Shown: one piece after another, positions 1 through 64,000 of the stretch
Position numbering within the stretch: position 1 is the first letter of the stretch
How the letters are laid out: every line of letters begins with the position of its first letter
Assembly: GCF_028330985.1 (NCBI RefSeq)
Contig: NZ_JAQMUE010000077.1
Span: 1 to 64,000, forward strand
Length of the DNA stretch: 64,000 nucleotides
Direction: 5' to 3'
From: Roseofilum reptotaenium CS-1145
GTDB lineage: Bacteria; Cyanobacteriota; Cyanobacteriia; Cyanobacteriales; Desertifilaceae
Translations under genes and position numbers: made by a program
The notes under the pieces: generated by a model
The model's input: the letters and a program-made list of their open reading frames with translations, nothing else
The model's database searches: none
What the model was told of the DNA's origin: nothing

Positions 1-393
1 TTTAATATCAGAGCGATCGCACAACCGGATTAAATCTTCAATCTTCTTCAAATTCGGATCGCCCGCCAAATAGCCAATTCCTCGATGGATATGACGGCGA
101 CATTGAAGTGCTAGGGTTTCCGGATCGGTGCCGAGTCCATCATTAACGCAGCGTTGTTTGAGGGCGATCGCCAAAACATCCGCCAACTCCCCCCCAAAAA
201 CCCGCCAAGACAACTCCACATTACTATCACGGGGAATGGGAACCGGAGACGGGATAGACGGTTCCGCCAAAGAACGACAAAATGCCCAACGACACAGAAT
301 ATTCCACTGTTCAATTTTCGTATACCGTTTCAGTTTCGTCAGTTGATCCTTCGCTGTTTGCGACAGTTGAATCCGTTCGAGAGGTGCATCCAT
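1..393 (-). CDS. dndE: DNA sulfur modification protein DndE (partial, 3' end outside window)
   Basis: An open frame runs from an ATG at 393 down to base 1 without a stop, so 131 N-terminal residues are visible. The translation has the small-helical DndE pattern: an IQLSQTAKDQLTKLKRYT start, a central LCRWAFCRSLAEPSVP-like block, and KQRCVNDGL followed by CRRHIHRGIGYL. Family members are about 110-140 residues, so nearly the whole protein is here. DndE works with DndA, DndB, DndC and DndD in replacing a backbone oxygen by sulfur (phosphorothioation). The gene directly upstream on the same strand is a DUF4926 gene, not dndD, so dndE is either first in its operon or separate. Family assignment rests on recognised residues; no search was run. 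Confidence 0.85.
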   Translation of the reverse strand, partial: MDAPLERIQLSQTAKDQLTKLKRYTKIEQWNILCRWAFCRSLAEPSIPSPVPIPRDSNVELSWRVFGGELADVLAIALKQRCVNDGLGTDPETLALQCRRHIHRGIGYLAGDPNLKKIEDLIRLCDRSDIK

Positions 394-541
394 GGAAGAG
401 AAGTAATGAGTAATGCAATCTTCAGTTTAGAATACTTCAATCAAAAGCCAGAGTTATTCGACATTAGGTTTGAACCTTAACTTACCGGATTTGCTTTGTA
501 CTTTTATATCTTAAGAATTCAGCATAATCTCGTATTTGAGC

Positions 542-787
542 TCATAGATCAACGGGTAAACCATGGATAATTGCTAAAACCTCTGCTCCTATCGCTTCTC
601 GTTCTAACTCAATATCAGACTTTGCTAACGTTAATAAGGCTAAAGTCTCTCCTGATTCACTAAGAAATTCTACTTCAAAAGCTTGTTCATCAGCATAGCA
701 ATGAACAATTGTCCCTTTACTATTCTTCTTAAGTCCATGTTCTTCAAAGTCATGATTTAAGGTGACAACATCTAGTTCTTGAAACAT
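542..787 (-). CDS. DUF4926 domain-containing small protein
   Basis: This 81-residue protein starts FQELDVVTLNHDFEEHGL and continues with KGTIVHCY and FEVEFLSESGETLALLTL, the recognisable DUF4926 pattern, a small beta-barrel-like fold of unknown function. A Shine-Dalgarno AAAGGA lies just before the ATG. DUF4926 genes are often found directly after a DUF6883 gene. Here the residue of such a partner lies 10 bases upstream on the same strand (797-920), which supports an old two-gene, possibly toxin-antitoxin-like, unit in which only the small partner survives intact. The function is not established. Confidence 0.75.
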   Translation of the reverse strand: MFQELDVVTLNHDFEEHGLKKNSKGTIVHCYADEQAFEVEFLSESGETLALLTLAKSDIELEREAIGAEVLAIIHGLPVDL

Positions 788-796
788 TTCCTTTAA

Positions 797-920
797 TTAA
801 CCCTTGTATTCTAAAAATGGACGAGCAGTTACAAACCGAGGAGTTTCTTGGCCACAATCAATAATCCATACGGTAAGTATACTCACAATTTTACCGCTAG
901 GTGAATCTATTTCTCCTACT
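797..920 (-). pseudogene. C-terminal remnant of a DUF6883-type protein
   Basis: Reading the minus strand from about 920 to a TAA at 797-799 gives EIDSPSGKIVSILTVWIIDC followed by GQETPRFVTARPFLEYKG. This matches the end of DUF6883 proteins, which close with a TPSG...TVWII...PRFVTA pattern. The frame has no start codon and loses similarity upstream near 920-965, where a PEP-CTERM fragment begins on the other strand. It is therefore a truncated gene. It sits immediately before DUF4926, its usual partner. Confidence 0.55.
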
Positions 921-962
921 CTACTGCTTTCTAACACCTTGTTACATGATACTCCGTCAAGT

Positions 963-1199
963 TGGGCTGACTTGAAATTTTTACCCTATGTGAGTCAATT
1001 TACTGCTGATAGTGAGCAAACTGTCCTCTCATTTAAGGGAGATGCACGCAATGCAGGGCATGGTTTTGTAATTGATGCGGTTAGTGTAGTTGAAGTCACA
1101 GAGACAGAGAGGACTGAAGTTCCAGAACCTTCTGCTGTTCTCGGTTTATTAGCCTTGAGTGGTTGTAGTTTAGGGATGTTGCGCCGACGGAAAGTATAG
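963..1199 (+). pseudogene. PEP-CTERM protein fragment (C-terminal part)
   Basis: The last about 78 residues read like the end of a PEP-CTERM exported protein: a beta-rich stretch (FTADSEQTVLSFKGD, AGHGFVIDAVSVVEV), then the sorting signal VPEPSAVLGLLALSG, a hydrophobic helix and a final RRRK. PEP-CTERM proteins are exported and anchored before processing by an exosortase. The open frame extends back to 804, but that part is antisense to the DUF6883 remnant and has no signal peptide, so the N-terminal part of the gene is gone. No exosortase gene is visible in this window. Confidence 0.6.
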
Positions 1200-1216
1200 C
1201 TATAGCAACTCGTTTT

Positions 1217-1264
1217 TGTAGGGGCGTTTCATGTCGCAAAGCGAAACGGCTGTTCGCCCCTACA
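1217..1264. repeat. Palindromic MITE-like repeat (TGTAGGGGCG...CGCCCCTACA class)
   Basis: Outer arms TGTAGGGGCG and CGCCCCTACA-type ends enclose an inner hairpin built from GTTTC and GAAAC, giving a 48-bp inverted repeat. Shorter relatives with the same ends lie at 24533-24562, 28567-28595 and 52708-52737. This copy overlaps the 3' end of the adenine methyltransferase gene and supplies its last residues. Confidence 0.7.
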
Positions 1265-2086
1265 TTCTTCAACACTATTGGTAATGAATAACTCCTTCCC
1301 CTTGGCGGCTGAAGCTTGCTTATAATTATTCATTCCATATTGCAATTCCCACTCGAAAATCTGAGCAAACTGAAAATTTTTGCGAATTTCTAGGGAATTA
1401 TCATAGGTAATCAACCAGCGATGGGAACAAGCTTGCATCTGTTGGGCAAAGCGTTGATGCTCAAAGCTGGTATGGAGATTACCCTCTTTGCCATATAACT
1501 TAGAACCTGTAGCAACTAAATAGGGCGGATCTAAGAAAATAAAAACCCGTTTACCGTGCGGTTTCAGCACTTCACTATAGTCCAAATTGGTGATTTTCAC
1601 ATCTTGCAAAACAGGCGCTAACTTAGCCAAACGATCGATCGAAGAATCCGTAAACCGTTTTAAAAATGCTTGCTGAGAAAAGCCACCGGATTCCACAGTT
1701 CCTGAAAAGCTAATCCGGTTGAGGACAAAAAAACGAACCGCTCTCTCTAATTCTGATAAGTCTTCTACGTTGACTTGCAAATATTCCCGAAACAACCTTT
1801 TCCCATCGCTGCATATTTCCTTAACGTTCCTTACCTCTGAGGCTAATCGATCTAAATCCGATTGCGCGACTTTCCAAAAGAGAAACAATTCCGGATTCAA
1901 GTCATTAATCCAAATTTTTAAGCTTGGATAGGTTTGCTTGAGATAAATAAACAAAGATCCCCCGCCAACAAACGGTTCTCGATATTCCCAGTGTTCGTCA
2001 AATCCCTTGGGCAGATGTTGAATGATTTTTTTGATCGCTCTAGCTTTACCACCAGGGTAGCGTAGGGGGCTTTTAATCATGATCAA
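1229..2086 (-). CDS. D12-class N6-adenine DNA methyltransferase (Dam family)
   Basis: The 285-residue product has the D12/Dam layout. Motif I-like SPLRYPGGKARAI and YREPFVGGGSLF (SAM binding) lie near the N-terminus, WINDLNPELF follows, and the catalytic DPPY is in the middle (FIFLDPPYLVATGSKLYG). The C-terminal half carries the target-recognition part and a QYGMNNY segment. Such enzymes methylate adenine N6 in short double-stranded sites. No restriction endonuclease is next to it, so it looks like an orphan methyltransferase. The final about 12 residues are encoded by the palindromic repeat at 1217-1264 and are probably not native. The start is MIMIKS or the inner MIKS. Confidence 0.85.
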   Translation of the reverse strand: MIMIKSPLRYPGGKARAIKKIIQHLPKGFDEHWEYREPFVGGGSLFIYLKQTYPSLKIWINDLNPELFLFWKVAQSDLDRLASEVRNVKEICSDGKRLFREYLQVNVEDLSELERAVRFFVLNRISFSGTVESGGFSQQAFLKRFTDSSIDRLAKLAPVLQDVKITNLDYSEVLKPHGKRVFIFLDPPYLVATGSKLYGKEGNLHTSFEHQRFAQQMQACSHRWLITYDNSLEIRKNFQFAQIFEWELQYGMNNYKQASAAKGKELFITNSVEECRGEQPFRFAT

Positions 2087-2145
2087 TACTATAGGATTGG
2101 GGGATTGGGTTTAAAAATCATTTGAAATCGCTATAGAACAATTTT

Positions 2146-2772
2146 CTATTCAATTAATCCTTCAGGAGGAGTGATTTCTATCTTCCCCTTCTCTAAATCA
2201 ACCACAGGTACAATCTCTTCCACAAACGGAATTAAAACCGTTTTTGGGCGATTGGTTTGGCGACGTGGCTTCTTGATTTTACTTTTACGATTGGGAATAG
2301 GCTTAGGAGCATCTTCACCTTCTGCTAGCTCTGCTGGGTCATTCTGATGCAGTAATTTGACTTCTAGTAAGTCATTTCCAGCAGCAATGATATCAACAAC
2401 TACCCCTAAATTTTTTCCAGTTTCCTGTATCCAAACATCTAAACCGAGCAAATCTTGGACATGATATTCATTATCTTCTAATGGGGGACGATCGCTCACC
2501 GGAACGAAAAGTTTAGCTTTTTTCAAGGCTTCCGCGCGATCGCGAGTGTCTATTCCATCAAAGGTTAGCACATAGAGTCCTTTCCCCGGAATTAAGCGCC
2601 CGTCCAATAACTCTATCGGTTGAGGTATTTTTTCACCCAACCGTTGTATCCAGCGCGTTCCTGCTTCTAAAAACCGCTCGGGAAAATCGGAATCGGGATA
2701 AACCCGCACTTGCCCATCTAACCCTTGAGCAGCAACAATATGACCAATTTCAATCCACTCATTTTGACTCAT
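2146..2772 (-). CDS. rimM: Ribosome maturation factor RimM
   Basis: The product starts MSQNEWIEIGHIVAAQGLDG, the diagnostic RimM N-terminus, continues with RVYPDSDFPERF and the PRC-barrel part (YHVQDLLGLDVW), and ends with IPFVEEIVPVVDLEKGKIEI. RimM helps 30S subunit assembly at the 16S rRNA 3' domain by binding protein S19. A basic linker (PNRKSKIKKPRRQTNRPK) inserted before the final strands is common in cyanobacterial RimM. The open frame extends 24 codons further upstream, but that part is translated from a tandem GGGAATA repeat, so the ATG at 2772 is chosen. Confidence 0.93.
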   Translation of the reverse strand: MSQNEWIEIGHIVAAQGLDGQVRVYPDSDFPERFLEAGTRWIQRLGEKIPQPIELLDGRLIPGKGLYVLTFDGIDTRDRAEALKKAKLFVPVSDRPPLEDNEYHVQDLLGLDVWIQETGKNLGVVVDIIAAGNDLLEVKLLHQNDPAELAEGEDAPKPIPNRKSKIKKPRRQTNRPKTVLIPFVEEIVPVVDLEKGKIEITPPEGLIE

Positions 2773-2780
2773 AAACTTTA

Positions 2781-2825
2781 TAGCGCTTCGCGCTAGGGAA
2801 TAGGGAATAGGGAATAGGGAATAGG
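2781..2825 (+). repeat. Composite dispersed repeat: TAGCGCTTCGCGCTA hairpin plus GGGAATA heptamers
   Basis: A short hairpin TAGCGCTTCGCGCTA is followed by four to five tandem copies of GGGAATA. It lies immediately upstream of the rimM start. Related full or partial copies occur at 10421-10434, 13010-13054, 20790-20851, 36232-36243, 55971-55986, 58488-58507, 60211-60253 and 63011-63054. Confidence 0.75.
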
Positions 2826-2865
2826 AAACACCTCGTTTTACCAATTCCCATTACCCATAATCCAA

Positions 2866-4149
2866 TTAACGGGATACCGCAGTTTGCAAATACGTTGCTT
2901 CTACGACTTGGGCTAGTCTGCTCATGGCAGTCGAAATCTCTTCCTCGGTGGCGGTTAAGCTAATGCGAATACATTGATGTTTATGAACCCATTCTTCTTG
3001 CAAGCCAGGGAAAAATGTACTTCCTGGAACAACAATCACGCCAACTTTTTTCAGACTTTGGTAGAGTTCCCAATCGGTAATCGGTAAATCACGCAACCAT
3101 AACCACGCAAAAATCGCTCCTTCTCCCTTATGTAAAAACCAAGGTAGACTATTGGGCATAGCCTCGGTTAAACTGGCTTCCAATTGGGCAAATTTGCTTT
3201 GATAATGGGGACGAATGACAGTTTCTGACAAATTTGCCAATTGACCCGATTGAATGGCTCTAGCAGCGATCGCCTGACCATAGCGAGAAGAGTGAATACA
3301 CAAATTGGTCTGGAACGCTTCTAAAGTAGCAATCAGATCTGGATCGCCAATGGCAACTCCAATGCGTTCGCCCGGTAAACCAGCCTTGGATAAACTCATG
3401 CAATGGAGTAAATTACCGCCAAATTGAGGAGTCATTTCGGTAAAATTCAAGGCGGGGAAAGGCGGCCCATAGGCAGAATCAATCAGCACAGGTACATTAT
3501 ATTCTGAGGCTAACCCACTGATTTTATTCACTTCTTCATCGGTGAGAACATTACCTGTAGGATTACAGGGACGGGAAAAAATAAAACATCCCGTATCTTC
3601 CGTAATCCTCAATTGACTAAAATCGGGGCGATACTTAAACCGATGATTGCCTTCCTCAATATCTAACTTGGGTTTATAGGCTTTGAGAGCTTCCGGCGTT
3701 AAACAGACTCCACCATAACCGGTATATTCAGGACTTAGGGGTAAAACCACCTGTTTGAGTTTTCCCTCAGAAGTATAGCCCCCAAAGGCATTAGCGGCAT
3801 AAAAATAAACCGACTGAGAGCCTGGAGTAATTAAAACGTTGTGATCGCTCAAATTCAAGCCGTAGCGTTGATTAAAATCAGTCACCACCGCATCAATCAA
3901 CGGTTGATAGCCTTGGGAAGAGCCATACCGACAGACCACTTCCCCATATTCAGGACTCGCGAGTAAATCAGCCGTATAGTCTCGCCACATCTGTTCCACT
4001 GGCGGTAAAATTACGGGATTCCCGGCGCTCAAATTAATAAAATGCTGCCCTCCTCCAGCACGCAAAGTTTCAATAATATCTTTCATAATGGCTCGCACTC
4101 CACTCAAGCGAGACATCTGAGTACCAAATTGAGTCAGGGCAGGTTCCAT
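2866..4149 (-). CDS. avtA: Valine-pyruvate aminotransferase (fold-type I PLP enzyme)
   Basis: The 427-residue protein is a class I/II aminotransferase: a RYGSSQGYQPL N-terminal block, the FSRPCNPTGNVL segment, LIDSAYGPPFP, and the PLP lysine in SLSKAGLPGERIG. Overall wording (FINLSAGNPVILPP, WRDYTADLLASPEYG) fits valine-pyruvate transaminases, which exchange the amino group between valine or 2-oxoisovalerate and alanine or pyruvate. It lies just downstream of rimM's promoter side and faces the divergent Tab2 gene. Substrate specificity is inferred from family likeness only. Confidence 0.85.
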   Translation of the reverse strand: MEPALTQFGTQMSRLSGVRAIMKDIIETLRAGGGQHFINLSAGNPVILPPVEQMWRDYTADLLASPEYGEVVCRYGSSQGYQPLIDAVVTDFNQRYGLNLSDHNVLITPGSQSVYFYAANAFGGYTSEGKLKQVVLPLSPEYTGYGGVCLTPEALKAYKPKLDIEEGNHRFKYRPDFSQLRITEDTGCFIFSRPCNPTGNVLTDEEVNKISGLASEYNVPVLIDSAYGPPFPALNFTEMTPQFGGNLLHCMSLSKAGLPGERIGVAIGDPDLIATLEAFQTNLCIHSSRYGQAIAARAIQSGQLANLSETVIRPHYQSKFAQLEASLTEAMPNSLPWFLHKGEGAIFAWLWLRDLPITDWELYQSLKKVGVIVVPGSTFFPGLQEEWVHKHQCIRISLTATEEEISTAMSRLAQVVEATYLQTAVSR

Positions 4150-4253
4150 AAGCTATTCTATAAATTCTTGGGTTAGCATACGATCTAAGATGACATGATT
4201 TTTCCAAAACGGAATCTCCTGTAAAGAAAACATAACGATTTAGATGGATTCCT

Positions 4254-5048
4254 ATGCAGACTTGGCAAGTCGATTGTTATCGCCGCCCTTCAGAAACAGA
4301 CACCCAGGAGATCCTCTGGGAGTTATGGATTTGTGAACCGTCCCCCGGAACGTTTCGCTATCGTGCCCTTTGTCCTCAGTCACAAGTTAGTCGTGATTGG
4401 TTACTGAGTGAATTGGGGCAATTTGCCACACTTCCGGATGAGCTACACGTCTTCCGTCCCCAAACCCTCCATCTACTCGAACCGGTTGCTCAAACTCTGG
4501 GTATTCCAGTCATTCCCACCCGACGTACCTCCACCCTGAAACAGTGGATTGTTGATGAGTTAAAGTGTCCCATTACTTTAGATCGACCCCCTCCGCTGCC
4601 CCTACCAGAGGAATTATGGGGCGATCGCTGGCGGTTTGCCACAGTTAGCGCTCAAGATCTACTTCAAGGAATTGGCGATCGCCCCATTCCCATTAAATCC
4701 CTACCGGAAGAGCTTTGGCCGATTAATCTCGGTCTTCCGTCCACGGTTTCTATTCCGGGAGTGGTTATTGATGGCGATCGCCAATCTCTGCAATTAGCCC
4801 AATGGTTCGCTGAAGCTAACCCCGTTAGTCTCAATTTTATTCCCGGTCAACCCGATGGTCTGATTTTAGAATCCGGATTGAGCGATCGCTGGATTATTAC
4901 CACCTTTGAAGATAGCGAAGTTCGCCAAGCAGGTCACCAATATAAACAGCGGAAACAACAGAGCAAAGGGCTTCATTTCCTGCTCGTTCAACCTGACAAC
5001 TCTGGCATGACCTACACTGGATTATGGTTACTCAAACCGGAAAATTAA
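4254..5048 (+). CDS. Tab2/Atab2-family RNA-binding protein
   Basis: The 264-residue product begins TWQVDCYRRPSETDTQEILW and ends with GLHFLLVQPDNSGMTYTGLW, both recognisable ends of the Tab2 (DUF1092) family. It also has the typical middle LPEELWGDRW and LWPINLGLPS. In algae and plants these proteins bind the psaB 5' UTR or help photosystem I and II translation; the cyanobacterial members are thought to act similarly. It is divergent from avtA and is followed 18 bases later by a Uma2 gene in the same direction. Confidence 0.88.
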   Translation: MQTWQVDCYRRPSETDTQEILWELWICEPSPGTFRYRALCPQSQVSRDWLLSELGQFATLPDELHVFRPQTLHLLEPVAQTLGIPVIPTRRTSTLKQWIVDELKCPITLDRPPPLPLPEELWGDRWRFATVSAQDLLQGIGDRPIPIKSLPEELWPINLGLPSTVSIPGVVIDGDRQSLQLAQWFAEANPVSLNFIPGQPDGLILESGLSDRWIITTFEDSEVRQAGHQYKQRKQQSKGLHFLLVQPDNSGMTYTGLWLLKPEN

Positions 5049-5066
5049 TGCACCAACTCCATCTCT

Positions 5067-5771
5067 ATGACTTCCCTGATTACATCCTCAACTCCTCCAC
5101 TAACCTCCATTCTTTACCCTAGTGCCGACGGTGAACCCATGGCTGAAACTTACGATCATCTCGATGCCATTCTAACCACTCTTGAAGTGCTAAAAAATCA
5201 TCTTGCCGGTCAACGAGCCACCGTCCTCAGTGACCAATTTCTCTACTATTCCCAAGGATTTCCCCGGCTTCGGACCGCTCCTGATATCATGGTCATCTTT
5301 GACGGTGAGCCAGGCGGCCGAGATAACTATAAAATCTGGGAAGAAGGGGAAGTCCCAAAAGTGATCTTTGAGATGACCTCAGAAAGTACTAAAGATCGCG
5401 ATCTAAGCTTCAAAAAAGACCTCTATGAACAACTCGAAGTAGAAGAATATTGGCTCTTTGACCCCAAAGGAGAATGGATTGAAGGGCAATTACAAGGATA
5501 TCGTTTAGTGGCAGGGGCATATCAACCGATTACCGATGGTCTTAGCCAAGCCCTAAACTTGCGACTGCTGCCTGAAGGAAAGCTCATTGGATTTTATCGG
5601 CAAGATACAGGAGAAAAGCTATTAATTTCCTCTGAGTTAAGGGCGGCGTTGAAAGCAGAATCTCAAGCTAGACAAGAAGCCATAGAGCAAGCTGAACAAG
5701 AACGGCAACGAGCCGAAGAATTACAAGCTCTCTTAAACCGTTATCAAGAAAAGTTTGGAAATCTAGAATAA
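5067..5771 (+). CDS. Uma2-family (PD-(D/E)xK-like) protein
   Basis: The 234-residue protein carries the Uma2/DUF820 core: RTAPDIMVIFDGEPG, PKVIFEMTSESTKDRDLSFK with the conserved E and K, and LYEQLEVEEYWLFDPKGEW. It has a C-terminal Gln/Glu/Arg-rich coiled coil (EQAEQERQRAEELQ). Uma2 proteins are very abundant in cyanobacteria and have a restriction-endonuclease-like fold, but their role is unknown. It sits between the Tab2 and sixA genes with short gaps, so it may be co-transcribed. Confidence 0.85.
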   Translation: MTSLITSSTPPLTSILYPSADGEPMAETYDHLDAILTTLEVLKNHLAGQRATVLSDQFLYYSQGFPRLRTAPDIMVIFDGEPGGRDNYKIWEEGEVPKVIFEMTSESTKDRDLSFKKDLYEQLEVEEYWLFDPKGEWIEGQLQGYRLVAGAYQPITDGLSQALNLRLLPEGKLIGFYRQDTGEKLLISSELRAALKAESQARQEAIEQAEQERQRAEELQALLNRYQEKFGNLE

Positions 5772-5777
5772 ACAATT

Positions 5778-6272
5778 ATGACTAACCTTTACTTAATCCG
5801 TCATGGTATAGCGGCTAATCGAGAAGATTATACCCAAGACGATCGCCAACGTCCCCTAACCTCAGAGGGTATTAAGAAAACCACTAAAGTTGCCCAACGC
5901 TTGCAAGAATTAGGGATTACATTTGATTTGATTCTTACCAGTCCCCTCATCCGGGCTAAACAAACAGCGGAAATTTTGCAAACGCTGGGACTGAGTAAGG
6001 ACGTGAAAACGTCATCTCATTTAGCTCCTGAAGGCGATCTTTTATCCTGGTGGGAGGAGGGGAAAACATGGCGTAACTATGAACACTTAGCCTTAGTCGG
6101 GCATGAACCGAATCTTGGATATTGGGCGGAGTCTTTTGTCTGGGGAAAAGTAAAATCACGTCTAATTGTCAAAAAAGCCGGTATGATCGGCATTGCATTA
6201 CCGGATGTGGGTTCTCCTGTGGGACACAGTGACCTATTTTGGCTCACCCCTCCCCGATTTTTACTGAATTAA
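5778..6272 (+). CDS. sixA: Phosphohistidine phosphatase SixA
   Basis: A short histidine-phosphatase-fold protein of 164 residues: the catalytic RHG is in NLYLIRHGIAANRE, then RPLTSEG, LTSPLIRAKQTAEIL, and a second histidine in LALVGHEPNLGYW. Length and layout fit SixA, which removes phosphate from phosphohistidine in HPt domains or PTS components. It begins 6 bases after the Uma2 stop, so the Tab2-Uma2-sixA genes may form one transcript. Confidence 0.88.
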   Translation: MTNLYLIRHGIAANREDYTQDDRQRPLTSEGIKKTTKVAQRLQELGITFDLILTSPLIRAKQTAEILQTLGLSKDVKTSSHLAPEGDLLSWWEEGKTWRNYEHLALVGHEPNLGYWAESFVWGKVKSRLIVKKAGMIGIALPDVGSPVGHSDLFWLTPPRFLLN

Positions 6273-6356
6273 TGTTGGGAAATGGGAAATCTCCGGGTTT
6301 TCCAAGTCCGTAGCGGTATACAATCATGAGTGAAAGTTCAGGGTTCCCTCATCCCT

Positions 6357-7274
6357 ATGAGTGTATTATTTCAAGAAATCAAACAAAGTATTCTGAATCT
6401 GGTAGGGGCTGGAATTGAGGCGCTTCCAAGGATTTTAGTGGCGATCGCCTTTTTGATGTTTACCTCTTGGGCTGCTAAGTTTGCCCGTAAGCTGTCCACT
6501 CGCGTCACAGATATGACCATCAAAAACCAGTCGCTGCGCTCTTTGTTAATTCAATTGAGTTCTGTGGCAGCTTGGGTTGTGGGGATTCTAATCTCTAGTG
6601 TCATCGCCTTTCCAGACCTGCGGTTGGGCGATGTGGTAGGGTTGTTGGGATTAAGTTCTGTTGCGATCGGTTTTGCCTTCCAAGATATCTTTAAGAATTT
6701 TCTGGCTGGAATTTTACTCCTGTTACAAGAACCATTCCGCTTAGGCGATCAAATCATTGTCGATGGTTATGAGGGAACAGTAGAAGAGATTTCTATTCGC
6801 TCCACCCAAATTCGCACCTATCAGGGGGAGTTGATTGTGGTTCCGAATTCCATTGTATTTACTTCCACAGTGCAAGTATTGACCAATTTACCTCGTCGTC
6901 GTACCGATCTGGCGATCGGTGTGGACTATAATACACCCCTGTCCCACGCGATCGAAGTTCTCTATAACGCTATTTCTGGAGTGGATGGAGTCTTAACTGA
7001 ACCCGATCCAGAAGTCGATATTGTCGGCTTTGGGGATAGCTCCATTGACTTAAAAGTACGCTACTGGACAATTCCGAATCAACGAGAAGTCTGCCGCATT
7101 CAAACTCGGGTGATGTTAGCCTTAAAAAATGCCTGTGATGGCGCAGAAATTAATATCCCCTATCCCATTCGCACTGTCTATCATTATAATCAAGAATACT
7201 TTAATGATACTTATCCCCAGGTTTCAAGTCGAACTGCCTTACAATCCAGCCCGTACGATCAAAATAGGGGGTAA
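6357..7274 (+). CDS. Small-conductance mechanosensitive channel (MscS family)
   Basis: An N-terminal set of three membrane helices ends in the MscS pore helix region (GLSSVAIGFAFQDIFKNFLAG), followed by the hallmark EPFRLGDQIIVDGYEG of the beta domain and an alpha/beta C-terminal domain. MscS-type channels open under membrane tension and release solutes during osmotic downshift. The frame also offers a GTG nine codons earlier (6330); the ATG at 6357 is preferred because the first hydrophobic segment starts soon after it. About 305 residues, normal for the minimal family. Confidence 0.88.
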   Translation: MSVLFQEIKQSILNLVGAGIEALPRILVAIAFLMFTSWAAKFARKLSTRVTDMTIKNQSLRSLLIQLSSVAAWVVGILISSVIAFPDLRLGDVVGLLGLSSVAIGFAFQDIFKNFLAGILLLLQEPFRLGDQIIVDGYEGTVEEISIRSTQIRTYQGELIVVPNSIVFTSTVQVLTNLPRRRTDLAIGVDYNTPLSHAIEVLYNAISGVDGVLTEPDPEVDIVGFGDSSIDLKVRYWTIPNQREVCRIQTRVMLALKNACDGAEINIPYPIRTVYHYNQEYFNDTYPQVSSRTALQSSPYDQNRG

Positions 7275-7584
7275 TATCCGGAACAAAAAAGAAAATTATA
7301 TAGCACTTCTCTCTTCTGGAGGAGTACAGCTTGGAGCCTTAGCCTCTAAGCAATACAGGCTACTCTCTAGTAGGAACTACTCTATCAAATCCTTAACTAT
7401 TTAATCTTTATTGGTATTAAGGGTTCTATTGAACAGATCCTTCAAGCAAAATGAGAAAAACACACTATGATAAAGAAGGGTGTGAAATTTGAATAGAGCC
7501 TTAATCTTTTCATCATCAGTTGGTGCATGGATCCAAACAGATATTCAGTCAACATGAAGTCCTCTAATTTTGATTAGCGCTCCC
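7275..7584. other. Intergenic stretch, no gene recognised
   Basis: About 310 bases between mscS and the cyanobacteriochrome kinase. It is AT-rich and includes short matching words around AGGGTTCTATTGAAC, but no coding sequence, RNA gene or clear promoter could be supported. Confidence 0.5.
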
Positions 7585-9081
7585 ATGCAGTTTATTATGA
7601 ATAATACTTTGTCTAATAGAGCTAATAGGGAAGGATCAATGACACTGACTTGGAATCAAGCAGGTCAAGATGTCCGTTGTAATTTATCCTCCGATCGCCT
7701 CATCTATTATCGCTTACTCACAGAGGTGATCTCCAAAATCCGGTCTTCCTTGGATTTAGAAACCATTTTGAAAACGACGGTTGTCCAACTCCTTGAGGTT
7801 CTCAATACAGACCGAGTAGCCGTGTTTCAATTTAATTCTGATTTAGTTTGGCATGGTGAAGTCATTTGTGAGGAGGTGAAATCTCCTTGGAAACCGGCTA
7901 GTTCGATTCAAGTTTACGATCATTGCTTTGGGGAACAGTTTGCGGCTGAATACTTAAAAGGCCGTATTAGCGCTATTCCGGATATTTATACTCCCCAAAT
8001 TAGTGATTGTCATCGAGAAATTTTAGCCCAATTTCAAGTCAGAGCTAATCTGGTTACGCCCTTAATTAAAGGGGATGAACTATGGGGATTGCTCTGCATT
8101 CACGAGTGTGGTCAATCCAGGACTTGGACTGCGACTGAAATAGAATTTGTCAGTCAAATCAGTCAGCAATTGGGAGTCGCCATTCAACAAGCTAATTTAC
8201 TTGAAAAAACGAAAAAGCAAGCCCAAGAATTAAGGCAAACTTTGGAGAAATTACAACGCACTCAAGCGCAGATGATTCAAAATGAAAAAATGGTTAGTTT
8301 GGGGAATTTAGTGGCTGGAGTTGCCCATGAAATTAATAACCCTGTCAGTTTTATCCATGGAAATTTAAGCTATATTCAAGAATATGCCCAAGATTTCGTC
8401 CAACTTCTGAGGGATTATCAACAGGGTTATCCCGATCCAGGGGGTGAACTTCAAGAATCTTTAGAAGATAAAGATGTGGAGTTTATTCAGGAAGATCTAC
8501 AAAAAATCTTGACATCTATGAAGTCGGGAACTGAGAGAATTAAGGGAATTGTAGCCTCTTTACGCAATTTTTCCCGCATGGATGAAGCTGAGATGAAGTC
8601 TGTTGATATTCATGAGGGAATAAATAGCACTCTGGTTATTTTAAATCACCGTTTAGAAGGGAAAGAAAATCGTCCTGAAATACAAATTTTTAAAGACTAT
8701 AGTGATTTACCTTTGATTAATTGTTACCCAGCACAATTAAATCAAGTATTTATGCATCTTCTGAGTAATGCAATTGATGCCTTACACGAGAAAATAGACA
8801 AGGATCGTTACATTAAGATTAACACAGAAATTGAAGGGGAAAACGTGAGAATTTCTATTGCGGATAATGGAGGTGGAATTCCAGAGTCTATCCGCTCTCA
8901 GGTGTTTGATCCTTTTTTCACTACTAAACCGCCGGGTAAAGGGACAGGTTTGGGATTATCGATCTGTTATACAATTGTTGTGGAAAAACATCAAGGACGA
9001 CTCTGGTGTGATTCCTATCCAGGAGAGGGGACTCGGTTTACCATTGAGTTACAACCAGAGTTAATTAACGATCCAGATTAA
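7585..9081 (+). CDS. DXCF-type cyanobacteriochrome GAF histidine kinase
   Basis: The N-terminal GAF domain (about residues 45-195) reads like a bilin-binding cyanobacteriochrome. It has the canonical chromophore Cys-His pair in ISDCHREILAQFQVRANLV and an upstream DXCF motif (YDHCFGEQF). The two cysteine codons start at 7924 and 8008, exactly 28 residues apart, the spacing of Cys494 and Cys522 in TePixJ. A coiled coil follows, then a HisKA-type phosphoacceptor (GVAHEINNPVSF) and a HATPase with N, G1 and G2 boxes (LLSNAIDAL, IADNGGGIP, GKGTGLGLSI). It probably senses violet/blue versus green or teal light and phosphorylates a response regulator not encoded nearby. A TTG at 7570 is an alternative start. 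Confidence 0.85.
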   Translation: MQFIMNNTLSNRANREGSMTLTWNQAGQDVRCNLSSDRLIYYRLLTEVISKIRSSLDLETILKTTVVQLLEVLNTDRVAVFQFNSDLVWHGEVICEEVKSPWKPASSIQVYDHCFGEQFAAEYLKGRISAIPDIYTPQISDCHREILAQFQVRANLVTPLIKGDELWGLLCIHECGQSRTWTATEIEFVSQISQQLGVAIQQANLLEKTKKQAQELRQTLEKLQRTQAQMIQNEKMVSLGNLVAGVAHEINNPVSFIHGNLSYIQEYAQDFVQLLRDYQQGYPDPGGELQESLEDKDVEFIQEDLQKILTSMKSGTERIKGIVASLRNFSRMDEAEMKSVDIHEGINSTLVILNHRLEGKENRPEIQIFKDYSDLPLINCYPAQLNQVFMHLLSNAIDALHEKIDKDRYIKINTEIEGENVRISIADNGGGIPESIRSQVFDPFFTTKPPGKGTGLGLSICYTIVVEKHQGRLWCDSYPGEGTRFTIELQPELINDPD

Positions 9082-9815
9082 GGGTTAAGCTTGCGTTGCG
9101 TATTGTCAATGGCTTTGAGGGCATAGGAGTCCCCAGGACGGTGTTCGAGGGCGATTTGAAAGTATTCGAGGGCGATCGCATATTCCTGGCGATCGAATGC
9201 TTGATATCCGGCATTCATAACCTGGGTATAGCTGCCTTGTTGAATGCGCTGTTGGGTATTTTCAACTGCTTTTTGGGCGTAAGTATTATCAGGTTGCTCT
9301 TTTAAGGCTTGTTCAAAATTAATCAGGGCAGTGTGATAATCCTCTAGATCGAAGGCATGATACCCCACTTCCATATAGCGCTTAAACTGAGAGCGCGAAC
9401 GATAGGCTCTTAAAGAAATTGAGGGTTCATAGGGAGGTTGGGTTTCGGGAGCTACTTCTACTGATAGGACAGTTTGTTTGGGATAGTTGAGCATTACTTG
9501 AGTCACCGGAGTTTCCGATTTGTCTTTCGGAGTCCAGTGAGCAATAATGTTTTGAAAGCTCCAATTTTGCAGGATCGCAAGAATTGCACTAATTCCTATA
9601 AAGATTATGCCCACTAGTTGAGAGAATAGACTCATCTTAACCGATCGTTTATTCCATTTTATACTGATAAATAGAAGCGCACCAATGAAGGGTAAAAATA
9701 GATAGGAGATTCCCCAAAAAATGCTTTCTCCAAAGGAAATCACTAGAGTCCAAATTGCCCCAAATCCAGCTAAACCTAGCCCAATGAGAAATAAACTAAT
9801 GACCCAAAGTTCCAT
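9078..9815 (-). CDS. Membrane-anchored TPR protein
   Basis: The first about 95 residues hold three or four hydrophobic helices (LWVISLFLIGLGLAG, ISYLFLPFIGALLFI, LVGIIFIGISAILAIL). The C-terminal part contains two tetratricopeptide-type repeats, each with GYxAFDxxxYxxALxxFxxAL and separated by about 42 residues. Such proteins usually act as scaffolds at the membrane. The 3' end overlaps the convergent kinase gene by 4 bases. No more specific function can be given. Confidence 0.75.
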   Translation of the reverse strand: MELWVISLFLIGLGLAGFGAIWTLVISFGESIFWGISYLFLPFIGALLFISIKWNKRSVKMSLFSQLVGIIFIGISAILAILQNWSFQNIIAHWTPKDKSETPVTQVMLNYPKQTVLSVEVAPETQPPYEPSISLRAYRSRSQFKRYMEVGYHAFDLEDYHTALINFEQALKEQPDNTYAQKAVENTQQRIQQGSYTQVMNAGYQAFDRQEYAIALEYFQIALEHRPGDSYALKAIDNTQRKLNP

Positions 9816-9993
9816 GAATCTATTGACCTTGTTGGTAGTGTCACCCTAGGGGTAAGACCCTTGTAGTCTCTGACCGATAAAGGGTTGAACCCCTTGTGTG
9901 TGTTTCCCTCTAGTTATAGCATGTGGCCATTCAAATGAAACATGGCTCTAAACCGATACAATGGGATTGGTCTGACAGGGTAATCAGGTGATT

Positions 9994-10425
9994 ATGGATA
10001 GAATATGGAAATGGATCGGTAAACTGATGGCCATGGTTCTCATTGGACTCTTAGTGGCGTGTAGTAACACGGGAGGCAGTCCCAGCCAAGCTCTGGTCAA
10101 AACAGCGATCGCCCTACAACTGCATCTGACTCAAGTACAACTGAATACTCCCCTGCATATTGAACGATCGCCCCAACTTGATGTTAAAGGAATTCAGATT
10201 AGTAGCAGCGATCGCCTCCCTGACCAGAAATTACCCACCTTTCATATCCAAGGAACCTACAATCTCGATATTCAACTGTCTGGACAGACTCTTAAACAGC
10301 GCCAAAACCCCTTTGAAATTTATGTCCAGGAACAAATCGAGGGAGAAACCTGGCGACTGTTGCGCCCTCAAACCACTGCGGAGGGAACTGAGTGGCTAAG
10401 TTATCAGATTAATGGAGACCTATAG
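9994..10425 (+). CDS. Putative lipoprotein of unknown function
   Basis: A 143-residue product with a short basic N-terminus, a hydrophobic helix and a lipobox LIGLLVAC, predicting a lipid-anchored exported protein. The mature part alternates beta-strand-like segments (PTFHIQGTYNLDIQLSGQTL, NPFEIYVQEQIEGETWRLL) and resembles no family I can name. The inner ATG at 9994 is chosen over a GTG at 9988. It stands alone between oppositely oriented genes. Confidence 0.65.
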   Translation: MDRIWKWIGKLMAMVLIGLLVACSNTGGSPSQALVKTAIALQLHLTQVQLNTPLHIERSPQLDVKGIQISSSDRLPDQKLPTFHIQGTYNLDIQLSGQTLKQRQNPFEIYVQEQIEGETWRLLRPQTTAEGTEWLSYQINGDL

Positions 10426-10535
10426 CGCTTTGGGTTGGTCATGAATAATTAATTATTAATTATTAATAATGAGAATGAAGAGTAATGGAGTAATCATGTA
10501 TTCATATGGTATTCCCTACTCCCTATTCCCTAGAA
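10421..10535. repeat. Intergenic remnant bounded by partial composite repeats
   Basis: The stretch begins with a half hairpin TATAGCGCTTTG overlapping the end of the lipoprotein gene. It contains an AT-rich palindrome built from TAATTATTAATTATTA and ends with reversed heptamers (CCCTACTCCCTATTCCC). It appears to be a degraded copy of the composite repeat seen upstream of rimM. No gene is seen. Confidence 0.5.
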
Positions 10536-12083
10536 CTAAATAATCCGTAACCGTTTTTTCTCAATTACCCCTTCTCCTCGACTAGCTTCACTAAATACAT
10601 CATAAATGACGGATAATTCTCCCTCTTCTTCCTTAATTCTGACCATGCCAAAATTATTATGACGACATAAATACAAATTCTCGAATTGGTAGGGGGAACG
10701 GTCTGGAAAATCTTGCAACTCTCCCCTCTGCTGAACTAACATTTTCAGAATTTTACGCGCTGATTGCCGAATAGTCGCATGGGTAATGGGACTAGAGGTC
10801 AGTTGAAAAACTTGTGCCTCTGGAAAGTCCGTATTAAACAGCCGAAATGCTGCACCAATATGGACATCTCCACTAATAAATAATACCGGACGACCCGTGG
10901 TTTGGCAAAATTTAAAGAGCTGATCGAGGAGTCGATTTCGTTCTTGCCAATGCCGCTCATGATTCCATTTATCCCGTAAGTCATCTGTTAATCCTAAATA
11001 GGGAATATCGAATTGATTGACCACAAAATTATCAAGATGAACAGCAGGCATGGGAGAAATAATACCCAATAATCGGCGATCGCTTGTATATTGCCGATCG
11101 AGCCAGGTTTCAAACCGTTCCCATTGAGCTTCTCCCAAAATCCTGAGTTCAGAACGATTAAAATCTCGCTGTCCACGCATATCCAGGGCATAAAATGCAC
11201 AGAGACCATAATCAAAGTGATAATCGAATTGATGATTCGCGATATCTGTTGGTGGATTATGGGAATGTTGATATTCTTGATAGACTTGTCGAGCGGCTAA
11301 AAACATTTCCTGAGTCAATTTCAGAGTATCTTCAGACGCATTGAATTGCCAACCTTGATGTAAGCGTGCTTCTAATTCTGAATCGGTTAACGATCCCCAG
11401 CCATCCATGATTTCATGGTCATCCCAGAGCATATAGTTGGGGAATTGACGGAATATGCTTTGAATGGGTTCTAGCCCCCAATAGTGTTGATAAATTTCTC
11501 GATACCAGTCAATCATCTCTTCCTGTGAAGGGGGATTAAATTGGGTTTGTTTTAACTTCTCCAACAGATCGAGCTTGTCATTGCCATCAACATAAATTTG
11601 ATCGCCAACACCAACAACAAACCGAGCCTGAGCATCCGTTAATTCTTCTTCAAAACTTTGCCAAAAATCTAGGGAAGTGAGTCGATCGCCGACATAGGGC
11701 ATATGACAGCTATAAAAGCCAAAGGTTAGGCTGGGGGATTGTTCCGGGAACGTGCGAAAATATAGGGGGTGGTCATGGCCCAATTCCCAAGTGCGATCGC
11801 TAGCATTATGTCCAGAAAAAATAGCATACCGATAGCGGGTATCGGGTTTTAGACCTTCGAGAGTCACCACATGGGTCAAATCGGTATCTGGGGTTAAGCG
11901 AAAGGTGGAGATAGGGTTTAAGTCAGAGAGAGAAAAATTTTCGCCCTCGTCCACTACGATCGCATATTCGCCAGCTTGGGCCCCGCGAACCCAGAGGCGT
12001 ACGCTTGTGGGGGTGGTATGGCCAATAATGGTTGCTTTTTCCAGTGGGGGATTGGGCCAAGGAAAATTGAGGGAAGTCATCAA
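10536..12083 (-). CDS. PhoD-like alkaline phosphatase / phosphodiesterase
   Basis: The 515-residue protein has an N-terminal fibronectin-like part (IIGHTTPTSVRLWVRG) and the PhoD-type metallophosphatase core: FGFYSCHMPY, FVVGVGDQIYVDG, MLWDDHEIMDGWG and FISGDVHIGAAF, which supply the metal ligands. PhoD enzymes release phosphate from phosphodi- or monoesters using Ca and Fe. No Tat or Sec signal is visible at the N-terminus, so this member is probably cytoplasmic. Its start overlaps the end of rbsK by 4 bases, so the two are likely translationally coupled. Confidence 0.85.
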   Translation of the reverse strand: MMTSLNFPWPNPPLEKATIIGHTTPTSVRLWVRGAQAGEYAIVVDEGENFSLSDLNPISTFRLTPDTDLTHVVTLEGLKPDTRYRYAIFSGHNASDRTWELGHDHPLYFRTFPEQSPSLTFGFYSCHMPYVGDRLTSLDFWQSFEEELTDAQARFVVGVGDQIYVDGNDKLDLLEKLKQTQFNPPSQEEMIDWYREIYQHYWGLEPIQSIFRQFPNYMLWDDHEIMDGWGSLTDSELEARLHQGWQFNASEDTLKLTQEMFLAARQVYQEYQHSHNPPTDIANHQFDYHFDYGLCAFYALDMRGQRDFNRSELRILGEAQWERFETWLDRQYTSDRRLLGIISPMPAVHLDNFVVNQFDIPYLGLTDDLRDKWNHERHWQERNRLLDQLFKFCQTTGRPVLFISGDVHIGAAFRLFNTDFPEAQVFQLTSSPITHATIRQSARKILKMLVQQRGELQDFPDRSPYQFENLYLCRHNNFGMVRIKEEEGELSVIYDVFSEASRGEGVIEKKRLRII

Positions 12084-13000
12084 TCATACTCCTGAAGAAA
12101 GTGCTCTAGGGTTTGGCGATCCGGTAAAGAAGGTTGGGTCCCAATGACTGTAGCTGAGATAGCTCCTGCTGCCGATCCCCATTGGATCGCCTCCTGGAGG
12201 GATAAACCTTCATTTAGAGCAGTCGCTAGAGCGCCATTAAAGGCATCTCCAGCGGCCGTTGTATCGACCGCTCTGATGGGAAAAGCGGGTAAAAACCCAG
12301 TTTCTTCATGGTTTGCCCAAACCACACCGCGATCGCCTAATTTCACAATTGCCGTCTTTACCCCCCACTCTAAAAACTGATAGGCTGCTTGGGTAGCACT
12401 TTCTCGATCCTCAATGGCAATTCCCGTTAACTGAGCGGCTTCGACTTCATTCGGGGTAATAATATCGACCAAGCCATAGAGAGCATGGGGAAAATTTTGG
12501 GGCACAGGAGCCGGGTCTAAAATCACGGGAATTCCAGCCTGTTTGACTTTTTCAGCCGCTTCTTGTACCAAAGAAAGCGGTACTTCCAACTGAGTTAAAA
12601 ATACGGTTGCTTGGGGTAATATCGACTGAAGATACTCTAATTCCGTCCGATCCAGACAAGCATTTGCCCCCGGAATGATAATAATACTATTTTGTCCTTG
12701 AGCATCCACGGTAATCAGGGCAACCCCCGAAGGTGTATTCTGATCCATGTGAATCCCATCGGTACAGACCTGAGCTTCCTGTAAAGTCAGGAGTAACTGA
12801 TGGCCAAAATCATCATTGCCCAAACGTCCCACTAAATGGGTTGTCGCTTCCAGACGGGCGCAGGCGACGGCTTGGTTTGCCCCTTTTCCCCCTGGAATCT
12901 TTAGCAAACGCTCTCCTGCAAGGGTTTCACCGGCGATCGGTAAACGAGAGACTGTAGCCACTAAATCTAGGTTAATACTCCCGAAAACAATCAGACTCAT
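12080..13000 (-). CDS. rbsK: Ribokinase
   Basis: A PfkB-family sugar kinase of 306 residues. The N-terminal signature is in FGSINLDLVATV and KIPGGKGANQAVACARL, and the C-terminal signature DTTAAGDAFNGALATAL holds the catalytic Asp and anion hole. The sequence follows ribokinase rather than fructokinase or adenosine kinase (LVGRLGNDDFG, NTPSGVALITVD). It phosphorylates D-ribose at O5. It is the first gene of a two-gene unit with the PhoD-like gene. Confidence 0.87.
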   Translation of the reverse strand: MSLIVFGSINLDLVATVSRLPIAGETLAGERLLKIPGGKGANQAVACARLEATTHLVGRLGNDDFGHQLLLTLQEAQVCTDGIHMDQNTPSGVALITVDAQGQNSIIIIPGANACLDRTELEYLQSILPQATVFLTQLEVPLSLVQEAAEKVKQAGIPVILDPAPVPQNFPHALYGLVDIITPNEVEAAQLTGIAIEDRESATQAAYQFLEWGVKTAIVKLGDRGVVWANHEETGFLPAFPIRAVDTTAAGDAFNGALATALNEGLSLQEAIQWGSAAGAISATVIGTQPSLPDRQTLEHFLQEYD

Positions 13001-13009
13001 GGGGATATA

Positions 13010-13054
13010 TAGCGCTTTGTGCTAGGGAATGGGGAATAGGGAATAGGGAATAGG
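13010..13054 (+). repeat. Composite dispersed repeat (hairpin plus GGGAATA heptamers)
   Basis: The sequence TAGCGCTTTGTGCTA is followed by GGGAATGGGGAATA and further GGGAATA units. It lies just upstream of rbsK, in the same arrangement as the copy before rimM. A second small hairpin AGCACTTTGTGCTGT lies about 50 bases further right. Confidence 0.7.
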
Positions 13055-13195
13055 ATGGTGGATGGCTTTGGGGATTTAACAGTGCACTCAATAACAGCAC
13101 TTTGTGCTGTATAGATCAGGTGAGTTTACCAGAAGTTAATCGAGATAGACACTTGTTATAGTGAGTCTAATTTTAGCTTTGTAAGGACATACTTT

Positions 13196-13447
13196 ATGCC
13201 TGACCCATCTGAATTTTTGTATCCTCGTAGTCGATATTACGGTGAATTCCGGCCAGAATATCTAGTTTTTGATGCTAACTTGCAAGAGTTTGCTCAAAAA
13301 GTTACGTATATTTGTTCCTTGGAAACTGGGGGTAAAATTCCCCCCGTAGAAGCCTACGAACAAATTCGCAAGTTATGGCTAGAACTAGAACAAAGTAAGG
13401 ATCGGTTGGGTTTAGAAAAACCGCCTGAAGACCCTTCAGCAGACTAA
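13196..13447 (+). CDS. DUF7219 family small protein
   Basis: An 83-residue cyanobacterial protein with the conserved opening FLYPRSRYYGEFRPEYLVFD, then LQEFAQKVTYICSLETGGKI and an acidic tail. The family is common in cyanobacteria and has no assigned function. A GTAAGGAC Shine-Dalgarno-like sequence precedes the ATG. Its stop codon overlaps the end of the convergent MBL-fold gene by 4 bases. Confidence 0.8.
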   Translation: MPDPSEFLYPRSRYYGEFRPEYLVFDANLQEFAQKVTYICSLETGGKIPPVEAYEQIRKLWLELEQSKDRLGLEKPPEDPSAD

Positions 13448-14304
13448 GCCTCAATCAGACTTAAAATCATGCCTTCCCGGGCCAAAATGGTATTGGGATA
13501 GTTGTGTTGAACTTCCTCTTCAATTTGGTCGAGGGTATCATCATCATGATTGGGTTCATGGTGAAAAATGATTAGCTTTTTCACCCCTGCGGCTTGGGCT
13601 ACTTTAACCCCTTCTTGCCAGGTAGAATGACCCCAACCGACTTTAGGCGATTTAGGGTTGCTGTATTCGTTGTCGGTATACATGGCATCGTAGATCAGGA
13701 TATCAGCATCACGAGCTAATTTGAGGACATCTTCATCGAGGCGATCGCTATAATGCTCCGTATCCGTACAATAAACCGCTGTATGTCCTTGCCAAGTAAT
13801 TCGATAGCCCATCGCTCCATTGGGATGATTGAGATGTCCCGTTTCAATCTCAATATCATCTAGGGTAACCCGGTCTCCTGGAGAGACCTGAGAAAACTTC
13901 AGATCTGCTTTGGGTATAGGTGAGGGGACAGGGGAATTCACATGGAGAATGGCATGATGGAAATGGTCTTCTAAGGACTCACTCGAATCCGGTACATCTC
14001 CCCAAACATGGATTTGATTGCCTGGAGTAAACAGGGGCATGAAAAACGGCACGCCTTGGATATGATCCCAATGGTAATGGGTAAAAAAGAGATTAATATC
14101 CAGAGGGTATTCTGTTGAGAGGCGATCGCCTAAAGCGCGTAAACCTGTTCCGCCATCAAAAACAAAGTGTCTCTCTCCAATACGCATTTCTAGGCAGGAG
14201 GTATTGCCACCATAGCGCACTGTTTCCGGACCGGGAGCGGGAATACTGCCCCGCACACCCCAAAATTGAACCTCAAAGCGTGAAGAAGAATGCTGACTAA
14301 TCAT
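13444..14304 (-). CDS. MBL-fold metallohydrolase
   Basis: The 286-residue protein opens with VQFWGVRGSIPAPGPETVRY, then GGNTSCLEMRI, and has the metal site THYHWDHIQGVPFF, a later VYCTDTEH and a final HHEP region. This is the class of cytoplasmic metallo-beta-lactamase-fold phosphodiesterases related to RNase Z and PhnP. A substrate cannot be named. Its upstream region is occupied by a degenerate IS200/IS605-type remnant, which may have replaced its native promoter. Confidence 0.82.
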   Translation of the reverse strand: MISQHSSSRFEVQFWGVRGSIPAPGPETVRYGGNTSCLEMRIGERHFVFDGGTGLRALGDRLSTEYPLDINLFFTHYHWDHIQGVPFFMPLFTPGNQIHVWGDVPDSSESLEDHFHHAILHVNSPVPSPIPKADLKFSQVSPGDRVTLDDIEIETGHLNHPNGAMGYRITWQGHTAVYCTDTEHYSDRLDEDVLKLARDADILIYDAMYTDNEYSNPKSPKVGWGHSTWQEGVKVAQAAGVKKLIIFHHEPNHDDDTLDQIEEEVQHNYPNTILAREGMILSLIEA

Positions 14305-14310
14305 CGAAAA

Positions 14311-14612
14311 AATTGGGTTTGAAACCCCGTTCTAGAAGGACGGCTTTACAGTACAACGGGTAGGAGTTGTTGGACTGACTAACGATAACCAAGTAGTAAG
14401 TTTGGCTAACGCTCCAATCTAATTGGACTTTTGGCGGTGAGACACACCGTTTCAGCCTGTGGAGCTTTATCTAAGACTCGAAAGGCATACACTCTCGAAA
14501 GCCGTTGCGAACAACCCGCAAAGGACAGAAACTCCGCACCCCAATCATGAGGTTTCCGCTTCGCGGACATGAATGGGAATCACCGTCCTTCCAGGGCGGT
14601 GGGGATGTCAAA
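14311..14612 (+). mobile_element. Probable IS200/IS605-family remnant without a protein gene (right end or omega-RNA-like)
   Basis: The stretch is noncoding. It has GAAGGACGG near the left end (14335-14343) and its exact complement CCGTCCTTC in a strong hairpin at the right end (14583-14591), followed by GGGGATGTCAAAA. The intact tnpB element in this window ends similarly (hairpin, then GGGGAGTGTCAAAA at 18180). This suggests a non-autonomous or decayed relative. Its right end provides the stop codon of aroC. Structural reading only; no database comparison was made. Confidence 0.5.
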
Positions 14613-15701
14613 ATCGAGTGTTCTGCATTGACCTTGGTGACGCAGCAGGTGGTCGCATAAAACTAGGGCCACCATTGCTTCTACCATAGGCACGGCTCTA
14701 GGTAAAACGCAAGGATCGTGACGGCCTTTCGCCGCGAGAAGGGTTTCTTGGCCTTCTCTGGTGACAGTACGCTGTTCTTTGCGAATGGTGGCGGTCGGTT
14801 TAAACGCCACGCGGAGAATAATCGATTCACCATTGGATATTCCCCCTTGAATGCCTCCGGAACGATTGGTAGTGGTTCGGACTTGTCCCCGATCATCTAG
14901 GGTAAATTCGTCATTGTGTTCACTCCCGGTGAGCAGGGTTCCCGCAAACCCAGAACCAATCTCAAATCCTTTCGTTGCAGGTAAAGACATCACCCCTTTA
15001 GCCAAATCTGCCTCTAGTTTATCAAATACGGGCATTCCTAGACCTTTTGGCACATGACGGGCTACACATTCGACCACCCCACCTAGGGAGTCTCCTTCCC
15101 GTTTAATGGCTTCAATGCGCTCAATCATCCGTTCATAGGCTTCGGGATCGGGACAACGGACGATATTACTTTCCACTTGTTCAAGAGTGACCGTTTGTGG
15201 ATCGACGATCGCCTCTAGATCTTGAATGCGTTTCACATATCCAATAATTTCTACCCCAGCAGCCTGTTTAAGGATTTTTTTGGCGATCGCCCCGGCTGCC
15301 ACTCGGCCAATGGTTTCCCGCGCCGACGAGCGCCCCCCACCTTGCCAATTCCGAATCCCATATTTAGCGTCATAGGTCGCATCTGCATGGGATGGCCGGT
15401 ATTTTTGCGCCATTTCATCATAATCCTGGGGCCGGGTATCCTTATTGGGAACCAAAATCATAATGGGTGTTCCCAAGGTTTTCCCTTCAAAGACTCCAGA
15501 GAGAATCTCACAGGTATCCGTTTCTTTGCGTGGTGTCGTAATTTTACTTTGTCCCGGCCGACGGCGATCCAACTCTACTTGAATCTCCTGAGCTGAAATC
15601 TCTAGGCGCGGTGGACAACCATCAATAATTACTCCAACCCCACCCCCATGGGATTCCCCAAATGTCGTAATCCGAAATAAATGCCCGAAGGTATTACCCA
15701 T
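14580..15701 (-). CDS. aroC: Chorismate synthase
   Basis: The 373-residue protein has the complete AroC signature set: [17 protein letters not shown] at the N-terminus, [45 protein letters not shown] and [13 protein letters not shown]. It converts EPSP to chorismate using reduced FMN, the last step of the shikimate pathway. The native end is likely near [14 protein letters not shown]; the last about ten residues ([10 protein letters not shown]) are read from the terminal hairpin of the neighbouring transposon remnant, which also supplies the TGA. Confidence 0.95.
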
Positions 15702-15857
15702 AATTCTTAGTTAACCTAGCTTAGATCTATCCTACTGCCTTAACTCCCCTAAAATCTCAGGGTGTTTCAATTAAGAAGCATCAATCGACTGCCATCAGGT
15801 AATTTCAACCTCGGAGAGTAGGTCTTACGCTAAAATCGGGAAAAACTTGCCACGCCT

Positions 15858-16769
15858 ATGATCCGACGTATGGCTTTGCACTCTAAACGGTTGGGGAAAA
15901 TTGGGTTAATTACTATTGGGTTCCTGCTGGGGATTTCTGGGGGAATTTATGGAATTTTATTACTCTTGCGTCCGGCTCGTACTCCCCAGGTACAGGAACT
16001 GTTTCCGGGAGTGACGTATACCCGTTTGATTCGCTCAACGCCCCGTCCGTTGATCATTCATCAAGTCAAAATTGACTTAAAGGTTGCATGGGGGCAACCT
16101 TTCGTGACTCCGGGAGATCCGCAACCGGATGGTATGGATATTGCAGCGCGCACGACTTCGGAGTTTGTACGGGAATTTGGCGTACAGTTGGGGATCAATG
16201 GTAGCTTTTTCTATCCCTTTGAGGTCAAGTCCCCTTGGCAAGTTTATCCTGAATCGGGCGATCGCGTGCGGATTGCTGGCCAGGCGATCGCCAATGGTAT
16301 GGAATATTCTCCGGTGAATGCGGGTTGGCCGGTTCTCTGCTTCCTCTCCTCCCGTCGCGCAGTTATTCCGGGGGACTTTACTTGTCCGGCTGAAACTCAA
16401 GAGGGGATTTCTGGGGGCACTATTTTAATCTGGGATGGGGAAGCGGTTCCTCTGATGTCCGGGCCGTTTTATGATTATGCCTATCCTCGAACGGCGATCG
16501 GATTGGATGCCTCAGGTACTCAGGTCTTTATTGCGATCGTGGATGGTCGTCAACGGTTTTATAGTGAGGGAATGTCTTTACCCGAATTGCAAGCTTTGTT
16601 TGCAGAATGGGGAGTAGAGACGGCGTTAAATTTTGATGGCGGTGGATCGACAACGTTGGTGGTTGCCGATCCCGATCTCCGGGTTCTGAATGCCCCCATT
16701 CACACCCGTATTCCCCTACGTCAACGTCCGGTGGCGAATCATTTGGGTTTTGTGAGCAGTGAGGAGTAG
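15858..16769 (+). CDS. Phosphodiester glycosidase (NAGPA-domain) family protein
   Basis: An N-terminal signal anchor (IGLITIGFLLGISGGIYGILL) is followed by the NAGPA/DUF2233 domain: GVTYTRLIRSTPRPLIIH, FGVQLGINGSFFYPFE, YPRTAIGLDASGTQVFIAIV and the end motif LNFDGGGSTTLVV. In related proteins this domain removes N-acetylglucosamine from phosphodiester-linked sugars or acts on cell-envelope glycans. The protein is probably periplasmic. It lies between aroC (divergent) and the tnpB element inserted about 20 bases after its stop. Confidence 0.85.
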   Translation: MIRRMALHSKRLGKIGLITIGFLLGISGGIYGILLLLRPARTPQVQELFPGVTYTRLIRSTPRPLIIHQVKIDLKVAWGQPFVTPGDPQPDGMDIAARTTSEFVREFGVQLGINGSFFYPFEVKSPWQVYPESGDRVRIAGQAIANGMEYSPVNAGWPVLCFLSSRRAVIPGDFTCPAETQEGISGGTILIWDGEAVPLMSGPFYDYAYPRTAIGLDASGTQVFIAIVDGRQRFYSEGMSLPELQALFAEWGVETALNFDGGGSTTLVVADPDLRVLNAPIHTRIPLRQRPVANHLGFVSSEE

Positions 16770-16789
16770 GAATTACAAGAGTATTAGCG

Positions 16790-18180
16790 GGACGTTTTCA
16801 TCCCCTCTCTGAAGAGCAGGGGATGAAAACGGACACGGTCGGTTTTAACCTGCCAGTAATTTTAAGGCTAGATAGGTTATCATAGAACCATGAAAAAACA
16901 CTATGGATGCCAGCAAAATCTCATCAAAAACTGGGAGGAATTGCCCTTCCTTGAGTATCTTTGCACGACTGCCAACAAGCTGATCAACTGTGGGATTTAT
17001 TTGGCTCGACAATGGTATTTTAAGTGCCGCTATATCACCGGTAAATATGACCTGGAAAAACAGCTCAAACCCAATACTAATTATCAATTACTTCACTCAC
17101 AAGCCGCTCAACAAACTCCTCAAGGAGTAGCCGAATCGTTCAAGTCGTTCAAGCAACTCTCTAAGCTGTATATCAGCGGAGAGTTATCAACTCGTCCTCA
17201 CCTACCTAGCTATCGAAAAAAAGGAGGACTAGGAACCATTGCTTATCCTAGGCAAGCCTTAAAACTTAAAGATAATGAGGTTCGAGTCCCTTTGGGCAAT
17301 AAGGTTAAAGCGGCTTTTGGGGTTGAGGCTTTCTTTCTCCCGTTTCCTAGCAATCTTGACTTTAACCCGATTAAGGAAATGCGAATTCTCCCACATAATG
17401 GTTGCTTCTACGTTCAGTGGGTCTACCCATTAAAGCTCAACCTCTCAACTCCTCTTAACTCCAAAAAGGCATTGGGAATTGACCACGGAATTGATAATTG
17501 GTTAACGTGTATTAGTAATACCGGGACTGGCTTTATTATCGACGGGAAGCAGGTCAAGTCGCTCAATCAGTGGTACAACAAGCAAATGGCCACAATTAAA
17601 GAAAATAAACTGCAAGGATTCTGGTCAAAACGATTAGCTCTCCTGGCCGAGAAGCGCAATCGTCAGATGCGAGATGCTGTAAACAAAGCAGCAAGATTGG
17701 TGATTAACCATTGCTTAGAAAAGGGTATTGGTCGTATTGTATTTGGCTGGAAAAAAGGGCAAAAAGATAGTATAAATATTGGAGCAAAAAATAACCAAAA
17801 ATTTGTCCAAATCCCTACGGCTAAACTCAAAAAACGAATCGAGCAAATGTGCCAGTTGTACGGGATTGAATTTGAGCAAGTTGAGGAAAGCTATACATCC
17901 CAAGCTTCGTTTTTGGATAATGATTTCTTGCCGACCTTCGGTGAAAAACCCGAAAGCTGGAAACCATCAGGGAAGCGAGTGAAGCGAGGATTGTATCGTA
18001 CTCAACTGGACGAGCTAATTAACGCTGACGCTAATGGAGCAGCAAACATTTTAAGGAAAGTAGCGGCAACTTCGGGTTTTGCACTCGAAGGAGTCAGTAG
18101 AGGCGCTTTGACAACGCCTTTGAGAGTCCGATTGTGGACGGCTTAAGAATCCCCGTGTCTTCAGACTGGGGAGTGTCAAA
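16790..18180 (+). mobile_element. IS200/IS605-type element carrying only tnpB
   Basis: A left-end hairpin (GTTTTCATCCCCT ... AGGGGATGAAAAC at about 16800-16840) and a right-end hairpin (CCCCGTGTCTTCAGACTGGGG, then AGTGTCAAAA, ending near 18180) bound a single tnpB gene. There is no tnpA transposase gene, so movement would need a Y1 transposase in trans. The right end lies exactly at the 3' end of ureG and contributes its stop codon. Boundaries are judged by eye. Confidence 0.7.
16890..18146 (+). CDS. tnpB: TnpB RNA-guided endonuclease-type protein
   Basis: The 418-residue protein has the RuvC-like catalytic triad in order: Asp in ALGIDHGIDNWLTC (about residue 195), Glu in EQVEESYTSQASFLD (about residue 333) and Asp in LINADANGAANILRKV near the end. 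The N-terminal part resembles the OrfB helix-turn-helix region. The usual CxxC zinc ribbon between the last two motifs is absent; instead it has FLDNDFLPTFGEK, seen in one TnpB subfamily. TnpB cuts DNA guided by an omega-RNA that normally overlaps the gene's 3' end and the right end. The frame is intact, so it may be active. Confidence 0.87.
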   Translation: MKKHYGCQQNLIKNWEELPFLEYLCTTANKLINCGIYLARQWYFKCRYITGKYDLEKQLKPNTNYQLLHSQAAQQTPQGVAESFKSFKQLSKLYISGELSTRPHLPSYRKKGGLGTIAYPRQALKLKDNEVRVPLGNKVKAAFGVEAFFLPFPSNLDFNPIKEMRILPHNGCFYVQWVYPLKLNLSTPLNSKKALGIDHGIDNWLTCISNTGTGFIIDGKQVKSLNQWYNKQMATIKENKLQGFWSKRLALLAEKRNRQMRDAVNKAARLVINHCLEKGIGRIVFGWKKGQKDSINIGAKNNQKFVQIPTAKLKKRIEQMCQLYGIEFEQVEESYTSQASFLDNDFLPTFGEKPESWKPSGKRVKRGLYRTQLDELINADANGAANILRKVAATSGFALEGVSRGALTTPLRVRLWTA

Positions 18181-18769
18181 AATAGCGCTTAATAAACTGA
18201 ATGACCTCTGCTAGTCCGGTATTGTTTTTGAGGTTGGTAAAGATAAAGGGTTTATCGCTGCGCATTTTTTTCGCATCCCGTTCCATGACGTTGAGATCTG
18301 CACCAACTAAGGGAGCCAGGTCGATTTTATTAATCACTAATAAATCAGATTTTGTAATTCCCGGGCCGCCTTTACGGGGGATTTTATCACCAGCAGCCAC
18401 ATCAATGACATAAAGGGTAATATCGACTAATTCGGGACTAAAGGTAGCCGCTAAATTATCACCACCACTTTCGACAAAGAGGAGATCTAAATCAGTAAAG
18501 TGTTGCTCGAGTTGCTCGATCGCCACTAGATTAATGGAAGCATCTTCTCGAATCGCTGTATGGGGACAGCCTCCGGTTTCTACACCAACAATGCGATCGC
18601 TAGATAATGCCCCAGATCGGACTAAAAATTGGGCATCTTCTTGGGTATAGATATCATTGGTTACCACCGCAATTTGATACTGGTCTCGCAAAGTTTGACA
18701 CAGTAAATTTACCAAGGCGGTTTTTCCCGATCCAACGGGCCCAGCCACTCCTACACGCAATTGAGTCAT
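18176..18769 (-). CDS. ureG: Urease accessory GTPase UreG
   Basis: A 197-residue SIMIBI GTPase: P-loop [11 protein letters not shown] near the N-terminus, [53 protein letters not shown] and [15 protein letters not shown]. UreG supplies GTP energy for nickel insertion into urease with UreD, UreF and UreE. The C-terminus (IKRYF) and TGA fall on the TGTCAAAA end of the tnpB element, so the last residues may not be native. ureF follows 87 bases upstream in the same direction. Confidence 0.95.
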
Positions 18770-18856
18770 AAATAAAGTACTTTTTGTTTCAACTAAATCC
18801 CTGAGAAAGAGTAAGTTTAAGGGAAAAACAGTTTAGCCATTACCCATTACCCCGGT

Positions 18857-19531
18857 TTAGCTTCTAAAGAGTCGAGTATATTGGGTTTCGTGGGCCATGC
18901 AGTAGAGGGAGAATCCCCAGCTACAACTATAAAGGTTATCGTCTTCTAAAGCCAGAATTTCAGGGACGATCGCCGTAATATGAGGATGAAGCTCAAGTAA
19001 CAGCTTTTGACCTGTAGTTTGACCGAGGGGAATCAGCTTCACGCCAGCGGTGATTAGGTTAGACACCCAACTTTGCAGATAGGCTAAAAGGGCATTTGCA
19101 GGGGAAATCTGCCAAGATTGGGCGGCGATCGCAAATACCAGGGGATAGCTCCATTCTGGCCCCAACTCCTGTAAAATGGGTGCAAGATCGGGGACTAGCG
19201 TTTGCAGAAGTAGACCCAGCGATCGCCCCATTTGCACGGTTTGTTGTCGTAATTCTTCCGTTTCTCTAGTGGCCAGAAGCCAATGATTCCAATAGCGCAG
19301 CGTCGCATAATCTTGCTTTTGCATAGCTTCCCCTCCCCGGATTAACGCTGCTCCATCCAGGCGAATAGAACCTAATCGTAACCCATCCCTCAACCACTGC
19401 TCTAAAGCAGTTTCATCGGTAATTTTTCCCTGTTCAACGAGGGTTTCTAAGCCTTCGGAATAACTGTAAGCTCCTACGGGTAAGGTGGGACTGGCTAATT
19501 GTAATAAGGATAATAAGACAGAATCCTGCAT
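18857..19531 (-). CDS. ureF: Urease accessory protein UreF
   Basis: A 224-residue all-helical protein starting LLSLLQLASPTLPVGAYSYS, followed by EGLETLVEQGKI and ending near CSWGFSLYCMAHETQYTRLF, both UreF hallmarks. UreF acts as a nucleotide-exchange-like partner in the UreDFG complex that matures urease. It precedes ureG on the minus strand; the structural urease genes are not in this window. The CRISPR array lies divergently upstream. Confidence 0.92.
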   Translation of the reverse strand: MQDSVLLSLLQLASPTLPVGAYSYSEGLETLVEQGKITDETALEQWLRDGLRLGSIRLDGAALIRGGEAMQKQDYATLRYWNHWLLATRETEELRQQTVQMGRSLGLLLQTLVPDLAPILQELGPEWSYPLVFAIAAQSWQISPANALLAYLQSWVSNLITAGVKLIPLGQTTGQKLLLELHPHITAIVPEILALEDDNLYSCSWGFSLYCMAHETQYTRLFRS

Positions 19532-19559
19532 ATGGTATTTGTCATTGATACGATCAATA

Positions 19560-19870
19560 ATAATAGTGAACAGTAACTCAAAAATCCCAATTTCTATAGT
19601 GTTGCGCCCTAGAGTAGGGGAATTCCCTTCCGCTTCCCCTAAAATCCGACACTAGGGGGGTGTGGAAATGGCTTCTGATTTCACAAGTACTGTATCCCTT
19701 ACCCAGTCTTCCCTACAGCCTTTTCGATGGTTGAGGTAGCGTCGGACTAGATAGGACAAGGGTTTGAGCGATTTTCACTGGCTTTTTAGCCTTGAGTGAA
19801 CTATAATTAGGGGGGTGTGTCGGAAATGAACCTTGAAAACTAAATACAGCAAGGGTCTCGGAAGCCAGCG
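19560..19870 (+). promoter_or_regulatory. CRISPR leader region
   Basis: About 310 noncoding bases upstream of the first repeat, on the side expected for the leader because the repeats end in the crRNA handle ATTGAAAC. Two near-identical words occur, TAGGGGGGTGTGGAAATG at 19653 and TAGGGGGGTGTGTCGGAAATG at 19808, 155 bases apart. A TATAAT-like box lies at 19802-19807. The doubled word suggests a duplicated leader segment or the scar of deleted repeats. Confidence 0.6.
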
Positions 19871-20790
19871 GTTGAAACCCATCTAAATCCCTATGAGGGA
19901 TTGAAACGAGAAAGTGAAACAACGAAGCTTTTCAGCGATTAGCCCCCGTTGAAACCCATCTAAATCCCTATGAGGGATTGAAACAAGAAAGCCTTGGACG
20001 ATACTGAGGCAACTGTGGATGTTGAAACCCATCTAAATCCCTATGAGGGATTGAAACTATGAAGAAAAGATGGAGCATCTCAACGCAGCAATGTTGAAAC
20101 CCATCTAAATCCCTATGAGGGATTGAAACAGAGATTTTAAGAAATGCAAAGCAACCAATGACAGCAAACTTGGTTGAAACCCATCTAAATCCCTATGAGG
20201 GATTGAAACGTTTTCTCAGGACTATGGGGGCGAAAGTTTTCACTTATGTTGAAACCCATCTAAATCCCTATGAGGGATTGAAACTTTTATTTTGCACTGA
20301 AGTACTCCCCTTCTCGTTCGTATTGTTGAAACCCATCTAAATCCCTATGAGGGATTGAAACTTTAATGGCGCTTACGCCATTTGCAATTTATATCTCATT
20401 GTTGAAACCCATCTAAATCCCTATGAGGGATTGAAACAGGGACTTCCTGCACGATGCCTTCTTCAAGCATTTCGTTGAAACCCATCTAAATCCCTATGAG
20501 GGATTGAAACTGCAACGCCAAATTGAGAGAGATGTGGCCCGCCAGTGTTGAAACCCATCTAAATCCCTATGAGGGATTGAAACATCCAACATCCTCTGAA
20601 GGCTGTACCACGGGATGTATGAGTTGAAACCCATCTAAATCCCTATGAGGGATTGAAACCAAATTTTCTACTTGCAAGCGCTCCATACTTTCAAGTTGAA
20701 ACCCATCTAAATCCCTATGAGGGATTGAAACCAAACCTATTTTTACTATTTCCGCAATTTATGGCAAGTTGAAACCCATCTAAATCCCTA
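19871..20790 (+). CRISPR. CRISPR array: 12 full repeats, 12 spacers, one truncated terminal repeat
   Basis: A 37-bp repeat starting GTTGAAACCCATC and ending GAGGGATTGAAAC occurs without mismatch at 19871, 19948, 20021, 20093, 20173, 20248, 20325, 20401, 20474, 20547, 20623 and 20695. Spacers are 35-43 bases. A thirteenth repeat at 20768 stops after 23 bases, where a heptamer repeat begins. The ATTGAAAC end implies plus-strand transcription. Repeats of this form in cyanobacteria go with type I-D or III systems, but no cas gene is present in the window, so the array is an orphan or is served in trans. Repeat perfection suggests recent activity. Confidence 0.97.
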
Positions 20791-20851
20791 TTCCCTATTC
20801 CCTATTCCCCATTCCCTATTCCCTATTCCCCATTCCCTAGCGCGCAGCGCT
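20790..20851 (-). repeat. Composite dispersed repeat fused to the truncated last CRISPR repeat
   Basis: Reversed heptamers (TTCCCTA and TTCCCCA units) run from the cut CRISPR repeat to a CTAGCGCGCAGCGCTA hairpin, the same composite element as before rimM but inverted. The join lies within ATCCCTA, a word shared by the CRISPR repeat and the heptamer tract. The hairpin's TAG is also the stop codon of hpnB. Confidence 0.8.
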
Positions 20852-22016
20852 ATGATTGATACACTCGTCCTTTCCAGCCGCCACCGCGACCTTGCCAGTG
20901 ACGTAGAGCTGAGTCTAGAGTCATGAGAGTATAGAGCGAAGCGATAAGAGGTAGGGCAAAACCGGCTAAGGGAAATTGGTGATAGAGTTTAGCTGTGGGG
21001 GTATAGGCGATCGCCATTAATGCCCAAGTCAGCCCCCCGATCGTCGTCAGAATGGGCACACCAGAAATCCATCCCCACACACAAGCCACCACGGGCAAAA
21101 TATAGACCAGCACCATCCCCAAAAGCGTTCCCAGCAATAACCAGGGAGAATAATTGAGTTGGGTAAAAGCTGTTCGAGCAACCATATCCCAGATGGGTTG
21201 TAACGTGCTGTAAGCGCGCAAACTGTACGTTGTTTCACTTAAGCCTAACCAGATGCGCCCGGAGCCAGTAGACTTCACCGCTTGAGCCAAAGTACAATCA
21301 TCAATCAGAGCATCTCGCAGGCGCTCCAATCCGCCAATTCGGGTTAGGGCATCTGGCGTAATTAAAATACAACCCCCTGCTGCTGCTGCCGTGGATTTAC
21401 GGGGATTATTCACCCAAGGAAACGGATAGAGTTTTTGGAAAAAGAAGACAAAAGCCGGAATCAATAGATGTTCCCAAACACTTTCACAGTGTAATTTAAC
21501 CATCACTGAGACTAGCTCTAGATCCTCCTGTTGGGCTTTGTATACCAATTGGCTTAAGTGTTCCGGAGAATGTTCAATATCAGCGTCGGTGAACAGATAA
21601 TAATCCGGAGGAGAAGATTGGCATTGGTAGTATTTAACGCCTTGTTCCATGGCCCAGAGCTTCCCAGTCCATCCAGAGGGTAAAGATTCTGAAGAAATGA
21701 CCGTCACGCCATCAAAGGATTGAGCTTGGATTCTGGTATCATCAGTACTTTGGTCATCTATAACCAGAATAGAGTAGGGGCCGGGATAATCTTGATCGAC
21801 GAGCGATCGCACACTCCGACTCATCACCTCACTTTCATTCCGCGCTGGGACGATTACACCCACTTTGGGATAACTCGCCTGCGGCTCATCCCCAGCGTTG
21901 ACCGATACCTCTAGCCGTTGATTGGCCCACCAAAAGTTACCCCAAAAACAGAGTAAAATCACCCAAATTATTCCCGATACACTCAGGCTAATCATCAACA
22001 TAACGCCATTGAACAT
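20850..22016 (-). CDS. hpnB: Hopene-associated glycosyltransferase HpnB-type (GT2)
   Basis: After an N-terminal membrane helix (GIIWVILLCFWGNFWW) comes a GT-A domain: GVIVPARNESEVMSRSV, ILVIDDQSTDDT, the metal-binding YLFTDADIEHSPE and AAAGGCILITPDAL, then IDDCTLAQAVK. Three more hydrophobic helices close the protein. This is the layout of HpnB-like glycosyltransferases linked to hopanoid genes. The acceptor is not known, and no other hopanoid gene is nearby. The frame begins at 22070, but MFNGVMLMISL at 22016 (or 22001) is a better membrane-protein start. Confidence 0.8.
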   Translation of the reverse strand: MFNGVMLMISLSVSGIIWVILLCFWGNFWWANQRLEVSVNAGDEPQASYPKVGVIVPARNESEVMSRSVRSLVDQDYPGPYSILVIDDQSTDDTRIQAQSFDGVTVISSESLPSGWTGKLWAMEQGVKYYQCQSSPPDYYLFTDADIEHSPEHLSQLVYKAQQEDLELVSVMVKLHCESVWEHLLIPAFVFFFQKLYPFPWVNNPRKSTAAAAGGCILITPDALTRIGGLERLRDALIDDCTLAQAVKSTGSGRIWLGLSETTYSLRAYSTLQPIWDMVARTAFTQLNYSPWLLLGTLLGMVLVYILPVVACVWGWISGVPILTTIGGLTWALMAIAYTPTAKLYHQFPLAGFALPLIASLYTLMTLDSALRHWQGRGGGWKGRVYQS

Positions 22017-22126
22017 GAAATACGAACAACTATCCTCCTTCCGATCCGTCGATGCTCCCCATCCCTCCATTCCTTTGCTTTAATGGAGGATGGATTGATT
22101 GATTGTTACAACAGGAGTAATTACAT

Positions 22127-23053
22127 ATGGTGGAGGCAGTGAGGGTCAGGACTCCGGCAAGCGCAGCTAACTTGGGCCCTGGCTTTGATTGTATGGGAGC
22201 AGCGCTAACATTGTATAATGAATTTTGCTTTTCGCTCCTCCCTGATGAAGGTTCCCTAGACATTGACCTGAAGGGAATTGATGTGGTTCACCTGACCACA
22301 GATGCTGATAACTTAGCGTATAAATCCTTTAAGCGGTTGTACGATCGCCTGGGAAAAAAGACCCCAGGGGTGAAAATTGAGATTGATATGGAAATCCCTC
22401 TGACGCGAGGGTTAGGCAGTTCAGCAACGGCAATTGTGGCTGGATTAGTAGCCGCTAATCATTTGGCAGAGAGTCCCTTAAGCCAAACTGAACTGATGGA
22501 ATTGGCGATCGCCATAGAAGGATTTCCAGATAATGTGGTGCCCGCCCTCTTAGGGGGCTGTCATTTAGCCACAAAAGACGAAGGCGGTTGGTTAATCTGC
22601 GATATTCCTTGGCACGAGACCATTATTCCAGTGGTTGCCATTCCCAACTTTGAGTTATCCACCGCAGACGCACGCCGGATCTTGCCCAGTGGATACGATC
22701 GCCAAGATGCCATCTTTAATATCAGCCATATCGGACTATTGGTGCGAGGGCTGGAAACCGGTAATCCAGAATGGTTGAAAAGGGGCATGGAAGACCGCAT
22801 TCATCAACCCTATCGTAAAACCCTAATTCCTGGCTATGATGAGGTCAAACAAGCAGCCATAGAAGCTGGCGCTCTGGGCGTTGCCATTAGTGGTGCAGGG
22901 CCGACGTTGATTGCTTTTGTCAATGCAGATCGAGGGACTGAGGTGGGTACAGCAATGGTAGAAAGCTGGAAAACTCACGGTATCCATGTCGATGCTTTAT
23001 CGCTCATGCTCGATCACAAGGGAACAACCGTGGAAACGGTTGAGCTGGAATAA
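22127..23053 (+). CDS. thrB: Homoserine kinase
   Basis: A GHMP kinase of 308 residues: RVRTPASAANLGPGFDCMG at the start, the phosphate-binding PLTRGLGSSATAIVAGLV, EGFPDNVVPALLGGCHLA and the C-terminal GVAISGAGPTLIAF. It phosphorylates L-homoserine with ATP in threonine synthesis. It is divergent from hpnB and followed by urtA in the same direction but with its own promoter. A short GC-rich hairpin (CCCCTCAAGTTGGGG) just after the stop may end its transcript. Confidence 0.95.
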   Translation: MVEAVRVRTPASAANLGPGFDCMGAALTLYNEFCFSLLPDEGSLDIDLKGIDVVHLTTDADNLAYKSFKRLYDRLGKKTPGVKIEIDMEIPLTRGLGSSATAIVAGLVAANHLAESPLSQTELMELAIAIEGFPDNVVPALLGGCHLATKDEGGWLICDIPWHETIIPVVAIPNFELSTADARRILPSGYDRQDAIFNISHIGLLVRGLETGNPEWLKRGMEDRIHQPYRKTLIPGYDEVKQAAIEAGALGVAISGAGPTLIAFVNADRGTEVGTAMVESWKTHGIHVDALSLMLDHKGTTVETVELE

Positions 23054-23081
23054 CCTTCCCCTCAAGTTGGGGAAACGTTCT

Positions 23082-23122
23082 GTAGTCTAGGTCACAAAAA
23101 AACGATCCAACTGGATTAAAAT
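23082..23122 (+). promoter_or_regulatory. NtcA-type activated promoter of urtA
   Basis: GTA (23082-23084), eight bases, then CAC (23093-23095) is a one-mismatch NtcA site (consensus GTA-N8-TAC). A TAAAAT -10 box follows at 23117-23122, 21 bases later, which is the canonical class II spacing for NtcA activation; no -35 box is evident. The urt operon of cyanobacteria is known to be NtcA dependent, so site, spacing and gene agree. The predicted start of transcription is near 23129. Confidence 0.7.
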
Positions 23123-23180
23123 AGTTTCTCTGGCAAATTACTTAACGTTTCCTTAACTCAGGCAACAGGAGTGTAACGGT

Positions 23181-24497
23181 ATGGCACATCGTATTGGTCG
23201 GCGTAAGTTTCTCGTCTATGGTTCTGCTGCTCTAGGCACGAGTATTTTACTCAAAGCTTGTGGGGGTCCAACAGATACAGCGAATGAAACATCTGAGCCG
23301 GTAGAGCAAAGTAATAGCACTACTCCAGCAGCAAGCAATACGATTAAAGTCGGTATTTTGCATTCCCTGAGTGGAACCATGGCGATTAGTGAAAAAAGTG
23401 TGGTGGAATCGACCCAATTAGCGATCGACCATATCAATGAAATGGGTGGAGTCCTCGGAAAACAGATCGAGGCGATCGTCGAAGATGGCGCTTCTGACTG
23501 GCCCACTTTCGCTGAAAAAGCCAGAAAGTTGATCGATCAAGACCAAGTGGTAGCGATTTTTGGCTGTTGGACTTCTGCCAGTCGCAAGGCTGTTTTACCA
23601 GTGTTTGAAGAAAAAGACCATATGCTTTGGTATCCTGTGCAGTATGAAGGCCAGGAATGCTCAAAGAATATTTTCTACACAGGAGCCGCTCCGAATCAAC
23701 AAATTGAGCCTTCAGTAGACTGGTTATTAGCAGAGAAAGGTACAGAATTTTTCTTAGTCGGCTCTGATTATGTATTCCCCCGCACCGCCAATACGATTAT
23801 TAAAGAGCAACTGGCTGCCAAAGGTGGAACTACCGTAGGAGAGGATTATTTACCCTTGGGGAATACGGAAGTGACCCCCATTATTACGAAAATTCGCCAA
23901 GCTTTGCCCGATGGTGGAGTAATTTACAATACTCTGAACGGGGATAGTAATGTCGCCTTCTTTAAGCAGATGCAAGGCGCTGGGCTAACTCCAGATAAGT
24001 ATCCGGTAATGTCGGTGAGTATCGCTGAAGAAGAAGTGAAGGCGATCGGGGTCGAATATCTCAAGGGTCAATACGCCGCTTGGAATTACTTCATGACTGT
24101 CGAAAATCCAGCCAATGAGAAATTTGTCGCTGACTTCAAGGCCAAATATGGAGCAGAGCGCGTTACCAATGACCCCATGGAAGCCGCTTATATTGGTGTC
24201 CATATCTGGAAACAGGCTGTAGAAGCAGCCGGAACGGCTGATAATTTAGATGCTGTCCGTGAAGCCGCTTATGGTCAAACCTTTGAGGCTCCAGAAGGAC
24301 CAGTGATGATGAATAATAGCCATCATTTGTCCAAGTGGGTACGGATCGGAGAAGTGCGTGACGATGGTCTGTTTGAAATTGTCAACGCTACCGATGCTGC
24401 GGTTTCTCCCCTCCCTTGGAACCAGTTTGTAGCCGAAACCAAAGGCTTTGCCTGTGACTGGTCAGATAAAGCCAAAGGAGGCAAGTTCAAGATTTAG
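23181..24497 (+). CDS. urtA: Urea ABC transporter substrate-binding protein
   Basis: A 438-residue lipoprotein precursor. The N-terminus IGRRKFLVYG has a Tat-like RRxFL, and a lipobox LLKAC follows. The mature part is a type I periplasmic binding fold with IKVGILHSLSGTMAISE, FGCWTSASRKAVLPVFE, MLWYPVQYEGQECSKNIFYT and DPMEAAYIGVHIWKQAVE, the UrtA-specific wording. It captures urea in the periplasm. The gene lies behind an NtcA-type promoter and 186 bases ahead of urtB. Confidence 0.95.
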   Translation: MAHRIGRRKFLVYGSAALGTSILLKACGGPTDTANETSEPVEQSNSTTPAASNTIKVGILHSLSGTMAISEKSVVESTQLAIDHINEMGGVLGKQIEAIVEDGASDWPTFAEKARKLIDQDQVVAIFGCWTSASRKAVLPVFEEKDHMLWYPVQYEGQECSKNIFYTGAAPNQQIEPSVDWLLAEKGTEFFLVGSDYVFPRTANTIIKEQLAAKGGTTVGEDYLPLGNTEVTPIITKIRQALPDGGVIYNTLNGDSNVAFFKQMQGAGLTPDKYPVMSVSIAEEEVKAIGVEYLKGQYAAWNYFMTVENPANEKFVADFKAKYGAERVTNDPMEAAYIGVHIWKQAVEAAGTADNLDAVREAAYGQTFEAPEGPVMMNNSHHLSKWVRIGEVRDDGLFEIVNATDAAVSPLPWNQFVAETKGFACDWSDKAKGGKFKI

Positions 24498-24532
24498 AAT
24501 TAACAATTAATGATGAATAATTGTTAGGTATC

Positions 24533-24562
24533 TGTAGGGGCGAAAAATTTTTCGCCCCTACA
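24533..24562. repeat. Perfect 30-bp palindrome (TGTAGGGGCG class) between urtA and urtB
   Basis: Arms TGTAGGGGCGAAAAA and TTTTTCGCCCCTACA form a perfect inverted repeat with no loop. It is the compact form of the MITE-like repeat at 1217-1264. Inside a transcript it would fold as a strong hairpin and could lower read-through from urtA into urtB. Confidence 0.8.
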
Positions 24563-24695
24563 AATTTTTGTAATACTATTTCTTTTTAAGAGTGCTACTA
24601 ATCGATTTTTGAGAAGCAAGTTGCTCTTTCCCACTTGTTAAAACACAACATCAGACAGAAATGGTATAAATATTATTATTAATTTGGAGAAAATC

Positions 24696-25853
24696 GTGCA
24701 ACTGTTACTCGAAGGAATTTTTAACGGCATTAGCATTGGCTCTGTTTTGCTCATGGCTGCCCTAGGTCTAGCGATTATTTTCGGCTTAATGGGTGTCATT
24801 AATATGGCTCACGGCGAGTTGATGATGCTAGGCGCTTATACCACATTTGTGGTGCAAAATGGTTTTAAGGCCATGGGCGATCAATTCTTTGAAGTTTATA
24901 TCTTTTTTGCTCTACCGGCCGCCTTTGTTGTCGCCGCAATCATGGGAATTATTCTAGAGCGAGGGGTGATCCGGTTTTTGTATGGCCGCCCCTTAGAAAC
25001 CCTGTTAGCCACTTGGGGGGTGAGCCTAATTCTACAACAGTTTGTCCGGAGTGTGAGTTGGCAAATGGTGATTGGGTTAGGGGTATTTTGCCTGCTGTTT
25101 TTTGGTGGTTGGTGGGTGGTATCCCGTCGCCCGAATTTTGAGCAGATGCGTAAATGGGCACTCTCGATCCTCTTACCTCTATCTGCCGGAATTGCTCTTA
25201 CCACAGGGATTATCCTAGGTAATATCTTTAAATTAGCCGTCACTCAACCCTGGTTTGGAGCGCAAAACGTCGATGTCACTGCTCCCTCTTGGTTACGTGG
25301 GGGGATTCCTATCCTCAACTTCCAACTCCCCTACGCTCGCTTATTTATCATCGCCTTAACTGCAATCTGTGTGGTCGGAATTTATGTATTTTTACAGCGA
25401 TCGCCCTGGGGATTACGCATTCGAGCCGTTACCCAAAACCGCACGATGAGCGCCTGCTTAGGCATTCCCACCCATCAAGTTGATGCGCTCACATTTGCCC
25501 TCGGTTCTGGGTTAGCAGGGGTGGCTGGATGTGCCATTAGCTTACTCGGTTCTGTCGGCCCCAATACAGGACAAAATTATATTGTTGATGCTTTTATGGT
25601 GGTTGTCGTCGGAGGTGTGGGTAAATTGGTGGGTAGCTTAGTGGCAGCCTTATCCATTGGTACCTTAAACTATCTCATCGGTTCCGGCACCCTCGCCTTA
25701 ATTGCCACTCCTATTCAACCCATTGCGGATTTCTTTACCTTTTTTGCCACGACTAGCATGGCAAAGGTGATGGTATTTGCGTTCATTATTGCTTTCCTGC
25801 AAGTCCGTCCGGCAGGGATTTTCCCGCAAAAGGGGCGCACAGTCGATGCTTAA
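24696..25853 (+). CDS. urtB: Urea ABC transporter permease UrtB
   Basis: A LivH-type permease of 385 residues with many membrane helices. It shows IFNGISIGSVLLMAALGLAI and FGLMGVINMAHGELMMLGAY at the start and a late conserved loop RAVTQNRTMSACLGI, the family's cytoplasmic coupling segment. UrtB and UrtC form the membrane channel of the urea importer. A GGAG box at 24686-24689 places the start at the GTG at 24696; a TTG at 24684 overlaps the box. urtC, urtD and urtE do not follow, so the operon is split in this genome. Confidence 0.93.
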   Translation: MQLLLEGIFNGISIGSVLLMAALGLAIIFGLMGVINMAHGELMMLGAYTTFVVQNGFKAMGDQFFEVYIFFALPAAFVVAAIMGIILERGVIRFLYGRPLETLLATWGVSLILQQFVRSVSWQMVIGLGVFCLLFFGGWWVVSRRPNFEQMRKWALSILLPLSAGIALTTGIILGNIFKLAVTQPWFGAQNVDVTAPSWLRGGIPILNFQLPYARLFIIALTAICVVGIYVFLQRSPWGLRIRAVTQNRTMSACLGIPTHQVDALTFALGSGLAGVAGCAISLLGSVGPNTGQNYIVDAFMVVVVGGVGKLVGSLVAALSIGTLNYLIGSGTLALIATPIQPIADFFTFFATTSMAKVMVFAFIIAFLQVRPAGIFPQKGRTVDA

Positions 25854-26149
25854 TCATGAATCCTTAGTTCCAAACTTAAAGAGAAATGATATTAGGGCAT
25901 GATCATTTGAGTATTTCTTTACTTTTCCTCTCCTATGACTACTTGGGGTTGTTCTGTTGTCTGTTCTTTATTTCCTTCCTGATCTACATCGATGGAGCTT
26001 GCTGTTTAACGATCTCTGACCCAGCGCGATCTCCTCCTTGGCCTGATCGCCTCCTCTCTTAAGATACAAGGGGCGGGTTTTAACCAGCTCTGGGAAACCT
26101 ACCATCAATCCTGTAAACCCGTCCCATCCCCAGCACATCAAACATTAAT
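25854..26149. other. Intergenic stretch with an inverted repeat
   Basis: No gene is seen between urtB and the next minus-strand gene. GGGCGGGTTT near 26072 and AAACCCGTCC near 26117 form imperfect inverted arms about 40 bases apart, a further small mobile-type repeat or a shared transcription terminator for the converging genes. Confidence 0.45.
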
Positions 26150-26485
26150 TTAACTAAACGTATTGGTTTGCTGGTTACCATGTCCAACTTGCGCCCCTTT
26201 CACCTCCGCTTCAAATGTCGTCTGAAAGCTCCCAGGGATTGACTCTTTCGACTCCATCTCATCGAGCAGTTTCTGAGCAGCCGCTAGAATTTCCTTATCC
26301 TTATCTGCTCCTGCTTCGAGTAACTTTTTCTTCAAAGGAGCTTCGTAAGTTCCCGTATCGCTCTCATGTTCTTCCAACACCATTTCCGCTTTCGGTTCTC
26401 CACCAAACTTGCGCTTAATCAATGCCTTCAGCCCTTGATACGCATCCGGTGCAGCATCACCCGCTACTAACGCTGCCATAATCAA
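26150..26485 (-). CDS. Small protein of the DAYxGLKALIKRKFG family
   Basis: The 111-residue product reads APDAYQGLKALIKRKFGG, then an acidic helix (LKKKLLEAGADKDKEILAAA) and a polar tail ending GHGNQQTNTFS. I recognise this wording from short cyanobacterial and actinobacterial proteins often encoded near conflict- or signalling-type genes, but they have no established role. Typical relatives have a longer glycine/alanine-rich N-terminal helix, so this copy may be shortened. The next gene upstream on the same strand is an unrelated conserved protein. Confidence 0.55.
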   Translation of the reverse strand: MIMAALVAGDAAPDAYQGLKALIKRKFGGEPKAEMVLEEHESDTGTYEAPLKKKLLEAGADKDKEILAAAQKLLDEMESKESIPGSFQTTFEAEVKGAQVGHGNQQTNTFS

Positions 26486-26571
26486 ACCAAGAGGCTCTAT
26501 ATTTCCTCTCCCATCAGATCAATTATCTACAATTCCCGGCTTCCTTCATTATGCTCGTTCTGCCACCATAA

Positions 26572-27399
26572 TTAATCTCGATTTTCCATCACGCCTACCA
26601 GGGATTGTAAATCAAAGTCACGATCGCGCCCACTCAGACAAATCCCCGAACTCATCACCGTTAAATCCCCTTTACTAATGGCAGAAACATGGTGTTCTCC
26701 ATCCGCCGTTGTCCATTCTACGTGCCAATAATCCCCTCGATCGGCAAATTCTTGCAGCGCTCCTCCCCCTTGTTTCAGCGCTTGATTTAAGCGACGGCGA
26801 TCGCGTTTTTCCGTACCAAATTCTTCCTGTTGTCCAGCTACCAATTCATAAGTAATTTTGGCTTCTGGAGTCATGCCCGAAAACTGGAGCGTTTCCGGGT
26901 CAGTTAACTGTTTTAAGTGCTGCTTGAGCGTGTCCGTAATTTGCGGGTCTGCGCGGCGATCCACACTTTCAAACAACCAGGTAGACCCATCTCCACGGGC
27001 GATAATCGTTTCAAATGCCCCGCCCTCAGTAACCAAATGAACCGGAGTCGGTTGAGTAATGCCATAGCGTTTTCTTGCTTCATCCCCATTTACCGGATAA
27101 GCTAACCAAGTTTGTCCTTTCAGGCGATAACTGAGCCAAAATCTTAGGGGTTTGAGCAAATTTAAATACTCGCTAATTTGCGGCAAAGTTGGCTCATCCA
27201 CCCATTGAGCTGTTCGCGTATCGAGAGGTTTGAAAATGCCCCAGCCTTCAAAGTCCGCCGGTTGCGGTTGAAAACAATACGCGATAGAGGCGATCGCCGT
27301 TTTCACCCTTCCTCCCGCTACACAAGGTGCGAGAAATTCCTGCTCTTGTAATTCTTGTTCCTGGTTTGCCAGTTGATTTAAAAGGTTGTTGATATCCAT
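26572..27399 (-). CDS. Conserved cyanobacterial protein of unknown function
   Basis: A soluble 275-residue protein with no signal or membrane segment. Visible features: an N-terminal acidic Gln/Glu helix (NQLANQEQELQEQEFLAP), a central FWLSYRLKGQTWLAYPVNGD, an Arg-rich segment RDRRRLNQALKQGGGALQEF and a beta-rich end. It reads like a well-conserved family, but I cannot assign a domain. The inner ATG at 27399 is chosen over 27408. It is divergent from the DUF4079 gene. Confidence 0.6.
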   Translation of the reverse strand: MDINNLLNQLANQEQELQEQEFLAPCVAGGRVKTAIASIAYCFQPQPADFEGWGIFKPLDTRTAQWVDEPTLPQISEYLNLLKPLRFWLSYRLKGQTWLAYPVNGDEARKRYGITQPTPVHLVTEGGAFETIIARGDGSTWLFESVDRRADPQITDTLKQHLKQLTDPETLQFSGMTPEAKITYELVAGQQEEFGTEKRDRRRLNQALKQGGGALQEFADRGDYWHVEWTTADGEHHVSAISKGDLTVMSSGICLSGRDRDFDLQSLVGVMENRD

Positions 27400-27596
27400 A
27401 AGCACCACGCGCTGGTAATCGGTAATGGGTCACCTTTTTCCCTGAAAGTTTTCCTATATACCGTTGTAACCCATGGGTCGAGATCTCGCTCGAATCTGAG
27501 GTAAGGATGATCTCAAGAATCACTCAGAAAGAATTAATCTGCGATCGCTCCATCTCGAATAGGCTAGAAAGTATCCATTAACCTCACTGAAAATCT

Positions 27597-28298
27597 ATGG
27601 ACACCAAAGATATACTCGCTATAATACATCCTACCCTAGCTGTAGCCCTTGTTTATCCCCTCATTGGTATTGTGGTTCACTTCGCCTGGCAAACTCGCCA
27701 ACGACGATTACAAATAGCAGCAGGGGATAAAAGTAAAATTCCGACTATCGTTGGCCCAGATCATGTCAGAATTGGCCAATGGCTCACGGGTTCTGTAGTT
27801 GGCATCAGCTTAGTTGCCCTGGCTTATGTCTTGTTTATTGATAAACCCCGCTCTAGTACCGCTGAAGCTATTTTAGTCGCCCTGTTATTTGCTGCTACTA
27901 TTACTTCCCTAGTTTACCTCTTCCGCGTTAGTAAACGTGGCTCTAAATTATGGCGAGGTGTATTTGCAACCGGTGCAGGTATGGGTCTAGTCGTTCTAGG
28001 TTGTCAAGATGGTGTGTTTCGACGGGGCTATGAATGGTATATTTCTCACTATTATTATGGTATTACTGCGGCCCTATTAATGATTTTCTCTTTAGCGATC
28101 GTACAAGATATTTACCGCGATCGCTCCCATAAATGGCGCATGGCCCACATTATCCTGAACTGTGTCGCCGTCTTATTGTTTTTTGGTCAAGGATTCACCG
28201 GTTCCCGTGACTTGCTAGAACTTCCCCTCGATTGGCAAAAACCCTATGTCTATCAGTGTAAGTGGAGTGCAAAAACCTGTCCTCAGTTAGGCGATTAA
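27597..28298 (+). CDS. DUF4079 membrane protein
   Basis: The 233-residue protein has about five to six hydrophobic helices and conserved blocks HPTLAVALVYPLIGIVVHFA, GPDHVRIGQWLTGSVVG and FFGQGFTGSRDLLELPLDWQ typical of the DUF4079 family, found in cyanobacteria and chloroplasts. Conserved histidines in the helices suggest a cytochrome-like or quinone-linked membrane protein, but this is not shown for the family. Confidence 0.8.
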   Translation: MDTKDILAIIHPTLAVALVYPLIGIVVHFAWQTRQRRLQIAAGDKSKIPTIVGPDHVRIGQWLTGSVVGISLVALAYVLFIDKPRSSTAEAILVALLFAATITSLVYLFRVSKRGSKLWRGVFATGAGMGLVVLGCQDGVFRRGYEWYISHYYYGITAALLMIFSLAIVQDIYRDRSHKWRMAHIILNCVAVLLFFGQGFTGSRDLLELPLDWQKPYVYQCKWSAKTCPQLGD

Positions 28299-28458
28299 TG
28301 CCGCGATCGTCAGGGGTTAATAAAACTTTACTTCACGTCAGTTTTGAATAACCGGAAACGTTTAGACTCTCTTTTGCTGTAATCTCGGTTCTTGGGTCAA
28401 ATTAGCCGCAAAATGCCCTTAACCAAAACTGACATTATTTAATCAGGGAAACTTTAGT

Positions 28459-28485
28459 TAACAAGGGGGATAATTCCCCTTGTTA
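28459..28485. terminator. Strong intergenic hairpin after the DUF4079 gene
   Basis: TAACAAGGGG and CCCCTTGTTA form a perfect 10-bp stem with a 7-base loop about 160 bases after the DUF4079 stop. It could end transcription, but no long T-run follows, so it may equally be a repeat. Confidence 0.4.
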
Positions 28486-28566
28486 ATCGTCTTACGTAAT
28501 CTTCTCAATAGATAGCAAGCTAGAGTTGAAGTAATATAGTCAATCTAAATAACAGTGAGACATTTT

Positions 28567-28595
28567 TGTAGGGGCAAATTTTTTTCACCCCTACA
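28567..28595. repeat. Palindromic repeat (TGTAGGGGCG class)
   Basis: TGTAGGGG and CCCCTACA flank an AT core, a decayed relative of the perfect 30-bp palindrome at 24533. The rest of the 28299-28774 gap shows no gene. Confidence 0.65.
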
Positions 28596-28774
28596 TATAC
28601 TTGTTGAAACTAATTTCAAGATATACTAGAAAAACCACTATAGTATTCTTACTTGGGTGTTTCGCATTACCTCTGAACCAAGACAGATGTGGATAGAAGA
28701 CAGGTATACCTATCAACTCTCCAAAGTTCTATCGGGTGCATCAGTTCAGCAAAAGCCAATGAGGACTTAAGATC

Positions 28775-30469
28775 ATGGATGAACAGCATCCCGAATTAGC
28801 CTGTTTAGTTGTACAAAAAGATGCAGACGAAGCAACTAAACGAGCCAACTTAGTGGAAGAACTCCTCGCTATTGGTACCGCTCTATCAGGGAGTCACGAT
28901 TTACAACAGTTATTAGATCTGATTTTGTCCAAAAGTCGGGAAATCACTTCTAGTGATGCCGGAAGTGTCTATTTAGTCAACCACAAAGAAGATGCCCAAG
29001 AGTTGATTTTTAAGACCGCCCAAAATGATTCGATCTCGACCCGTCTGTTTCAGGAATTTGCTATTCCCTTAACTCCGAAAAGTTTAGCCGGTTATGTAGC
29101 TCTGACTGGGGATACCTTAAATATTGTCGATGCGTACCAACTCCCCTCGTCCGTTCCTTATCAACTCGATCGCAGCTTTGACCATGATTTTGCTTATCGG
29201 ACTTGTTCTGTTTTGGTGCTGCCGATGCAAAATAATGAAGGGACAGTCATTGGAGTCTTACAGTTAATTAATCGCAAACACCAACCGGATCTGCACATTA
29301 CGGCCACTAATGCTCTAGAGAATACTTTACCGTTTAGCCAGTTTCAAGAGCAAATTGTGCGATCGCTCGCTTCCCAAGCGGCTATTTCCATTGAACGAAA
29401 TCACCTACAACAAAGTATTGAAACTCTATTTGAGGGTTTCGTGAAAGCCTCTGTACAAGTTATCGAAGCCCGCGATCCGACCACTTCTGGACATTCGGAA
29501 CGGGTAGCAGAATTAACCGTTAGACTAGCCCAAGAAGTGAATGATATTCACTCCGGCCCCCTCCATTTAATTTGGTTTAATGACCGGCAACTTCAAGAAA
29601 TTCGCTATGCCTCTTTGCTACATGATTTTGGTAAAGTCTTGGTTCCGGAAACCATTTTAGGGAAGCGAGAAAAGCTTTATCCCGAACAGTTAGAAGTGAT
29701 TCGCCATCGATTTTCCTTGGCTCAACGGACGTTAGAAATGGAGTGCTATCAAAACAAGTTTAAGTATTTAGTCGAACATCCCAGTCATCACCATTCAGAA
29801 GATACGGAAGAGGATTGTCCCCATTGCGATCGTTTGGGGCAATTAGACCAGGAATTAAATCAGGCGATCGCCTACTTAAAAGAATCTTTAGCCCTAATTG
29901 AAGACCTCAAGCGTCCCTTAGCCATTGAAACAAAAGAACTCAAGACTCATTATCAGACGTTCAAGCAGCAATTAGAAAAGATTGCCCAATTCACCTATCG
30001 AGATGTGGATGGTCAACAAAAACCCTTACTCAAACCCGACGAAATCGCTCAGTTACTGGTGGTTCGAGGCAATTTAACGACTCAAGAACGGTTGGCGATC
30101 GAGGCCCATGTCACCCATTCCTACGAATTTCTCAAGCGCATTCCCTGGACAAAAGGTTTACAAGATATTCCGGCGATCGCCTACGGACACCATGAAAAAC
30201 TTGATGGCAGCGGATATCCCCAAGGACTCCATCAACAAGATATCCCCATGCAAACCCAAATGATGAGCGTTGCCGATATCTATGACGCGCTCACTGCCGC
30301 AGATCGCCCCTATAAACGCCGCCTTCCCATTGATATCGTCATGAAAATTCTCCATGAAGAAGCCAACAACGGCAAAATTAACCCCGATCTTGTTCTCCTC
30401 TTTGAACAGCGCCAAGTCTTTACAGCTCTCGGCCACACCTGGCCAAAAGAGAGCGTATCAGCCGCCTAA
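28775..30469 (+). CDS. GAF and HD-GYP-type phosphodiesterase with a large insert
   Basis: Residues about 25-215 form a GAF sensor domain (LLDLILSKSREITSSDAGSV, VIGVLQLINRK). The HD-GYP domain follows: SGHSERVAELTVRL, LLHDFGKVLVPE with the metal-binding HD, and GHHEKLDGSGYPQGL, DIYDALTAADRPYK. HD-GYP proteins hydrolyse cyclic di-GMP. Between the two halves about 140 residues are inserted, with HHHSEDTEEDCPHC, a long coiled coil and TYRDVDGQQKPLL; the ordinary domain is much more compact. No output domain is present. The protein is cytoplasmic; the activating ligand is unknown. Confidence 0.82.
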   Translation: MDEQHPELACLVVQKDADEATKRANLVEELLAIGTALSGSHDLQQLLDLILSKSREITSSDAGSVYLVNHKEDAQELIFKTAQNDSISTRLFQEFAIPLTPKSLAGYVALTGDTLNIVDAYQLPSSVPYQLDRSFDHDFAYRTCSVLVLPMQNNEGTVIGVLQLINRKHQPDLHITATNALENTLPFSQFQEQIVRSLASQAAISIERNHLQQSIETLFEGFVKASVQVIEARDPTTSGHSERVAELTVRLAQEVNDIHSGPLHLIWFNDRQLQEIRYASLLHDFGKVLVPETILGKREKLYPEQLEVIRHRFSLAQRTLEMECYQNKFKYLVEHPSHHHSEDTEEDCPHCDRLGQLDQELNQAIAYLKESLALIEDLKRPLAIETKELKTHYQTFKQQLEKIAQFTYRDVDGQQKPLLKPDEIAQLLVVRGNLTTQERLAIEAHVTHSYEFLKRIPWTKGLQDIPAIAYGHHEKLDGSGYPQGLHQQDIPMQTQMMSVADIYDALTAADRPYKRRLPIDIVMKILHEEANNGKINPDLVLLFEQRQVFTALGHTWPKESVSAA

Positions 30470-30664
30470 GAACAATGAATAATTAACAATTAATAATGAA
30501 CCATTACGTCTGATGGATTCATATTTTCATTCCCATTAGACGTAAACTCATATCAAATTCATTTATTCGTGCTACACACCAATCACCATGTATCCGTGTC
30601 CTCCTATCCCCCCCATCTCCCCATTCTCCCCCATCCCAAAATTTGTAATTCTTATCATTTCCCC

Positions 30665-30745
30665 CTCTTTTCCCCACAACTTCCACAACATTTCCACAAG
30701 TTTCCCTGGTCTTTTCCACAACTTCTCCAGAATTTTACACAACCT
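30665..30745 (+). other. Cluster of DnaA-box-like sites (candidate replication or regulatory region)
   Basis: Within about 80 bases lie five related words: TTTTCCCCACAAC, TTCCACAAC, TTTCCACAAG, TTTTCCACAAC and TTTTACACAAC. Their ends are near 30680, 30689, 30700, 30722 and 30743. TTTTCCACA is the cyanobacterial DnaA box. All lie in one direction, and the last four are spaced 11, 22 and 21 bases, close to whole helical turns. There is no dnaA or dnaN gene in the window, so this may be an origin, an initiation-control site or a DnaA-regulated promoter. Confidence 0.55.
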
Positions 30746-30842
30746 TAATCTGACAGAACTCCTATCTCACCGTATCACTAGGCTTGACTTGGGGATTTTC
30801 CTCCAGGGGTGACGGTCTCGATTCTCTATTCTAGAAAAATAA

Positions 30843-30899
30843 AGTTATGTAACAAAAACTAGCTTCAAACCCTTATTCTATCGTTTATGTAACAAAAAA
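30843..30899 (+). promoter_or_regulatory. Direct repeats TTATGTAACAAAAA upstream of the DUF2811 gene
   Basis: TTATGTAACAAAAACTAG (30845 on) and TTTATGTAACAAAAAATG (30884 on) are near-identical words about 40 bases apart in an AT-rich stretch. They could be operators for the downstream DUF2811 gene or an easily melted element next to the DnaA-box-like cluster. Confidence 0.45.
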
Positions 30900-31013
30900 T
30901 GATTGGCTTTTTTAATATTTCGCAACATTGACAAGACCCCCCATTCGTAGCACACAATAGAGTCGCAAGGCATCATGCCAACATCCACTCAACCCAACCC
31001 TAGAGGGCTGCAT

Positions 31014-31250
31014 ATGCATACTACAACTGTGAGTATTCTGGCAGAAATACCTGAAGACCTCCACGAATCCATCCAATGCTATTTAGAAAATCATCCCGAT
31101 TGGGATCAAGAGCGGGTATTTTCTGCGGCCTTGTCCCTATTTTTGCTGCAAAATGGAAATGGTCAGACTCCAGAGAGCCATCAATCTAGCTATCGGAAGG
31201 CAGCACGGGTTTATCTTGATGCTCTATTTAATATATCTGCTCTGCCTTAA
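31014..31250 (+). CDS. DUF2811 domain-containing small protein
   Basis: A 78-residue protein with the family pattern VSILAEIPEDLHESIQCYLE, HPDWDQERVFSAALSLFLLQ and a closing ARVYLDALF. It is widespread in cyanobacteria and has no known role; the helix pattern resembles small DNA-binding or dimerisation proteins. The open frame begins at 30975, but the first 13 residues are not family-like, so the ATG at 31014 is preferred. Confidence 0.8.
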   Translation: MHTTTVSILAEIPEDLHESIQCYLENHPDWDQERVFSAALSLFLLQNGNGQTPESHQSSYRKAARVYLDALFNISALP

Positions 31251-31589
31251 CGGTCTGCACCTGTTATTTATCCGGTCTTAACCTTCCTATCACTGATTCA
31301 ACCTCATCAATTGAGCGGCTCGATACATCTAAAGTTGTTAACCCAGGCCAGAGTTGCTGAAGTGAATGATTAATGTAGGTCTAGAATCGGATTTGTTATT
31401 GGCCAATCCTCGCTTACCCCAGTTTGTCTATTGGAGAGGCCAATTACATTAGGAGACTTAAAACCCATTCTAGAGGATCAATTAGAACACTTATCAGAAT
31501 TACATAAAAGAGAGCGATCGCCGGTTTTTCTCCCTCCCCTCTGGAAACGCTACAGTAGAGGAATCGAATCATACCCAGATAACCAGAAG

Positions 31590-32147
31590 ATGCGATCGCC
31601 CCTACCCTTACTCACCGTTGAAGAATATCTACACGCTGAAGCAGATAGCCCCATTCGCCATGAATACCTAGGCGGGCAAGTCTTTGCCATGGCAGGTGCA
31701 AGTGAAGAACACAATCTCATTGCCGGAAATCTTCTTGCTCTGTTGCGTCCCCATCTGCGAGGAACCGACTGTCGGGTATTTATATCCGACATGAAAATTC
31801 AAATTCAAGACCATATTTTTTACTATCCAGACTTGCTCGTAACCTGTAGCCGGAAAGACAATCATCAATACTTCAAAACTCAGCCCAACCTGATCGTTGA
31901 AGTCCTTTCCAAAAGTACAGAAAGCCTTGACCGACGAGAAAAACTCACGAACTATCAAAAACTAGAAAGCCTCAAAGAATACGTTCTTGTCTCCCAAGAG
32001 AGAATCCAAGTTGAAGTCTATCGCCAAGAGGCTCCTGGCAACTGGACAGTCCAAATCTTAGACGCAGAAAGTGAATTAACCTTAGAATCAGTAGGACTAA
32101 CCCTCACCATGGCCCAGATCTACGAAGATGTCTTCAATCTGGCATAA
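31590..32147 (+). CDS. Uma2-family protein (full-length copy)
   Basis: The 185-residue core is complete: LLTVEEYLHAEADSPIRHEY, GGQVFAMAGASEEHN, IFYYPDLLVTCSRKD, NLIVEVLSKSTESLDRREKL and YVLVSQERIQVEVYRQE. Asp, Glu and Lys positions fit a PD-(D/E)xK nuclease fold. The frame continues upstream to 31431, but the family core begins at MRSPLPLLTVEEY, so 31590 is used. A collapsed second copy of this gene, including part of its upstream sequence, lies at 36255-36421. Confidence 0.85.
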   Translation: MRSPLPLLTVEEYLHAEADSPIRHEYLGGQVFAMAGASEEHNLIAGNLLALLRPHLRGTDCRVFISDMKIQIQDHIFYYPDLLVTCSRKDNHQYFKTQPNLIVEVLSKSTESLDRREKLTNYQKLESLKEYVLVSQERIQVEVYRQEAPGNWTVQILDAESELTLESVGLTLTMAQIYEDVFNLA

Positions 32148-32218
32148 TCGAGGGTAGTCATTATTTTTGCTGAGTTTGAACGTCGTCGCGATCGACAGTA
32201 ATTGTAAGGAGTTTACTT

Positions 32219-32800
32219 GTGCTGACTGCAACTGAAGTAATAACAGAAAAAAAAGTTTGGACAGATGAGGAATTCATGGCACTGCCCAAGGACGGACACT
32301 GCTATGAAATCGTAAATGGAGAATTGATCGACATGGGAAATTCAGGGGCATTACATGGCAATATTGCCATTATTCTAAGCTCTGCTCTTTTTGCAGTAGT
32401 CAATACCCAGAAACTAGGAGCTTTGTTTGACTCCAGCACTGCCTTCAAAATGAAAAATGGGAATAGGCGCTCTCCTGATATTTCCTTCTTTGCTAAAGAG
32501 CGTTTGCAAGGAATGACCGAACTCCCCTCTGGATTTTTAGAGGGTGCGCCCGATCTAGTCGTTGAAGTCCTATCTCCTGGCAATACCGTTGAAGAAATAC
32601 ACGACAAACTGGTGGAGTATTTTGAGAATGGTACTCGCCTAGCCTGGATTATTCACCCTAGCGAACATTATGTCTTGGTTTATCGCTCTGCCCAAGAACC
32701 CGATCGCCTGCTGAAATCTGTTGACGCTTTAGACGGTGAAGAGGTGATTCCTGGCTTTACCTTACCCGTGGCCGATCTATTCCAGAGACTTTCATTTTAA
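32219..32800 (+). CDS. Uma2-family protein (second, divergent gene)
   Basis: A 193-residue Uma2 protein: VWTDEEFMALPKDGHCYEIV, RRSPDISFFAKERL, PDLVVEVLSPGNTVEEIHDK and LAWIIHPSEHYVLVY. It is clearly a different paralogue from its neighbour at 31590. It starts at a GTG seven bases after AAGGAG, a good Shine-Dalgarno. It is the last gene before the duplicated trmD fragment. Confidence 0.85.
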   Translation: MLTATEVITEKKVWTDEEFMALPKDGHCYEIVNGELIDMGNSGALHGNIAIILSSALFAVVNTQKLGALFDSSTAFKMKNGNRRSPDISFFAKERLQGMTELPSGFLEGAPDLVVEVLSPGNTVEEIHDKLVEYFENGTRLAWIIHPSEHYVLVYRSAQEPDRLLKSVDALDGEEVIPGFTLPVADLFQRLSF

Positions 32801-32834
32801 CGAGAAAATGATTTATTGAGAATTAACCGAGTAT

Positions 32835-32938
32835 GGAACCATCTGGCCCCGAAACTCAGCCGGGCACGTATAGTGGGGATAATCCAACAACCCCTCCTCA
32901 AAACTCTCCGCCTTCAAAGACTCCTCCTTTCCCACCGT
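32835..32938 (-). pseudogene. Duplicated internal fragment of trmD (104 bp)
   Basis: These 104 bases match 36556-36659 inside the intact trmD gene with five mismatches, about 95 percent identity, in the same orientation. Similarity stops sharply at both sides (after CCCACCGT on the right). It is not a gene but a scar of a duplication or insertion that now flanks the island up to the intact trmD. Confidence 0.9.
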
Positions 32939-32966
32939 GTTCAAGTTTCAATCCCATTCATCGCTA

Positions 32967-34358
32967 TCAATTTCCACTTGGCATCAAACTCATCACATAA
33001 TGCTGTAATACCGGCTGTAAGGCATAAAATTTTTCCTCTTTTTCAATTAAATAACGCCGAGTTAAAGATTGTAAAGCATTTAGTAGGTCTGAGGATGAAA
33101 TGGGTTGATGCTCTAGTAATCTTGCCAGGTTAACCGGTTTGCCCTCTCTCGCCAACAGAAATATGACTTCTTTTTCAGTTTCCGATAACCGATTAAACTG
33201 TTGGTCTAAATTATCTTTTAAATCTTCAGGTAGTATAATATCGTCCTCAACAAATAACTCACTGGGGCTGAGTTCTAAATCTTCCATTAAAGTTGCCAAT
33301 GTTTTTAACCATAAAGGGTTCCCTTGGTAGAGGGAAGTCAGCGATTGACTAATCTCCGAACTGGCAATCCCGCGATCGTCAAATATTTTTACAGCCTCTT
33401 TGTAGTTTAACCCAGTCAGTGTAAGGCTGCGAACGGCATCGTATTTGCTTTTGCACTGGGCAACTTCTCTCGGTTGTTCCCAACCAGTAAGCAACAAACA
33501 ACTGTGATGATATAATTCCTCAATTTGCTTAAAGAAGGTTCCATAATCTTTCGTTTCCGGTTTATATTCTCCTGAAATTTTTCCATCACTAAATAGATTT
33601 TGAACATCATCAAAAACCAATAAGCAGCGATATTTTTGCAGATATTTACGCAGGGATAACCGCCTGTTTTTTTGAGGTACTGACTGGATTTCTTGCTGCT
33701 GGCGAAGAAAATCAATTAGATCCGTTTCTAGTTGGGCAAGCGTTGGGCAATTTTCTAGACTCCGCCACACCACATAGTCAAATTCATCTTTGATTTCTTG
33801 GATTAGTTTTGTCGCCAGTGTGGTTGTACCAATGCCACTTATTCCGTCAATGGTGACCAGACGACATTTTTCTTGAATAATCCATTTTTTCAGAGTTTTG
33901 AGTTCATCTGTACGATCATAACAAATTGGACAATCCGGCATTTCACTCAAATCTTGATGCCTGATTTCCGTTGTTATCCTGTCAGATTTTGTGGAATGAT
34001 TTCCCGTATTGGGTATATTCGACTGGTGGTATGCATCCCTACAAAAATTGTAATTACTAATCTGTGCAAAGTCTTTGGCGCAATTGGAAGATATAATAGC
34101 AACTTTTAACCTTTCCATTGTAGCTCGATAATTAGATTTATGGACATCTTCCCCCAACATTTCTGAGAGTATTTGCCATAATTTAGAACCCACATCCCTA
34201 ACATGACCTTCAGAACAGCGAAATCCATCAGCTATTTCTTGGTATGTCTTACCTTGGACTGTTCCTCGAAGTACCGCTTCTTGCAAGTCATCAAGGTGCT
34301 GCTCTGTCTTGGCTAATACCAACTCATCTGCGAGTTTTAACATTTCCTTAAGATTCAT
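32967..34358 (-). CDS. STAND/NB-ARC-type ATPase with N-terminal HTH, lacking the Walker A lysine
   Basis: Residues 1-90 resemble the HTH found at the start of cyanobacterial vWA-MoxR-associated NTPases (YQEIADGFRCSEGHVRDVG). The NTPase part has VTIDGISGIGTTTLATKLI where GxGGIGKTT is expected; the Lys position is Thr (codon at 33825-33827). Walker B RCLLVFDDVQNLF is normal. A winged-helix region (LSETEKEVIFLLAREG) ends in YALQPVLQHYVMSL, where the protein stops. Most relatives continue into WD40 or TPR repeats, so this 463-residue form lacks a sensor. It may be a truncated or regulatory member. It is divergent from the precursor and rSAM pair. Confidence 0.75.
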   Translation of the reverse strand: MNLKEMLKLADELVLAKTEQHLDDLQEAVLRGTVQGKTYQEIADGFRCSEGHVRDVGSKLWQILSEMLGEDVHKSNYRATMERLKVAIISSNCAKDFAQISNYNFCRDAYHQSNIPNTGNHSTKSDRITTEIRHQDLSEMPDCPICYDRTDELKTLKKWIIQEKCRLVTIDGISGIGTTTLATKLIQEIKDEFDYVVWRSLENCPTLAQLETDLIDFLRQQQEIQSVPQKNRRLSLRKYLQKYRCLLVFDDVQNLFSDGKISGEYKPETKDYGTFFKQIEELYHHSCLLLTGWEQPREVAQCKSKYDAVRSLTLTGLNYKEAVKIFDDRGIASSEISQSLTSLYQGNPLWLKTLATLMEDLELSPSELFVEDDIILPEDLKDNLDQQFNRLSETEKEVIFLLAREGKPVNLARLLEHQPISSSDLLNALQSLTRRYLIEKEEKFYALQPVLQHYVMSLMPSGN

Positions 34359-34548
34359 CCTCTCTCGCCCATCTCAGACTGGCTCTGATTATATCCTACA
34401 TTTTCCGATGATTGCTGACATTTAGTGATAATTCCCAAATGGACTTCATTTTTTTCTCAGAAAAGTTCATACTAAATATTACATTTTCCGATTGCCTAAG
34501 TCTCAATCAATGAAATACTATTAAAAAGTCAATCAACCTTAAAAGCTC
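34359..34548. promoter_or_regulatory. Divergent promoter region with direct repeats
   Basis: This AT-rich 190-base gap separates the STAND gene from the precursor peptide gene. TACATTTTCCGATGATTGC at 34397 and TACATTTTCCGATTGC at 34480 are direct repeats 83 bases apart. A TACTAT -10-like box lies shortly before the peptide gene. The repeats could be operators shared by both directions. Confidence 0.45.
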
Positions 34549-34797
34549 ATGTCTCAAGTTATCTCTGTTAGTCCAGAAACTCTTCAGTCAGGAAATTCAA
34601 ATCTAACCATAGATACCCAATCCGTTTATTCGGAATATCCTTTTCAAGAAATTTCTCAAGGATTATACAATGAAATTTCTAAGTCATTATATCATACTGA
34701 AAAAACTGAAGATGGTAGTGTTCCAGGTTTTTGCATATGTTGTATCCAAGGTTGTTGTGTCAGCCATTGCTGTATTCAATGTATGAACATTAATTAA
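34549..34797 (+). CDS. Candidate Cys-rich RiPP precursor peptide
   Basis: An 82-residue peptide with a polar, cysteine-free N-terminal part (about residues 1-58, leader-like, with FQEISQGLYNEIS) and a dense C-terminal core beginning after SVPG: FCICCIQGCCVSHCCIQC, then MNIN. Eight cysteines occur in 17 residues, arranged as three CCxxx pentads. The radical SAM/SPASM gene starts 26 bases later in the same direction. Size, composition split and neighbour all fit a ribosomally made, enzyme-modified peptide. I do not recognise the sequence as a named RiPP class. Confidence 0.7.
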   Translation: MSQVISVSPETLQSGNSNLTIDTQSVYSEYPFQEISQGLYNEISKSLYHTEKTEDGSVPGFCICCIQGCCVSHCCIQCMNIN

Positions 34798-34823
34798 ATA
34801 CATATAATGGAAAGGAGATGAAT

Positions 34824-36245
34824 ATGTACTACCCAAGCCAATATAATCATTTATTTGAAACCACAACGGCTAACGGAAAACCAGTTAGGTTATTAAGCAA
34901 CCTTTTTTTTGGTGCATCAATACAGGTCAATGCAAAAGTCTATAAGGTTTTTAAGGAGGCAGAAATAAATGGATCGATTCAGGGTAAATATTTAAGTGCA
35001 GACGTTTGGCAGTATTTCCTTGACAAAGGTTTTGTTTGGACTGAAGCAACCTCCGAAGATGCGACAATCAAAAGTTTATTTAGGAGACAATTCAACGGAG
35101 ATGCAATTGCTGCTCATTTAAAAGGTGGTGATTATGGTTTCATAACTTCTCTTAACTGCAATTTGGCTTGTCCCTATTGTTTTCAAAGAAGTAAGGCAGA
35201 CTCTTGCGGATTTTTAACTCGACAACAAGTAGACTTAGCCTTCAATGTCATAGAAAGTCGTGAAACTAAAATTAAGAGTCTTGTAAAAGAAGACAAAGGC
35301 TTTTTGCCAAAAATTTCAATTACTGGAGGTGAACCTTTACTACCCAACAAAGCGAACTTAGAAGTTCTAGAATACCTGCTTGAACGGTTGGGGGATTTAC
35401 AGTGGCCATACAGTATTACTACAAATGGAACAGAGTTAGCCAAATTTGTAAAGAATCGTTCCTTAGAAAAAAACTGTAATCATATCCAAGTGACTTTAGA
35501 TGGATCTGCTGAAATTCACGATCGACGGCGTTGCTTTCGTAATGGTGCCCCTTCATTTGAAAAAATTTGTTCGGGAATTGATGCAGCTTTATCAGCTAAC
35601 TGGCCAATTGTCTTACGGGTGAATTTAGATATAGATAGCGTTAAGTTTATCTCTCAACTTTCTCAATTCGTCCAAAAACAAGGATGGTGCAACAATCAAC
35701 ACTTTTACGCTTATGTATCGCCTGTAACGGATCATGGAAATATCGGTGATTATGAGAATCCTAATGAAGCAGATTTGCTCGTTAAGCTATTGGATATACT
35801 TCAAGAAAGTCCAGAGGTAAGGGAAGTTTTTGATATTCGGCATTTTCGAGGCTTTAGTTATGTAGAGCAAATGCTAAATAAAAAACCACGTTATCCGATT
35901 TTTTATCGATGTGAAGCTGTCCGAGAAATGTATATTTTCGATCCTAAAGGAGATATCCATGTTTGTCTTGAGGCGGTTGGAGATCGATCTTTTCGGATTG
36001 GAACCTACGATCCATCCTTGAGTTTAAATGATGCGTCAGTAACTAAATGGACTCAAAGAAGTGTTATGGACTTGGACAACTGTCGTAACTGTAAAGTTCG
36101 CTTTATTTGTTCTGGTGGTTGTGCTTTTGAGGGATTTAACTACCCAGAGAAAATTCATTGTATGCCTTTCCTGGAAGAAATAGATATTGCCTGGGAATAC
36201 TACGTTAAAACTAAGCCAGAATTATTTAAGGGTAGCGCTTTGTGA
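34824..36245 (+). CDS. Radical SAM/SPASM peptide maturase
   Basis: The radical SAM cluster motif CNLACPYC (CxxxCxxC) appears at about residue 112, followed by SITGGEPLL, ITTNGTEL and VTLDGSAEIHDRRR as in SPASM-type maturases. The C-terminal SPASM region supplies cysteines in RCEAV, HVCLEAVG, CRNCKVRFICSGGCAFEG and a final C near HCMPF for extra Fe-S clusters. The first 90 residues may be a leader-recognition-like part (FGASIQVNAKVYKVFKEAE). AAAGGAG at 34811-34817 sets the start at 34824 rather than the abutting ATG at 34818. Its likely substrate is the Cys-rich peptide just upstream. Confidence 0.87.
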   Translation: MYYPSQYNHLFETTTANGKPVRLLSNLFFGASIQVNAKVYKVFKEAEINGSIQGKYLSADVWQYFLDKGFVWTEATSEDATIKSLFRRQFNGDAIAAHLKGGDYGFITSLNCNLACPYCFQRSKADSCGFLTRQQVDLAFNVIESRETKIKSLVKEDKGFLPKISITGGEPLLPNKANLEVLEYLLERLGDLQWPYSITTNGTELAKFVKNRSLEKNCNHIQVTLDGSAEIHDRRRCFRNGAPSFEKICSGIDAALSANWPIVLRVNLDIDSVKFISQLSQFVQKQGWCNNQHFYAYVSPVTDHGNIGDYENPNEADLLVKLLDILQESPEVREVFDIRHFRGFSYVEQMLNKKPRYPIFYRCEAVREMYIFDPKGDIHVCLEAVGDRSFRIGTYDPSLSLNDASVTKWTQRSVMDLDNCRNCKVRFICSGGCAFEGFNYPEKIHCMPFLEEIDIAWEYYVKTKPELFKGSAL

Positions 36246-36254
36246 TGTCATGAA

Positions 36255-36421
36255 GGGCGATCGCACTTTTTCCTCCCTCCCCTCTGGAAACGCTACAGTA
36301 GAGGCATCGAATCATACCCAGGATAAGCAGAAGATGCGATCGCCCCGTTCGTCATGAATACCTGGGCGGGCATATCTTTGCCATGGCCCAAATCTACGAA
36401 GATGTCTTTAACCTGGGATAA
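36255..36421 (+). pseudogene. Collapsed Uma2 copy with two internal deletions
   Basis: The segment matches the Uma2 locus at about 31512-32147 in three pieces: up to GCGATCGCCCC (near 31602), then from CCCC/ATTCGCCATGAATACC (31650) to GCCATGG (31692), then from CCATGGCCCA (32107) to the stop. The lost parts are about 50 and 415 bases, and each junction falls in a short shared word (CCCC, CCATGG). It is therefore a decayed duplicate, now lying end-on to trmD. Confidence 0.88.
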
Positions 36422-36425
36422 CCTA

Positions 36426-37127
36426 TCACTTTTCAATTTTTCCTTGCTCCAACCAAGCTTCATATAAATCTGGTCGTCGCTGCTTCGTCCTCTCCACCTG
36501 CTGCTCGTAGCGCCATTGGGCAATTTTGCCATGATCCCCCGACAGCAAAACATCCGGAACCCTCTGGCCCCGAAACTCAGCCGGTCGCGTATAGTGAGGA
36601 TAATCCAACAAACCCTCCTCAAAACTCTCCGCCTTCAAAGACTCCTCCTTTCCCACCGTCCCTGGTAACAGCCGAATTACCCCATTAACGATCGCCAAGG
36701 CCGGAATCTCACCCCCCGTTAGCACAAAATCCCCCAAAGACACCTCACGAGTCACCAAACTTAACACCCGCTCATCTACCCCCTCATAATGGCCGCAAAT
36801 AATCGCCAACTGGTCATACTCCCTCGCCCAAGTTTTAAACAATCCCTGTTCTAGAGGCTCTCCCTGGGGAGTCATCAACAGCACCTCACGATGATTCCCC
36901 AGCGGTAAAGATTCCACCGCTGCAAAAATAGGTTCCGGCTTAATCACCATGCCCACACCCCCCCCATAAGGTTCATCATCTACCTTATGGTGCTTATCAG
37001 TGGTAAAATCGCGGGGGTTGGTCAAATAAACCTGAGCAATGTTTTTGGCAAGAGCCTTGCCCAACAATCCTGAACTCAGGGGGGACGAGAAAAAATCAGG
37101 AAACAGTGTAATGAGATCGAATCGCAA
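36426..37127 (-). CDS. trmD: tRNA (guanine-N1)-methyltransferase TrmD
   Basis: A 233-residue SPOUT enzyme starting MRFDLITLFPDFF, with DEPYGGGVGMVIKPEP, IICGHYEGVDERV and the knot motif EVSLGDFVLTGGEIPAL, all hallmark TrmD segments. It methylates G37 of tRNAs next to the anticodon and prevents +1 frameshifting. The gene is intact. A 104-bp copy of part of it (36556-36659) lies 3.6 kb to the left at 32835-32938. Confidence 0.95.
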   Translation of the reverse strand: MRFDLITLFPDFFSSPLSSGLLGKALAKNIAQVYLTNPRDFTTDKHHKVDDEPYGGGVGMVIKPEPIFAAVESLPLGNHREVLLMTPQGEPLEQGLFKTWAREYDQLAIICGHYEGVDERVLSLVTREVSLGDFVLTGGEIPALAIVNGVIRLLPGTVGKEESLKAESFEEGLLDYPHYTRPAEFRGQRVPDVLLSGDHGKIAQWRYEQQVERTKQRRPDLYEAWLEQGKIEK

Positions 37128-37365
37128 GAGTGACTCCTATTCAACTGAACTAGCATCACAGAGAGCGGATTTCCCTGTGATTAGATTATGTATTGGCCAT
37201 TAAGCTATAGCATAGAAGATACCCGAAATCCCAGAGGTTGAAGGTCTTCAGGGTTGAATTGCTCAACCCCTTACTAGTCCCTTGTTGACCGCTTCAGAAG
37301 AGAATCCTTTTTTAAAACTTCTCTTCTAACCCCCATAAGTCACCATGATGTGTAAAGTCAGTTCC

Positions 37366-38229
37366 ATGTTAAAGTTTCAATCCCAACCCCAATCGCCACA
37401 CACGCCTCGATCGACCAAAACCTCAATTATGATCATTGGCGGTGCAGAAGACAAAATTCATGGTCGAGAAATTCTGCAAACCTTTTTTAAACGCTCTGGG
37501 GGGAAAGAGGCTAAACTCGGGATAATCCCTTCAGCCTCTCGCGAACCCTTATTGGTGGGCGATCGCTACCGCACCATTTTTACAGATATGGGTGCTAAAG
37601 ATATCATGGTCTTTGACATTCGAGACCGGGAAAGTGCCAGCGCCTCCCAATGGCAAACGTTCCTCGAAGAGTGTACCGGAGTCTTCATGACTGGAGGGGA
37701 TCAACTGCGGTTATGTGGACTTCTGGCCGATACTCCAGTGATGGAAACCGTGCGTAAAAAGGCCCAAGCCGGTCAAATTACCCTGGCTGGAACGAGCGCT
37801 GGGGCCGCTGTTATGGGAGAATATATGATTGCTGGTGGCGGCAGTGGTGAATCCCCCAATCGTTCCCTGGTTGATGTAACGACGGGATTGGCGATCGTGC
37901 CCGAACTGCTTGTCGATCAGCATTTCCATAACCGTAATCGTATGGCTCGACTAATCAGTGCCATATCTGCTTACTCAGACCGTATCGGCATCGGTATAGA
38001 CGAAGATACCTGCGCGATCGTTGAAGGGGATGGACTCTTATCTGTCATTGGCAAAGGCACCGTCACCATCGTCGATCCTGGAAATCTCCTCTTCAACAAT
38101 GAACACATCGTTGGTGCAACCGATCCCCTAAGTATCTGCAACCTCAAGGTTCATATCCTTTGCCATGGAGGACACTACAATATGCACTCAAGAGAAATCA
38201 TTATCGATCCCGGCCAAACCGGAAACTGA
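37366..38229 (+). CDS. cphB: Cyanophycinase
   Basis: An S51-family serine exopeptidase: SIMIIGGAEDKIHGREIL, LGIIPSASREP, GVFMTGGDQLRLCG, the catalytic serine in LAGTSAGAAVMGEYMI, and HFHNRNRMARLI. It cleaves beta-Asp-Arg dipeptides from cyanophycin. It lies 184 bases ahead of cphA in the same direction, the usual arrangement. The frame has an earlier ATG at 37345; MLKFQSQPQ at 37366 is chosen as the more family-like start, with modest certainty. Confidence 0.93.
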   Translation: MLKFQSQPQSPHTPRSTKTSIMIIGGAEDKIHGREILQTFFKRSGGKEAKLGIIPSASREPLLVGDRYRTIFTDMGAKDIMVFDIRDRESASASQWQTFLEECTGVFMTGGDQLRLCGLLADTPVMETVRKKAQAGQITLAGTSAGAAVMGEYMIAGGGSGESPNRSLVDVTTGLAIVPELLVDQHFHNRNRMARLISAISAYSDRIGIGIDEDTCAIVEGDGLLSVIGKGTVTIVDPGNLLFNNEHIVGATDPLSICNLKVHILCHGGHYNMHSREIIIDPGQTGN

Positions 38230-38413
38230 CCAATGTCAAGTTAAATCCCAAGAACTGTCCAATGTGAACAGTTTCTCATCCACTTTACCCTTCATGCTTA
38301 CCAGAGGGTGGAATCAGGATGTCAAAATCGTTAACTAACAACCTGTATCAACCTATCTGCCATAGCAGCTTGCCTTCCTTAGCATCCCTAGCATTGCGCG
38401 ATCCATCTGCCCC

Positions 38414-41038
38414 ATGAAAATCCTCAGAACCCTAACCTTACGTGGCCCAAATTACTGGAGTATTCGCCGAACCAAATTGGTCATCCTACGCCTAGACTTA
38501 GAAGATCTAGCCGAAAGACCCTCGAATACAATTCCCGGTTTCTATGAAGGTCTCACCCAAGCTTTACCCAGTTTAGTTGAACACTATTGTGCCCCAGGAT
38601 ATCGGGGAGGATTCCTACAAAGAGTTCAAGAAGGCACATACATGGGCCATATTGTTGAGCATGTTGCCCTAGAACTGCAAACCCTGGCCGGAATGAGCGT
38701 TGGCTTTGGTCGAACTCGTGAAACTGCTGATTCAGGTGTGTATCAAGTCGTCTTTGCATACTTAGATGAAAAAGCGGGTCGATATGCAGGAAGAGCGGCT
38801 GTCCGACTGTGCCAAAGCATTGTCGAGACGGGCAGTTATCCCCTCTCGGAATTAGAACAAGATTTACAAGACTTACGAGAACTTTGGGCAGATGCAGCTC
38901 TGGGTCCCTCTACTGATGTTTTAGTCAAAGAAGCCACAGCCCGTGATATCCCTTGGATGCAACTGAGTGCCCGATTCATGATCCAATTGGGCTATGGGGT
39001 ATACCAAAAGCGAATTCAAGCCACCCTCAGTAATAGAACTGGCATCCTGGGTGTAGAACTGGCCTGTGACAAAGAAGGAACTAAAAAAATTCTCCGGGAT
39101 TCCGGCATTCCTGTTCCTAGAGGGACTGTAATTGAATACCTTGATGAACTCGAAGATGCTATTGATGAAGTCGGTGGCTATCCCCTCGTTATTAAACCCC
39201 TCGATGGTAATCATGGTCGCGGAATTACCATCAATGTCAAATCGTTTGAGGAAGCAGAATTAGCCTACGATGATGCCAGTGCTGCATCTAAAACCCGTCG
39301 GGTCATTGTAGAACGCTATTATGAAGGCAATGATCATCGAGTTCTTGTGATCAATGGTAAAGTGATCGCGGTTGCTGAACGAGTGCCAGCCCATGTGGTT
39401 GGGGATGGAAAATCTACCATTGCTGAGTTAATTGAAGAAACGAACCGTGACCCTAGGCGAGGACAAGGGCACGACAATGTTCTGACTCGAATTGAAATAG
39501 ACCGAAATAGTATGAACTTGCTAGATCGGCAAGGCTATACCCTCGATAGTGTACCCAAAAAAGATGAAAGGTGTATGCTTCGGGCAACGGCTAACCTGAG
39601 TACGGGGGGGATTGCTATTGACCGCACCGATGAAATGCATCCCGAAAATATTTGGTTAGCTGAACGGGTGGTGAAAACTATTGGCTTGGATATTGCCGGA
39701 ATTGATATCGTGACTTCTGATATTAGCCGCCCTTTGCGAGAAACGGATGGTGTGATTGTAGAAGTTAATGCAGCTCCTGGCTTTAGGATGCACGCAGCTC
39801 CAAGTTATGGGCTTCCCCGGAATATTGCTGCACCGGTGATGGATATGCTGTTTCCTCCGGGCACGCCATCGCGCGTGCCTATTTTTGCGCTAACGGGGAC
39901 TAATGGCAAAACAACAACCACTCGCCTTACAGCCCATATCATGAAACAAACGGGCAAAGTGGTCGGATATACGACTACAGATGGCACGTACATTGGAGAT
40001 TATTTAGCAGAACCAGGGGATAATACGGGGCCGCAAAGTGCCGAACTAATTCTAAAAGACCCGACGGTAGAAATTGCGGTGCTAGAAACAGCTCGTGGTG
40101 GTATTTTGCGTAGTGGACTGGCCTTTGAGCGCTCGGATGTGGGCGTAGTCTTAAATGTGGCGGCTGACCATTTAGGACTGGGAGATATTAACACCATTGA
40201 ACAAATGGCTCAAGTGAAAGCAGTGGTAGCTGAAACAGTTAAACCCGACGGCTACGCTGTTCTCAATGCCGACGATCCCCGGGTTTGTGCCATGGTAGAA
40301 CGCTTAAAATGCAATATTGCCTATTTTTCCATGGAATCGGATAACCAGGTAGTTAAACGGCATACGGCTCAAGGGGGTATGGCGGCAATTTATGACAAGG
40401 GTGACTTACTGATCCTCAAAGGGGAATGGAAAATGAGGATTAGTAAAGCGGTAGATATTCCGATGACGATGAAGGGGATGGCTCCATTCATGATTGCGAA
40501 TGCTTTAGCAGCAAGTTTAGCAGCATTTGTCCACGGAGTGAGTCTTGAGGATATTCGAGCAGCGTTAGAGACGTTTGAGGCTTCATCAAGCCAAACCCCA
40601 GGACGGATGAATTTATTCGAGCTTGGTGATTATAGTGCTTTGATCGATTATGCCCATAATCCCCACAGTTATAAAGCGTTAGGGCAATTTGTGAAAAACT
40701 GGCCGGGAGAGCGCATAGGCGTGGTTGGCGGCCCTGGAGACCGCAGGGATGAGGATTTTATTACCCTTGGGGAGCTGTCGGTGGATATTTTTGACCGCAT
40801 TATTGTCAAAGAGGATGATGATACTCGCGGCCGGCCTCGCGGAGATGCGGCTGAGTTAATTACTAAGGGGATTGAAAAGTGCGATCGCCAGTGTCAGTAT
40901 GAGGTGATTCTCAATGAAACTGATGCCATTAATACAGCTTTAGACTCGGCTCCCAAGGAGAGCTTAGTTGTCATTTTGCCCGAAACGGTTTCACGGGCAA
41001 TTCGCTTAATTGAGAGCCGCCTTCCGTCTAGAAATTAG
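38414..41038 (+). CDS. cphA: Cyanophycin synthetase
   Basis: The 874-residue protein begins with MKILRTLTLRGPNYWSIRR and has the N-terminal domain, then an ATP-grasp domain (YPLVIKPLDGNHGRGITINV, RYYEGNDHRVLVINGKVIAV, IVEVNAAPGFRMHAAPS), then a Mur-ligase-like domain with P-loop ALTGTNGKTTTTRLTAHI near residue 494. It polymerises Asp and Arg into the nitrogen reserve multi-L-arginyl-poly-L-aspartate. Its stop overlaps the convergent tatA stop by three bases. Intact and of normal length. Confidence 0.97.
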   Translation: MKILRTLTLRGPNYWSIRRTKLVILRLDLEDLAERPSNTIPGFYEGLTQALPSLVEHYCAPGYRGGFLQRVQEGTYMGHIVEHVALELQTLAGMSVGFGRTRETADSGVYQVVFAYLDEKAGRYAGRAAVRLCQSIVETGSYPLSELEQDLQDLRELWADAALGPSTDVLVKEATARDIPWMQLSARFMIQLGYGVYQKRIQATLSNRTGILGVELACDKEGTKKILRDSGIPVPRGTVIEYLDELEDAIDEVGGYPLVIKPLDGNHGRGITINVKSFEEAELAYDDASAASKTRRVIVERYYEGNDHRVLVINGKVIAVAERVPAHVVGDGKSTIAELIEETNRDPRRGQGHDNVLTRIEIDRNSMNLLDRQGYTLDSVPKKDERCMLRATANLSTGGIAIDRTDEMHPENIWLAERVVKTIGLDIAGIDIVTSDISRPLRETDGVIVEVNAAPGFRMHAAPSYGLPRNIAAPVMDMLFPPGTPSRVPIFALTGTNGKTTTTRLTAHIMKQTGKVVGYTTTDGTYIGDYLAEPGDNTGPQSAELILKDPTVEIAVLETARGGILRSGLAFERSDVGVVLNVAADHLGLGDINTIEQMAQVKAVVAETVKPDGYAVLNADDPRVCAMVERLKCNIAYFSMESDNQVVKRHTAQGGMAAIYDKGDLLILKGEWKMRISKAVDIPMTMKGMAPFMIANALAASLAAFVHGVSLEDIRAALETFEASSSQTPGRMNLFELGDYSALIDYAHNPHSYKALGQFVKNWPGERIGVVGGPGDRRDEDFITLGELSVDIFDRIIVKEDDDTRGRPRGDAAELITKGIEKCDRQCQYEVILNETDAINTALDSAPKESLVVILPETVSRAIRLIESRLPSRN

Positions 41039-41232
41039 GATTTGGGTGAGTCCGAAGGGTTTGCTTCTGAAGTGAAGTCAACCTCTGATTCTGACTCACT
41101 GTTCATTTCTGCTTTAAATCCACGAATGGTTTTGCCCATAGCTCTACCCATTTCGGGGATTTTTTTAGGCCCAAAAATGAGCAGAGCAACCACAGCAATA
41201 ATGCCAATTTCTGGTAATCCGAGACCAAACAT
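41035..41232 (-). CDS. tatA: Twin-arginine translocase TatA/TatE-type subunit
   Basis: A 65-residue protein: FGLGLPEIGIIAVVALLIFG membrane helix, hinge FGPKKIPEMGRAMG, then an amphipathic helix and an acidic tail. This is the classic TatA layout, the pore-forming part of the Tat export pathway for folded proteins. tatB and tatC are not adjacent. The gene converges with cphA. Confidence 0.9.
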   Translation of the reverse strand: MFGLGLPEIGIIAVVALLIFGPKKIPEMGRAMGKTIRGFKAEMNSESESEVDFTSEANPSDSPKS

Positions 41233-41386
41233 AGGGGTTTCCTGAGCTATAGAGTGAAGGGTTGCTGCTGCCTACCCTAGGGAGAGGGTTTTGGCGAGAT
41301 CAAGCAACCTGGTATACTGATATGCTTAAAGGTTAGCATCCTTTGGAAGTCCCTTGCTGATGTCTTGAATGGGTGAAGGTCTGGTT

Positions 41387-42136
41387 ATGTCACGAGTGGT
41401 ATTGAGAGAGCAACAACATCCCCTAATTCGGCAGTTAGCCGATACTCTAGAGCAGGTTTGGAAAACTTATCTAGACCTGGAACCCTATGATTTGCCTGGA
41501 GAGTTAGGTTATGTGGAGGGACGACTAGAGGGGGAGAAGCTAACAATTGAAAATAAATGTTATCAAACGCCTCAGTTTCGGAAGATTCATCTGGAGTTGG
41601 CAAAGCTCGGCAAGGGTTTGGATATTCTCCATTGTGTGATGTTTCCGCGACCGAATTATAATTTGCCCATGTTTGGTTGCGATCTAGTGGCGGGTAAGGG
41701 ACAGATTAGTGCAGCGATCGCCGATTTGTCTCCAGTGAATCCTAACCGCACCTTGCCAGAGTCCTATTATCGAGCGCTGCAATCTTTACCTAAACCAGAA
41801 TTTGCCCAATATCGCCAACTCCCCCCTTGGGCGGATATTTTTTCCGAGTTTTGTTTGTTTATTCGCCCAGAAAATGAAGCGGAAGAAGTTCATTTTGTCG
41901 AACGGGTAGAGGCATTTATGAAAATTCATTGTGCCCAAGCCGCAGCCGCGCAACCCGTTTCCGCCGGAGAACAGAAGACAATTTTGGCCGGTCAACGCTA
42001 TTACTGTACCCAACAACAACAAAATGATAAGACTCGCCGAGTCTTAGAAAAGGCATTTGGCCGCGAATGGGCAGATAATTATATGAATAAGGTGCTCTTT
42101 GATTACGTTGAAAACCCGGAAGACTGTGTGGTTTAA
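41387..42136 (+). CDS. pcyA: Phycocyanobilin:ferredoxin oxidoreductase
   Basis: A ferredoxin-dependent bilin reductase of 249 residues. [20 protein letters not shown] and [20 protein letters not shown] match PcyA, as do the catalytic His in LHCVMFPRP and Asp in MFGCDLVAG and the ending [13 protein letters not shown]. It makes the phycobilisome and phytochrome pigment phycocyanobilin from biliverdin. GAAGG eight bases upstream favours the ATG at 41387 over that at 41369. It converges with the phosphatase gene just after its stop. Confidence 0.95.
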
Positions 42137-42137
42137 C

Positions 42138-42671
42138 CTACTTTAATTCAGGCGATAATGGAGACTTGAGATAAGCTTGGATTGCCTGAAGTTCAGTCTC
42201 GGTGGGCGCGCTACGGCGATGGACTTCCTTGAGGAATCGTAAGCTTTCCCAGAGTTCAAGACCTTGGTGGCGACACAGATAAGCAAGACAGACCGTAGGC
42301 GATCGCTCTATACCCGCAAAGCAATGGATATAAAGAGATTTTCCTTCCTCTAGGGTTTGGTGAACCAGCTTAACCGCTTCGGCTAAGTCTTCAGGTTTCA
42401 ATGGTTCTTGATAGTGACTATCGGGCAGAGGATAGCACAGACACTGAAATTGGCTCTTAAATTCAGGTTGGATTGCCCCTTCTGCCTCTGGACAGAGGGA
42501 GAGAATGGTTTCAATCTGTTCTTCCTGTAGACGGGCATAATGGTTTTTATGGATTGGCAGGGGGCCGATCGCCAATTTCCGAGGTAAAACCCAATGGCAA
42601 CAAAATCGATCTTTACGGTTTGAAGATTGCCCTGGGGACTTTTGAGTTAATTTCTTCCAGAATGAAATCAC
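42138..42671 (-). CDS. Dual-specificity/tyrosine phosphatase-like protein
   Basis: The 177-residue protein has the CX5R active site in YIHCFAGIERSPTVCLAYLC and a preceding general-acid region (CYPLPDSHYQEPL). The start holds WVLPRKLAIGPLP, which is typical of cyanobacterial DSP-like proteins. It probably dephosphorylates phosphotyrosine or phosphoserine substrates. It converges with pcyA and is divergent from the exopolysaccharide genes, which include a tyrosine kinase, so a linked role is conceivable but unproven. Confidence 0.8.
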   Translation of the reverse strand: MISFWKKLTQKSPGQSSNRKDRFCCHWVLPRKLAIGPLPIHKNHYARLQEEQIETILSLCPEAEGAIQPEFKSQFQCLCYPLPDSHYQEPLKPEDLAEAVKLVHQTLEEGKSLYIHCFAGIERSPTVCLAYLCRHQGLELWESLRFLKEVHRRSAPTETELQAIQAYLKSPLSPELK

Positions 42672-42834
42672 GATAATCAGGAACGATTCAGATCATTAGT
42701 ATAATCAAGGCGAGGTAAGAAACCTCCGGAATTTCAGTTGCTAAAGGTGATGTAGTAATCGTCAACCACCAGAAGGTGTTGAGTGTTAAACTATATCTCC
42801 AATAGTATAGAGTTGAATTTTAAAAAAAGCATAT

Positions 42835-44331
42835 ATGGCTAAATTGATAATGGCAAAGGCGATCGCTCAAGAACCCAAACGATTAAGTCCCTTAAAAACA
42901 AAGCAGAGAAAAAACATATGGGTAACATGGATACGATCTTCTGGGGCGATCGCCTTGGCGGGTTGTCTGACCTGGGGTAGCTTCCCCACCCTTGTTTTAG
43001 CTCAAAGTCCAGTTGCCCCCGTCCCCACTTCCTTACCCGTAGATGAAGGCTATACCCTCGGAGCAGGCGATCGGCTAAAAGTTGATATCTTTAACGTTCC
43101 TGAATATAGCGGCGAATTTTTGATTTTATCCGATGGCTCCCTCAATTTACCCGTTGTAGGTGCAGTGCAAGTTCAGGGGCTAACCTTTCCTCAAGCATCG
43201 GATAAAATAGCGACCGTTATGTCTCGCTATCTGCGGAACCCCATTGTTACCCTCAGCTTAATCAGTGTACGTCCTGTGAAAGTGGGCATAGCTGGAGAAG
43301 TCTATAGTCCTGGCGTATACTCCATGTCCTTAAATGGGAATGAAGAAGTTGCTTTACCAACCGTCACTCGTGTAATTGATTTAGCTGGAGGAATTACCCA
43401 AGCAGCGGATATCCGAAGGATTCAAATCCGTCGCTCTCGTTCCAGTCAACAAGACAGCGATCAGATCATTACGGTAGATTTATGGAGATTATTACAAACT
43501 GCCGATCTAAGTCAAGACCTCTTATTAAGAGATGGCGATAGTCTCTTTATTCCGACTGCCACAGATGTAGATTTACAAGAAAGTAGTATTTTAGCGAATG
43601 CCAGCTTTGCTGGTGCAGACTCAGGCCCTTTAAAAATTGCAGTCGTCGGTGAAGTAAATCGACCGGGCCCCTATACCATCAACAATAACTCAGAAGAAAA
43701 TGATGTTACCGTGACTGCTGCCATTCAATCAGCCGGGGGCATCACAGAACAAGCTGATATTCGCAATATTCAAGTGCGGCGGTTAACCAAATCGGGAAAA
43801 GAGCAAATTGTTGATGTTGATTTGTGGAAACTCCTTCAAGAAGGCGATTTACGCCAGGATATGCCTCTCCAAGAAGGGGATACCATTGTTATTGGCACGG
43901 CCACTGAACTGAGTCCAGATGAAGCCACAGAACTAGCTTCAACCAGCTTTTCCCCAGCAGTGATTAACGTTAATATTGTGGGAGAAGTTATCAGACCGGG
44001 TAGAGTAGAAGTACTCCCGAATACCCCCTTAGCCCAGGCTTTATTAGCGGCAGGAGGATTTAATAACAATGCCAGAGAACGTTCAGTGGAATTGATCCGC
44101 CTGAATCCCAATGGGACGGTCACCAAGCGAGAAGTCTCCATTGACTTTAGCCGAGCGCTAGACGAAGGGAATAATCCAGCCTTGCGTAATAACGATACAA
44201 TCGTTGTATCCCCATCCCGTGTAGCTGAATTGGGCAATGCTGTAAGTCCAGTCTTTAATGTCTTAGGAACCGTAGGCGGAATCTTTACGATTCCCAGAAC
44301 GGTGTATCGTTTATTTGATGATTTGTTTTAA
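42835..44331 (+). CDS. Polysaccharide export protein with SLBB domains (Wza/OPX-like)
   Basis: The 498-residue protein has a signal-type hydrophobic segment ending PTLVLAQS, a Poly_export domain (GYTLGAGDRLKVDIFNVPEY, ILSDGSLNLPVVGAVQV), then three SLBB repeats, each beginning with a pattern like VGIAGEVYSPGVY or VAVVGEVNRPGPY. A C-terminal hydrophobic stretch ends it. It would form or support the outer-membrane exit for exopolysaccharide. The Wzc-type kinase gene follows 70 bases later, so they form one functional unit. Confidence 0.9.
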   Translation: MAKLIMAKAIAQEPKRLSPLKTKQRKNIWVTWIRSSGAIALAGCLTWGSFPTLVLAQSPVAPVPTSLPVDEGYTLGAGDRLKVDIFNVPEYSGEFLILSDGSLNLPVVGAVQVQGLTFPQASDKIATVMSRYLRNPIVTLSLISVRPVKVGIAGEVYSPGVYSMSLNGNEEVALPTVTRVIDLAGGITQAADIRRIQIRRSRSSQQDSDQIITVDLWRLLQTADLSQDLLLRDGDSLFIPTATDVDLQESSILANASFAGADSGPLKIAVVGEVNRPGPYTINNNSEENDVTVTAAIQSAGGITEQADIRNIQVRRLTKSGKEQIVDVDLWKLLQEGDLRQDMPLQEGDTIVIGTATELSPDEATELASTSFSPAVINVNIVGEVIRPGRVEVLPNTPLAQALLAAGGFNNNARERSVELIRLNPNGTVTKREVSIDFSRALDEGNNPALRNNDTIVVSPSRVAELGNAVSPVFNVLGTVGGIFTIPRTVYRLFDDLF

Positions 44332-44401
44332 TTGATAAAATCATGCTCCTCAGCCATCAGTTTTACTGTTACACTGCTGTCAATTGAGAGGTTTTGAATC
44401 C

Positions 44402-46729
44402 ATGCAAGCTGGTACTCCCCCTAAATCTAATCAAAACGGCAATGGCCACAATGGCAATGGCCATAATGGCAATGGTCACAACGGATATAAGCCCTATCCA
44501 GTTGCCATTCCTGCTCTTCCCCAGGCATCGGAGACGGAGGAATTTGATCCGAAACAGTTGTTGGTCATTGCTCGTAGACGTTGGCTGGCGCTGGCTGGAG
44601 TGGCGATCGCCGTCACCGGAGCTATTTGGGGCTGGACGCTCACCCGTACCCCGGTTTATCAATCGAATTTTCGCATGTTGGTTGAGCCAATTTCAGAAGA
44701 TGATAACTCTAAGGAATTGTTACGATTAGGGTTGGGGCCGAGCTTTGATTATGCAACTCAAATTGAAGTGTTGCGATCTCCAACTCTTCTCGAACCCCTG
44801 GTGCGAGATATGCAACAAACCTATCCTGATATGACCTATGGGGAATTGGTCAGTAATTTGACGATTCAACAGGCGATCGGTGACCAAGAGCGATACACCA
44901 AGATCTTAAATATTTCCTTCCAAAGCTCTGATCCCCAAAAGACAAAAAACGTTTTAGATACTTTACTCCAAGGATATTCCCTGTATGGTATCCAACTGCG
45001 CCAATTGAGTATCCAACGAGTCGTGCAATTTGTAGAAGAACAACTGCCAGTCATCCGAGAGCAAGTTAACTCATACCAAGCAGAATTAGAAGCCTTCCGA
45101 GAACAACATAGCGTTATTGACCCAGAATTTAGAGGGAATGACATCTCTCGCTTACTCACCGATATTAACAAGCAGCAAAAAGACTCACAAGCCCAACTAG
45201 CAGAACTCCAATCTCTCTATGTCGTCTTACAAAGACAATTAGGGGCTTCTCCAGAACAAGCCTTAGCAGGAGCTGCTCTCAGTCAATCCTCTCGATACCA
45301 ACAACTGCTCAATCAACTACTAGAAATAGAAACCGAAATTGCCGAAGAATCTGTTCGTTTTCAACCGGATAGTCCCAATATTAAAGCCCTCTTAGAGCAA
45401 CGACAAAATCTGTTACCCCTAATTGATCGAGAAGCTCAACGGGTCGTGGGCGATCAACCGATCCCCAGCAATGGCGGGCAATTGACTCCTATTTCCGTCG
45501 GCTTGAGTACACAATTGGTAGACACAACCAATCAAATTCAGGTGCTACAAGTTCGCTTGTCTGCGTTAGCACAAGTTGAAAATCGACTCAAAGAAGAATT
45601 TTCAATTATTCCCGGTTTGGCTAGAGAATATACTGATATTCAACTGAAACTAGAAGTCGCGACCCAAAGCCTAGCCCGACTACTCGAAACTCGACAAACC
45701 CTACAATTAGAGGCAGCCCAAAAATCTGTATCTTGGGAAGTTCTTTCTGAACCCTTCCAACCGGGAGCGCCTATCTCCCCCAATGTTCCCCGCAATTTAG
45801 TCTTAGGCCTGTTCGCTGGAACCTTAATGGGATTAGGTGCGGCCTTACTGGCTGAACAACTCGATAATGCCTTCCACTCCACCAACGACCTCAAAGATTT
45901 GACTGGTTTACCCCTATTGGGGATTATTCCCTTTAAACGGGGCTTGAAACCCATTAGTGCCCCAGAAAGCATGAGAGCTAAAGTGGCCGCCGGTTCCGAC
46001 CATGAACCTACTCCAGAGCAAGCGCCAAAACGTCCTCTTAATCTCAGTTTAGGCTCTAAGGGCACTTACTATAACTCGTCTCCCTTCTTAGAGTCCTTCC
46101 GTTCCTTATACACCAATATTCGCTTTCTCAGTTCGGATACTCCTATCCGTTCCCTAGTCATTAGCTCCTGTTTACCCATGGAAGGGAAATCCACTGTATC
46201 GGTCAATTTAGCTCGGTCAGCCGCTGCCATGGGTCAACGGGTACTACTCGTTGATGCGGACTTACGCCATCCTATTCTTCATACCCGCTTAGGGCTACCT
46301 AATTTGCGGGGCTTAAGCAATATTATTACCAGTGAAATTGACCCCCGTGACGTAATTCATGCCGTTGAAGATCATTTTTATATCCTTACATCAGGTCAAG
46401 TCCCTCCCGATCCGATCAAGCTATTGTCTTCTCGCAAAATGCAGCATCTGATCGAACAATTCCAAACGGAATATGATTTAGTTATTTATGATACTCCTCC
46501 CAGCTTTGGATTAGCGGATGGTAGTCTCCTTGCCAAGCGTTCAGATGGTATTCTGTTAGTCGTTGCCCTAGGAAAAACAGGACGTTCTGAACTCAACCAA
46601 GTCTTAGATAACCTGAAAATGTCCTATGTATCGGTGCTTGGCATTATCGCTAATGGTGTTAAAGGGTTTGGTTCGGGTGTAGATTACTATTATCGCAACT
46701 ATATGCCCAACGAAGACCAAGTGATTTAA
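44402..46729 (+). CDS. Wzc-type polysaccharide copolymerase and tyrosine autokinase
   Basis: The 775-residue protein has a Wzz domain with two membrane helices (LALAGVAIAVTGAIWGWTL; LVLGLFAGTLMGLGAALLAE) flanking a long coiled-coil part. The cytoplasmic BY-kinase follows: Walker A LPMEGKSTVSVNLARS, Walker A' VDADLRHPIL, Walker B YDLVIYDTPPSFG. The tail DYYYRNY is a tyrosine cluster for autophosphorylation. It controls polysaccharide chain length and export. The N-terminus contains a threefold NGNGH repeat encoded by tandem 15-base units. The frame begins at a TTG at 44384; the ATG at 44402 is chosen. Confidence 0.9.
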   Translation: MQAGTPPKSNQNGNGHNGNGHNGNGHNGYKPYPVAIPALPQASETEEFDPKQLLVIARRRWLALAGVAIAVTGAIWGWTLTRTPVYQSNFRMLVEPISEDDNSKELLRLGLGPSFDYATQIEVLRSPTLLEPLVRDMQQTYPDMTYGELVSNLTIQQAIGDQERYTKILNISFQSSDPQKTKNVLDTLLQGYSLYGIQLRQLSIQRVVQFVEEQLPVIREQVNSYQAELEAFREQHSVIDPEFRGNDISRLLTDINKQQKDSQAQLAELQSLYVVLQRQLGASPEQALAGAALSQSSRYQQLLNQLLEIETEIAEESVRFQPDSPNIKALLEQRQNLLPLIDREAQRVVGDQPIPSNGGQLTPISVGLSTQLVDTTNQIQVLQVRLSALAQVENRLKEEFSIIPGLAREYTDIQLKLEVATQSLARLLETRQTLQLEAAQKSVSWEVLSEPFQPGAPISPNVPRNLVLGLFAGTLMGLGAALLAEQLDNAFHSTNDLKDLTGLPLLGIIPFKRGLKPISAPESMRAKVAAGSDHEPTPEQAPKRPLNLSLGSKGTYYNSSPFLESFRSLYTNIRFLSSDTPIRSLVISSCLPMEGKSTVSVNLARSAAAMGQRVLLVDADLRHPILHTRLGLPNLRGLSNIITSEIDPRDVIHAVEDHFYILTSGQVPPDPIKLLSSRKMQHLIEQFQTEYDLVIYDTPPSFGLADGSLLAKRSDGILLVVALGKTGRSELNQVLDNLKMSYVSVLGIIANGVKGFGSGVDYYYRNYMPNEDQVI

Positions 46730-46810
46730 GATTGATTGAGATGGATAAGACATCAACCCTCAATAAACTTGTTGGTTGATGTTTGGGAAGGTTGGACTTT
46801 AGAGAGAAAC

Positions 46811-48238
46811 CTAAAACTCTTTGAATTTCACGAGCTTTCCCCTATTGAGTTTCAGTTGCCATTCTGGATTAACCGTTAAAACCTCTCCATATTGTTGGGC
46901 AATGCGTTCTGGGGTAAAGTGAGTTTCGAGATAACGACGACCTTGACAACCCATAAACTCAGCTTTTTCTCGATTAGCCGCTAGTTCTCGAATGAACTGG
47001 GCCAATCCTTGAGAATCTCCATTGTCAAATGCTTGTCCAAAATTGACTTCTGATAACATTTGACGCAGATAGGAATGGGGTTCACAAATCGCGGCTACTG
47101 GGCGGCCAGCAGCTAGAATTCCATAGAGTTTACTGGGAGCCACTAAGCCTTCCATACCTGGACTAATGCTAACTAAAGATAGGTCACAGGCAGTCAGAGA
47201 GTAGGGTAAGCATTCTTTATCTTGATAGGGTAAGAAAGTAATCTGATTTAAGCCCAAAATCCTGGCTTGCTCCTGACAGGCTTGATATTTAGCACCATTG
47301 CCAATAAATACAAATTGGATGGGTTCATCTTTGAGGTGTTGCGCTGTAGAAATAATGGTATCTATATCATGGCAGCGTCCCATATTTCCTGAGTAGAGAA
47401 CACAGAACTTTTTGACTAGGTTATGTTGATGGGCAAACCAATTTTCTTCTTTAGGGATAGGGGCAATATGATGGGGGTCTGCCCAACTGTGAATCACAGC
47501 TACACGCTCGGCAATATCTGGACATTGGGCAAGCACTCGGTTTTTCATGCTTGGACTGAGAACAATCACTGATTTAGCTCTGCGCCAAACTAAACGATTG
47601 ACCTGATTCCAAAGACGGACTAATTTATGGGTTCTGGAAACTACTTTGAGTTCTACAGCTACATCTGGATAGAGATCATAAATGAGGCAAACATAGGGAA
47701 CACCAAAACAGAGGTTAGCTAAATATCCTAATAGAGGTAAGAAGGGTGGGGCAGTCGTTACTAATAAGATATCTCCGCGACTGGCTGTTTTTAGTAAGTG
47801 GAGTCCAGCCCGTAGACAGAAAATAATCCCATTGATCGCTTTTCCTCGGATGCGTTGTGATAAAATTCGGGTAGTACGCGATCGCCGAACGGATAAATGC
47901 TCATCTTCTTCTAACGTCGGTGCGTCCTCTTGACCAAAGGCATATCCTGGCTGTCCAGTAAAAATATGAACTTTCATTCCCTGGCGACCCAGTTGATGAG
48001 CTAGTTCTTCAATCAGTTGACCCGTAGCTGCATAATCCGGGGGATAATACTGAGTTAATATGGACAACCTTGTTGAATAGGATGCCTTTTTACCATTTTG
48101 GCTCGTATTGATTACGCTTAGATTCTGAGTAAAAGAGCGATACAATTTAGAATCCTCCTCAACAAGGATAAGGTTTAAATCTCTTTGCTTGGGTTGCTTT
48201 GTGTGGGCTATGGTAGACTTCACACTGTCTTTTCCCAA
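46811..48238 (-). CDS. Glycosyltransferase family 4 (WbuB-like)
   Basis: The 475-residue GT-B enzyme has LSILTQYYPPDYAATGQLIE at the start of the fold, LIYDLYPDVAVELKVV, and donor-site blocks CVLYSGNMGRCHDIDTII, FVFIGNGAKY and PSKLYGILAAGRPVAAI. This is the GT4 WbuB class that adds amino or deoxy sugars in surface polysaccharide synthesis. The first about 55 residues precede the fold and are unusual, so a later start is possible. It converges with the Wzc-type gene and heads a minus-strand set with SGNH and methyltransferase genes. Confidence 0.82.
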   Translation of the reverse strand: MGKDSVKSTIAHTKQPKQRDLNLILVEEDSKLYRSFTQNLSVINTSQNGKKASYSTRLSILTQYYPPDYAATGQLIEELAHQLGRQGMKVHIFTGQPGYAFGQEDAPTLEEDEHLSVRRSRTTRILSQRIRGKAINGIIFCLRAGLHLLKTASRGDILLVTTAPPFLPLLGYLANLCFGVPYVCLIYDLYPDVAVELKVVSRTHKLVRLWNQVNRLVWRRAKSVIVLSPSMKNRVLAQCPDIAERVAVIHSWADPHHIAPIPKEENWFAHQHNLVKKFCVLYSGNMGRCHDIDTIISTAQHLKDEPIQFVFIGNGAKYQACQEQARILGLNQITFLPYQDKECLPYSLTACDLSLVSISPGMEGLVAPSKLYGILAAGRPVAAICEPHSYLRQMLSEVNFGQAFDNGDSQGLAQFIRELAANREKAEFMGCQGRRYLETHFTPERIAQQYGEVLTVNPEWQLKLNRGKLVKFKEF

Positions 48239-48269
48239 TTCCAGTTAAAAGCGCTCGATTTAGGATAAT

Positions 48270-49262
48270 TTATTTAATACAGGATGGCAACTGATTGCCA
48301 AGTTGTAGATGTTGGCAAATGAGAGTTGCAACAGCTTGGTTACCTTGTTCATTGAGATGTACGCTATCCCGAAACAGGCTATTAATGGCTGATGGCGTTA
48401 AGGTAGACCAAGCTTCATAGACATCAATGACAGGAATACTTTGTGAGTTTAAAAGAGAAAAAAATTCTTGCTGGTAAGGTGGAGTTTTAGGTGTGGGGAG
48501 TAGATTAAAGCGGTTGGGAGTAAATAGCACCATAACAGGAATATTTTGTGCGCGAATAAACCGAACCATTTCCTGAAAAAACTTCATATTTTCAGCAAAC
48601 TGTTCTTGGGGTTGAAGTTGTAATTTAGGAATTTCTGAACTGGGTGTATTTAAGGGGATATAACCGGTGATTCTGGGCCAAGCATACCGACTCCAAGCCT
48701 CTGAAATCGCCAACGGAGGAGGGCGATCCGGAAAGTAAATTGAACCGACCGTATCACTGGTACTCGTGGGTTGAACTAAATCATGGACTCCAATTTGTAA
48801 AATCACCAAATCACTGTCAAAAAGACCAAATTTTTGCAAATATCCCCATTGATTCCCCAATCCCCAAGATCCAGAGGAAGCATTAAGAACTTCCAGGGAA
48901 TATCCAGATGTCTCTAGTTTCTCTTTAAGCTGTTCAGAAATTATTTCTGATTGATCGATAGGATTGCCACCATTTAAAACAGAATCACCAACCATCAAAA
49001 TTCTTAGGGTTTCTGGGGGCGTTTCCAGATTGATCGGATCGGATCGTTGAGAATATTGATTATAAATAATAGTTTTACCAAACCGCCATAAGTTCTGATT
49101 GGGTTGAAAACGGTATCCTGTTTGACTATCAGCTTGCACGAGAGCTGGTTTTCCTAAGCCTAAACCCAGCCGAAGAATCGTTTCAGTTATGAGGAAAATA
49201 GCTAAAATGGCTAGAGGAATTCGATAGGATTTTTTGGAGTTTAAGAGGTGGAAAATTTTCAT
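48270..49262 (-). CDS. SGNH/GDSL hydrolase-like membrane-anchored protein
   Basis: A membrane helix (YRIPLAILAIFLITETILRL) is followed by an SGNH fold: the nucleophile block LRILMVGDSVLNGGNP, the Asn/Gly block NASSGSWGLGNQ and the final catalytic pair in RDSVHLNEQGNQAVA. Such proteins de-esterify carbohydrates or acetylated polysaccharides. Its place in the exopolysaccharide cluster suggests tailoring of the polymer. An inner ATG at 49262 is chosen over 49271. Confidence 0.77.
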   Translation of the reverse strand: MKIFHLLNSKKSYRIPLAILAIFLITETILRLGLGLGKPALVQADSQTGYRFQPNQNLWRFGKTIIYNQYSQRSDPINLETPPETLRILMVGDSVLNGGNPIDQSEIISEQLKEKLETSGYSLEVLNASSGSWGLGNQWGYLQKFGLFDSDLVILQIGVHDLVQPTSTSDTVGSIYFPDRPPPLAISEAWSRYAWPRITGYIPLNTPSSEIPKLQLQPQEQFAENMKFFQEMVRFIRAQNIPVMVLFTPNRFNLLPTPKTPPYQQEFFSLLNSQSIPVIDVYEAWSTLTPSAINSLFRDSVHLNEQGNQAVATLICQHLQLGNQLPSCIK

Positions 49263-49320
49263 AAAAAGCAAAATTTATGATCGGATTGATTCAGTCTTCT
49301 ACATCAATCGATTTTATAGC

Positions 49321-50040
49321 TTATTTTTGGCAGATCCAAATCACAGTACTGTTGAATAAGTTACCGAAGATAGGAAAGGGGGAAAACATTTTCTTTTCAA
49401 GGGTAAGTCTATTTTTAAGCAAGGATTCTAAGTCCCGATAATCAAACCCTTTGTGGGCGCGATAGGAGAATTTTTGGGCATGGGATGAGGGGAAGCTTTT
49501 GCAATCCCAAAGAATAGCAGCCGAAAAGAGTTCCTGGGGCGTGTATCGCTCATACCCATACCCACCTTTTAGGTTCGCCAGATAGCGTCCCGTTTGTTTA
49601 ACAAATAGGGAAGGTCCAACTTCAATAGGAACTGAAATTACGATTTTGGCGTTGGGTTTACACAGGGGTAAAATCGTGTTGAGAATAGCCGAAGGATCGG
49701 GGACATGCTCTAAGGTTTCAGTGCAGAACACCAGATCTAGACTTTGAGGAAGAATGAGGCTATTGGTTTCTGAGGGTAGCCCTAATTTGAATCCAGGAAT
49801 ATCCCTTAAAGTTTCTTGAGAAGCGGTGAGCATATCGGCAGAAATATCAATGCCAAAACCTGATTGAATGAATCCTTGCTCATAGGCCGATCGCAGCAAC
49901 CATCCATCGCCACATCCGTAATCTAGGGCACAGGGATACTTTTGATTTCCCAGCGCATTAAGAACAGCTTGAAAGCGGGATTTATGAGCAACACGAGTGA
50001 GGGTATTTCCTTTTTCTAGAAGGCGTTCTGAATAGGACAT
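49321..50040 (-). CDS. Class I SAM-dependent methyltransferase
   Basis: Motif I is in CALDYGCGDGWLLRSAYEQG, motif II in FGIDISADML, and VFCTETLEHVPDPSAIL is the post-motif II block typical of Methyltransf_11/UbiE-like enzymes. The 239-residue protein has no membrane part. The substrate cannot be assigned; location next to polysaccharide genes suggests a sugar or lipid intermediate. Confidence 0.75.
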   Translation of the reverse strand: MSYSERLLEKGNTLTRVAHKSRFQAVLNALGNQKYPCALDYGCGDGWLLRSAYEQGFIQSGFGIDISADMLTASQETLRDIPGFKLGLPSETNSLILPQSLDLVFCTETLEHVPDPSAILNTILPLCKPNAKIVISVPIEVGPSLFVKQTGRYLANLKGGYGYERYTPQELFSAAILWDCKSFPSSHAQKFSYRAHKGFDYRDLESLLKNRLTLEKKMFSPFPIFGNLFNSTVIWICQK

Positions 50041-50271
50041 AAAATAAGGTGAGTTAGGTTAGAGGAACTGGAGTGGGAGTGAGTTTTAAGTTTAAGTTAG
50101 TTTATCATAAGAGATACTATCAACCGGGTATCAAGTGATTCGCAAACCAATAGCAGCATGATACAAATTTACGGGCACTCAAGGTTAGTCTACATTAGAG
50201 TTAGGCGTTATTCCTGATTTTCTGGATAACCTATTGGGGTCAGTAGTAAGGTTTCGTTTCATAAGGACAAT

Positions 50272-50604
50272 ATGATTAACCAATGTTTAGAGTCCGATCG
50301 CCTCTTTATGGACAACTGGAATCCGGATCGGGATGCCCTAGAAGCCTTTGAGAGCTATAGTGATCCGGCCATGATTTGGCAATTACGCCGAACCTGTTGG
50401 GGCAAGGTCTATGCCACAGAAGCAGCTAAAATCATCGTTAACTATAGCTTTAATATCCTCAATCTGGCTACTCTCTATGCCACGATCCATCCCGAAAACC
50501 ATCGTTCTGTTGCCGTTACCCAACGGTTAGGAATGACCAATTTAGGATTATGCGATCGCTACTACAATTGCCAACTCCTGCTCTTTGCACTTCAGAAACC
50601 CTAA
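50272..50604 (+). pseudogene. GNAT acetyltransferase with probable internal deletion
   Basis: The 110-residue frame starts like a RimJ/RimL-type GNAT (ESDRLFMDNWNPDRDALEAF) and ends like one (GKVYATEAAKIIVNYSFNIL, then LATLYATIHPENHRSVAVTQ). About 50-60 middle residues (strands before the acetyl-CoA loop, about FESYSDPAMIW to TCWGKVY) are missing. Normal members are about 165-180 residues. It remains in frame, so it may still be made, but it is probably inactive. Confidence 0.65.
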
Positions 50605-50624
50605 GCTTACCCTATTCCAGCACC

Positions 50625-51992
50625 ATGTCTGAATCCATCACCGATCGCATCCAACCTCCTCTAGAACATATCCCCCCGCAATTCAACCCTCTCATCCTCA
50701 AAGGAATACAACTGATTCTGCCCTTGTGGTTACGCACCCAATGTAAAATCAGTCAAATTAACACCCAGAACACCGTTACCTTAGCCCAGCTCTATCATCA
50801 ATTTCAGCAACAGCAGATCCGTCTCATCCTAGCCTTTCGCCATCCCAGTACCTACGACCCCTATTCCATGGCCCATTTACTCTGGAGAGCCGTACCCCAA
50901 GCCGCCAAACAGCATAAAATACCCCTAAAATACCCCGTTCATACTCACTTCATGTATGATCGCGGCATTCCCATTTGGGCCGGCAAATTCGTCAGTACCC
51001 TCTTTTCCCAACTTGGAGGGACATCCATCCAGCGTGGAAAACTCGACCGCGAAGGCTTAAAATGTGCCCGCTCCTTACTCTTCGATGGTCGTTTTCCCCT
51101 CACCTTAGCTCCAGAAGGAGGCGTTAACGACCACAGCGAACTCATCAGCCCCTTAGAACCGGGAGTTGCCCAACTCGGATTTTGGTGTGTAGAAGATTTA
51201 CAAAAAGCCAATCGCCCCGAAAAAGTAGCCATTCTTCCCATTGGCATTCGTTACTCTTTCACCCAACCGCCATGGGAACAATTGGATCGGCTTTTAAATG
51301 AACTCGAACAAGATTTAGGCTTATCCCCCTTTACCAGCAATTCCTCAGATGATGTAACCCAATCCCGTTACCCTCGACTGCTGAGAGTTGGTCAAAGTTT
51401 ACTCTCCTTAATGGAATCCTTTTACCGCCAATTTTATGATGTCAAATTTGAAGAATTACCAGACTTAGAAGATCCCAATCAAAACCTTTCACAACGCCTA
51501 AACCGACTCCTCGAAAATGCCCTTCAGGTCTCTGAACGTTACTTCAAAACCCAACCCAAAGGATCATTTATCGATCGGTGTCGGCGCTTAGAACAAGCGG
51601 GTTGGGAGCGTATTTATCGCTCAGACATTGACCGTTTGTCAGCGGTTGAATGTGGGTTAGGTAATTGGGTCGCCGAAGAAGCCAGTTTACGCATGGGCCA
51701 TATGCGAATGGTGGAGCGCGTTTGTGCGGTGACCGGCAAATATGTGCGAGAAAAACCGACTGCTGAACGATTTGCCGAAACGTTATTAATTTTGTGGAAA
51801 GTGATTACCTGGATTAAAATAGGAAAAGTTGATGGTCACCCCAATTTAGGGAGGTTAGAAACAACTTTAACTGTGGGGGAACCCCTATGGGTTGATGACC
51901 GATGGACAGAGTACAGAAATAGCCGTCGCCAAGCCGTTTCCGGCTTAACGCAAGAGCTGCAAGTTGCCTTAGAGAAATTAATGATTTCCTAA
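50625..51992 (+). CDS. PlsC-domain acyltransferase
   Basis: The acyltransferase motifs are an HX4D-type RHPSTYDPYSMAHLL (about residue 70), GTSIQRGKLDREGLK, and LAPEGGVNDHSELISPLEPG. The C-terminal about 250 residues are family-specific and mostly helical. It likely transfers an acyl chain to a glycerol-phosphate or similar lipid acceptor. The frame extends back into the GNAT gene, but the ATG at 50625 fits the family start MSESITDRIQPPL. Confidence 0.8.
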   Translation: MSESITDRIQPPLEHIPPQFNPLILKGIQLILPLWLRTQCKISQINTQNTVTLAQLYHQFQQQQIRLILAFRHPSTYDPYSMAHLLWRAVPQAAKQHKIPLKYPVHTHFMYDRGIPIWAGKFVSTLFSQLGGTSIQRGKLDREGLKCARSLLFDGRFPLTLAPEGGVNDHSELISPLEPGVAQLGFWCVEDLQKANRPEKVAILPIGIRYSFTQPPWEQLDRLLNELEQDLGLSPFTSNSSDDVTQSRYPRLLRVGQSLLSLMESFYRQFYDVKFEELPDLEDPNQNLSQRLNRLLENALQVSERYFKTQPKGSFIDRCRRLEQAGWERIYRSDIDRLSAVECGLGNWVAEEASLRMGHMRMVERVCAVTGKYVREKPTAERFAETLLILWKVITWIKIGKVDGHPNLGRLETTLTVGEPLWVDDRWTEYRNSRRQAVSGLTQELQVALEKLMIS

Positions 51993-52091
51993 TGTGAATG
52001 CGTACCTCAAGATACTTTATGGTATTGCTCTATATAATCTCCTTTGCTATACTCCCTAGCAACATTTAGGTTATATAAACTGTAAACAACA

Positions 52092-52670
52092 ATGACTGTT
52101 CAAGGCAAACATTTCAGATTTTCAGCAGGTGATAAACTCCATTTAGTCCATTCAATCCCATCCGAGAACTCAGAAGTCGAGTATTTTGACTACTTTGCCT
52201 ATGGGTCATGCATGTGTCCTGTAGATCTTCAGCGCACCCTGGGAGAACCAACCTATCCCTATGTTATTGGTCAAGCTACGTTGCGCGGATATCGACTTGG
52301 GTTTTATCGTCGTTCCTTAAAACGTAATTGTGGCGCTCTCGATGTGGTTCCGGATACGGACAAATCAGTGGAAGGGGTACTTTATCGATTGCCTTTGCGC
52401 TTCAGTGAGTTACTCGATATTCGCGAAGAAATTCCCCGCAATGGATATCGCCATGAAACAGTAGAAGTTTATTGTCAAGATAAGCTTTATAAAGATGTGC
52501 GTACCTATGTGGTGGTAGATAAATTGCCAAAAGAATTAGCGCCAAATGATTGGTATTTTAATGTAGTGATGCGTGGTGCAGTTACTTGTGGATTGCCGGA
52601 ACAGTATTGTTGGGATTTATTTAATCATATGCATCACCTGCAAGAAAGTCAATTGCGGCGATCGGCATAA
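52092..52670 (+). CDS. Gamma-glutamylcyclotransferase-family protein
   Basis: The 192-residue protein has the GGCT opening DYFAYGSCMCPVDLQRTLG, then ATLRGYRLGFYR, LDVVPDTDKSVEGVLYRLP and REEIPRNGYRHETVEVY, with the conserved Glu. GGCT-fold enzymes cyclise gamma-glutamyl peptides into 5-oxoproline; the substrate here is unknown. It stands alone, with a palindromic repeat after it. Confidence 0.8.
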   Translation: MTVQGKHFRFSAGDKLHLVHSIPSENSEVEYFDYFAYGSCMCPVDLQRTLGEPTYPYVIGQATLRGYRLGFYRRSLKRNCGALDVVPDTDKSVEGVLYRLPLRFSELLDIREEIPRNGYRHETVEVYCQDKLYKDVRTYVVVDKLPKELAPNDWYFNVVMRGAVTCGLPEQYCWDLFNHMHHLQESQLRRSA

Positions 52671-52707
52671 AGAAATGGGGATGGGGAGACATGGGGATTG
52701 AGATGAT

Positions 52708-52737
52708 TGTAAGGACGAAAAATTTTTCGCTCCTACA
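52708..52737. repeat. Palindromic repeat (TGTAGGGGCG class, one arm altered)
   Basis: TGTAAGGACGAAAAA and TTTTTCGCTCCTACA form a nearly perfect 30-bp inverted repeat of the same size and core as the palindrome between urtA and urtB. Confidence 0.7.
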
Positions 52738-52843
52738 GAATCATGCCTAACATATTTCCTCTTTAGCCTTCTTATCACCCCTTGAGTCCTATTACCTGTA
52801 CTTGTCTGGTGGTAAACTTTATTAGTCAATCGAGATTAAATTA

Positions 52844-53881
52844 ATGAAGTATCATCCATTAGGTCATAGCAATTTATCTGTATCTGAATTGTGCTTGGGA
52901 ACGATGACCTTTGCGAGTCAAACCACCATACAGGAAGCTCATCAGCAATTAAATTATGCTGTTTCTCAAGGAATTAATTTTATTGATACGGCTGAACTCT
53001 ATCCACTGCCGGGTAATGCTGAAACTCAGGGGAACAGTGAGAGTGCGATTGGTCAGTGGTTAGTTAACCAACCTAGAGATCAATTAATTATTGCTTCTAA
53101 AGTAGCAGGAGCTGGGCCGCGATTTCCCTGGATTCGTGGCAAAAATCGCCGGGTCGATCGTACTAATATTGAACAAGCTATTAATGAAAGTCTCCGCCGC
53201 TTACAAACAGATTATATTGATTTATGCTATATTCATTGGCCCGATCGCTATGTCCCAGTATTTGGGGAAATCTATTATAACCCTTCCCATGAACGAGAAA
53301 CGGTTCCGATTGCGGAACAGCTAGAAGTATTCAGCGATTTAGTAAAAGCTGGTAAAATTCGTTATGTGGGATTATCCAATGAAACCCCTTGGGGAGTTTG
53401 TGAATTTTGTCGTGTTGCCAAAGAATTGAAGTTGCCGAAAGTTGTTGCTATTCAAAATGCCTATAATTTAACTAATCGTATTTTTGAAATACATTTATCG
53501 GAAAGTTGTCGCTTTCATAAACTGGGATTATTCGCGTATAGCCCGTTGGCTTTTGGTCATCTGACTGGAAAATATATGCAGACAATTCCCCCAAAATCAA
53601 GATTAAAATTATTTCCTGGATTTGATCAAAGATATCAGAAGCCAAATTTTGAAAAAGCTGTATCTGCTTACGTTAAGATCGCTCAAAAGTTTGCCTTAAC
53701 TCCCTTGCAAATGGCTCTAGCCTTTGTTCGTTCGCGTTGGTTTGTAACCAGTACCATTATTGGATGTTCTAGCCTGGAGCAATTGCAAGAAAATATTAAT
53801 ACCATCGAAATTCAAATATCTCAAGAAATTATTGCAGAAATTAATGCAGTTCATTCTATTTGTCCTAATCCCACCCCTTAA
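52844..53881 (+). CDS. Aldo/keto reductase
   Basis: A 345-residue AKR of the Tas/YhdN type: LCLGTMTFASQTT, NFIDTAELYPLPG with the catalytic Asp and Tyr, LIIASKVAGAGP with the Lys, YIDLCYIHWPDRY with the His, and the cofactor region ending STIIGCSSLEQL. It would reduce carbonyl compounds with NADPH. It is a single gene; the sequence is complete and normal in length. Confidence 0.87.
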   Translation: MKYHPLGHSNLSVSELCLGTMTFASQTTIQEAHQQLNYAVSQGINFIDTAELYPLPGNAETQGNSESAIGQWLVNQPRDQLIIASKVAGAGPRFPWIRGKNRRVDRTNIEQAINESLRRLQTDYIDLCYIHWPDRYVPVFGEIYYNPSHERETVPIAEQLEVFSDLVKAGKIRYVGLSNETPWGVCEFCRVAKELKLPKVVAIQNAYNLTNRIFEIHLSESCRFHKLGLFAYSPLAFGHLTGKYMQTIPPKSRLKLFPGFDQRYQKPNFEKAVSAYVKIAQKFALTPLQMALAFVRSRWFVTSTIIGCSSLEQLQENINTIEIQISQEIIAEINAVHSICPNPTP

Positions 53882-53948
53882 AGTCTATTTAGTTGTTGAT
53901 AGTAATACTATGTTAGCTTTTAGTACATGTTCTACCACCAAGTATGTA

Positions 53949-53990
53949 GGGTGATTTCCCTTCTCCCAAAGCGAAGAAGGGGATGACAAA
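53949..53990 (+). repeat. Hairpin resembling an IS200/IS605-type right end
   Basis: CCCTTCTCCC and a matching GAAGAAGGGG form a hairpin followed by ATGACAAAA, similar to the hairpin-plus-TGTCAAAA ends at 14612 and 18180. It lies about 70 bases after the aldo/keto reductase gene. No tnpB is attached, so it is at best a remnant. Confidence 0.35.
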
Positions 53991-54000
53991 AGAGGGATAT

Positions 54001-55041
54001 TTATTTCAGTTCAAAGCTGGTTCCGCGATAACAGCCTTGGAAAGAAGTGAGGGGAATTTGAGTCCGGTTTTGTAATTGAGCGACTAAGGATTGACTATTG
54101 GCAGTGGCGGAAGCTTCACCCCAATTGTAGTGAATCATGCCCAACATATTTCCAGTTTGGTGATAACTGTATTCTTCGATGGGAATGCCTTCTGCACCAA
54201 CAATGGTTTGATCGTAATAGCCATTAATGATAATTTTCTCGATTTTCACCCCAGGAGCAGTGCTGAGATGCCATTGTACGGGTTCATAAGCAGAGAGGGC
54301 TAGGGTGATGGGCCGATCGCGTCTTTCAACCTGGATATCCACTTGTCCGGTAGGATGATAAGCTCCACTATGATCCCAATGAGCTTCATAGATACTAATT
54401 AAGTGTAATTCGCGATCGCCAACTTCATGAGCTACATAGCCCGAAAAATCACCGGTTCCTCCAATACCACAGCTATAACCTGGAGCAAAGGTGGTGCGGG
54501 TAACCGTTTGACTCAGTTGCTCTTGTAGTCTGGGTTTGACCCACGTCCAAGCGGCAAATCCAAGTCCAGCGATGAGTACGATTCCGACACCCACAGGAAG
54601 AACAGTTTTCAGTAAACGTCCTGCGTCTGATTCACTCCACTGATTGAACGTTTGTTTGACCGTATCTGCGGTATCTTGAATCGAGTTAGTATTACCATCA
54701 AGCTGGGCGAGTAGGCGTAAGCTTTCTGGGTTATCGAGTAAGCTTTGAATCGCTTGACCTTCACCGACATAAAACTGGCGGGAGCTGCGGTCAAGCAGCA
54801 GCCAATTTTCTTCTTGTTCGAGATGGTAGGGTTCAACGATGGGATCGACTTCGGCATGTTGAAGAAAGACTTGCCAGGCGATCGCCTGACCCGCTCCCAC
54901 AGCCTCTCCATCGGTATACATCAGTTGTCCAATATCACTATCCCAGTGCCAGGCAACCCAACGGCGATCGCCTGTATAACCGAGAGATTTTTCTAACTGA
55001 GCATGGGCAGTGAGATTAATCCGTTCAACTAATTTAGACAT
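54001..55041 (-). CDS. Conserved single-pass membrane protein of unknown function
   Basis: Residues 1-140 form a soluble domain (RRWVAWHWDSDIGQLMYTDG; WLLLDRSSRQFYVGEGQA), followed by a membrane helix (LPVGVGIVLIAGLGFAAWTW) and a beta-rich outer part with two cysteines (GYSCGIGGTGDFSGYVAHEV and FQGCYRGTSF). The layout suggests an inner-membrane protein with an exposed disulfide-capable domain. No known family recognised. Confidence 0.65.
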   Translation of the reverse strand: MSKLVERINLTAHAQLEKSLGYTGDRRWVAWHWDSDIGQLMYTDGEAVGAGQAIAWQVFLQHAEVDPIVEPYHLEQEENWLLLDRSSRQFYVGEGQAIQSLLDNPESLRLLAQLDGNTNSIQDTADTVKQTFNQWSESDAGRLLKTVLPVGVGIVLIAGLGFAAWTWVKPRLQEQLSQTVTRTTFAPGYSCGIGGTGDFSGYVAHEVGDRELHLISIYEAHWDHSGAYHPTGQVDIQVERRDRPITLALSAYEPVQWHLSTAPGVKIEKIIINGYYDQTIVGAEGIPIEEYSYHQTGNMLGMIHYNWGEASATANSQSLVAQLQNRTQIPLTSFQGCYRGTSFELK

Positions 55042-55289
55042 AATAATATCGTTGTGGGTTAAGCAATCCCTTCGCCCTTGTCCCGTAGGTTGGGTTTCAC
55101 TGAGCTTAACAATTGGCGAAGGTCTTGGTAAGGACTTTGCTCTGTTCTACGGTAACCTGTCTCTTTTTCCGGGCCAAGTGTGGAGGGAATTAAAAATTAA
55201 ACCCTGTTACAGGTTGGTGCAATTAGACGGTGTATCGTTAGTGAGGTTCCTGGCAAGGGTATGATCGCGGGGATGGGTTATGGACAATC

Positions 55290-55970
55290 ATGTATACTTA
55301 CGCTTTAATTAAAACGCCAGAAACACCTCTAGAACTGCCTCCGGGATTGGTTGGAGATTTGGAGGTGGTTGCGACTGGGACGTTAGCTGCGATTACTGAG
55401 CCACAACTATCGCCAACTAAAATGGAAGCGCTGGTGCAAGACGATCGCCTTCTAGAACAAGCTTATCTTCATTATGGGGTTGTGGTCTGTGATTTATTTG
55501 CCAAAACCACGATTTTACCTCTGAAGTTTTACCATTGTTTTCGCGATCGCGCCGCCCTAGAAGAGCATCTTACCACCCATCAAGACCAGTATCTAAAAAC
55601 CCTCAATACCTTAGACGGGAAAGGGGAATATATCTTAAAGGCATTTCCCAAACCTCTAGAGCTTCCCCCTTTAGATAAGGAACAAAAGGGAAAAGCCTAT
55701 TTTCTGGCGAAGAAACAACGATATCAGCAGCAGCAAGAGTATCAACAGCAGCAAGATTTACAATGGGAAACGCTGACGGAGCAAGTGCTGGCACTGTATC
55801 CAGAGGCTATTATTCCCGAACCGCAAGACGATAAATGGCAACTGTTTTGGTTAGGAGACAAGAATGGGCGATCGCTCTTAGAACAACACCTGTCCACCTG
55901 GCAAGAACTGTGCCCAGACTGGGATTTGAACCTCAGCGATCCCATTCCTCCCTACGATTTTTTGGCATGA
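55290..55970 (+). CDS. GvpL/GvpF-family gas vesicle protein
   Basis: The 226-residue protein matches GvpL/F: YTYALIKTP at the start, LEQAYLHYGVVVCDLFAKT, TTILPLKFYHCFRD and an EYILKAF region. These proteins are minor parts or assembly factors of gas vesicles. No gvpA, gvpC or other gas-vesicle gene is within the window. A Gln-rich stretch (QQQQEYQQQQDLQ) replaces part of the usual second domain. The stop codon abuts a composite-repeat hairpin. Confidence 0.75.
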   Translation: MYTYALIKTPETPLELPPGLVGDLEVVATGTLAAITEPQLSPTKMEALVQDDRLLEQAYLHYGVVVCDLFAKTTILPLKFYHCFRDRAALEEHLTTHQDQYLKTLNTLDGKGEYILKAFPKPLELPPLDKEQKGKAYFLAKKQRYQQQQEYQQQQDLQWETLTEQVLALYPEAIIPEPQDDKWQLFWLGDKNGRSLLEQHLSTWQELCPDWDLNLSDPIPPYDFLA

Positions 55971-56234
55971 TAGCGCTTCGCGCGGTAATGAGGTTAAGTA
56001 GAGTGTAGGTTGGGTTTCACTATCGTTCAACCCAACCTACACTCTGCGCTACTGTTTCACCTAAAATAGGGCTTTGTTTGTAGTAAGCACGAAGAGTGCT
56101 TAAAAGCCTAGCTGGAGAGGGTTTTAACCCTCTCTACAAACGAAATCTAATGCCTCAAATTAGATGAAACAATCCACTACGATGATTGGCTGGACAAGGG
56201 GCTGAGAGCAACTTGCCTATTGCCTATTGCCTAA
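55971..56234. repeat. Cluster of small inverted repeats before the tRNA gene
   Basis: Three repeats lie in this gap: a half composite hairpin TAGCGCTTCGCGC at 55971; a 16-bp perfect stem at 56001-56044 with arms GAGTGTAGGTTGGGTT and AACCCAACCTACACTC; and GAGAGGGTTTTAACCCTCTC at 56115-56134. A related GTAGGTTGGGTTTCACT word is at 55086. No gene is seen. Confidence 0.7.
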
Positions 56235-56307
56235 TGGAGAATAGGGAACTCGAATCCCTGACCTCTGCGGTGCGATCGCAGCGCTCTACCAACTGAGCTA
56301 ATTCCCC
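56235..56307 (-). tRNA. tRNA-Ala (anticodon CGC)
   Basis: The minus strand folds into a complete 73-nt cloverleaf: acceptor GGGGAAT with ATTCTCC, D-stem GCTC/GAGC, anticodon stem CTGCG/CGCAG with loop ATCGCAC (anticodon CGC), T-stem AGGGA/TCCCT with loop TTCGAGT, and discriminator A. The acceptor has G3-U70, the alanine identity pair. CCA is not encoded. The anticodon arm includes the octamer GCGATCGC. Confidence 0.95.
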
Positions 56308-56324
56308 AGATAGTCTCTAGTCTA

Positions 56325-57050
56325 TCATTGTGCATTGGGGAAGGGAAGAGCCGACGGCTCAAAACACGCTTGTACACGGTCTAGCTCTAGCTCATGAAGG
56401 TAGTCTACTGTCCAATTAGCTTGCCGTTGAATCATGTGAAAGGGATAGGTATTCGCGACTCCGACGACTTGCATTCCGGCATTTTTAGCAGCTAAAATCC
56501 CTGCCGGAGTATCTTCAATCACCAGGCAGCATTGGGGAGAGAGGTGCAGGGTTGGATCGAGTTCATTAAAGCGCTCTACCGCACGTAAATAGCCTTCGGG
56601 ATGGGGTTTACTCTGTTGCACTTCATCCCCGGCAACAATAACCTCAAAATAGGAGAATAGGTTAGCTTGTTTGAGAATCCATTCAACTTCTGAACGTAAT
56701 GCTCCTGTGACCAATCCTAAGCGTAACCGAGCTACCCGTACCTTATATATCAGGTCTTCAACTCCCGGATAAATCGGGAGTTTGTGGAGCGCTTCAAGTT
56801 TTTGCTGGTATCTTTGGGCTTTCTGAGCAATCAGGGGAGCCAGCGATCGCTCATTGACGGCTCGTCCCCTGCGTTGGAGTAACTCCAACAAACCCGCGAG
56901 ATCGGTTCGTCCTAAACAGCATTCATTGTAATCACTGGGATTCGGAGGCAGATTTTGTGAGAGGAGAATCTCATTAATCAGTTCCTGGTGGATGGGTTCA
57001 TCGTTAATGATGACCCCATTAAAATCAAAGAGGACAGCCTGAAGACTCAT
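56325..57050 (-). CDS. HAD-superfamily phosphatase/phosphoglucomutase-like protein
   Basis: The 241-residue protein has motif I VLFDFNGVIINDEPIHQEL, motif II in LGLVTGALRSEV, the Lys block in QQSKPHPEGYLRAVE, and motif IV CLVIEDTPAGILAAKNAGMQ. It resembles beta-phosphoglucomutase-type HADs. Motif I is DxN rather than DxD: the nucleophile Asp is kept, the general-acid Asp is Asn, a variant that recurs in this family. It follows the methyltransferase gene by 6 bases. Confidence 0.8.
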   Translation of the reverse strand: MSLQAVLFDFNGVIINDEPIHQELINEILLSQNLPPNPSDYNECCLGRTDLAGLLELLQRRGRAVNERSLAPLIAQKAQRYQQKLEALHKLPIYPGVEDLIYKVRVARLRLGLVTGALRSEVEWILKQANLFSYFEVIVAGDEVQQSKPHPEGYLRAVERFNELDPTLHLSPQCCLVIEDTPAGILAAKNAGMQVVGVANTYPFHMIQRQANWTVDYLHELELDRVQACFEPSALPFPNAQ

Positions 57051-57056
57051 TTTGTC

Positions 57057-57917
57057 TTAAAATGCCGGTGACAATACACTGCTTAAATTATGCTCCACTT
57101 GGACAGAATTCTCCAGTTTCTGTGGTAAGGGCTTCATCGCCTTAGTGACTTGATTGACCCAGAAAATCGGCTCTGCACTTACCTTTTCAAAGCGTGCTTG
57201 TTGTATCCACTGTTCGAGATCGCCAGCAGCAAAGGCTTTCATATACGGCTCTTCAAAGATATTAGTAATCCATTCAGCTTGTCTGAGACTGGTTTGACTG
57301 CCATCTAGGATGATACATTGTCCCCCTGGAGTGAGCAGGCGAAAGGCTTCTTGTAAAATGGCTTTGGTAATGGCGGGAGGCGTTTCGTGGAAGAGGAGTG
57401 TGGCAGTTACCAAGTCAAAATGTTCACCTTCCCAGGGAGTTTGTTCTGCCAGTCCATGGTGCCAGTGAATATCTAGATTGGCTTCCTTGGCTTTGTGTTC
57501 TGCCATGACTAGCATATAGGGAGAAAGGTCTAACCCAATAACCTCGGCTTGGGGATATTCTTGTTTGAGTAGCAGAGTAGACGATCCCGTCCCACAGCCG
57601 AGATCTAGGATGCGACGAGGATAACCACCGATCGCATCGATTAACTGTTCTCTCACCCACTGTTCTTGGGGAAAGACTGCATATTGGGTAATGGGATCGT
57701 AGGTAATGGCGGCATCGATACTTAAATAGCCATTTTTGATGCCGTGGAAATTCTGGCTACTGTAGTAGGTGGGATAGGTCAGGTTGGGGTTCGAGAGGCG
57801 ATCGCTTTCTTCTTCCCAGTTGATTTGATTACGGAGCTTTATCAGGGCATCTTTATCCAAAAAGAGCATGATAATGGGTTTGAGGTATTGTTCCCAAAGG
57901 GTTGTTGGTGCAGTCAT
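57057..57917 (-). CDS. Class I SAM-dependent methyltransferase
   Basis: Motif I in RRILDLGCGTGSSTLLLKQE, motif II VIGLDLSPYMLVMAEHK, and LVTATLLFHETPPAITKAI and LTPGGQCIILDGSQ blocks fit Methyltransf_25-type enzymes of 286 residues. The substrate is unknown. The gene is directly upstream of the HAD gene (gap 6 bases) on the same strand, so the two are probably co-transcribed. Confidence 0.78.
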   Translation of the reverse strand: MTAPTTLWEQYLKPIIMLFLDKDALIKLRNQINWEEESDRLSNPNLTYPTYYSSQNFHGIKNGYLSIDAAITYDPITQYAVFPQEQWVREQLIDAIGGYPRRILDLGCGTGSSTLLLKQEYPQAEVIGLDLSPYMLVMAEHKAKEANLDIHWHHGLAEQTPWEGEHFDLVTATLLFHETPPAITKAILQEAFRLLTPGGQCIILDGSQTSLRQAEWITNIFEEPYMKAFAAGDLEQWIQQARFEKVSAEPIFWVNQVTKAMKPLPQKLENSVQVEHNLSSVLSPAF

Positions 57918-58091
57918 ATATTTAGGGCATAGAGAATAAGGGAATATTCTAACTATGCCATATAATAAATTTCACGGTAGTGCGTTAGGAGTAAAATACC
58001 CAGAGCGCTACAGTGCCACAACGAAGGAGATATAATGCCCGATTTTAGCAGGGTCACGAGACAATAAGCTCAAGCCTAATACAAGCAGCGA

Positions 58092-58376
58092 TTAAAGCAT
58101 CATTTTTAACAGTCCCTGTTGACCGATAAGCAATTCTCGGATCAGAGAGCAGATGCCTACCCAGATAATGGGCGTAATATCGACACCCCCTAGGGGAGGG
58201 ACAACTTTGCGTAAGGGACTTAAAAAGGGTTCGGTGGGCCAAGCAACGATATTAAAGGGAAAACTGTTGAGATTGATTTGAGGATACCAAGTGAGGACAA
58301 TCCGGAAAATGAACAAAAAGGTCATGATTGCCAGAGTGATTCCTAAAATTAAACTGATCAGGCTCAGGGTGGTCAT
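58092..58376 (-). CDS. YggT-family membrane protein
   Basis: The 94-residue protein has two hydrophobic helices (LILGITLAIMTFLFIFRI and IIWVGICSLIREL) around the diagnostic WPTEPFLSPLRKVVPPLGGV loop. In cyanobacteria and chloroplasts (CCB3) such proteins are linked to thylakoid membrane or cytochrome maturation, or to nucleoid distribution; the function is not fixed. The gene is complete. Confidence 0.87.
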   Translation of the reverse strand: MTTLSLISLILGITLAIMTFLFIFRIVLTWYPQINLNSFPFNIVAWPTEPFLSPLRKVVPPLGGVDITPIIWVGICSLIRELLIGQQGLLKMML

Positions 58377-58487
58377 CGGATTTCCTTATATCCCTTATCA
58401 TGCTACGTCTCACTCATTGTACAGCAACCGCCAGGAGAGCAGGGCAGACGCGCGGATCGGGAGACACAAGGACAGCTTGCTGCCAAC

Positions 58488-58507
58488 TCCCTAGCGCGAA
58501 GCGCTAT
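58488..58507. repeat. Composite repeat hairpin, single copy
   Basis: CCTAGCGCGAAGCGCTATA is the reversed hairpin part of the composite repeat without the heptamers. It lies about 65 bases before psbX. Confidence 0.6.
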
Positions 58508-58572
58508 ACAACGCTAGACTCTGTTAGAATTAAACCAAAAGTAAATCTTTTAGTAATCTTGCGTGAGGATCT

Positions 58573-58692
58573 ATGACTCCTTCTTTAGCCAATTTTTTGT
58601 GGAGCCTAGTCTGGGGTGGCACAATTGTAGTCATTCCGGCAACCGTTGCTTTAATCTTTATTAGTCAACGGGACAAAATCCAGCGCTCTTAA
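58573..58692 (+). CDS. psbX: Photosystem II protein PsbX
   Basis: A 39-residue single-helix protein: TPSLANFLWSLVWGGTIVVI, then PATVALIFISQRDKIQRS. This is the PsbX pattern of cyanobacteria (a helix with the FxSQxDxI end). PsbX lies at the edge of PSII near cytochrome b559 and affects quinone binding. The ATG follows a TGAGGATCT Shine-Dalgarno-like sequence. It is followed by ycf66, a common neighbour in cyanobacteria. Confidence 0.93.
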   Translation: MTPSLANFLWSLVWGGTIVVIPATVALIFISQRDKIQRS

Positions 58693-58814
58693 GGGATTAG
58701 AGCTGATTTTAAACCGCAGATCCTTGAATTTGGTGACATAACTGAGTCTCAAGGGTTTGCGGTAAAATTTTTAAAAATGCAGGATTACGGTCAGTTTCGT
58801 GGAGTAGGCAAGTC

Positions 58815-59666
58815 ATGGTCAATATTGGACTCAACCCAGGGGCAATGTTGGGCGTTGTCCTGTTTGGGGCCGGCGCTGGGTTGTATTTTCTTCGGTCTGT
58901 TCGCCCAGAACTGGCACGGGATCATGATATTTTTTTCATGGCGGTGGCAGTTCTCAGTGGTGGGATTCTGTTTTTTCAAGGATGGCGACTCGATCCCATT
59001 TTAACGTTTGGTCAGTTTCTGTTGACCGGATCGGCGATTTTTTTTGCGGTGGAAAGTATTCGCTTAAGGGGCTTGGCGACTTCGCGGGCCAAGCAAAATA
59101 CGCCGATTGTGGATGAGGATCGACCGGTGAGCCGGGCTTATACTTATGATGGATATGAGGGTTACGATCCTCGGTTAGATCGGTTGGAACCGGATGAAGA
59201 TCCGCGTCCTCAGCGGATGATTGGTACTAAGGAAGACCGCTATAGTCAAGGCGATCGCTATGAGGAGGACTATCCTCGACGCTCTTCTTCAAGTCGTCGG
59301 CGGAGCAGTTCCCGCCCTCCAGCGGCATCTTCTAGCTCAGGACGTAGAGCCTCTCGCCGTCCTTCGGGAACAACGAGCAGAGGTTCTGAGGATTGGGAAA
59401 CGTCAAGTTATCGGTCAGTTGGGTATGAAGACCCCTATGGCCCCATGGATATGGATGATGAGCGCTCCTATGGTCGTCCTCCAGAGTCGCGAGAGTCCCG
59501 TCCCCCGTCTGAAACCCGTCGCCCTCGGCCTCCAGAGAGTGATAATGCCACCTATCGCGATCGCCGGCCACCAGAACCACCAAGGGAAGATTATGTGGAT
59601 TTTGAGCCGCTGGATGACTTGAAAAGCGATCGCCCCAATGATGAACCGGGGAATTTTGATTATTAG
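58815..59666 (+). CDS. ycf66: Ycf66 family protein
   Basis: The 283-residue protein has three hydrophobic helices in the first about 95 residues (NPGAMLGVVLFGAGAGLYFL; IFFMAVAVLSGGILFFQGW; LTFGQFLLTGSAIFFAVESI), the conserved Ycf66 block, and then a long Arg/Ser/Pro-rich low-complexity tail (SSRRRSSSRPPAASSSSGRR). Ycf66 is conserved from cyanobacteria to moss plastids and may act in photosystem function. It is followed closely by two TolB-like genes. Confidence 0.87.
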   Translation: MVNIGLNPGAMLGVVLFGAGAGLYFLRSVRPELARDHDIFFMAVAVLSGGILFFQGWRLDPILTFGQFLLTGSAIFFAVESIRLRGLATSRAKQNTPIVDEDRPVSRAYTYDGYEGYDPRLDRLEPDEDPRPQRMIGTKEDRYSQGDRYEEDYPRRSSSSRRRSSSRPPAASSSSGRRASRRPSGTTSRGSEDWETSSYRSVGYEDPYGPMDMDDERSYGRPPESRESRPPSETRRPRPPESDNATYRDRRPPEPPREDYVDFEPLDDLKSDRPNDEPGNFDY

Positions 59667-59680
59667 GGAGTGAACCAACC

Positions 59681-60214
59681 ATGGCTGGTGGCTCTCGGTT
59701 AAGCCAGGTCATTCTGCTCAGTATGGGAGTCTGGGCCGTTCTTCTGGGGGGATGCAACCCGGTAGAGGTTCCCCTTGGCCCCCAGGCGATTAATAGTCGC
59801 TATCGGGAGGAACAACCGGCGGTGAGTGGCAGCGGTCAATATGTGGCGTTTGTCTCCAATCGCGATCGCCGTCAGCAAATTTATCTGTATCATCTGAGCC
59901 AACGTCAATTTATCCAACTCCCTCGTCTGAATCAACCCAACGCCATCATTGAATCTCCCAGTATTAGCTACAATGCCCGCTACATTGTCTACCTAAGTAG
60001 TATTCGCGGCAAACCGGAAATTATTCTTTACGATCGAGTGACGAAAAGACAAGAAGCGCTCACCTTGGCATATCCGGGTTGGGTCCGCAATCCCAGCATT
60101 AGCCCCGATGGCCGTTATGTAGTTTTTGAAACCGATCGTCGAGGGCAATGGGATATTGAAGTGATCGATCGCGGCCCGAATATTGAATTAGATATTCCGG
60201 ATGGCCCAGTATAG
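59681..60214 (+). CDS. TolB-like beta-propeller lipoprotein, copy 1
   Basis: A lipobox near AVLLGGC follows a hydrophobic start. The mature part has three WD40-like/PD40 repeats of the form PxxSxxGxYVAFVSNRDRRQ, then QIYLYHLSQRQ. With only about 150 mature residues it is a partial propeller, so it probably pairs with other proteins. It begins 15 bases after ycf66. The next gene is its paralogue, which points to a tandem duplication. Confidence 0.77.
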   Translation: MAGGSRLSQVILLSMGVWAVLLGGCNPVEVPLGPQAINSRYREEQPAVSGSGQYVAFVSNRDRRQQIYLYHLSQRQFIQLPRLNQPNAIIESPSISYNARYIVYLSSIRGKPEIILYDRVTKRQEALTLAYPGWVRNPSISPDGRYVVFETDRRGQWDIEVIDRGPNIELDIPDGPV

Positions 60215-60250
60215 TGCTACGCCCTGGTAATCGGTAATAGGTAATGGGGA

Positions 60251-60781
60251 ATGGATAATCGATCCAAGTGTCAGAAAAGAGCTACTATTCTTTGGCTCTC
60301 TATGCTGGTGGTTTTGGCTAACTTGATGGGGTGTAGCTATCCTCAAGTACTGGCAGAACCCTACGATCCCAATGGGAAAAGTCTCAATAGTGCCTATAGT
60401 GAATCTGACCCCCATGTAGCCGGTCGTTATCTGGTTTTTGCTTCCGATCGCGGCTTCAGTCAAGATATTTATCTGTATGATTTAGTTGAACGCCGTTTAA
60501 TCGATCTGCCCGGTCTCAATGCGTTAGATATGATTGCTTCCCATCCCGATGTCTCGGTAGATGGTCGTTATATCGTGTTTGCGGGTAACCGTCAGGGCGA
60601 AACTGATATTTATCTGTATGACCGCTCTTTACGGCAATTACGCAATCTCACTCGTAATTTAAATACTCAAGTACAACATCCAATGTTAAATGCTGATGGT
60701 TCTCGAATCGTCTTTGAAGCCAATGCTAAGGGGCAATGGGATATTTTTGTCTATAACCGTTTGGGAGAGAGGATTGAGTAG
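60251..60781 (+). CDS. TolB-like beta-propeller lipoprotein, copy 2
   Basis: A lipobox LANLMGC ends the signal part. PD40 repeats follow (VAGRYLVFASDRGFSQDIYL; SVDGRYIVFAGNRQGETDIY; NADGSRIVFEANAKGQWDIF). It is similar in size and repeat pattern to the previous gene, with a repeat-derived gap of about 35 bases between them. Likely periplasmic or outer-membrane anchored. The function is unknown. Confidence 0.77.
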   Translation: MDNRSKCQKRATILWLSMLVVLANLMGCSYPQVLAEPYDPNGKSLNSAYSESDPHVAGRYLVFASDRGFSQDIYLYDLVERRLIDLPGLNALDMIASHPDVSVDGRYIVFAGNRQGETDIYLYDRSLRQLRNLTRNLNTQVQHPMLNADGSRIVFEANAKGQWDIFVYNRLGERIE

Positions 60782-60797
60782 GGAATGGGGAATGGGG

Positions 60798-60862
60798 AGA
60801 AACCGGGTTTCTAGCAAGTTTGGCAATCCTATCCGAGATTCTCGAAGAAACCCGGTTTCTAG
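60798..60862. repeat. Inverted repeat GAAACCGGGTTTCT pair
   Basis: AGAAACCGGGTTTCTAG and AGAAACCCGGTTTCTAG lie 31 bases apart, each nearly self-complementary and also complementary to the other. It sits between the convergent TolB-like and HLIP-like genes and could serve as a two-way terminator. Confidence 0.6.
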
Positions 60863-60880
60863 TCACCCTATCCCTCTACC

Positions 60881-61120
60881 TTACTGCCAGCCAATCCATT
60901 CAAAGAATGTTTGCTGACTGAAAAATTCTAAAATTAGCAGGAGAATAATGCCGATCATGGCAAATCGGCCGTTGAGTTGTTCGGCGTAGGTTGTCCAGCC
61001 AAAAGAGGGTTCGGAGGGGTTAGGCTCTGGGGTGGCAGGTTCTGGAGGGGTTTCAGGAGGTGATTCTGGGGTTTCAGGGGTTAATTCTGGGGAGGATTCA
61101 GGCATTTCGTCAGAAGTCAT
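60881..61120 (-). CDS. High-light-inducible / chlorophyll a/b-binding-like small protein
   Basis: The 79-residue protein has a Pro/Glu-rich N-terminal half and one membrane helix with the chlorophyll-binding motif ELNGRFAMIG-like QLNGRFAMIGIILLLILEF. This is the HLIP/SCP family, which binds pigment and protects newly made photosystem II proteins. The extended proline-rich N-terminus is longer than in classical HLIPs. Confidence 0.87.
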   Translation of the reverse strand: MTSDEMPESSPELTPETPESPPETPPEPATPEPNPSEPSFGWTTYAEQLNGRFAMIGIILLLILEFFSQQTFFEWIGWQ

Positions 61121-61139
61121 AAGGGGTCTCCAAAAGGGG

Positions 61140-62126
61140 TTAATCTGTTGAGGATTCTAGGTTTTGAACGGCTTCAATGAGCGATCGCACTTCGGACGTG
61201 CCTTCTGAAGGTTCAAACGTAAAGGGGAACTTGCCCCGTGCCAACAATCGTAAGCCAACAGGTGTAAGACTCAACAGGCCTTTAAGATCTCGGAAGGCAT
61301 TACCCACTACTTTAAGTGCAAATTGCCGCTCATCGACCCAACCGCCTTCTTTAACCATATCCACAAGAACCTTACGATGGCGGATCGGGCGACTAGATTC
61401 GGCTGTCTGGCGATCGAGAATTTCCCCTTTAATTTTACTAATTTGCTCTAGAGGATTGACCTCCATGGGACAAACCGTATCACAATAGAGGCAGCGAGTG
61501 CAGGCCCAAACGCCACCGGTTGCATCATTATACTGATCTAATCGCTCTGAGGTTTGACTATCACGGGTATCGGCAACCATACGATAGGCTTTAGCTAGAG
61601 CATGGGGACCAACAAAATCCGGATTGACTTCCACCGCATTACATTCAGAATAGCAAGCGCCACAGAGAATACAGTTACCCGTTTTATCCAATTGCGATCG
61701 CTCTTCAGGTGCTTGCAGAAACTCCCGTTCTGGAACCAATCTTGAGGCAGTACTCACATAGGGATCGACCTTTTCTAAGTTGTCCCAGAATGATTGCATA
61801 TCGACCACTAAATCCTTAATGACGGGGAAATTCCCCAAGGGAGCAATGGTAATGGTGGGGAGAGAATCACCTTGATCGGTGGCGCTGAGTTCACCCGCCA
61901 CATTTTCTTTACACGCGAGTGCCGAACGGCCATTAATTCGCATTCCACAACTGCCACAAATTGTATTTCGGCAATTTTTGCGGAAGGCGAGAGTGCCATC
62001 AAATTCCCATTTAATGCGGTTGAGACAACTTAAGATAGTTTCACTCGGATCGACATCTAAGGTATAGCGCTGAACTGTTGGGGCGCTCTTTTGCTCTTGG
62101 CGAATAATCTGAAAAACAACTTCCAT
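61140..62126 (-). CDS. sdhB: Succinate dehydrogenase/fumarate reductase iron-sulfur subunit
   Basis: A plant-type ferredoxin domain (CRNTICGSCGMRINGRSALA) is followed by two bacterial-type cluster sites: NCILCGACYSECNAVEVNP and WACTRCLYCDTVCPMEVNP. This matches SdhB, which passes electrons from succinate oxidation to quinone in the thylakoid or plasma membrane. The family start MEVVFQIIRQEQ at 62126 is chosen; an upstream ATG at 62171 would add residues not seen in the family. sdhA is not adjacent. Confidence 0.92.
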   Translation of the reverse strand: MEVVFQIIRQEQKSAPTVQRYTLDVDPSETILSCLNRIKWEFDGTLAFRKNCRNTICGSCGMRINGRSALACKENVAGELSATDQGDSLPTITIAPLGNFPVIKDLVVDMQSFWDNLEKVDPYVSTASRLVPEREFLQAPEERSQLDKTGNCILCGACYSECNAVEVNPDFVGPHALAKAYRMVADTRDSQTSERLDQYNDATGGVWACTRCLYCDTVCPMEVNPLEQISKIKGEILDRQTAESSRPIRHRKVLVDMVKEGGWVDERQFALKVVGNAFRDLKGLLSLTPVGLRLLARGKFPFTFEPSEGTSEVRSLIEAVQNLESSTD

Positions 62127-62171
62127 GACTTTAGAGGTTTGCTTGAGCAGGTCAAGGGATGACCTTATCAT

Positions 62172-62569
62172 TCTACCGTTCTTCCTGGTCTTGATTGGGA
62201 TACCTTGGCGATCGACTGGTCTAGATATGGCTTGAACCCGTTTAATCCTACTCAGGTTTTCCTCGATCTTCTCATAATTGAACCGAGCTTTTTTCCTCCT
62301 TGCCCAATGGGGATAGGGGGGATGATCCTAAAAGGTTCAAGAAAGAGTAAACGGCTTCTTTCCCAAAACGATGAAAAAAAATAAAAAAAACTTCAAAAAT
62401 TCACTATAATTGTGTAATATACTTGTTAAGTCTGTCAGAAAAAACCTGACCTAGACCAACCCAAGAGTCAGGCAAACCAACTCTGAAGCAACTTTCTTCA
62501 GGGGGGTACAGTTATAGCTCTGAAATTGGGTCTGTTTTGTTCAAGTCCACCGAAAATTAAGGTATCCAA
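62172..62569. promoter_or_regulatory. Upstream region of the cyAbrB gene
   Basis: No gene is visible in these about 400 bases. A poly-A-rich stretch precedes a TATAAT box at 62405-62410, giving a plausible promoter and an about 150-nt 5' untranslated region with several small hairpins (for example around CTTTCTTCAGG). No known riboswitch could be recognised. Confidence 0.4.
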
Positions 62570-62983
62570 ATGAGCGAAAAGGATTTACCACTTCCAGAAG
62601 CACCCTATACCGGGAAAGCGTTGCTTCAAAAAGTCAGTGAACTCTCCCACCTATCCCGTAGAGAAAGGGCCAAATATTGTGGGTACTATAACTCTGCAAA
62701 AAAAGGGGATGATATCCGGGTTAATTTAGGGGCATTCTATGATGCCGTATTAGCCGCCAGAGGCATCGATCTCGATCCGGGGAAATCTAAAGATGGCCGG
62801 GGACGCGAGCCAACTTACCGCGTCAGTGTTCATAAAAATGGCCAAATTGTGATTGGTTCTACTTATACGGAAGCCATGGGGCTGAAGAAAGGAGATGAAT
62901 TTGAGATTAAATTGGGCTACAAACACATTCACTTAATTCAAGTGGATGATAATGATGATAAAAATGGCTCTGAGCCGGATTAA
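62570..62983 (+). CDS. cyAbrB-type transcriptional regulator
   Basis: The 137-residue protein carries the cyanobacterial AbrB pattern: LTGKALL-like YTGKALLQKVSEL, LSRRERAKYCGYY, GDDIRVNLGAFYDAVLAARG and a C-terminal AbrB-like swapped-hairpin part (YRVSVHKNGQIVIGSTYTEA). In cyanobacteria these regulators affect nitrogen and carbon metabolism genes; here no direct target can be named. The sequence is complete. Confidence 0.88.
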   Translation: MSEKDLPLPEAPYTGKALLQKVSELSHLSRRERAKYCGYYNSAKKGDDIRVNLGAFYDAVLAARGIDLDPGKSKDGRGREPTYRVSVHKNGQIVIGSTYTEAMGLKKGDEFEIKLGYKHIHLIQVDDNDDKNGSEPD

Positions 62984-63010
62984 CCCTAGCCAAAATCCAG
63001 ACGAAAGAGT

Positions 63011-63054
63011 ATAGGGCTTTGCGCTAGGTAAAAGGAAATAGGCAAAAGGCAAAA
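63011..63054 (+). repeat. Diverged composite repeat
   Basis: TAGGGCTTTGCGCTAGG is followed by AAAGGAAATAGGCAAAAGGC, a diverged form of the hairpin-plus-heptamer element, between the cyAbrB gene and the protease gene. Confidence 0.5.
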
Positions 63055-63170
63055 GCTTCTTTTACTCAGGGTTTGAGCCTTTGATAACGGACCTCAGTAC
63101 AGGGCGTTTCATGTCCGCGACAGTCCAAACCTCTGTAAGTGTGCGAGCATCTACGTCTGGATCGGGAGTT

Positions 63171-64000
63171 ATGTTTTCTCTATTTGTTTCTAGGTGGTCA
63201 TCCCATCTTCACCCCAGTTCAGGAATTCTTAAGAGTTTTGCTTTTTTTGCTCTGTGGGTAATATTGTGGTTACCGATCGCCATTCCTATTGCTCGTCATC
63301 TGAAATGGCATCCTCCCCATCCCTTAGATCCTCAACAAAAACTGTCCTTACTGATGCCCCTATACCTTTTGGTTCCCTTGTTGTTAGGGGCAATAGTTTG
63401 GATAGAGAAGCAGCCGATTTCTGACTATGGTTTAGGGCTAGATCGGTCAGTTTTCGTTTCGCTAATGGCAGGTCTGGCTCTGAGCATCCTGACATTATTT
63501 ATCGCCTATGGCTTGCAGGTAGCTTGGGGAAGCTTGGCATGGCAACCCGAAGCGATCGCTGCCTCTTTCCTGCCCACACTCGGCTCAATTTTAGCCCTAA
63601 GTTTATGGATCGGTGTCATAGAAGAAACCGTATTTCGGGGATTTTTGCTGACCGAACTGCAAAGGGATATGGGGCTGGTGTGGGCGGCTATCCTTTCGAG
63701 TTTAATCTTTGCCCTTTCCCATCTAATTTGGGATTTTAAGGGCAGTTTAATCCAAGTCCCTGGACTGGCCTTGATGGGCCTAGTTTTAGTGCTGGCCCGT
63801 TGGGTCGATGGAGGAAGTTTGGGGTTAGCTTGGGGACTTCATGGGGGTTGGATCTGGGGATTAATCAGTCTAGATACAACCCAAATTTTAAAGCCAAAAT
63901 CCGATCGCCCCTGGCCCGAATGGGTAACGGGTATAAACGGAGAACCCTTAAGTGGCGTGGTGGGGATTTTGATTTTGGGGATAACGGGCTTAATTCTGGG
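63171..64000 (+). CDS. CPBP-family intramembrane glutamic protease (partial, runs off window)
   Basis: At least 276 residues are visible with multiple hydrophobic helices. The catalytic EExxxR block is in WIGVIEETVFRGFLLTEL, followed by FALSHLIWDF and HGGWIWGL. CPBP proteins are Rce1-like intramembrane proteases. The frame is also open upstream to an ATG at 63111, but that start lies in a repeat-like word (GGGCGTTTCATGTCCGCG), so the ATG at 63171 with GGGAG before it is preferred. The end lies outside the window. Confidence 0.8.
   Translation, partial: MFSLFVSRWSSHLHPSSGILKSFAFFALWVILWLPIAIPIARHLKWHPPHPLDPQQKLSLLMPLYLLVPLLLGAIVWIEKQPISDYGLGLDRSVFVSLMAGLALSILTLFIAYGLQVAWGSLAWQPEAIAASFLPTLGSILALSLWIGVIEETVFRGFLLTELQRDMGLVWAAILSSLIFALSHLIWDFKGSLIQVPGLALMGLVLVLARWVDGGSLGLAWGLHGGWIWGLISLDTTQILKPKSDRPWPEWVTGINGEPLSGVVGILILGITGLIL

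Follow-up and report, generated by a model that had tools for sequence, protein, structure and literature searches.

A candidate radical SAM-modified peptide cassette with a paired-cysteine core in Roseofilum reptotaenium, whose core and enzyme body appear to have been exchanged together

A short cysteine-rich open reading frame lies immediately upstream of a radical SAM (rSAM)/SPASM gene in Roseofilum reptotaenium CS-1145, raising the question of whether the two genes encode a RiPP precursor and its maturase, and of what kind. We analysed a 64,000-nucleotide stretch of contig NZ_JAQMUE010000077.1 (positions 1 to 64,000; assembly GCF_028330985.1), referred to here as the window. The peptide gene (34549–34797, + strand) encodes 82 residues. 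A preliminary description had proposed a cysteine-free, leader-like half, and residues 1–61 (34549–34731, +) indeed contain no Cys; they end in PGF and include no double glycine. The core, comprising residues 62–82 (34732–34794, +), carries eight Cys arranged as CxCC-xxx-CC-xxx-CC-xx-C and contains no Asp, and the three CCxxx pentads described previously, with eight Cys in 17 residues, can be read directly from C62 to C78 (CICC IQG CC VSH CC IQC). The peptide had no match in NCBIfam and a single, sub-threshold match in Pfam (SusF_N, E 0.13); specifically, metallothionein families gave no match in NCBIfam and none in Pfam up to E 1.

A homologue of the peptide gene is found at locus L003 (positions 6689–6919), in genome G388 from the same genus (contig DDLS01000057.1, Cyanobacteria bacterium UBA2566). 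The L003 peptide has 76 residues, and its core reads CTCC DF CC DW CC V. The two peptides have in common the leader (35 of the first 42 residues are identical), the PGF preceding the core, and the CxCC-CC-CC pattern. After the first 42 residues only 10 of 31 aligned positions agree, namely six Cys plus E, P, G and F, such that variation is concentrated in the core, as had been anticipated, in the one relative available. The anticipated conservation of the pentads was seen in part: the CC pairs persist in L003, but their spacing does not, being CCxxxCCxxxCC in the window and CCxxCCxxCC in L003.

We considered whether such a cysteine array could arise by chance. The pattern CC-x(2,3)-CC-x(2,3)-CC was found only in the peptide and its homologue when all six frames of the window and the compared loci were scanned (487,158 bases, including overlapping copies), and none of 200,000 mononucleotide-shuffled versions of the core contained a three-CC array. 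By contrast, 7–8 Cys per 17 residues also occurred at two unrelated loci (L031/L054 and L034/L057), in short, open stretches that have no leader and, by eye, overlap Ala/Gly-rich frames. Cys density alone is therefore not decisive, and we dropped it as sole evidence, since these off-frame controls indicate that a chance origin is possible. The best argument that the peptide is more than a chance reading frame is that L003 keeps both the frame and the Cys pattern despite core DNA that is only 33–50% identical.

The adjacent gene (34818–36245, +) encodes an rSAM/SPASM enzyme of 475 residues, or 473 residues if translation begins at the ATG at 34824. The latter start is the likelier, because AAGGAG at 34812–34817 lies 6 nt ahead of this ATG and because it matches the start of the L003 enzyme (MYY); with this start, the previously reported distance of 26 bases between the peptide and enzyme genes holds, although the listed reading frame begins at 34818. 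The protein matches Pfam Radical_SAM (56.3 bits) and the SPASM model TIGR04085 (46.8 bits, cut-off 27). The rSAM cluster motif CNLACPYC (35157–35180, +; C114, C118 and C121 of CxxxCxxC) and the seven SPASM cysteines (C365, C383, C422, C425, C431, C435 and C448; 35910–36161, +) are invariant in all 21 aligned sequences. An AlphaFold2 model of the enzyme (mean pLDDT 77.3, pTM 0.77) begins with four strands followed by three helices, and we read this N-terminal part, residues 1–93 (34818–35096, +), as a putative RRE-like domain, based on its predicted secondary structure and on Foldseek alignments that run along the lengths of CteB and SuiB. CteB was the best match in the PDB by sequence (5wgg) and the top Foldseek match of the model (E 7e-16; TM 0.55–0.59 on the query), with an rmsd of 9 Å or more and an uncertain orientation of the domains in the model; TigE, SuiB and anSME ranked next, and EpeE was also among the related folds. 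The accessible text of PMC8326336 describes CteB as a ranthisynthase with an N-terminal RRE and a SPASM domain. Cysteine conservation, the model and the fold together place the same order of domains in the window enzyme, with domain limits drawn partly by eye.

We next asked how widely the gene pair is distributed. The L003 enzyme is 68% identical to the window enzyme, and a close enzyme occurs in two of six genomes of the genus; precursor and enzyme genes adjoin in both. The expected co-occurrence of peptide and enzyme thus held wherever the close enzyme was found, but on a basis of two genomes, and the enzyme homologue of the one relative available lies beside the same kind of peptide. At 1e-30, enzyme matches were found in 14 of 388 genomes of the order, of which only G000 and G388 carry close enzymes and the other 12 belong to a distant group; at 1e-35, three of 388 genomes of the class had matches (the two draws of 388 genomes overlap in part). 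Searching the class genomes with the precursor returned its own locus and one 25% match containing two stops (G179), and searching the order genomes with a two-row precursor alignment returned G000, G388 and a match to the core half in G116 (E 0.004, two stops), which we discounted. A pattern scan of the genome contigs, which detects close relatives only, matched eight stretches, one of which, L003, codes for a relative; 51 stretches matched among viral contigs, with no relative among them. Two plasmid records matched the enzyme at 29–30% identity, with no peptide match among plasmids, and five phage records matched at 21–25%.

The window and L003 enzymes form a pair (100/100) in a 21-sequence tree, on a long stem (2.87) that joins 14 cyanobacterial enzymes at 97/97, with TIGR04463-like sequences falling outside this group. 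Leader-like small peptides are seen by eye at 12 of the 14 loci of these grouped enzymes, two of the peptides being truncated where the locus ends. Near-identical peptides with double-glycine leaders and two-Cys cores lie beside distant relatives of the enzyme in G682 (three copies; L072:422–1191) and in G418 (two copies; L064:6321–8459). At L065, L074, L077 and L078, enzymes of the same rSAM group as the G418 clade lie beside Nif11-like peptides and a gene that, from its appearance, we take to be a tryptophan halogenase, which suggests halogenated rSAM-RiPPs. Elsewhere, in the window's own genome (contig C65, L051:4975–6614) and in G390 (L052:5360–7114), a small ORF that encodes 14-residue repeats, SCNGVVREFATQKL, lies downstream of a TIGR04463-like rSAM gene in the same orientation; the rSAM gene of the window's own genome scores 506 bits to TIGR04463 (cut-off 525). 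At L052 the DNA consists of 3.4 tandem copies of a 42-bp unit, and these ORFs may be repeat-type precursors or only DNA repeats. In G394, from the window's family, a 249-residue ORF with a Cys at every fifth residue lies beside a TIGR04463 rSAM gene (538 bits; L053:4962–7236), with subtilisin-like fragments nearby, as judged by eye.

The peptide and enzyme genes appear to be part of a larger unit, a point absent from the preliminary description, as is the exchange of core with enzyme body discussed below. Divergent from them lies a gene for a 463-residue STAND protein (32967–34358, −; Pfam NB-ARC 52.1 bits) with a sigma-70 region 4-like HTH, itself a weak match; it is 88% identical in L003 and is probably a regulator, or a passenger, of the cassette. 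The intergenic region between them (34359–34548) matches L003 at 180 of 190 bases and contains two copies of the 13-nt repeat TACATTTTCCGAT, at 34397–34409 and 34480–34492, 83 bases apart, with one mismatch in one copy in L003. This repeat pair is a possible operator; scans for promoters and terminators gave nothing useful, with no promoter found in the intergenic region. STAND paralogues at six other places (L054–L058 and L063) have no adjoining rSAM gene or comparable peptide, and we dropped these paralogues as a marker of the cassette. At two further loci, L049 (G388, contig C207) and L050 (G392, contig C79), STAND paralogues are oriented divergently from another rSAM gene, whose product has 464 or 459 aa, respectively, with no small ORF of at least 40 aa listed between the two genes.

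The STAND, peptide and enzyme genes are flanked by a gene that we take to be trmD (36426–37127, −), which was matched in all 10 genomes searched, and, on the far side, by a trmD fragment (32835–32938, −) that is 95% identical to 36556–36659. A remnant of a Uma2 gene (36254–36421, +; matching 31511–31693 and 32107–32147) lies between the enzyme gene and trmD. In L003 the trmD fragment has the same edge, at window base 36659, and the contig breaks off in the 3′ end of trmD. In a third species, G392, the DNA follows the window to 32998, some ten codons into the STAND gene, and resumes at 36425 beside trmD; G392, too, carries the trmD fragment, and its edge is the same. From these matches we conclude that the cassette was most likely lost from G392, with a scar left behind. 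trmD occurs without the cassette in G389, G390 and G391; a DNA match in G389 to the very end of the rSAM gene covers only about a dozen bases and was set aside. In agreement with the earlier description, the pair has no protease or transporter gene next to it, its neighbours being the STAND gene, Uma2 genes, trmD and a gene for cyanophycinase (a peptidase of cyanophycin); two matches to C39 peptidases in the same genome are both on other contigs.

Comparison of the window with L003 revealed a mosaic pattern of divergence. Synonymous divergence is low on either side of the peptide and enzyme genes, with a dS of 0.132 for the STAND gene and 0.139 for trmD (164 codons), and remains low in the leader (dS 0.20 over 43 codons; DNA ~88% identical). 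At ~34665, DNA identity drops to the 33–50% seen through the core and to 47–82% over most of the enzyme, and it returns to ~93–100% over the rest of the enzyme gene from 36111. From this profile and from dS we delimited a divergent block comprising the core and enzyme body (34665–36105, +; edges approximate, set by eye), interrupted by a conserved patch at ~35471–35630 with ~88–95% identity. By alignment columns of the enzyme, dS is 1.385 (3–222), 0.156 (223–262), 1.36 (263–425) and 0.219 (426–475). Fisher tests on synonymous sites, using blocks picked after viewing the profile, gave 6e-35 for the STAND gene against the enzyme body and 1.6e-5 for the enzyme tail against the body.

The simplest reading of this pattern is that recombination through conserved flanks replaced the core and enzyme body jointly, based on near-identical flanks on either side of a body with high dS, and on the return of identity at the 3′ end. 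Searches found no donor for the exchanged block, and a second copy of the cassette was seen in neither genome; with only two alleles to compare, the same observations leave some room for ordinary fast evolution of the core and enzyme body, or for old paralogues with differential loss. We regard both alternatives as improbable. Synonymous change in the block is tenfold that in the STAND gene and trmD, and low dS returns abruptly both at the enzyme 3′ end and in the internal patch; old paralogues, moreover, would still require recombination to account for the shared flanks. Enzyme residues 3–38, which form the sheet predicted for the RRE-like domain, are identical at 30 of 36 positions despite a pS of 0.77 in the first 25-codon window of the enzyme, as compared with 26 of 67 for residues 39–105, which fits constant recognition of the leader alongside a changing core. 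Compared with the adjoining noncoding DNA, 180/190 of which is identical, the leader itself shows no clear excess of constraint (dN/dS of the leader ~0.58). More tentatively, and as a proposal that we would not yet put at even odds, the regulator, promoter region, leader and enzyme 3′ end may serve as constant homology arms between which a matched core and enzyme body are swapped as one module, in a locus adapted to switching products, and the linkage pattern of the CC pairs, with adjacent Cys each bonded to a separate partner, could be new.

In both genomes, a gene for a modifying enzyme lies beside a small precursor gene in which leader and core can be told apart, as is characteristic of RiPPs. 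Taken together, the gene content and its conservation indicate that the product of the pair is very probably a cross-linked peptide in which paired cysteines follow one another in an unusual array; thioether links are likely. We consider it probable that the cassette works as follows. The ribosome would yield the 82-residue precursor, whose Cys-free leader would be bound by the RRE-like N-terminus of the enzyme. The rSAM cluster would then generate a 5′-deoxyadenosyl radical that abstracts a hydrogen from the core, and a Cys thiolate, perhaps held on an auxiliary cluster, would close the thioether; the accessible part of PMC8326336 gives radical formation, hydrogen abstraction and closure by a Cys thiolate as a general scheme. 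In the core, the sulfurs of the CC pairs would be linked to carbons of nearby residues, as in ranthipeptides or sactipeptides. A protease and an exporter coded elsewhere may release the product, the STAND/HTH protein probably controls the unit, and the product would probably change when recombination introduces a core together with its matching enzyme. In sactipeptides, the thioether is made to the alpha carbon. The ranthipeptide thioether runs from the Cys sulfur to a beta or gamma carbon, as defined in the available text of PMC8326336. Of the earlier proposal of a ranthipeptide- or sactipeptide-like product, the assignment as a precursor with an rSAM/SPASM maturase is well supported (kept leader, variable core, RRE-like N-terminus, rSAM motif, seven SPASM Cys and CteB fold), but sequence does not distinguish between the two classes.

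The residues that follow the Cys pairs differ between the alleles (IQG/VSH/IQC in the window and DF/DW/VH in L003), and with these residues not conserved, no acceptor rule is visible. The lack of a conserved acceptor lends some weight to the possibility that the enzyme modifies the peptide by other chemistry (C–C links, epimerisation or another reaction), with the CC pairs forming disulfides or binding metal, as does the presence among the related folds of SuiB, TigE and EpeE, which include enzymes of different chemistry. TigE is an enzyme of non-thioether chemistry. According to the accessible text of PMC8326336, SuiB chemistry differs from thioether formation by CteB. Nevertheless, it is the thioether-forming CteB that matches best by both sequence and fold, and Cys are the main conserved feature of the core, such that we judge other chemistry to be unlikely, although the most serious competitor to thioether linkage.

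A metal-binding, metallothionein-like peptide whose adjoining rSAM gene acts on another substrate would account for 7–8 Cys in 13–17 residues, the CC and CxC motifs and the nearby His, but not for a conserved 61-residue Cys-free leader, the absence of a family match for the peptide, or the joint divergence of core and enzyme body between flanks that do not diverge; we consider this very improbable. STAND ATPases are often found in defence. Together with the two STAND paralogues of the genus that are divergent to a different rSAM gene (L049 and L050) and a weak match of the enzyme to viperin models (42.3 bits), this could point to a defence-like unit in which the peptide is an effector or signal. 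The viperin match, however, spans only the shared rSAM core, and the PADLOC match of the STAND protein is weak and partial (15.4 bits), so that we give this last reading scarcely any weight.

Among known systems, CteA/CteB (SCIFF, a ranthipeptide) are alike in pairing a Cys-rich core with an enzyme that has an RRE-like N-terminal part, an rSAM barrel and a seven-Cys SPASM domain; the present pair differs in its low identity to them (17–18%), in having eight Cys in 17 residues as CC pairs, and in its divergent STAND gene, and the enzyme falls below the cut-off of the SCIFF maturase model TIGR03974 (81.7 bits against 425). Among the 25 of 69 NCBIfam matches listed, no model other than the general SPASM domain model reached its curated cut-off. 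The closest maturase model among them was CefB (Cys-every-fifth, NF038107), which is alike in that both members of the window's CC pairs recur every five residues; however, the L003 pairs recur every four residues, and the scores are far below the cut-off of 600 (125.2 bits for the window enzyme and 126.4 bits for L003). A search for "radical SAM" with "Cys-every-fifth" yielded no published account of this family among the matches listed. The second-best of the listed models, TIGR04463, likewise describes a maturase of Cys-rich peptides, but the enzymes score 121.2 (window) and 122.8 bits (L003) against a cut-off of 525, its members form a separate, starred branch of the tree, and their precursors are unlike the peptide described here. 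The cyanobacterial rSAM/SPASM clade (G418, G087 and others) whose genes lie next to peptides of the double-glycine or Nif11-like type, and to which the pair is joined in the tree, shares the SPASM cysteines, yet is only 23–29% identical over the full alignment and is associated with peptides that have few Cys and other leaders. CC-pair arrays are, to our knowledge, a substrate type of no described class, and we found no description of a CC-pair substrate among the matches listed in the literature searched. PapA/PapB (freyrasin) combine repeated Cys motifs with a ranthipeptide maturase; PapB strictly requires Cys-x3-Asp according to the accessible portion of PMC8172795, a motif absent from the window core, and the PapB model NF047865 scores 98.6 bits against a cut-off of 340. 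On these comparisons, the system appears to belong to the rSAM-modified RiPPs. If this is correct, a maturase that handles consecutive cysteines would provide a test case for how rSAM enzymes distinguish neighbouring thiols, and two natural alleles with a shared leader but a different core and enzyme body would bear on whether core and maturase are matched in the evolution of RiPPs.
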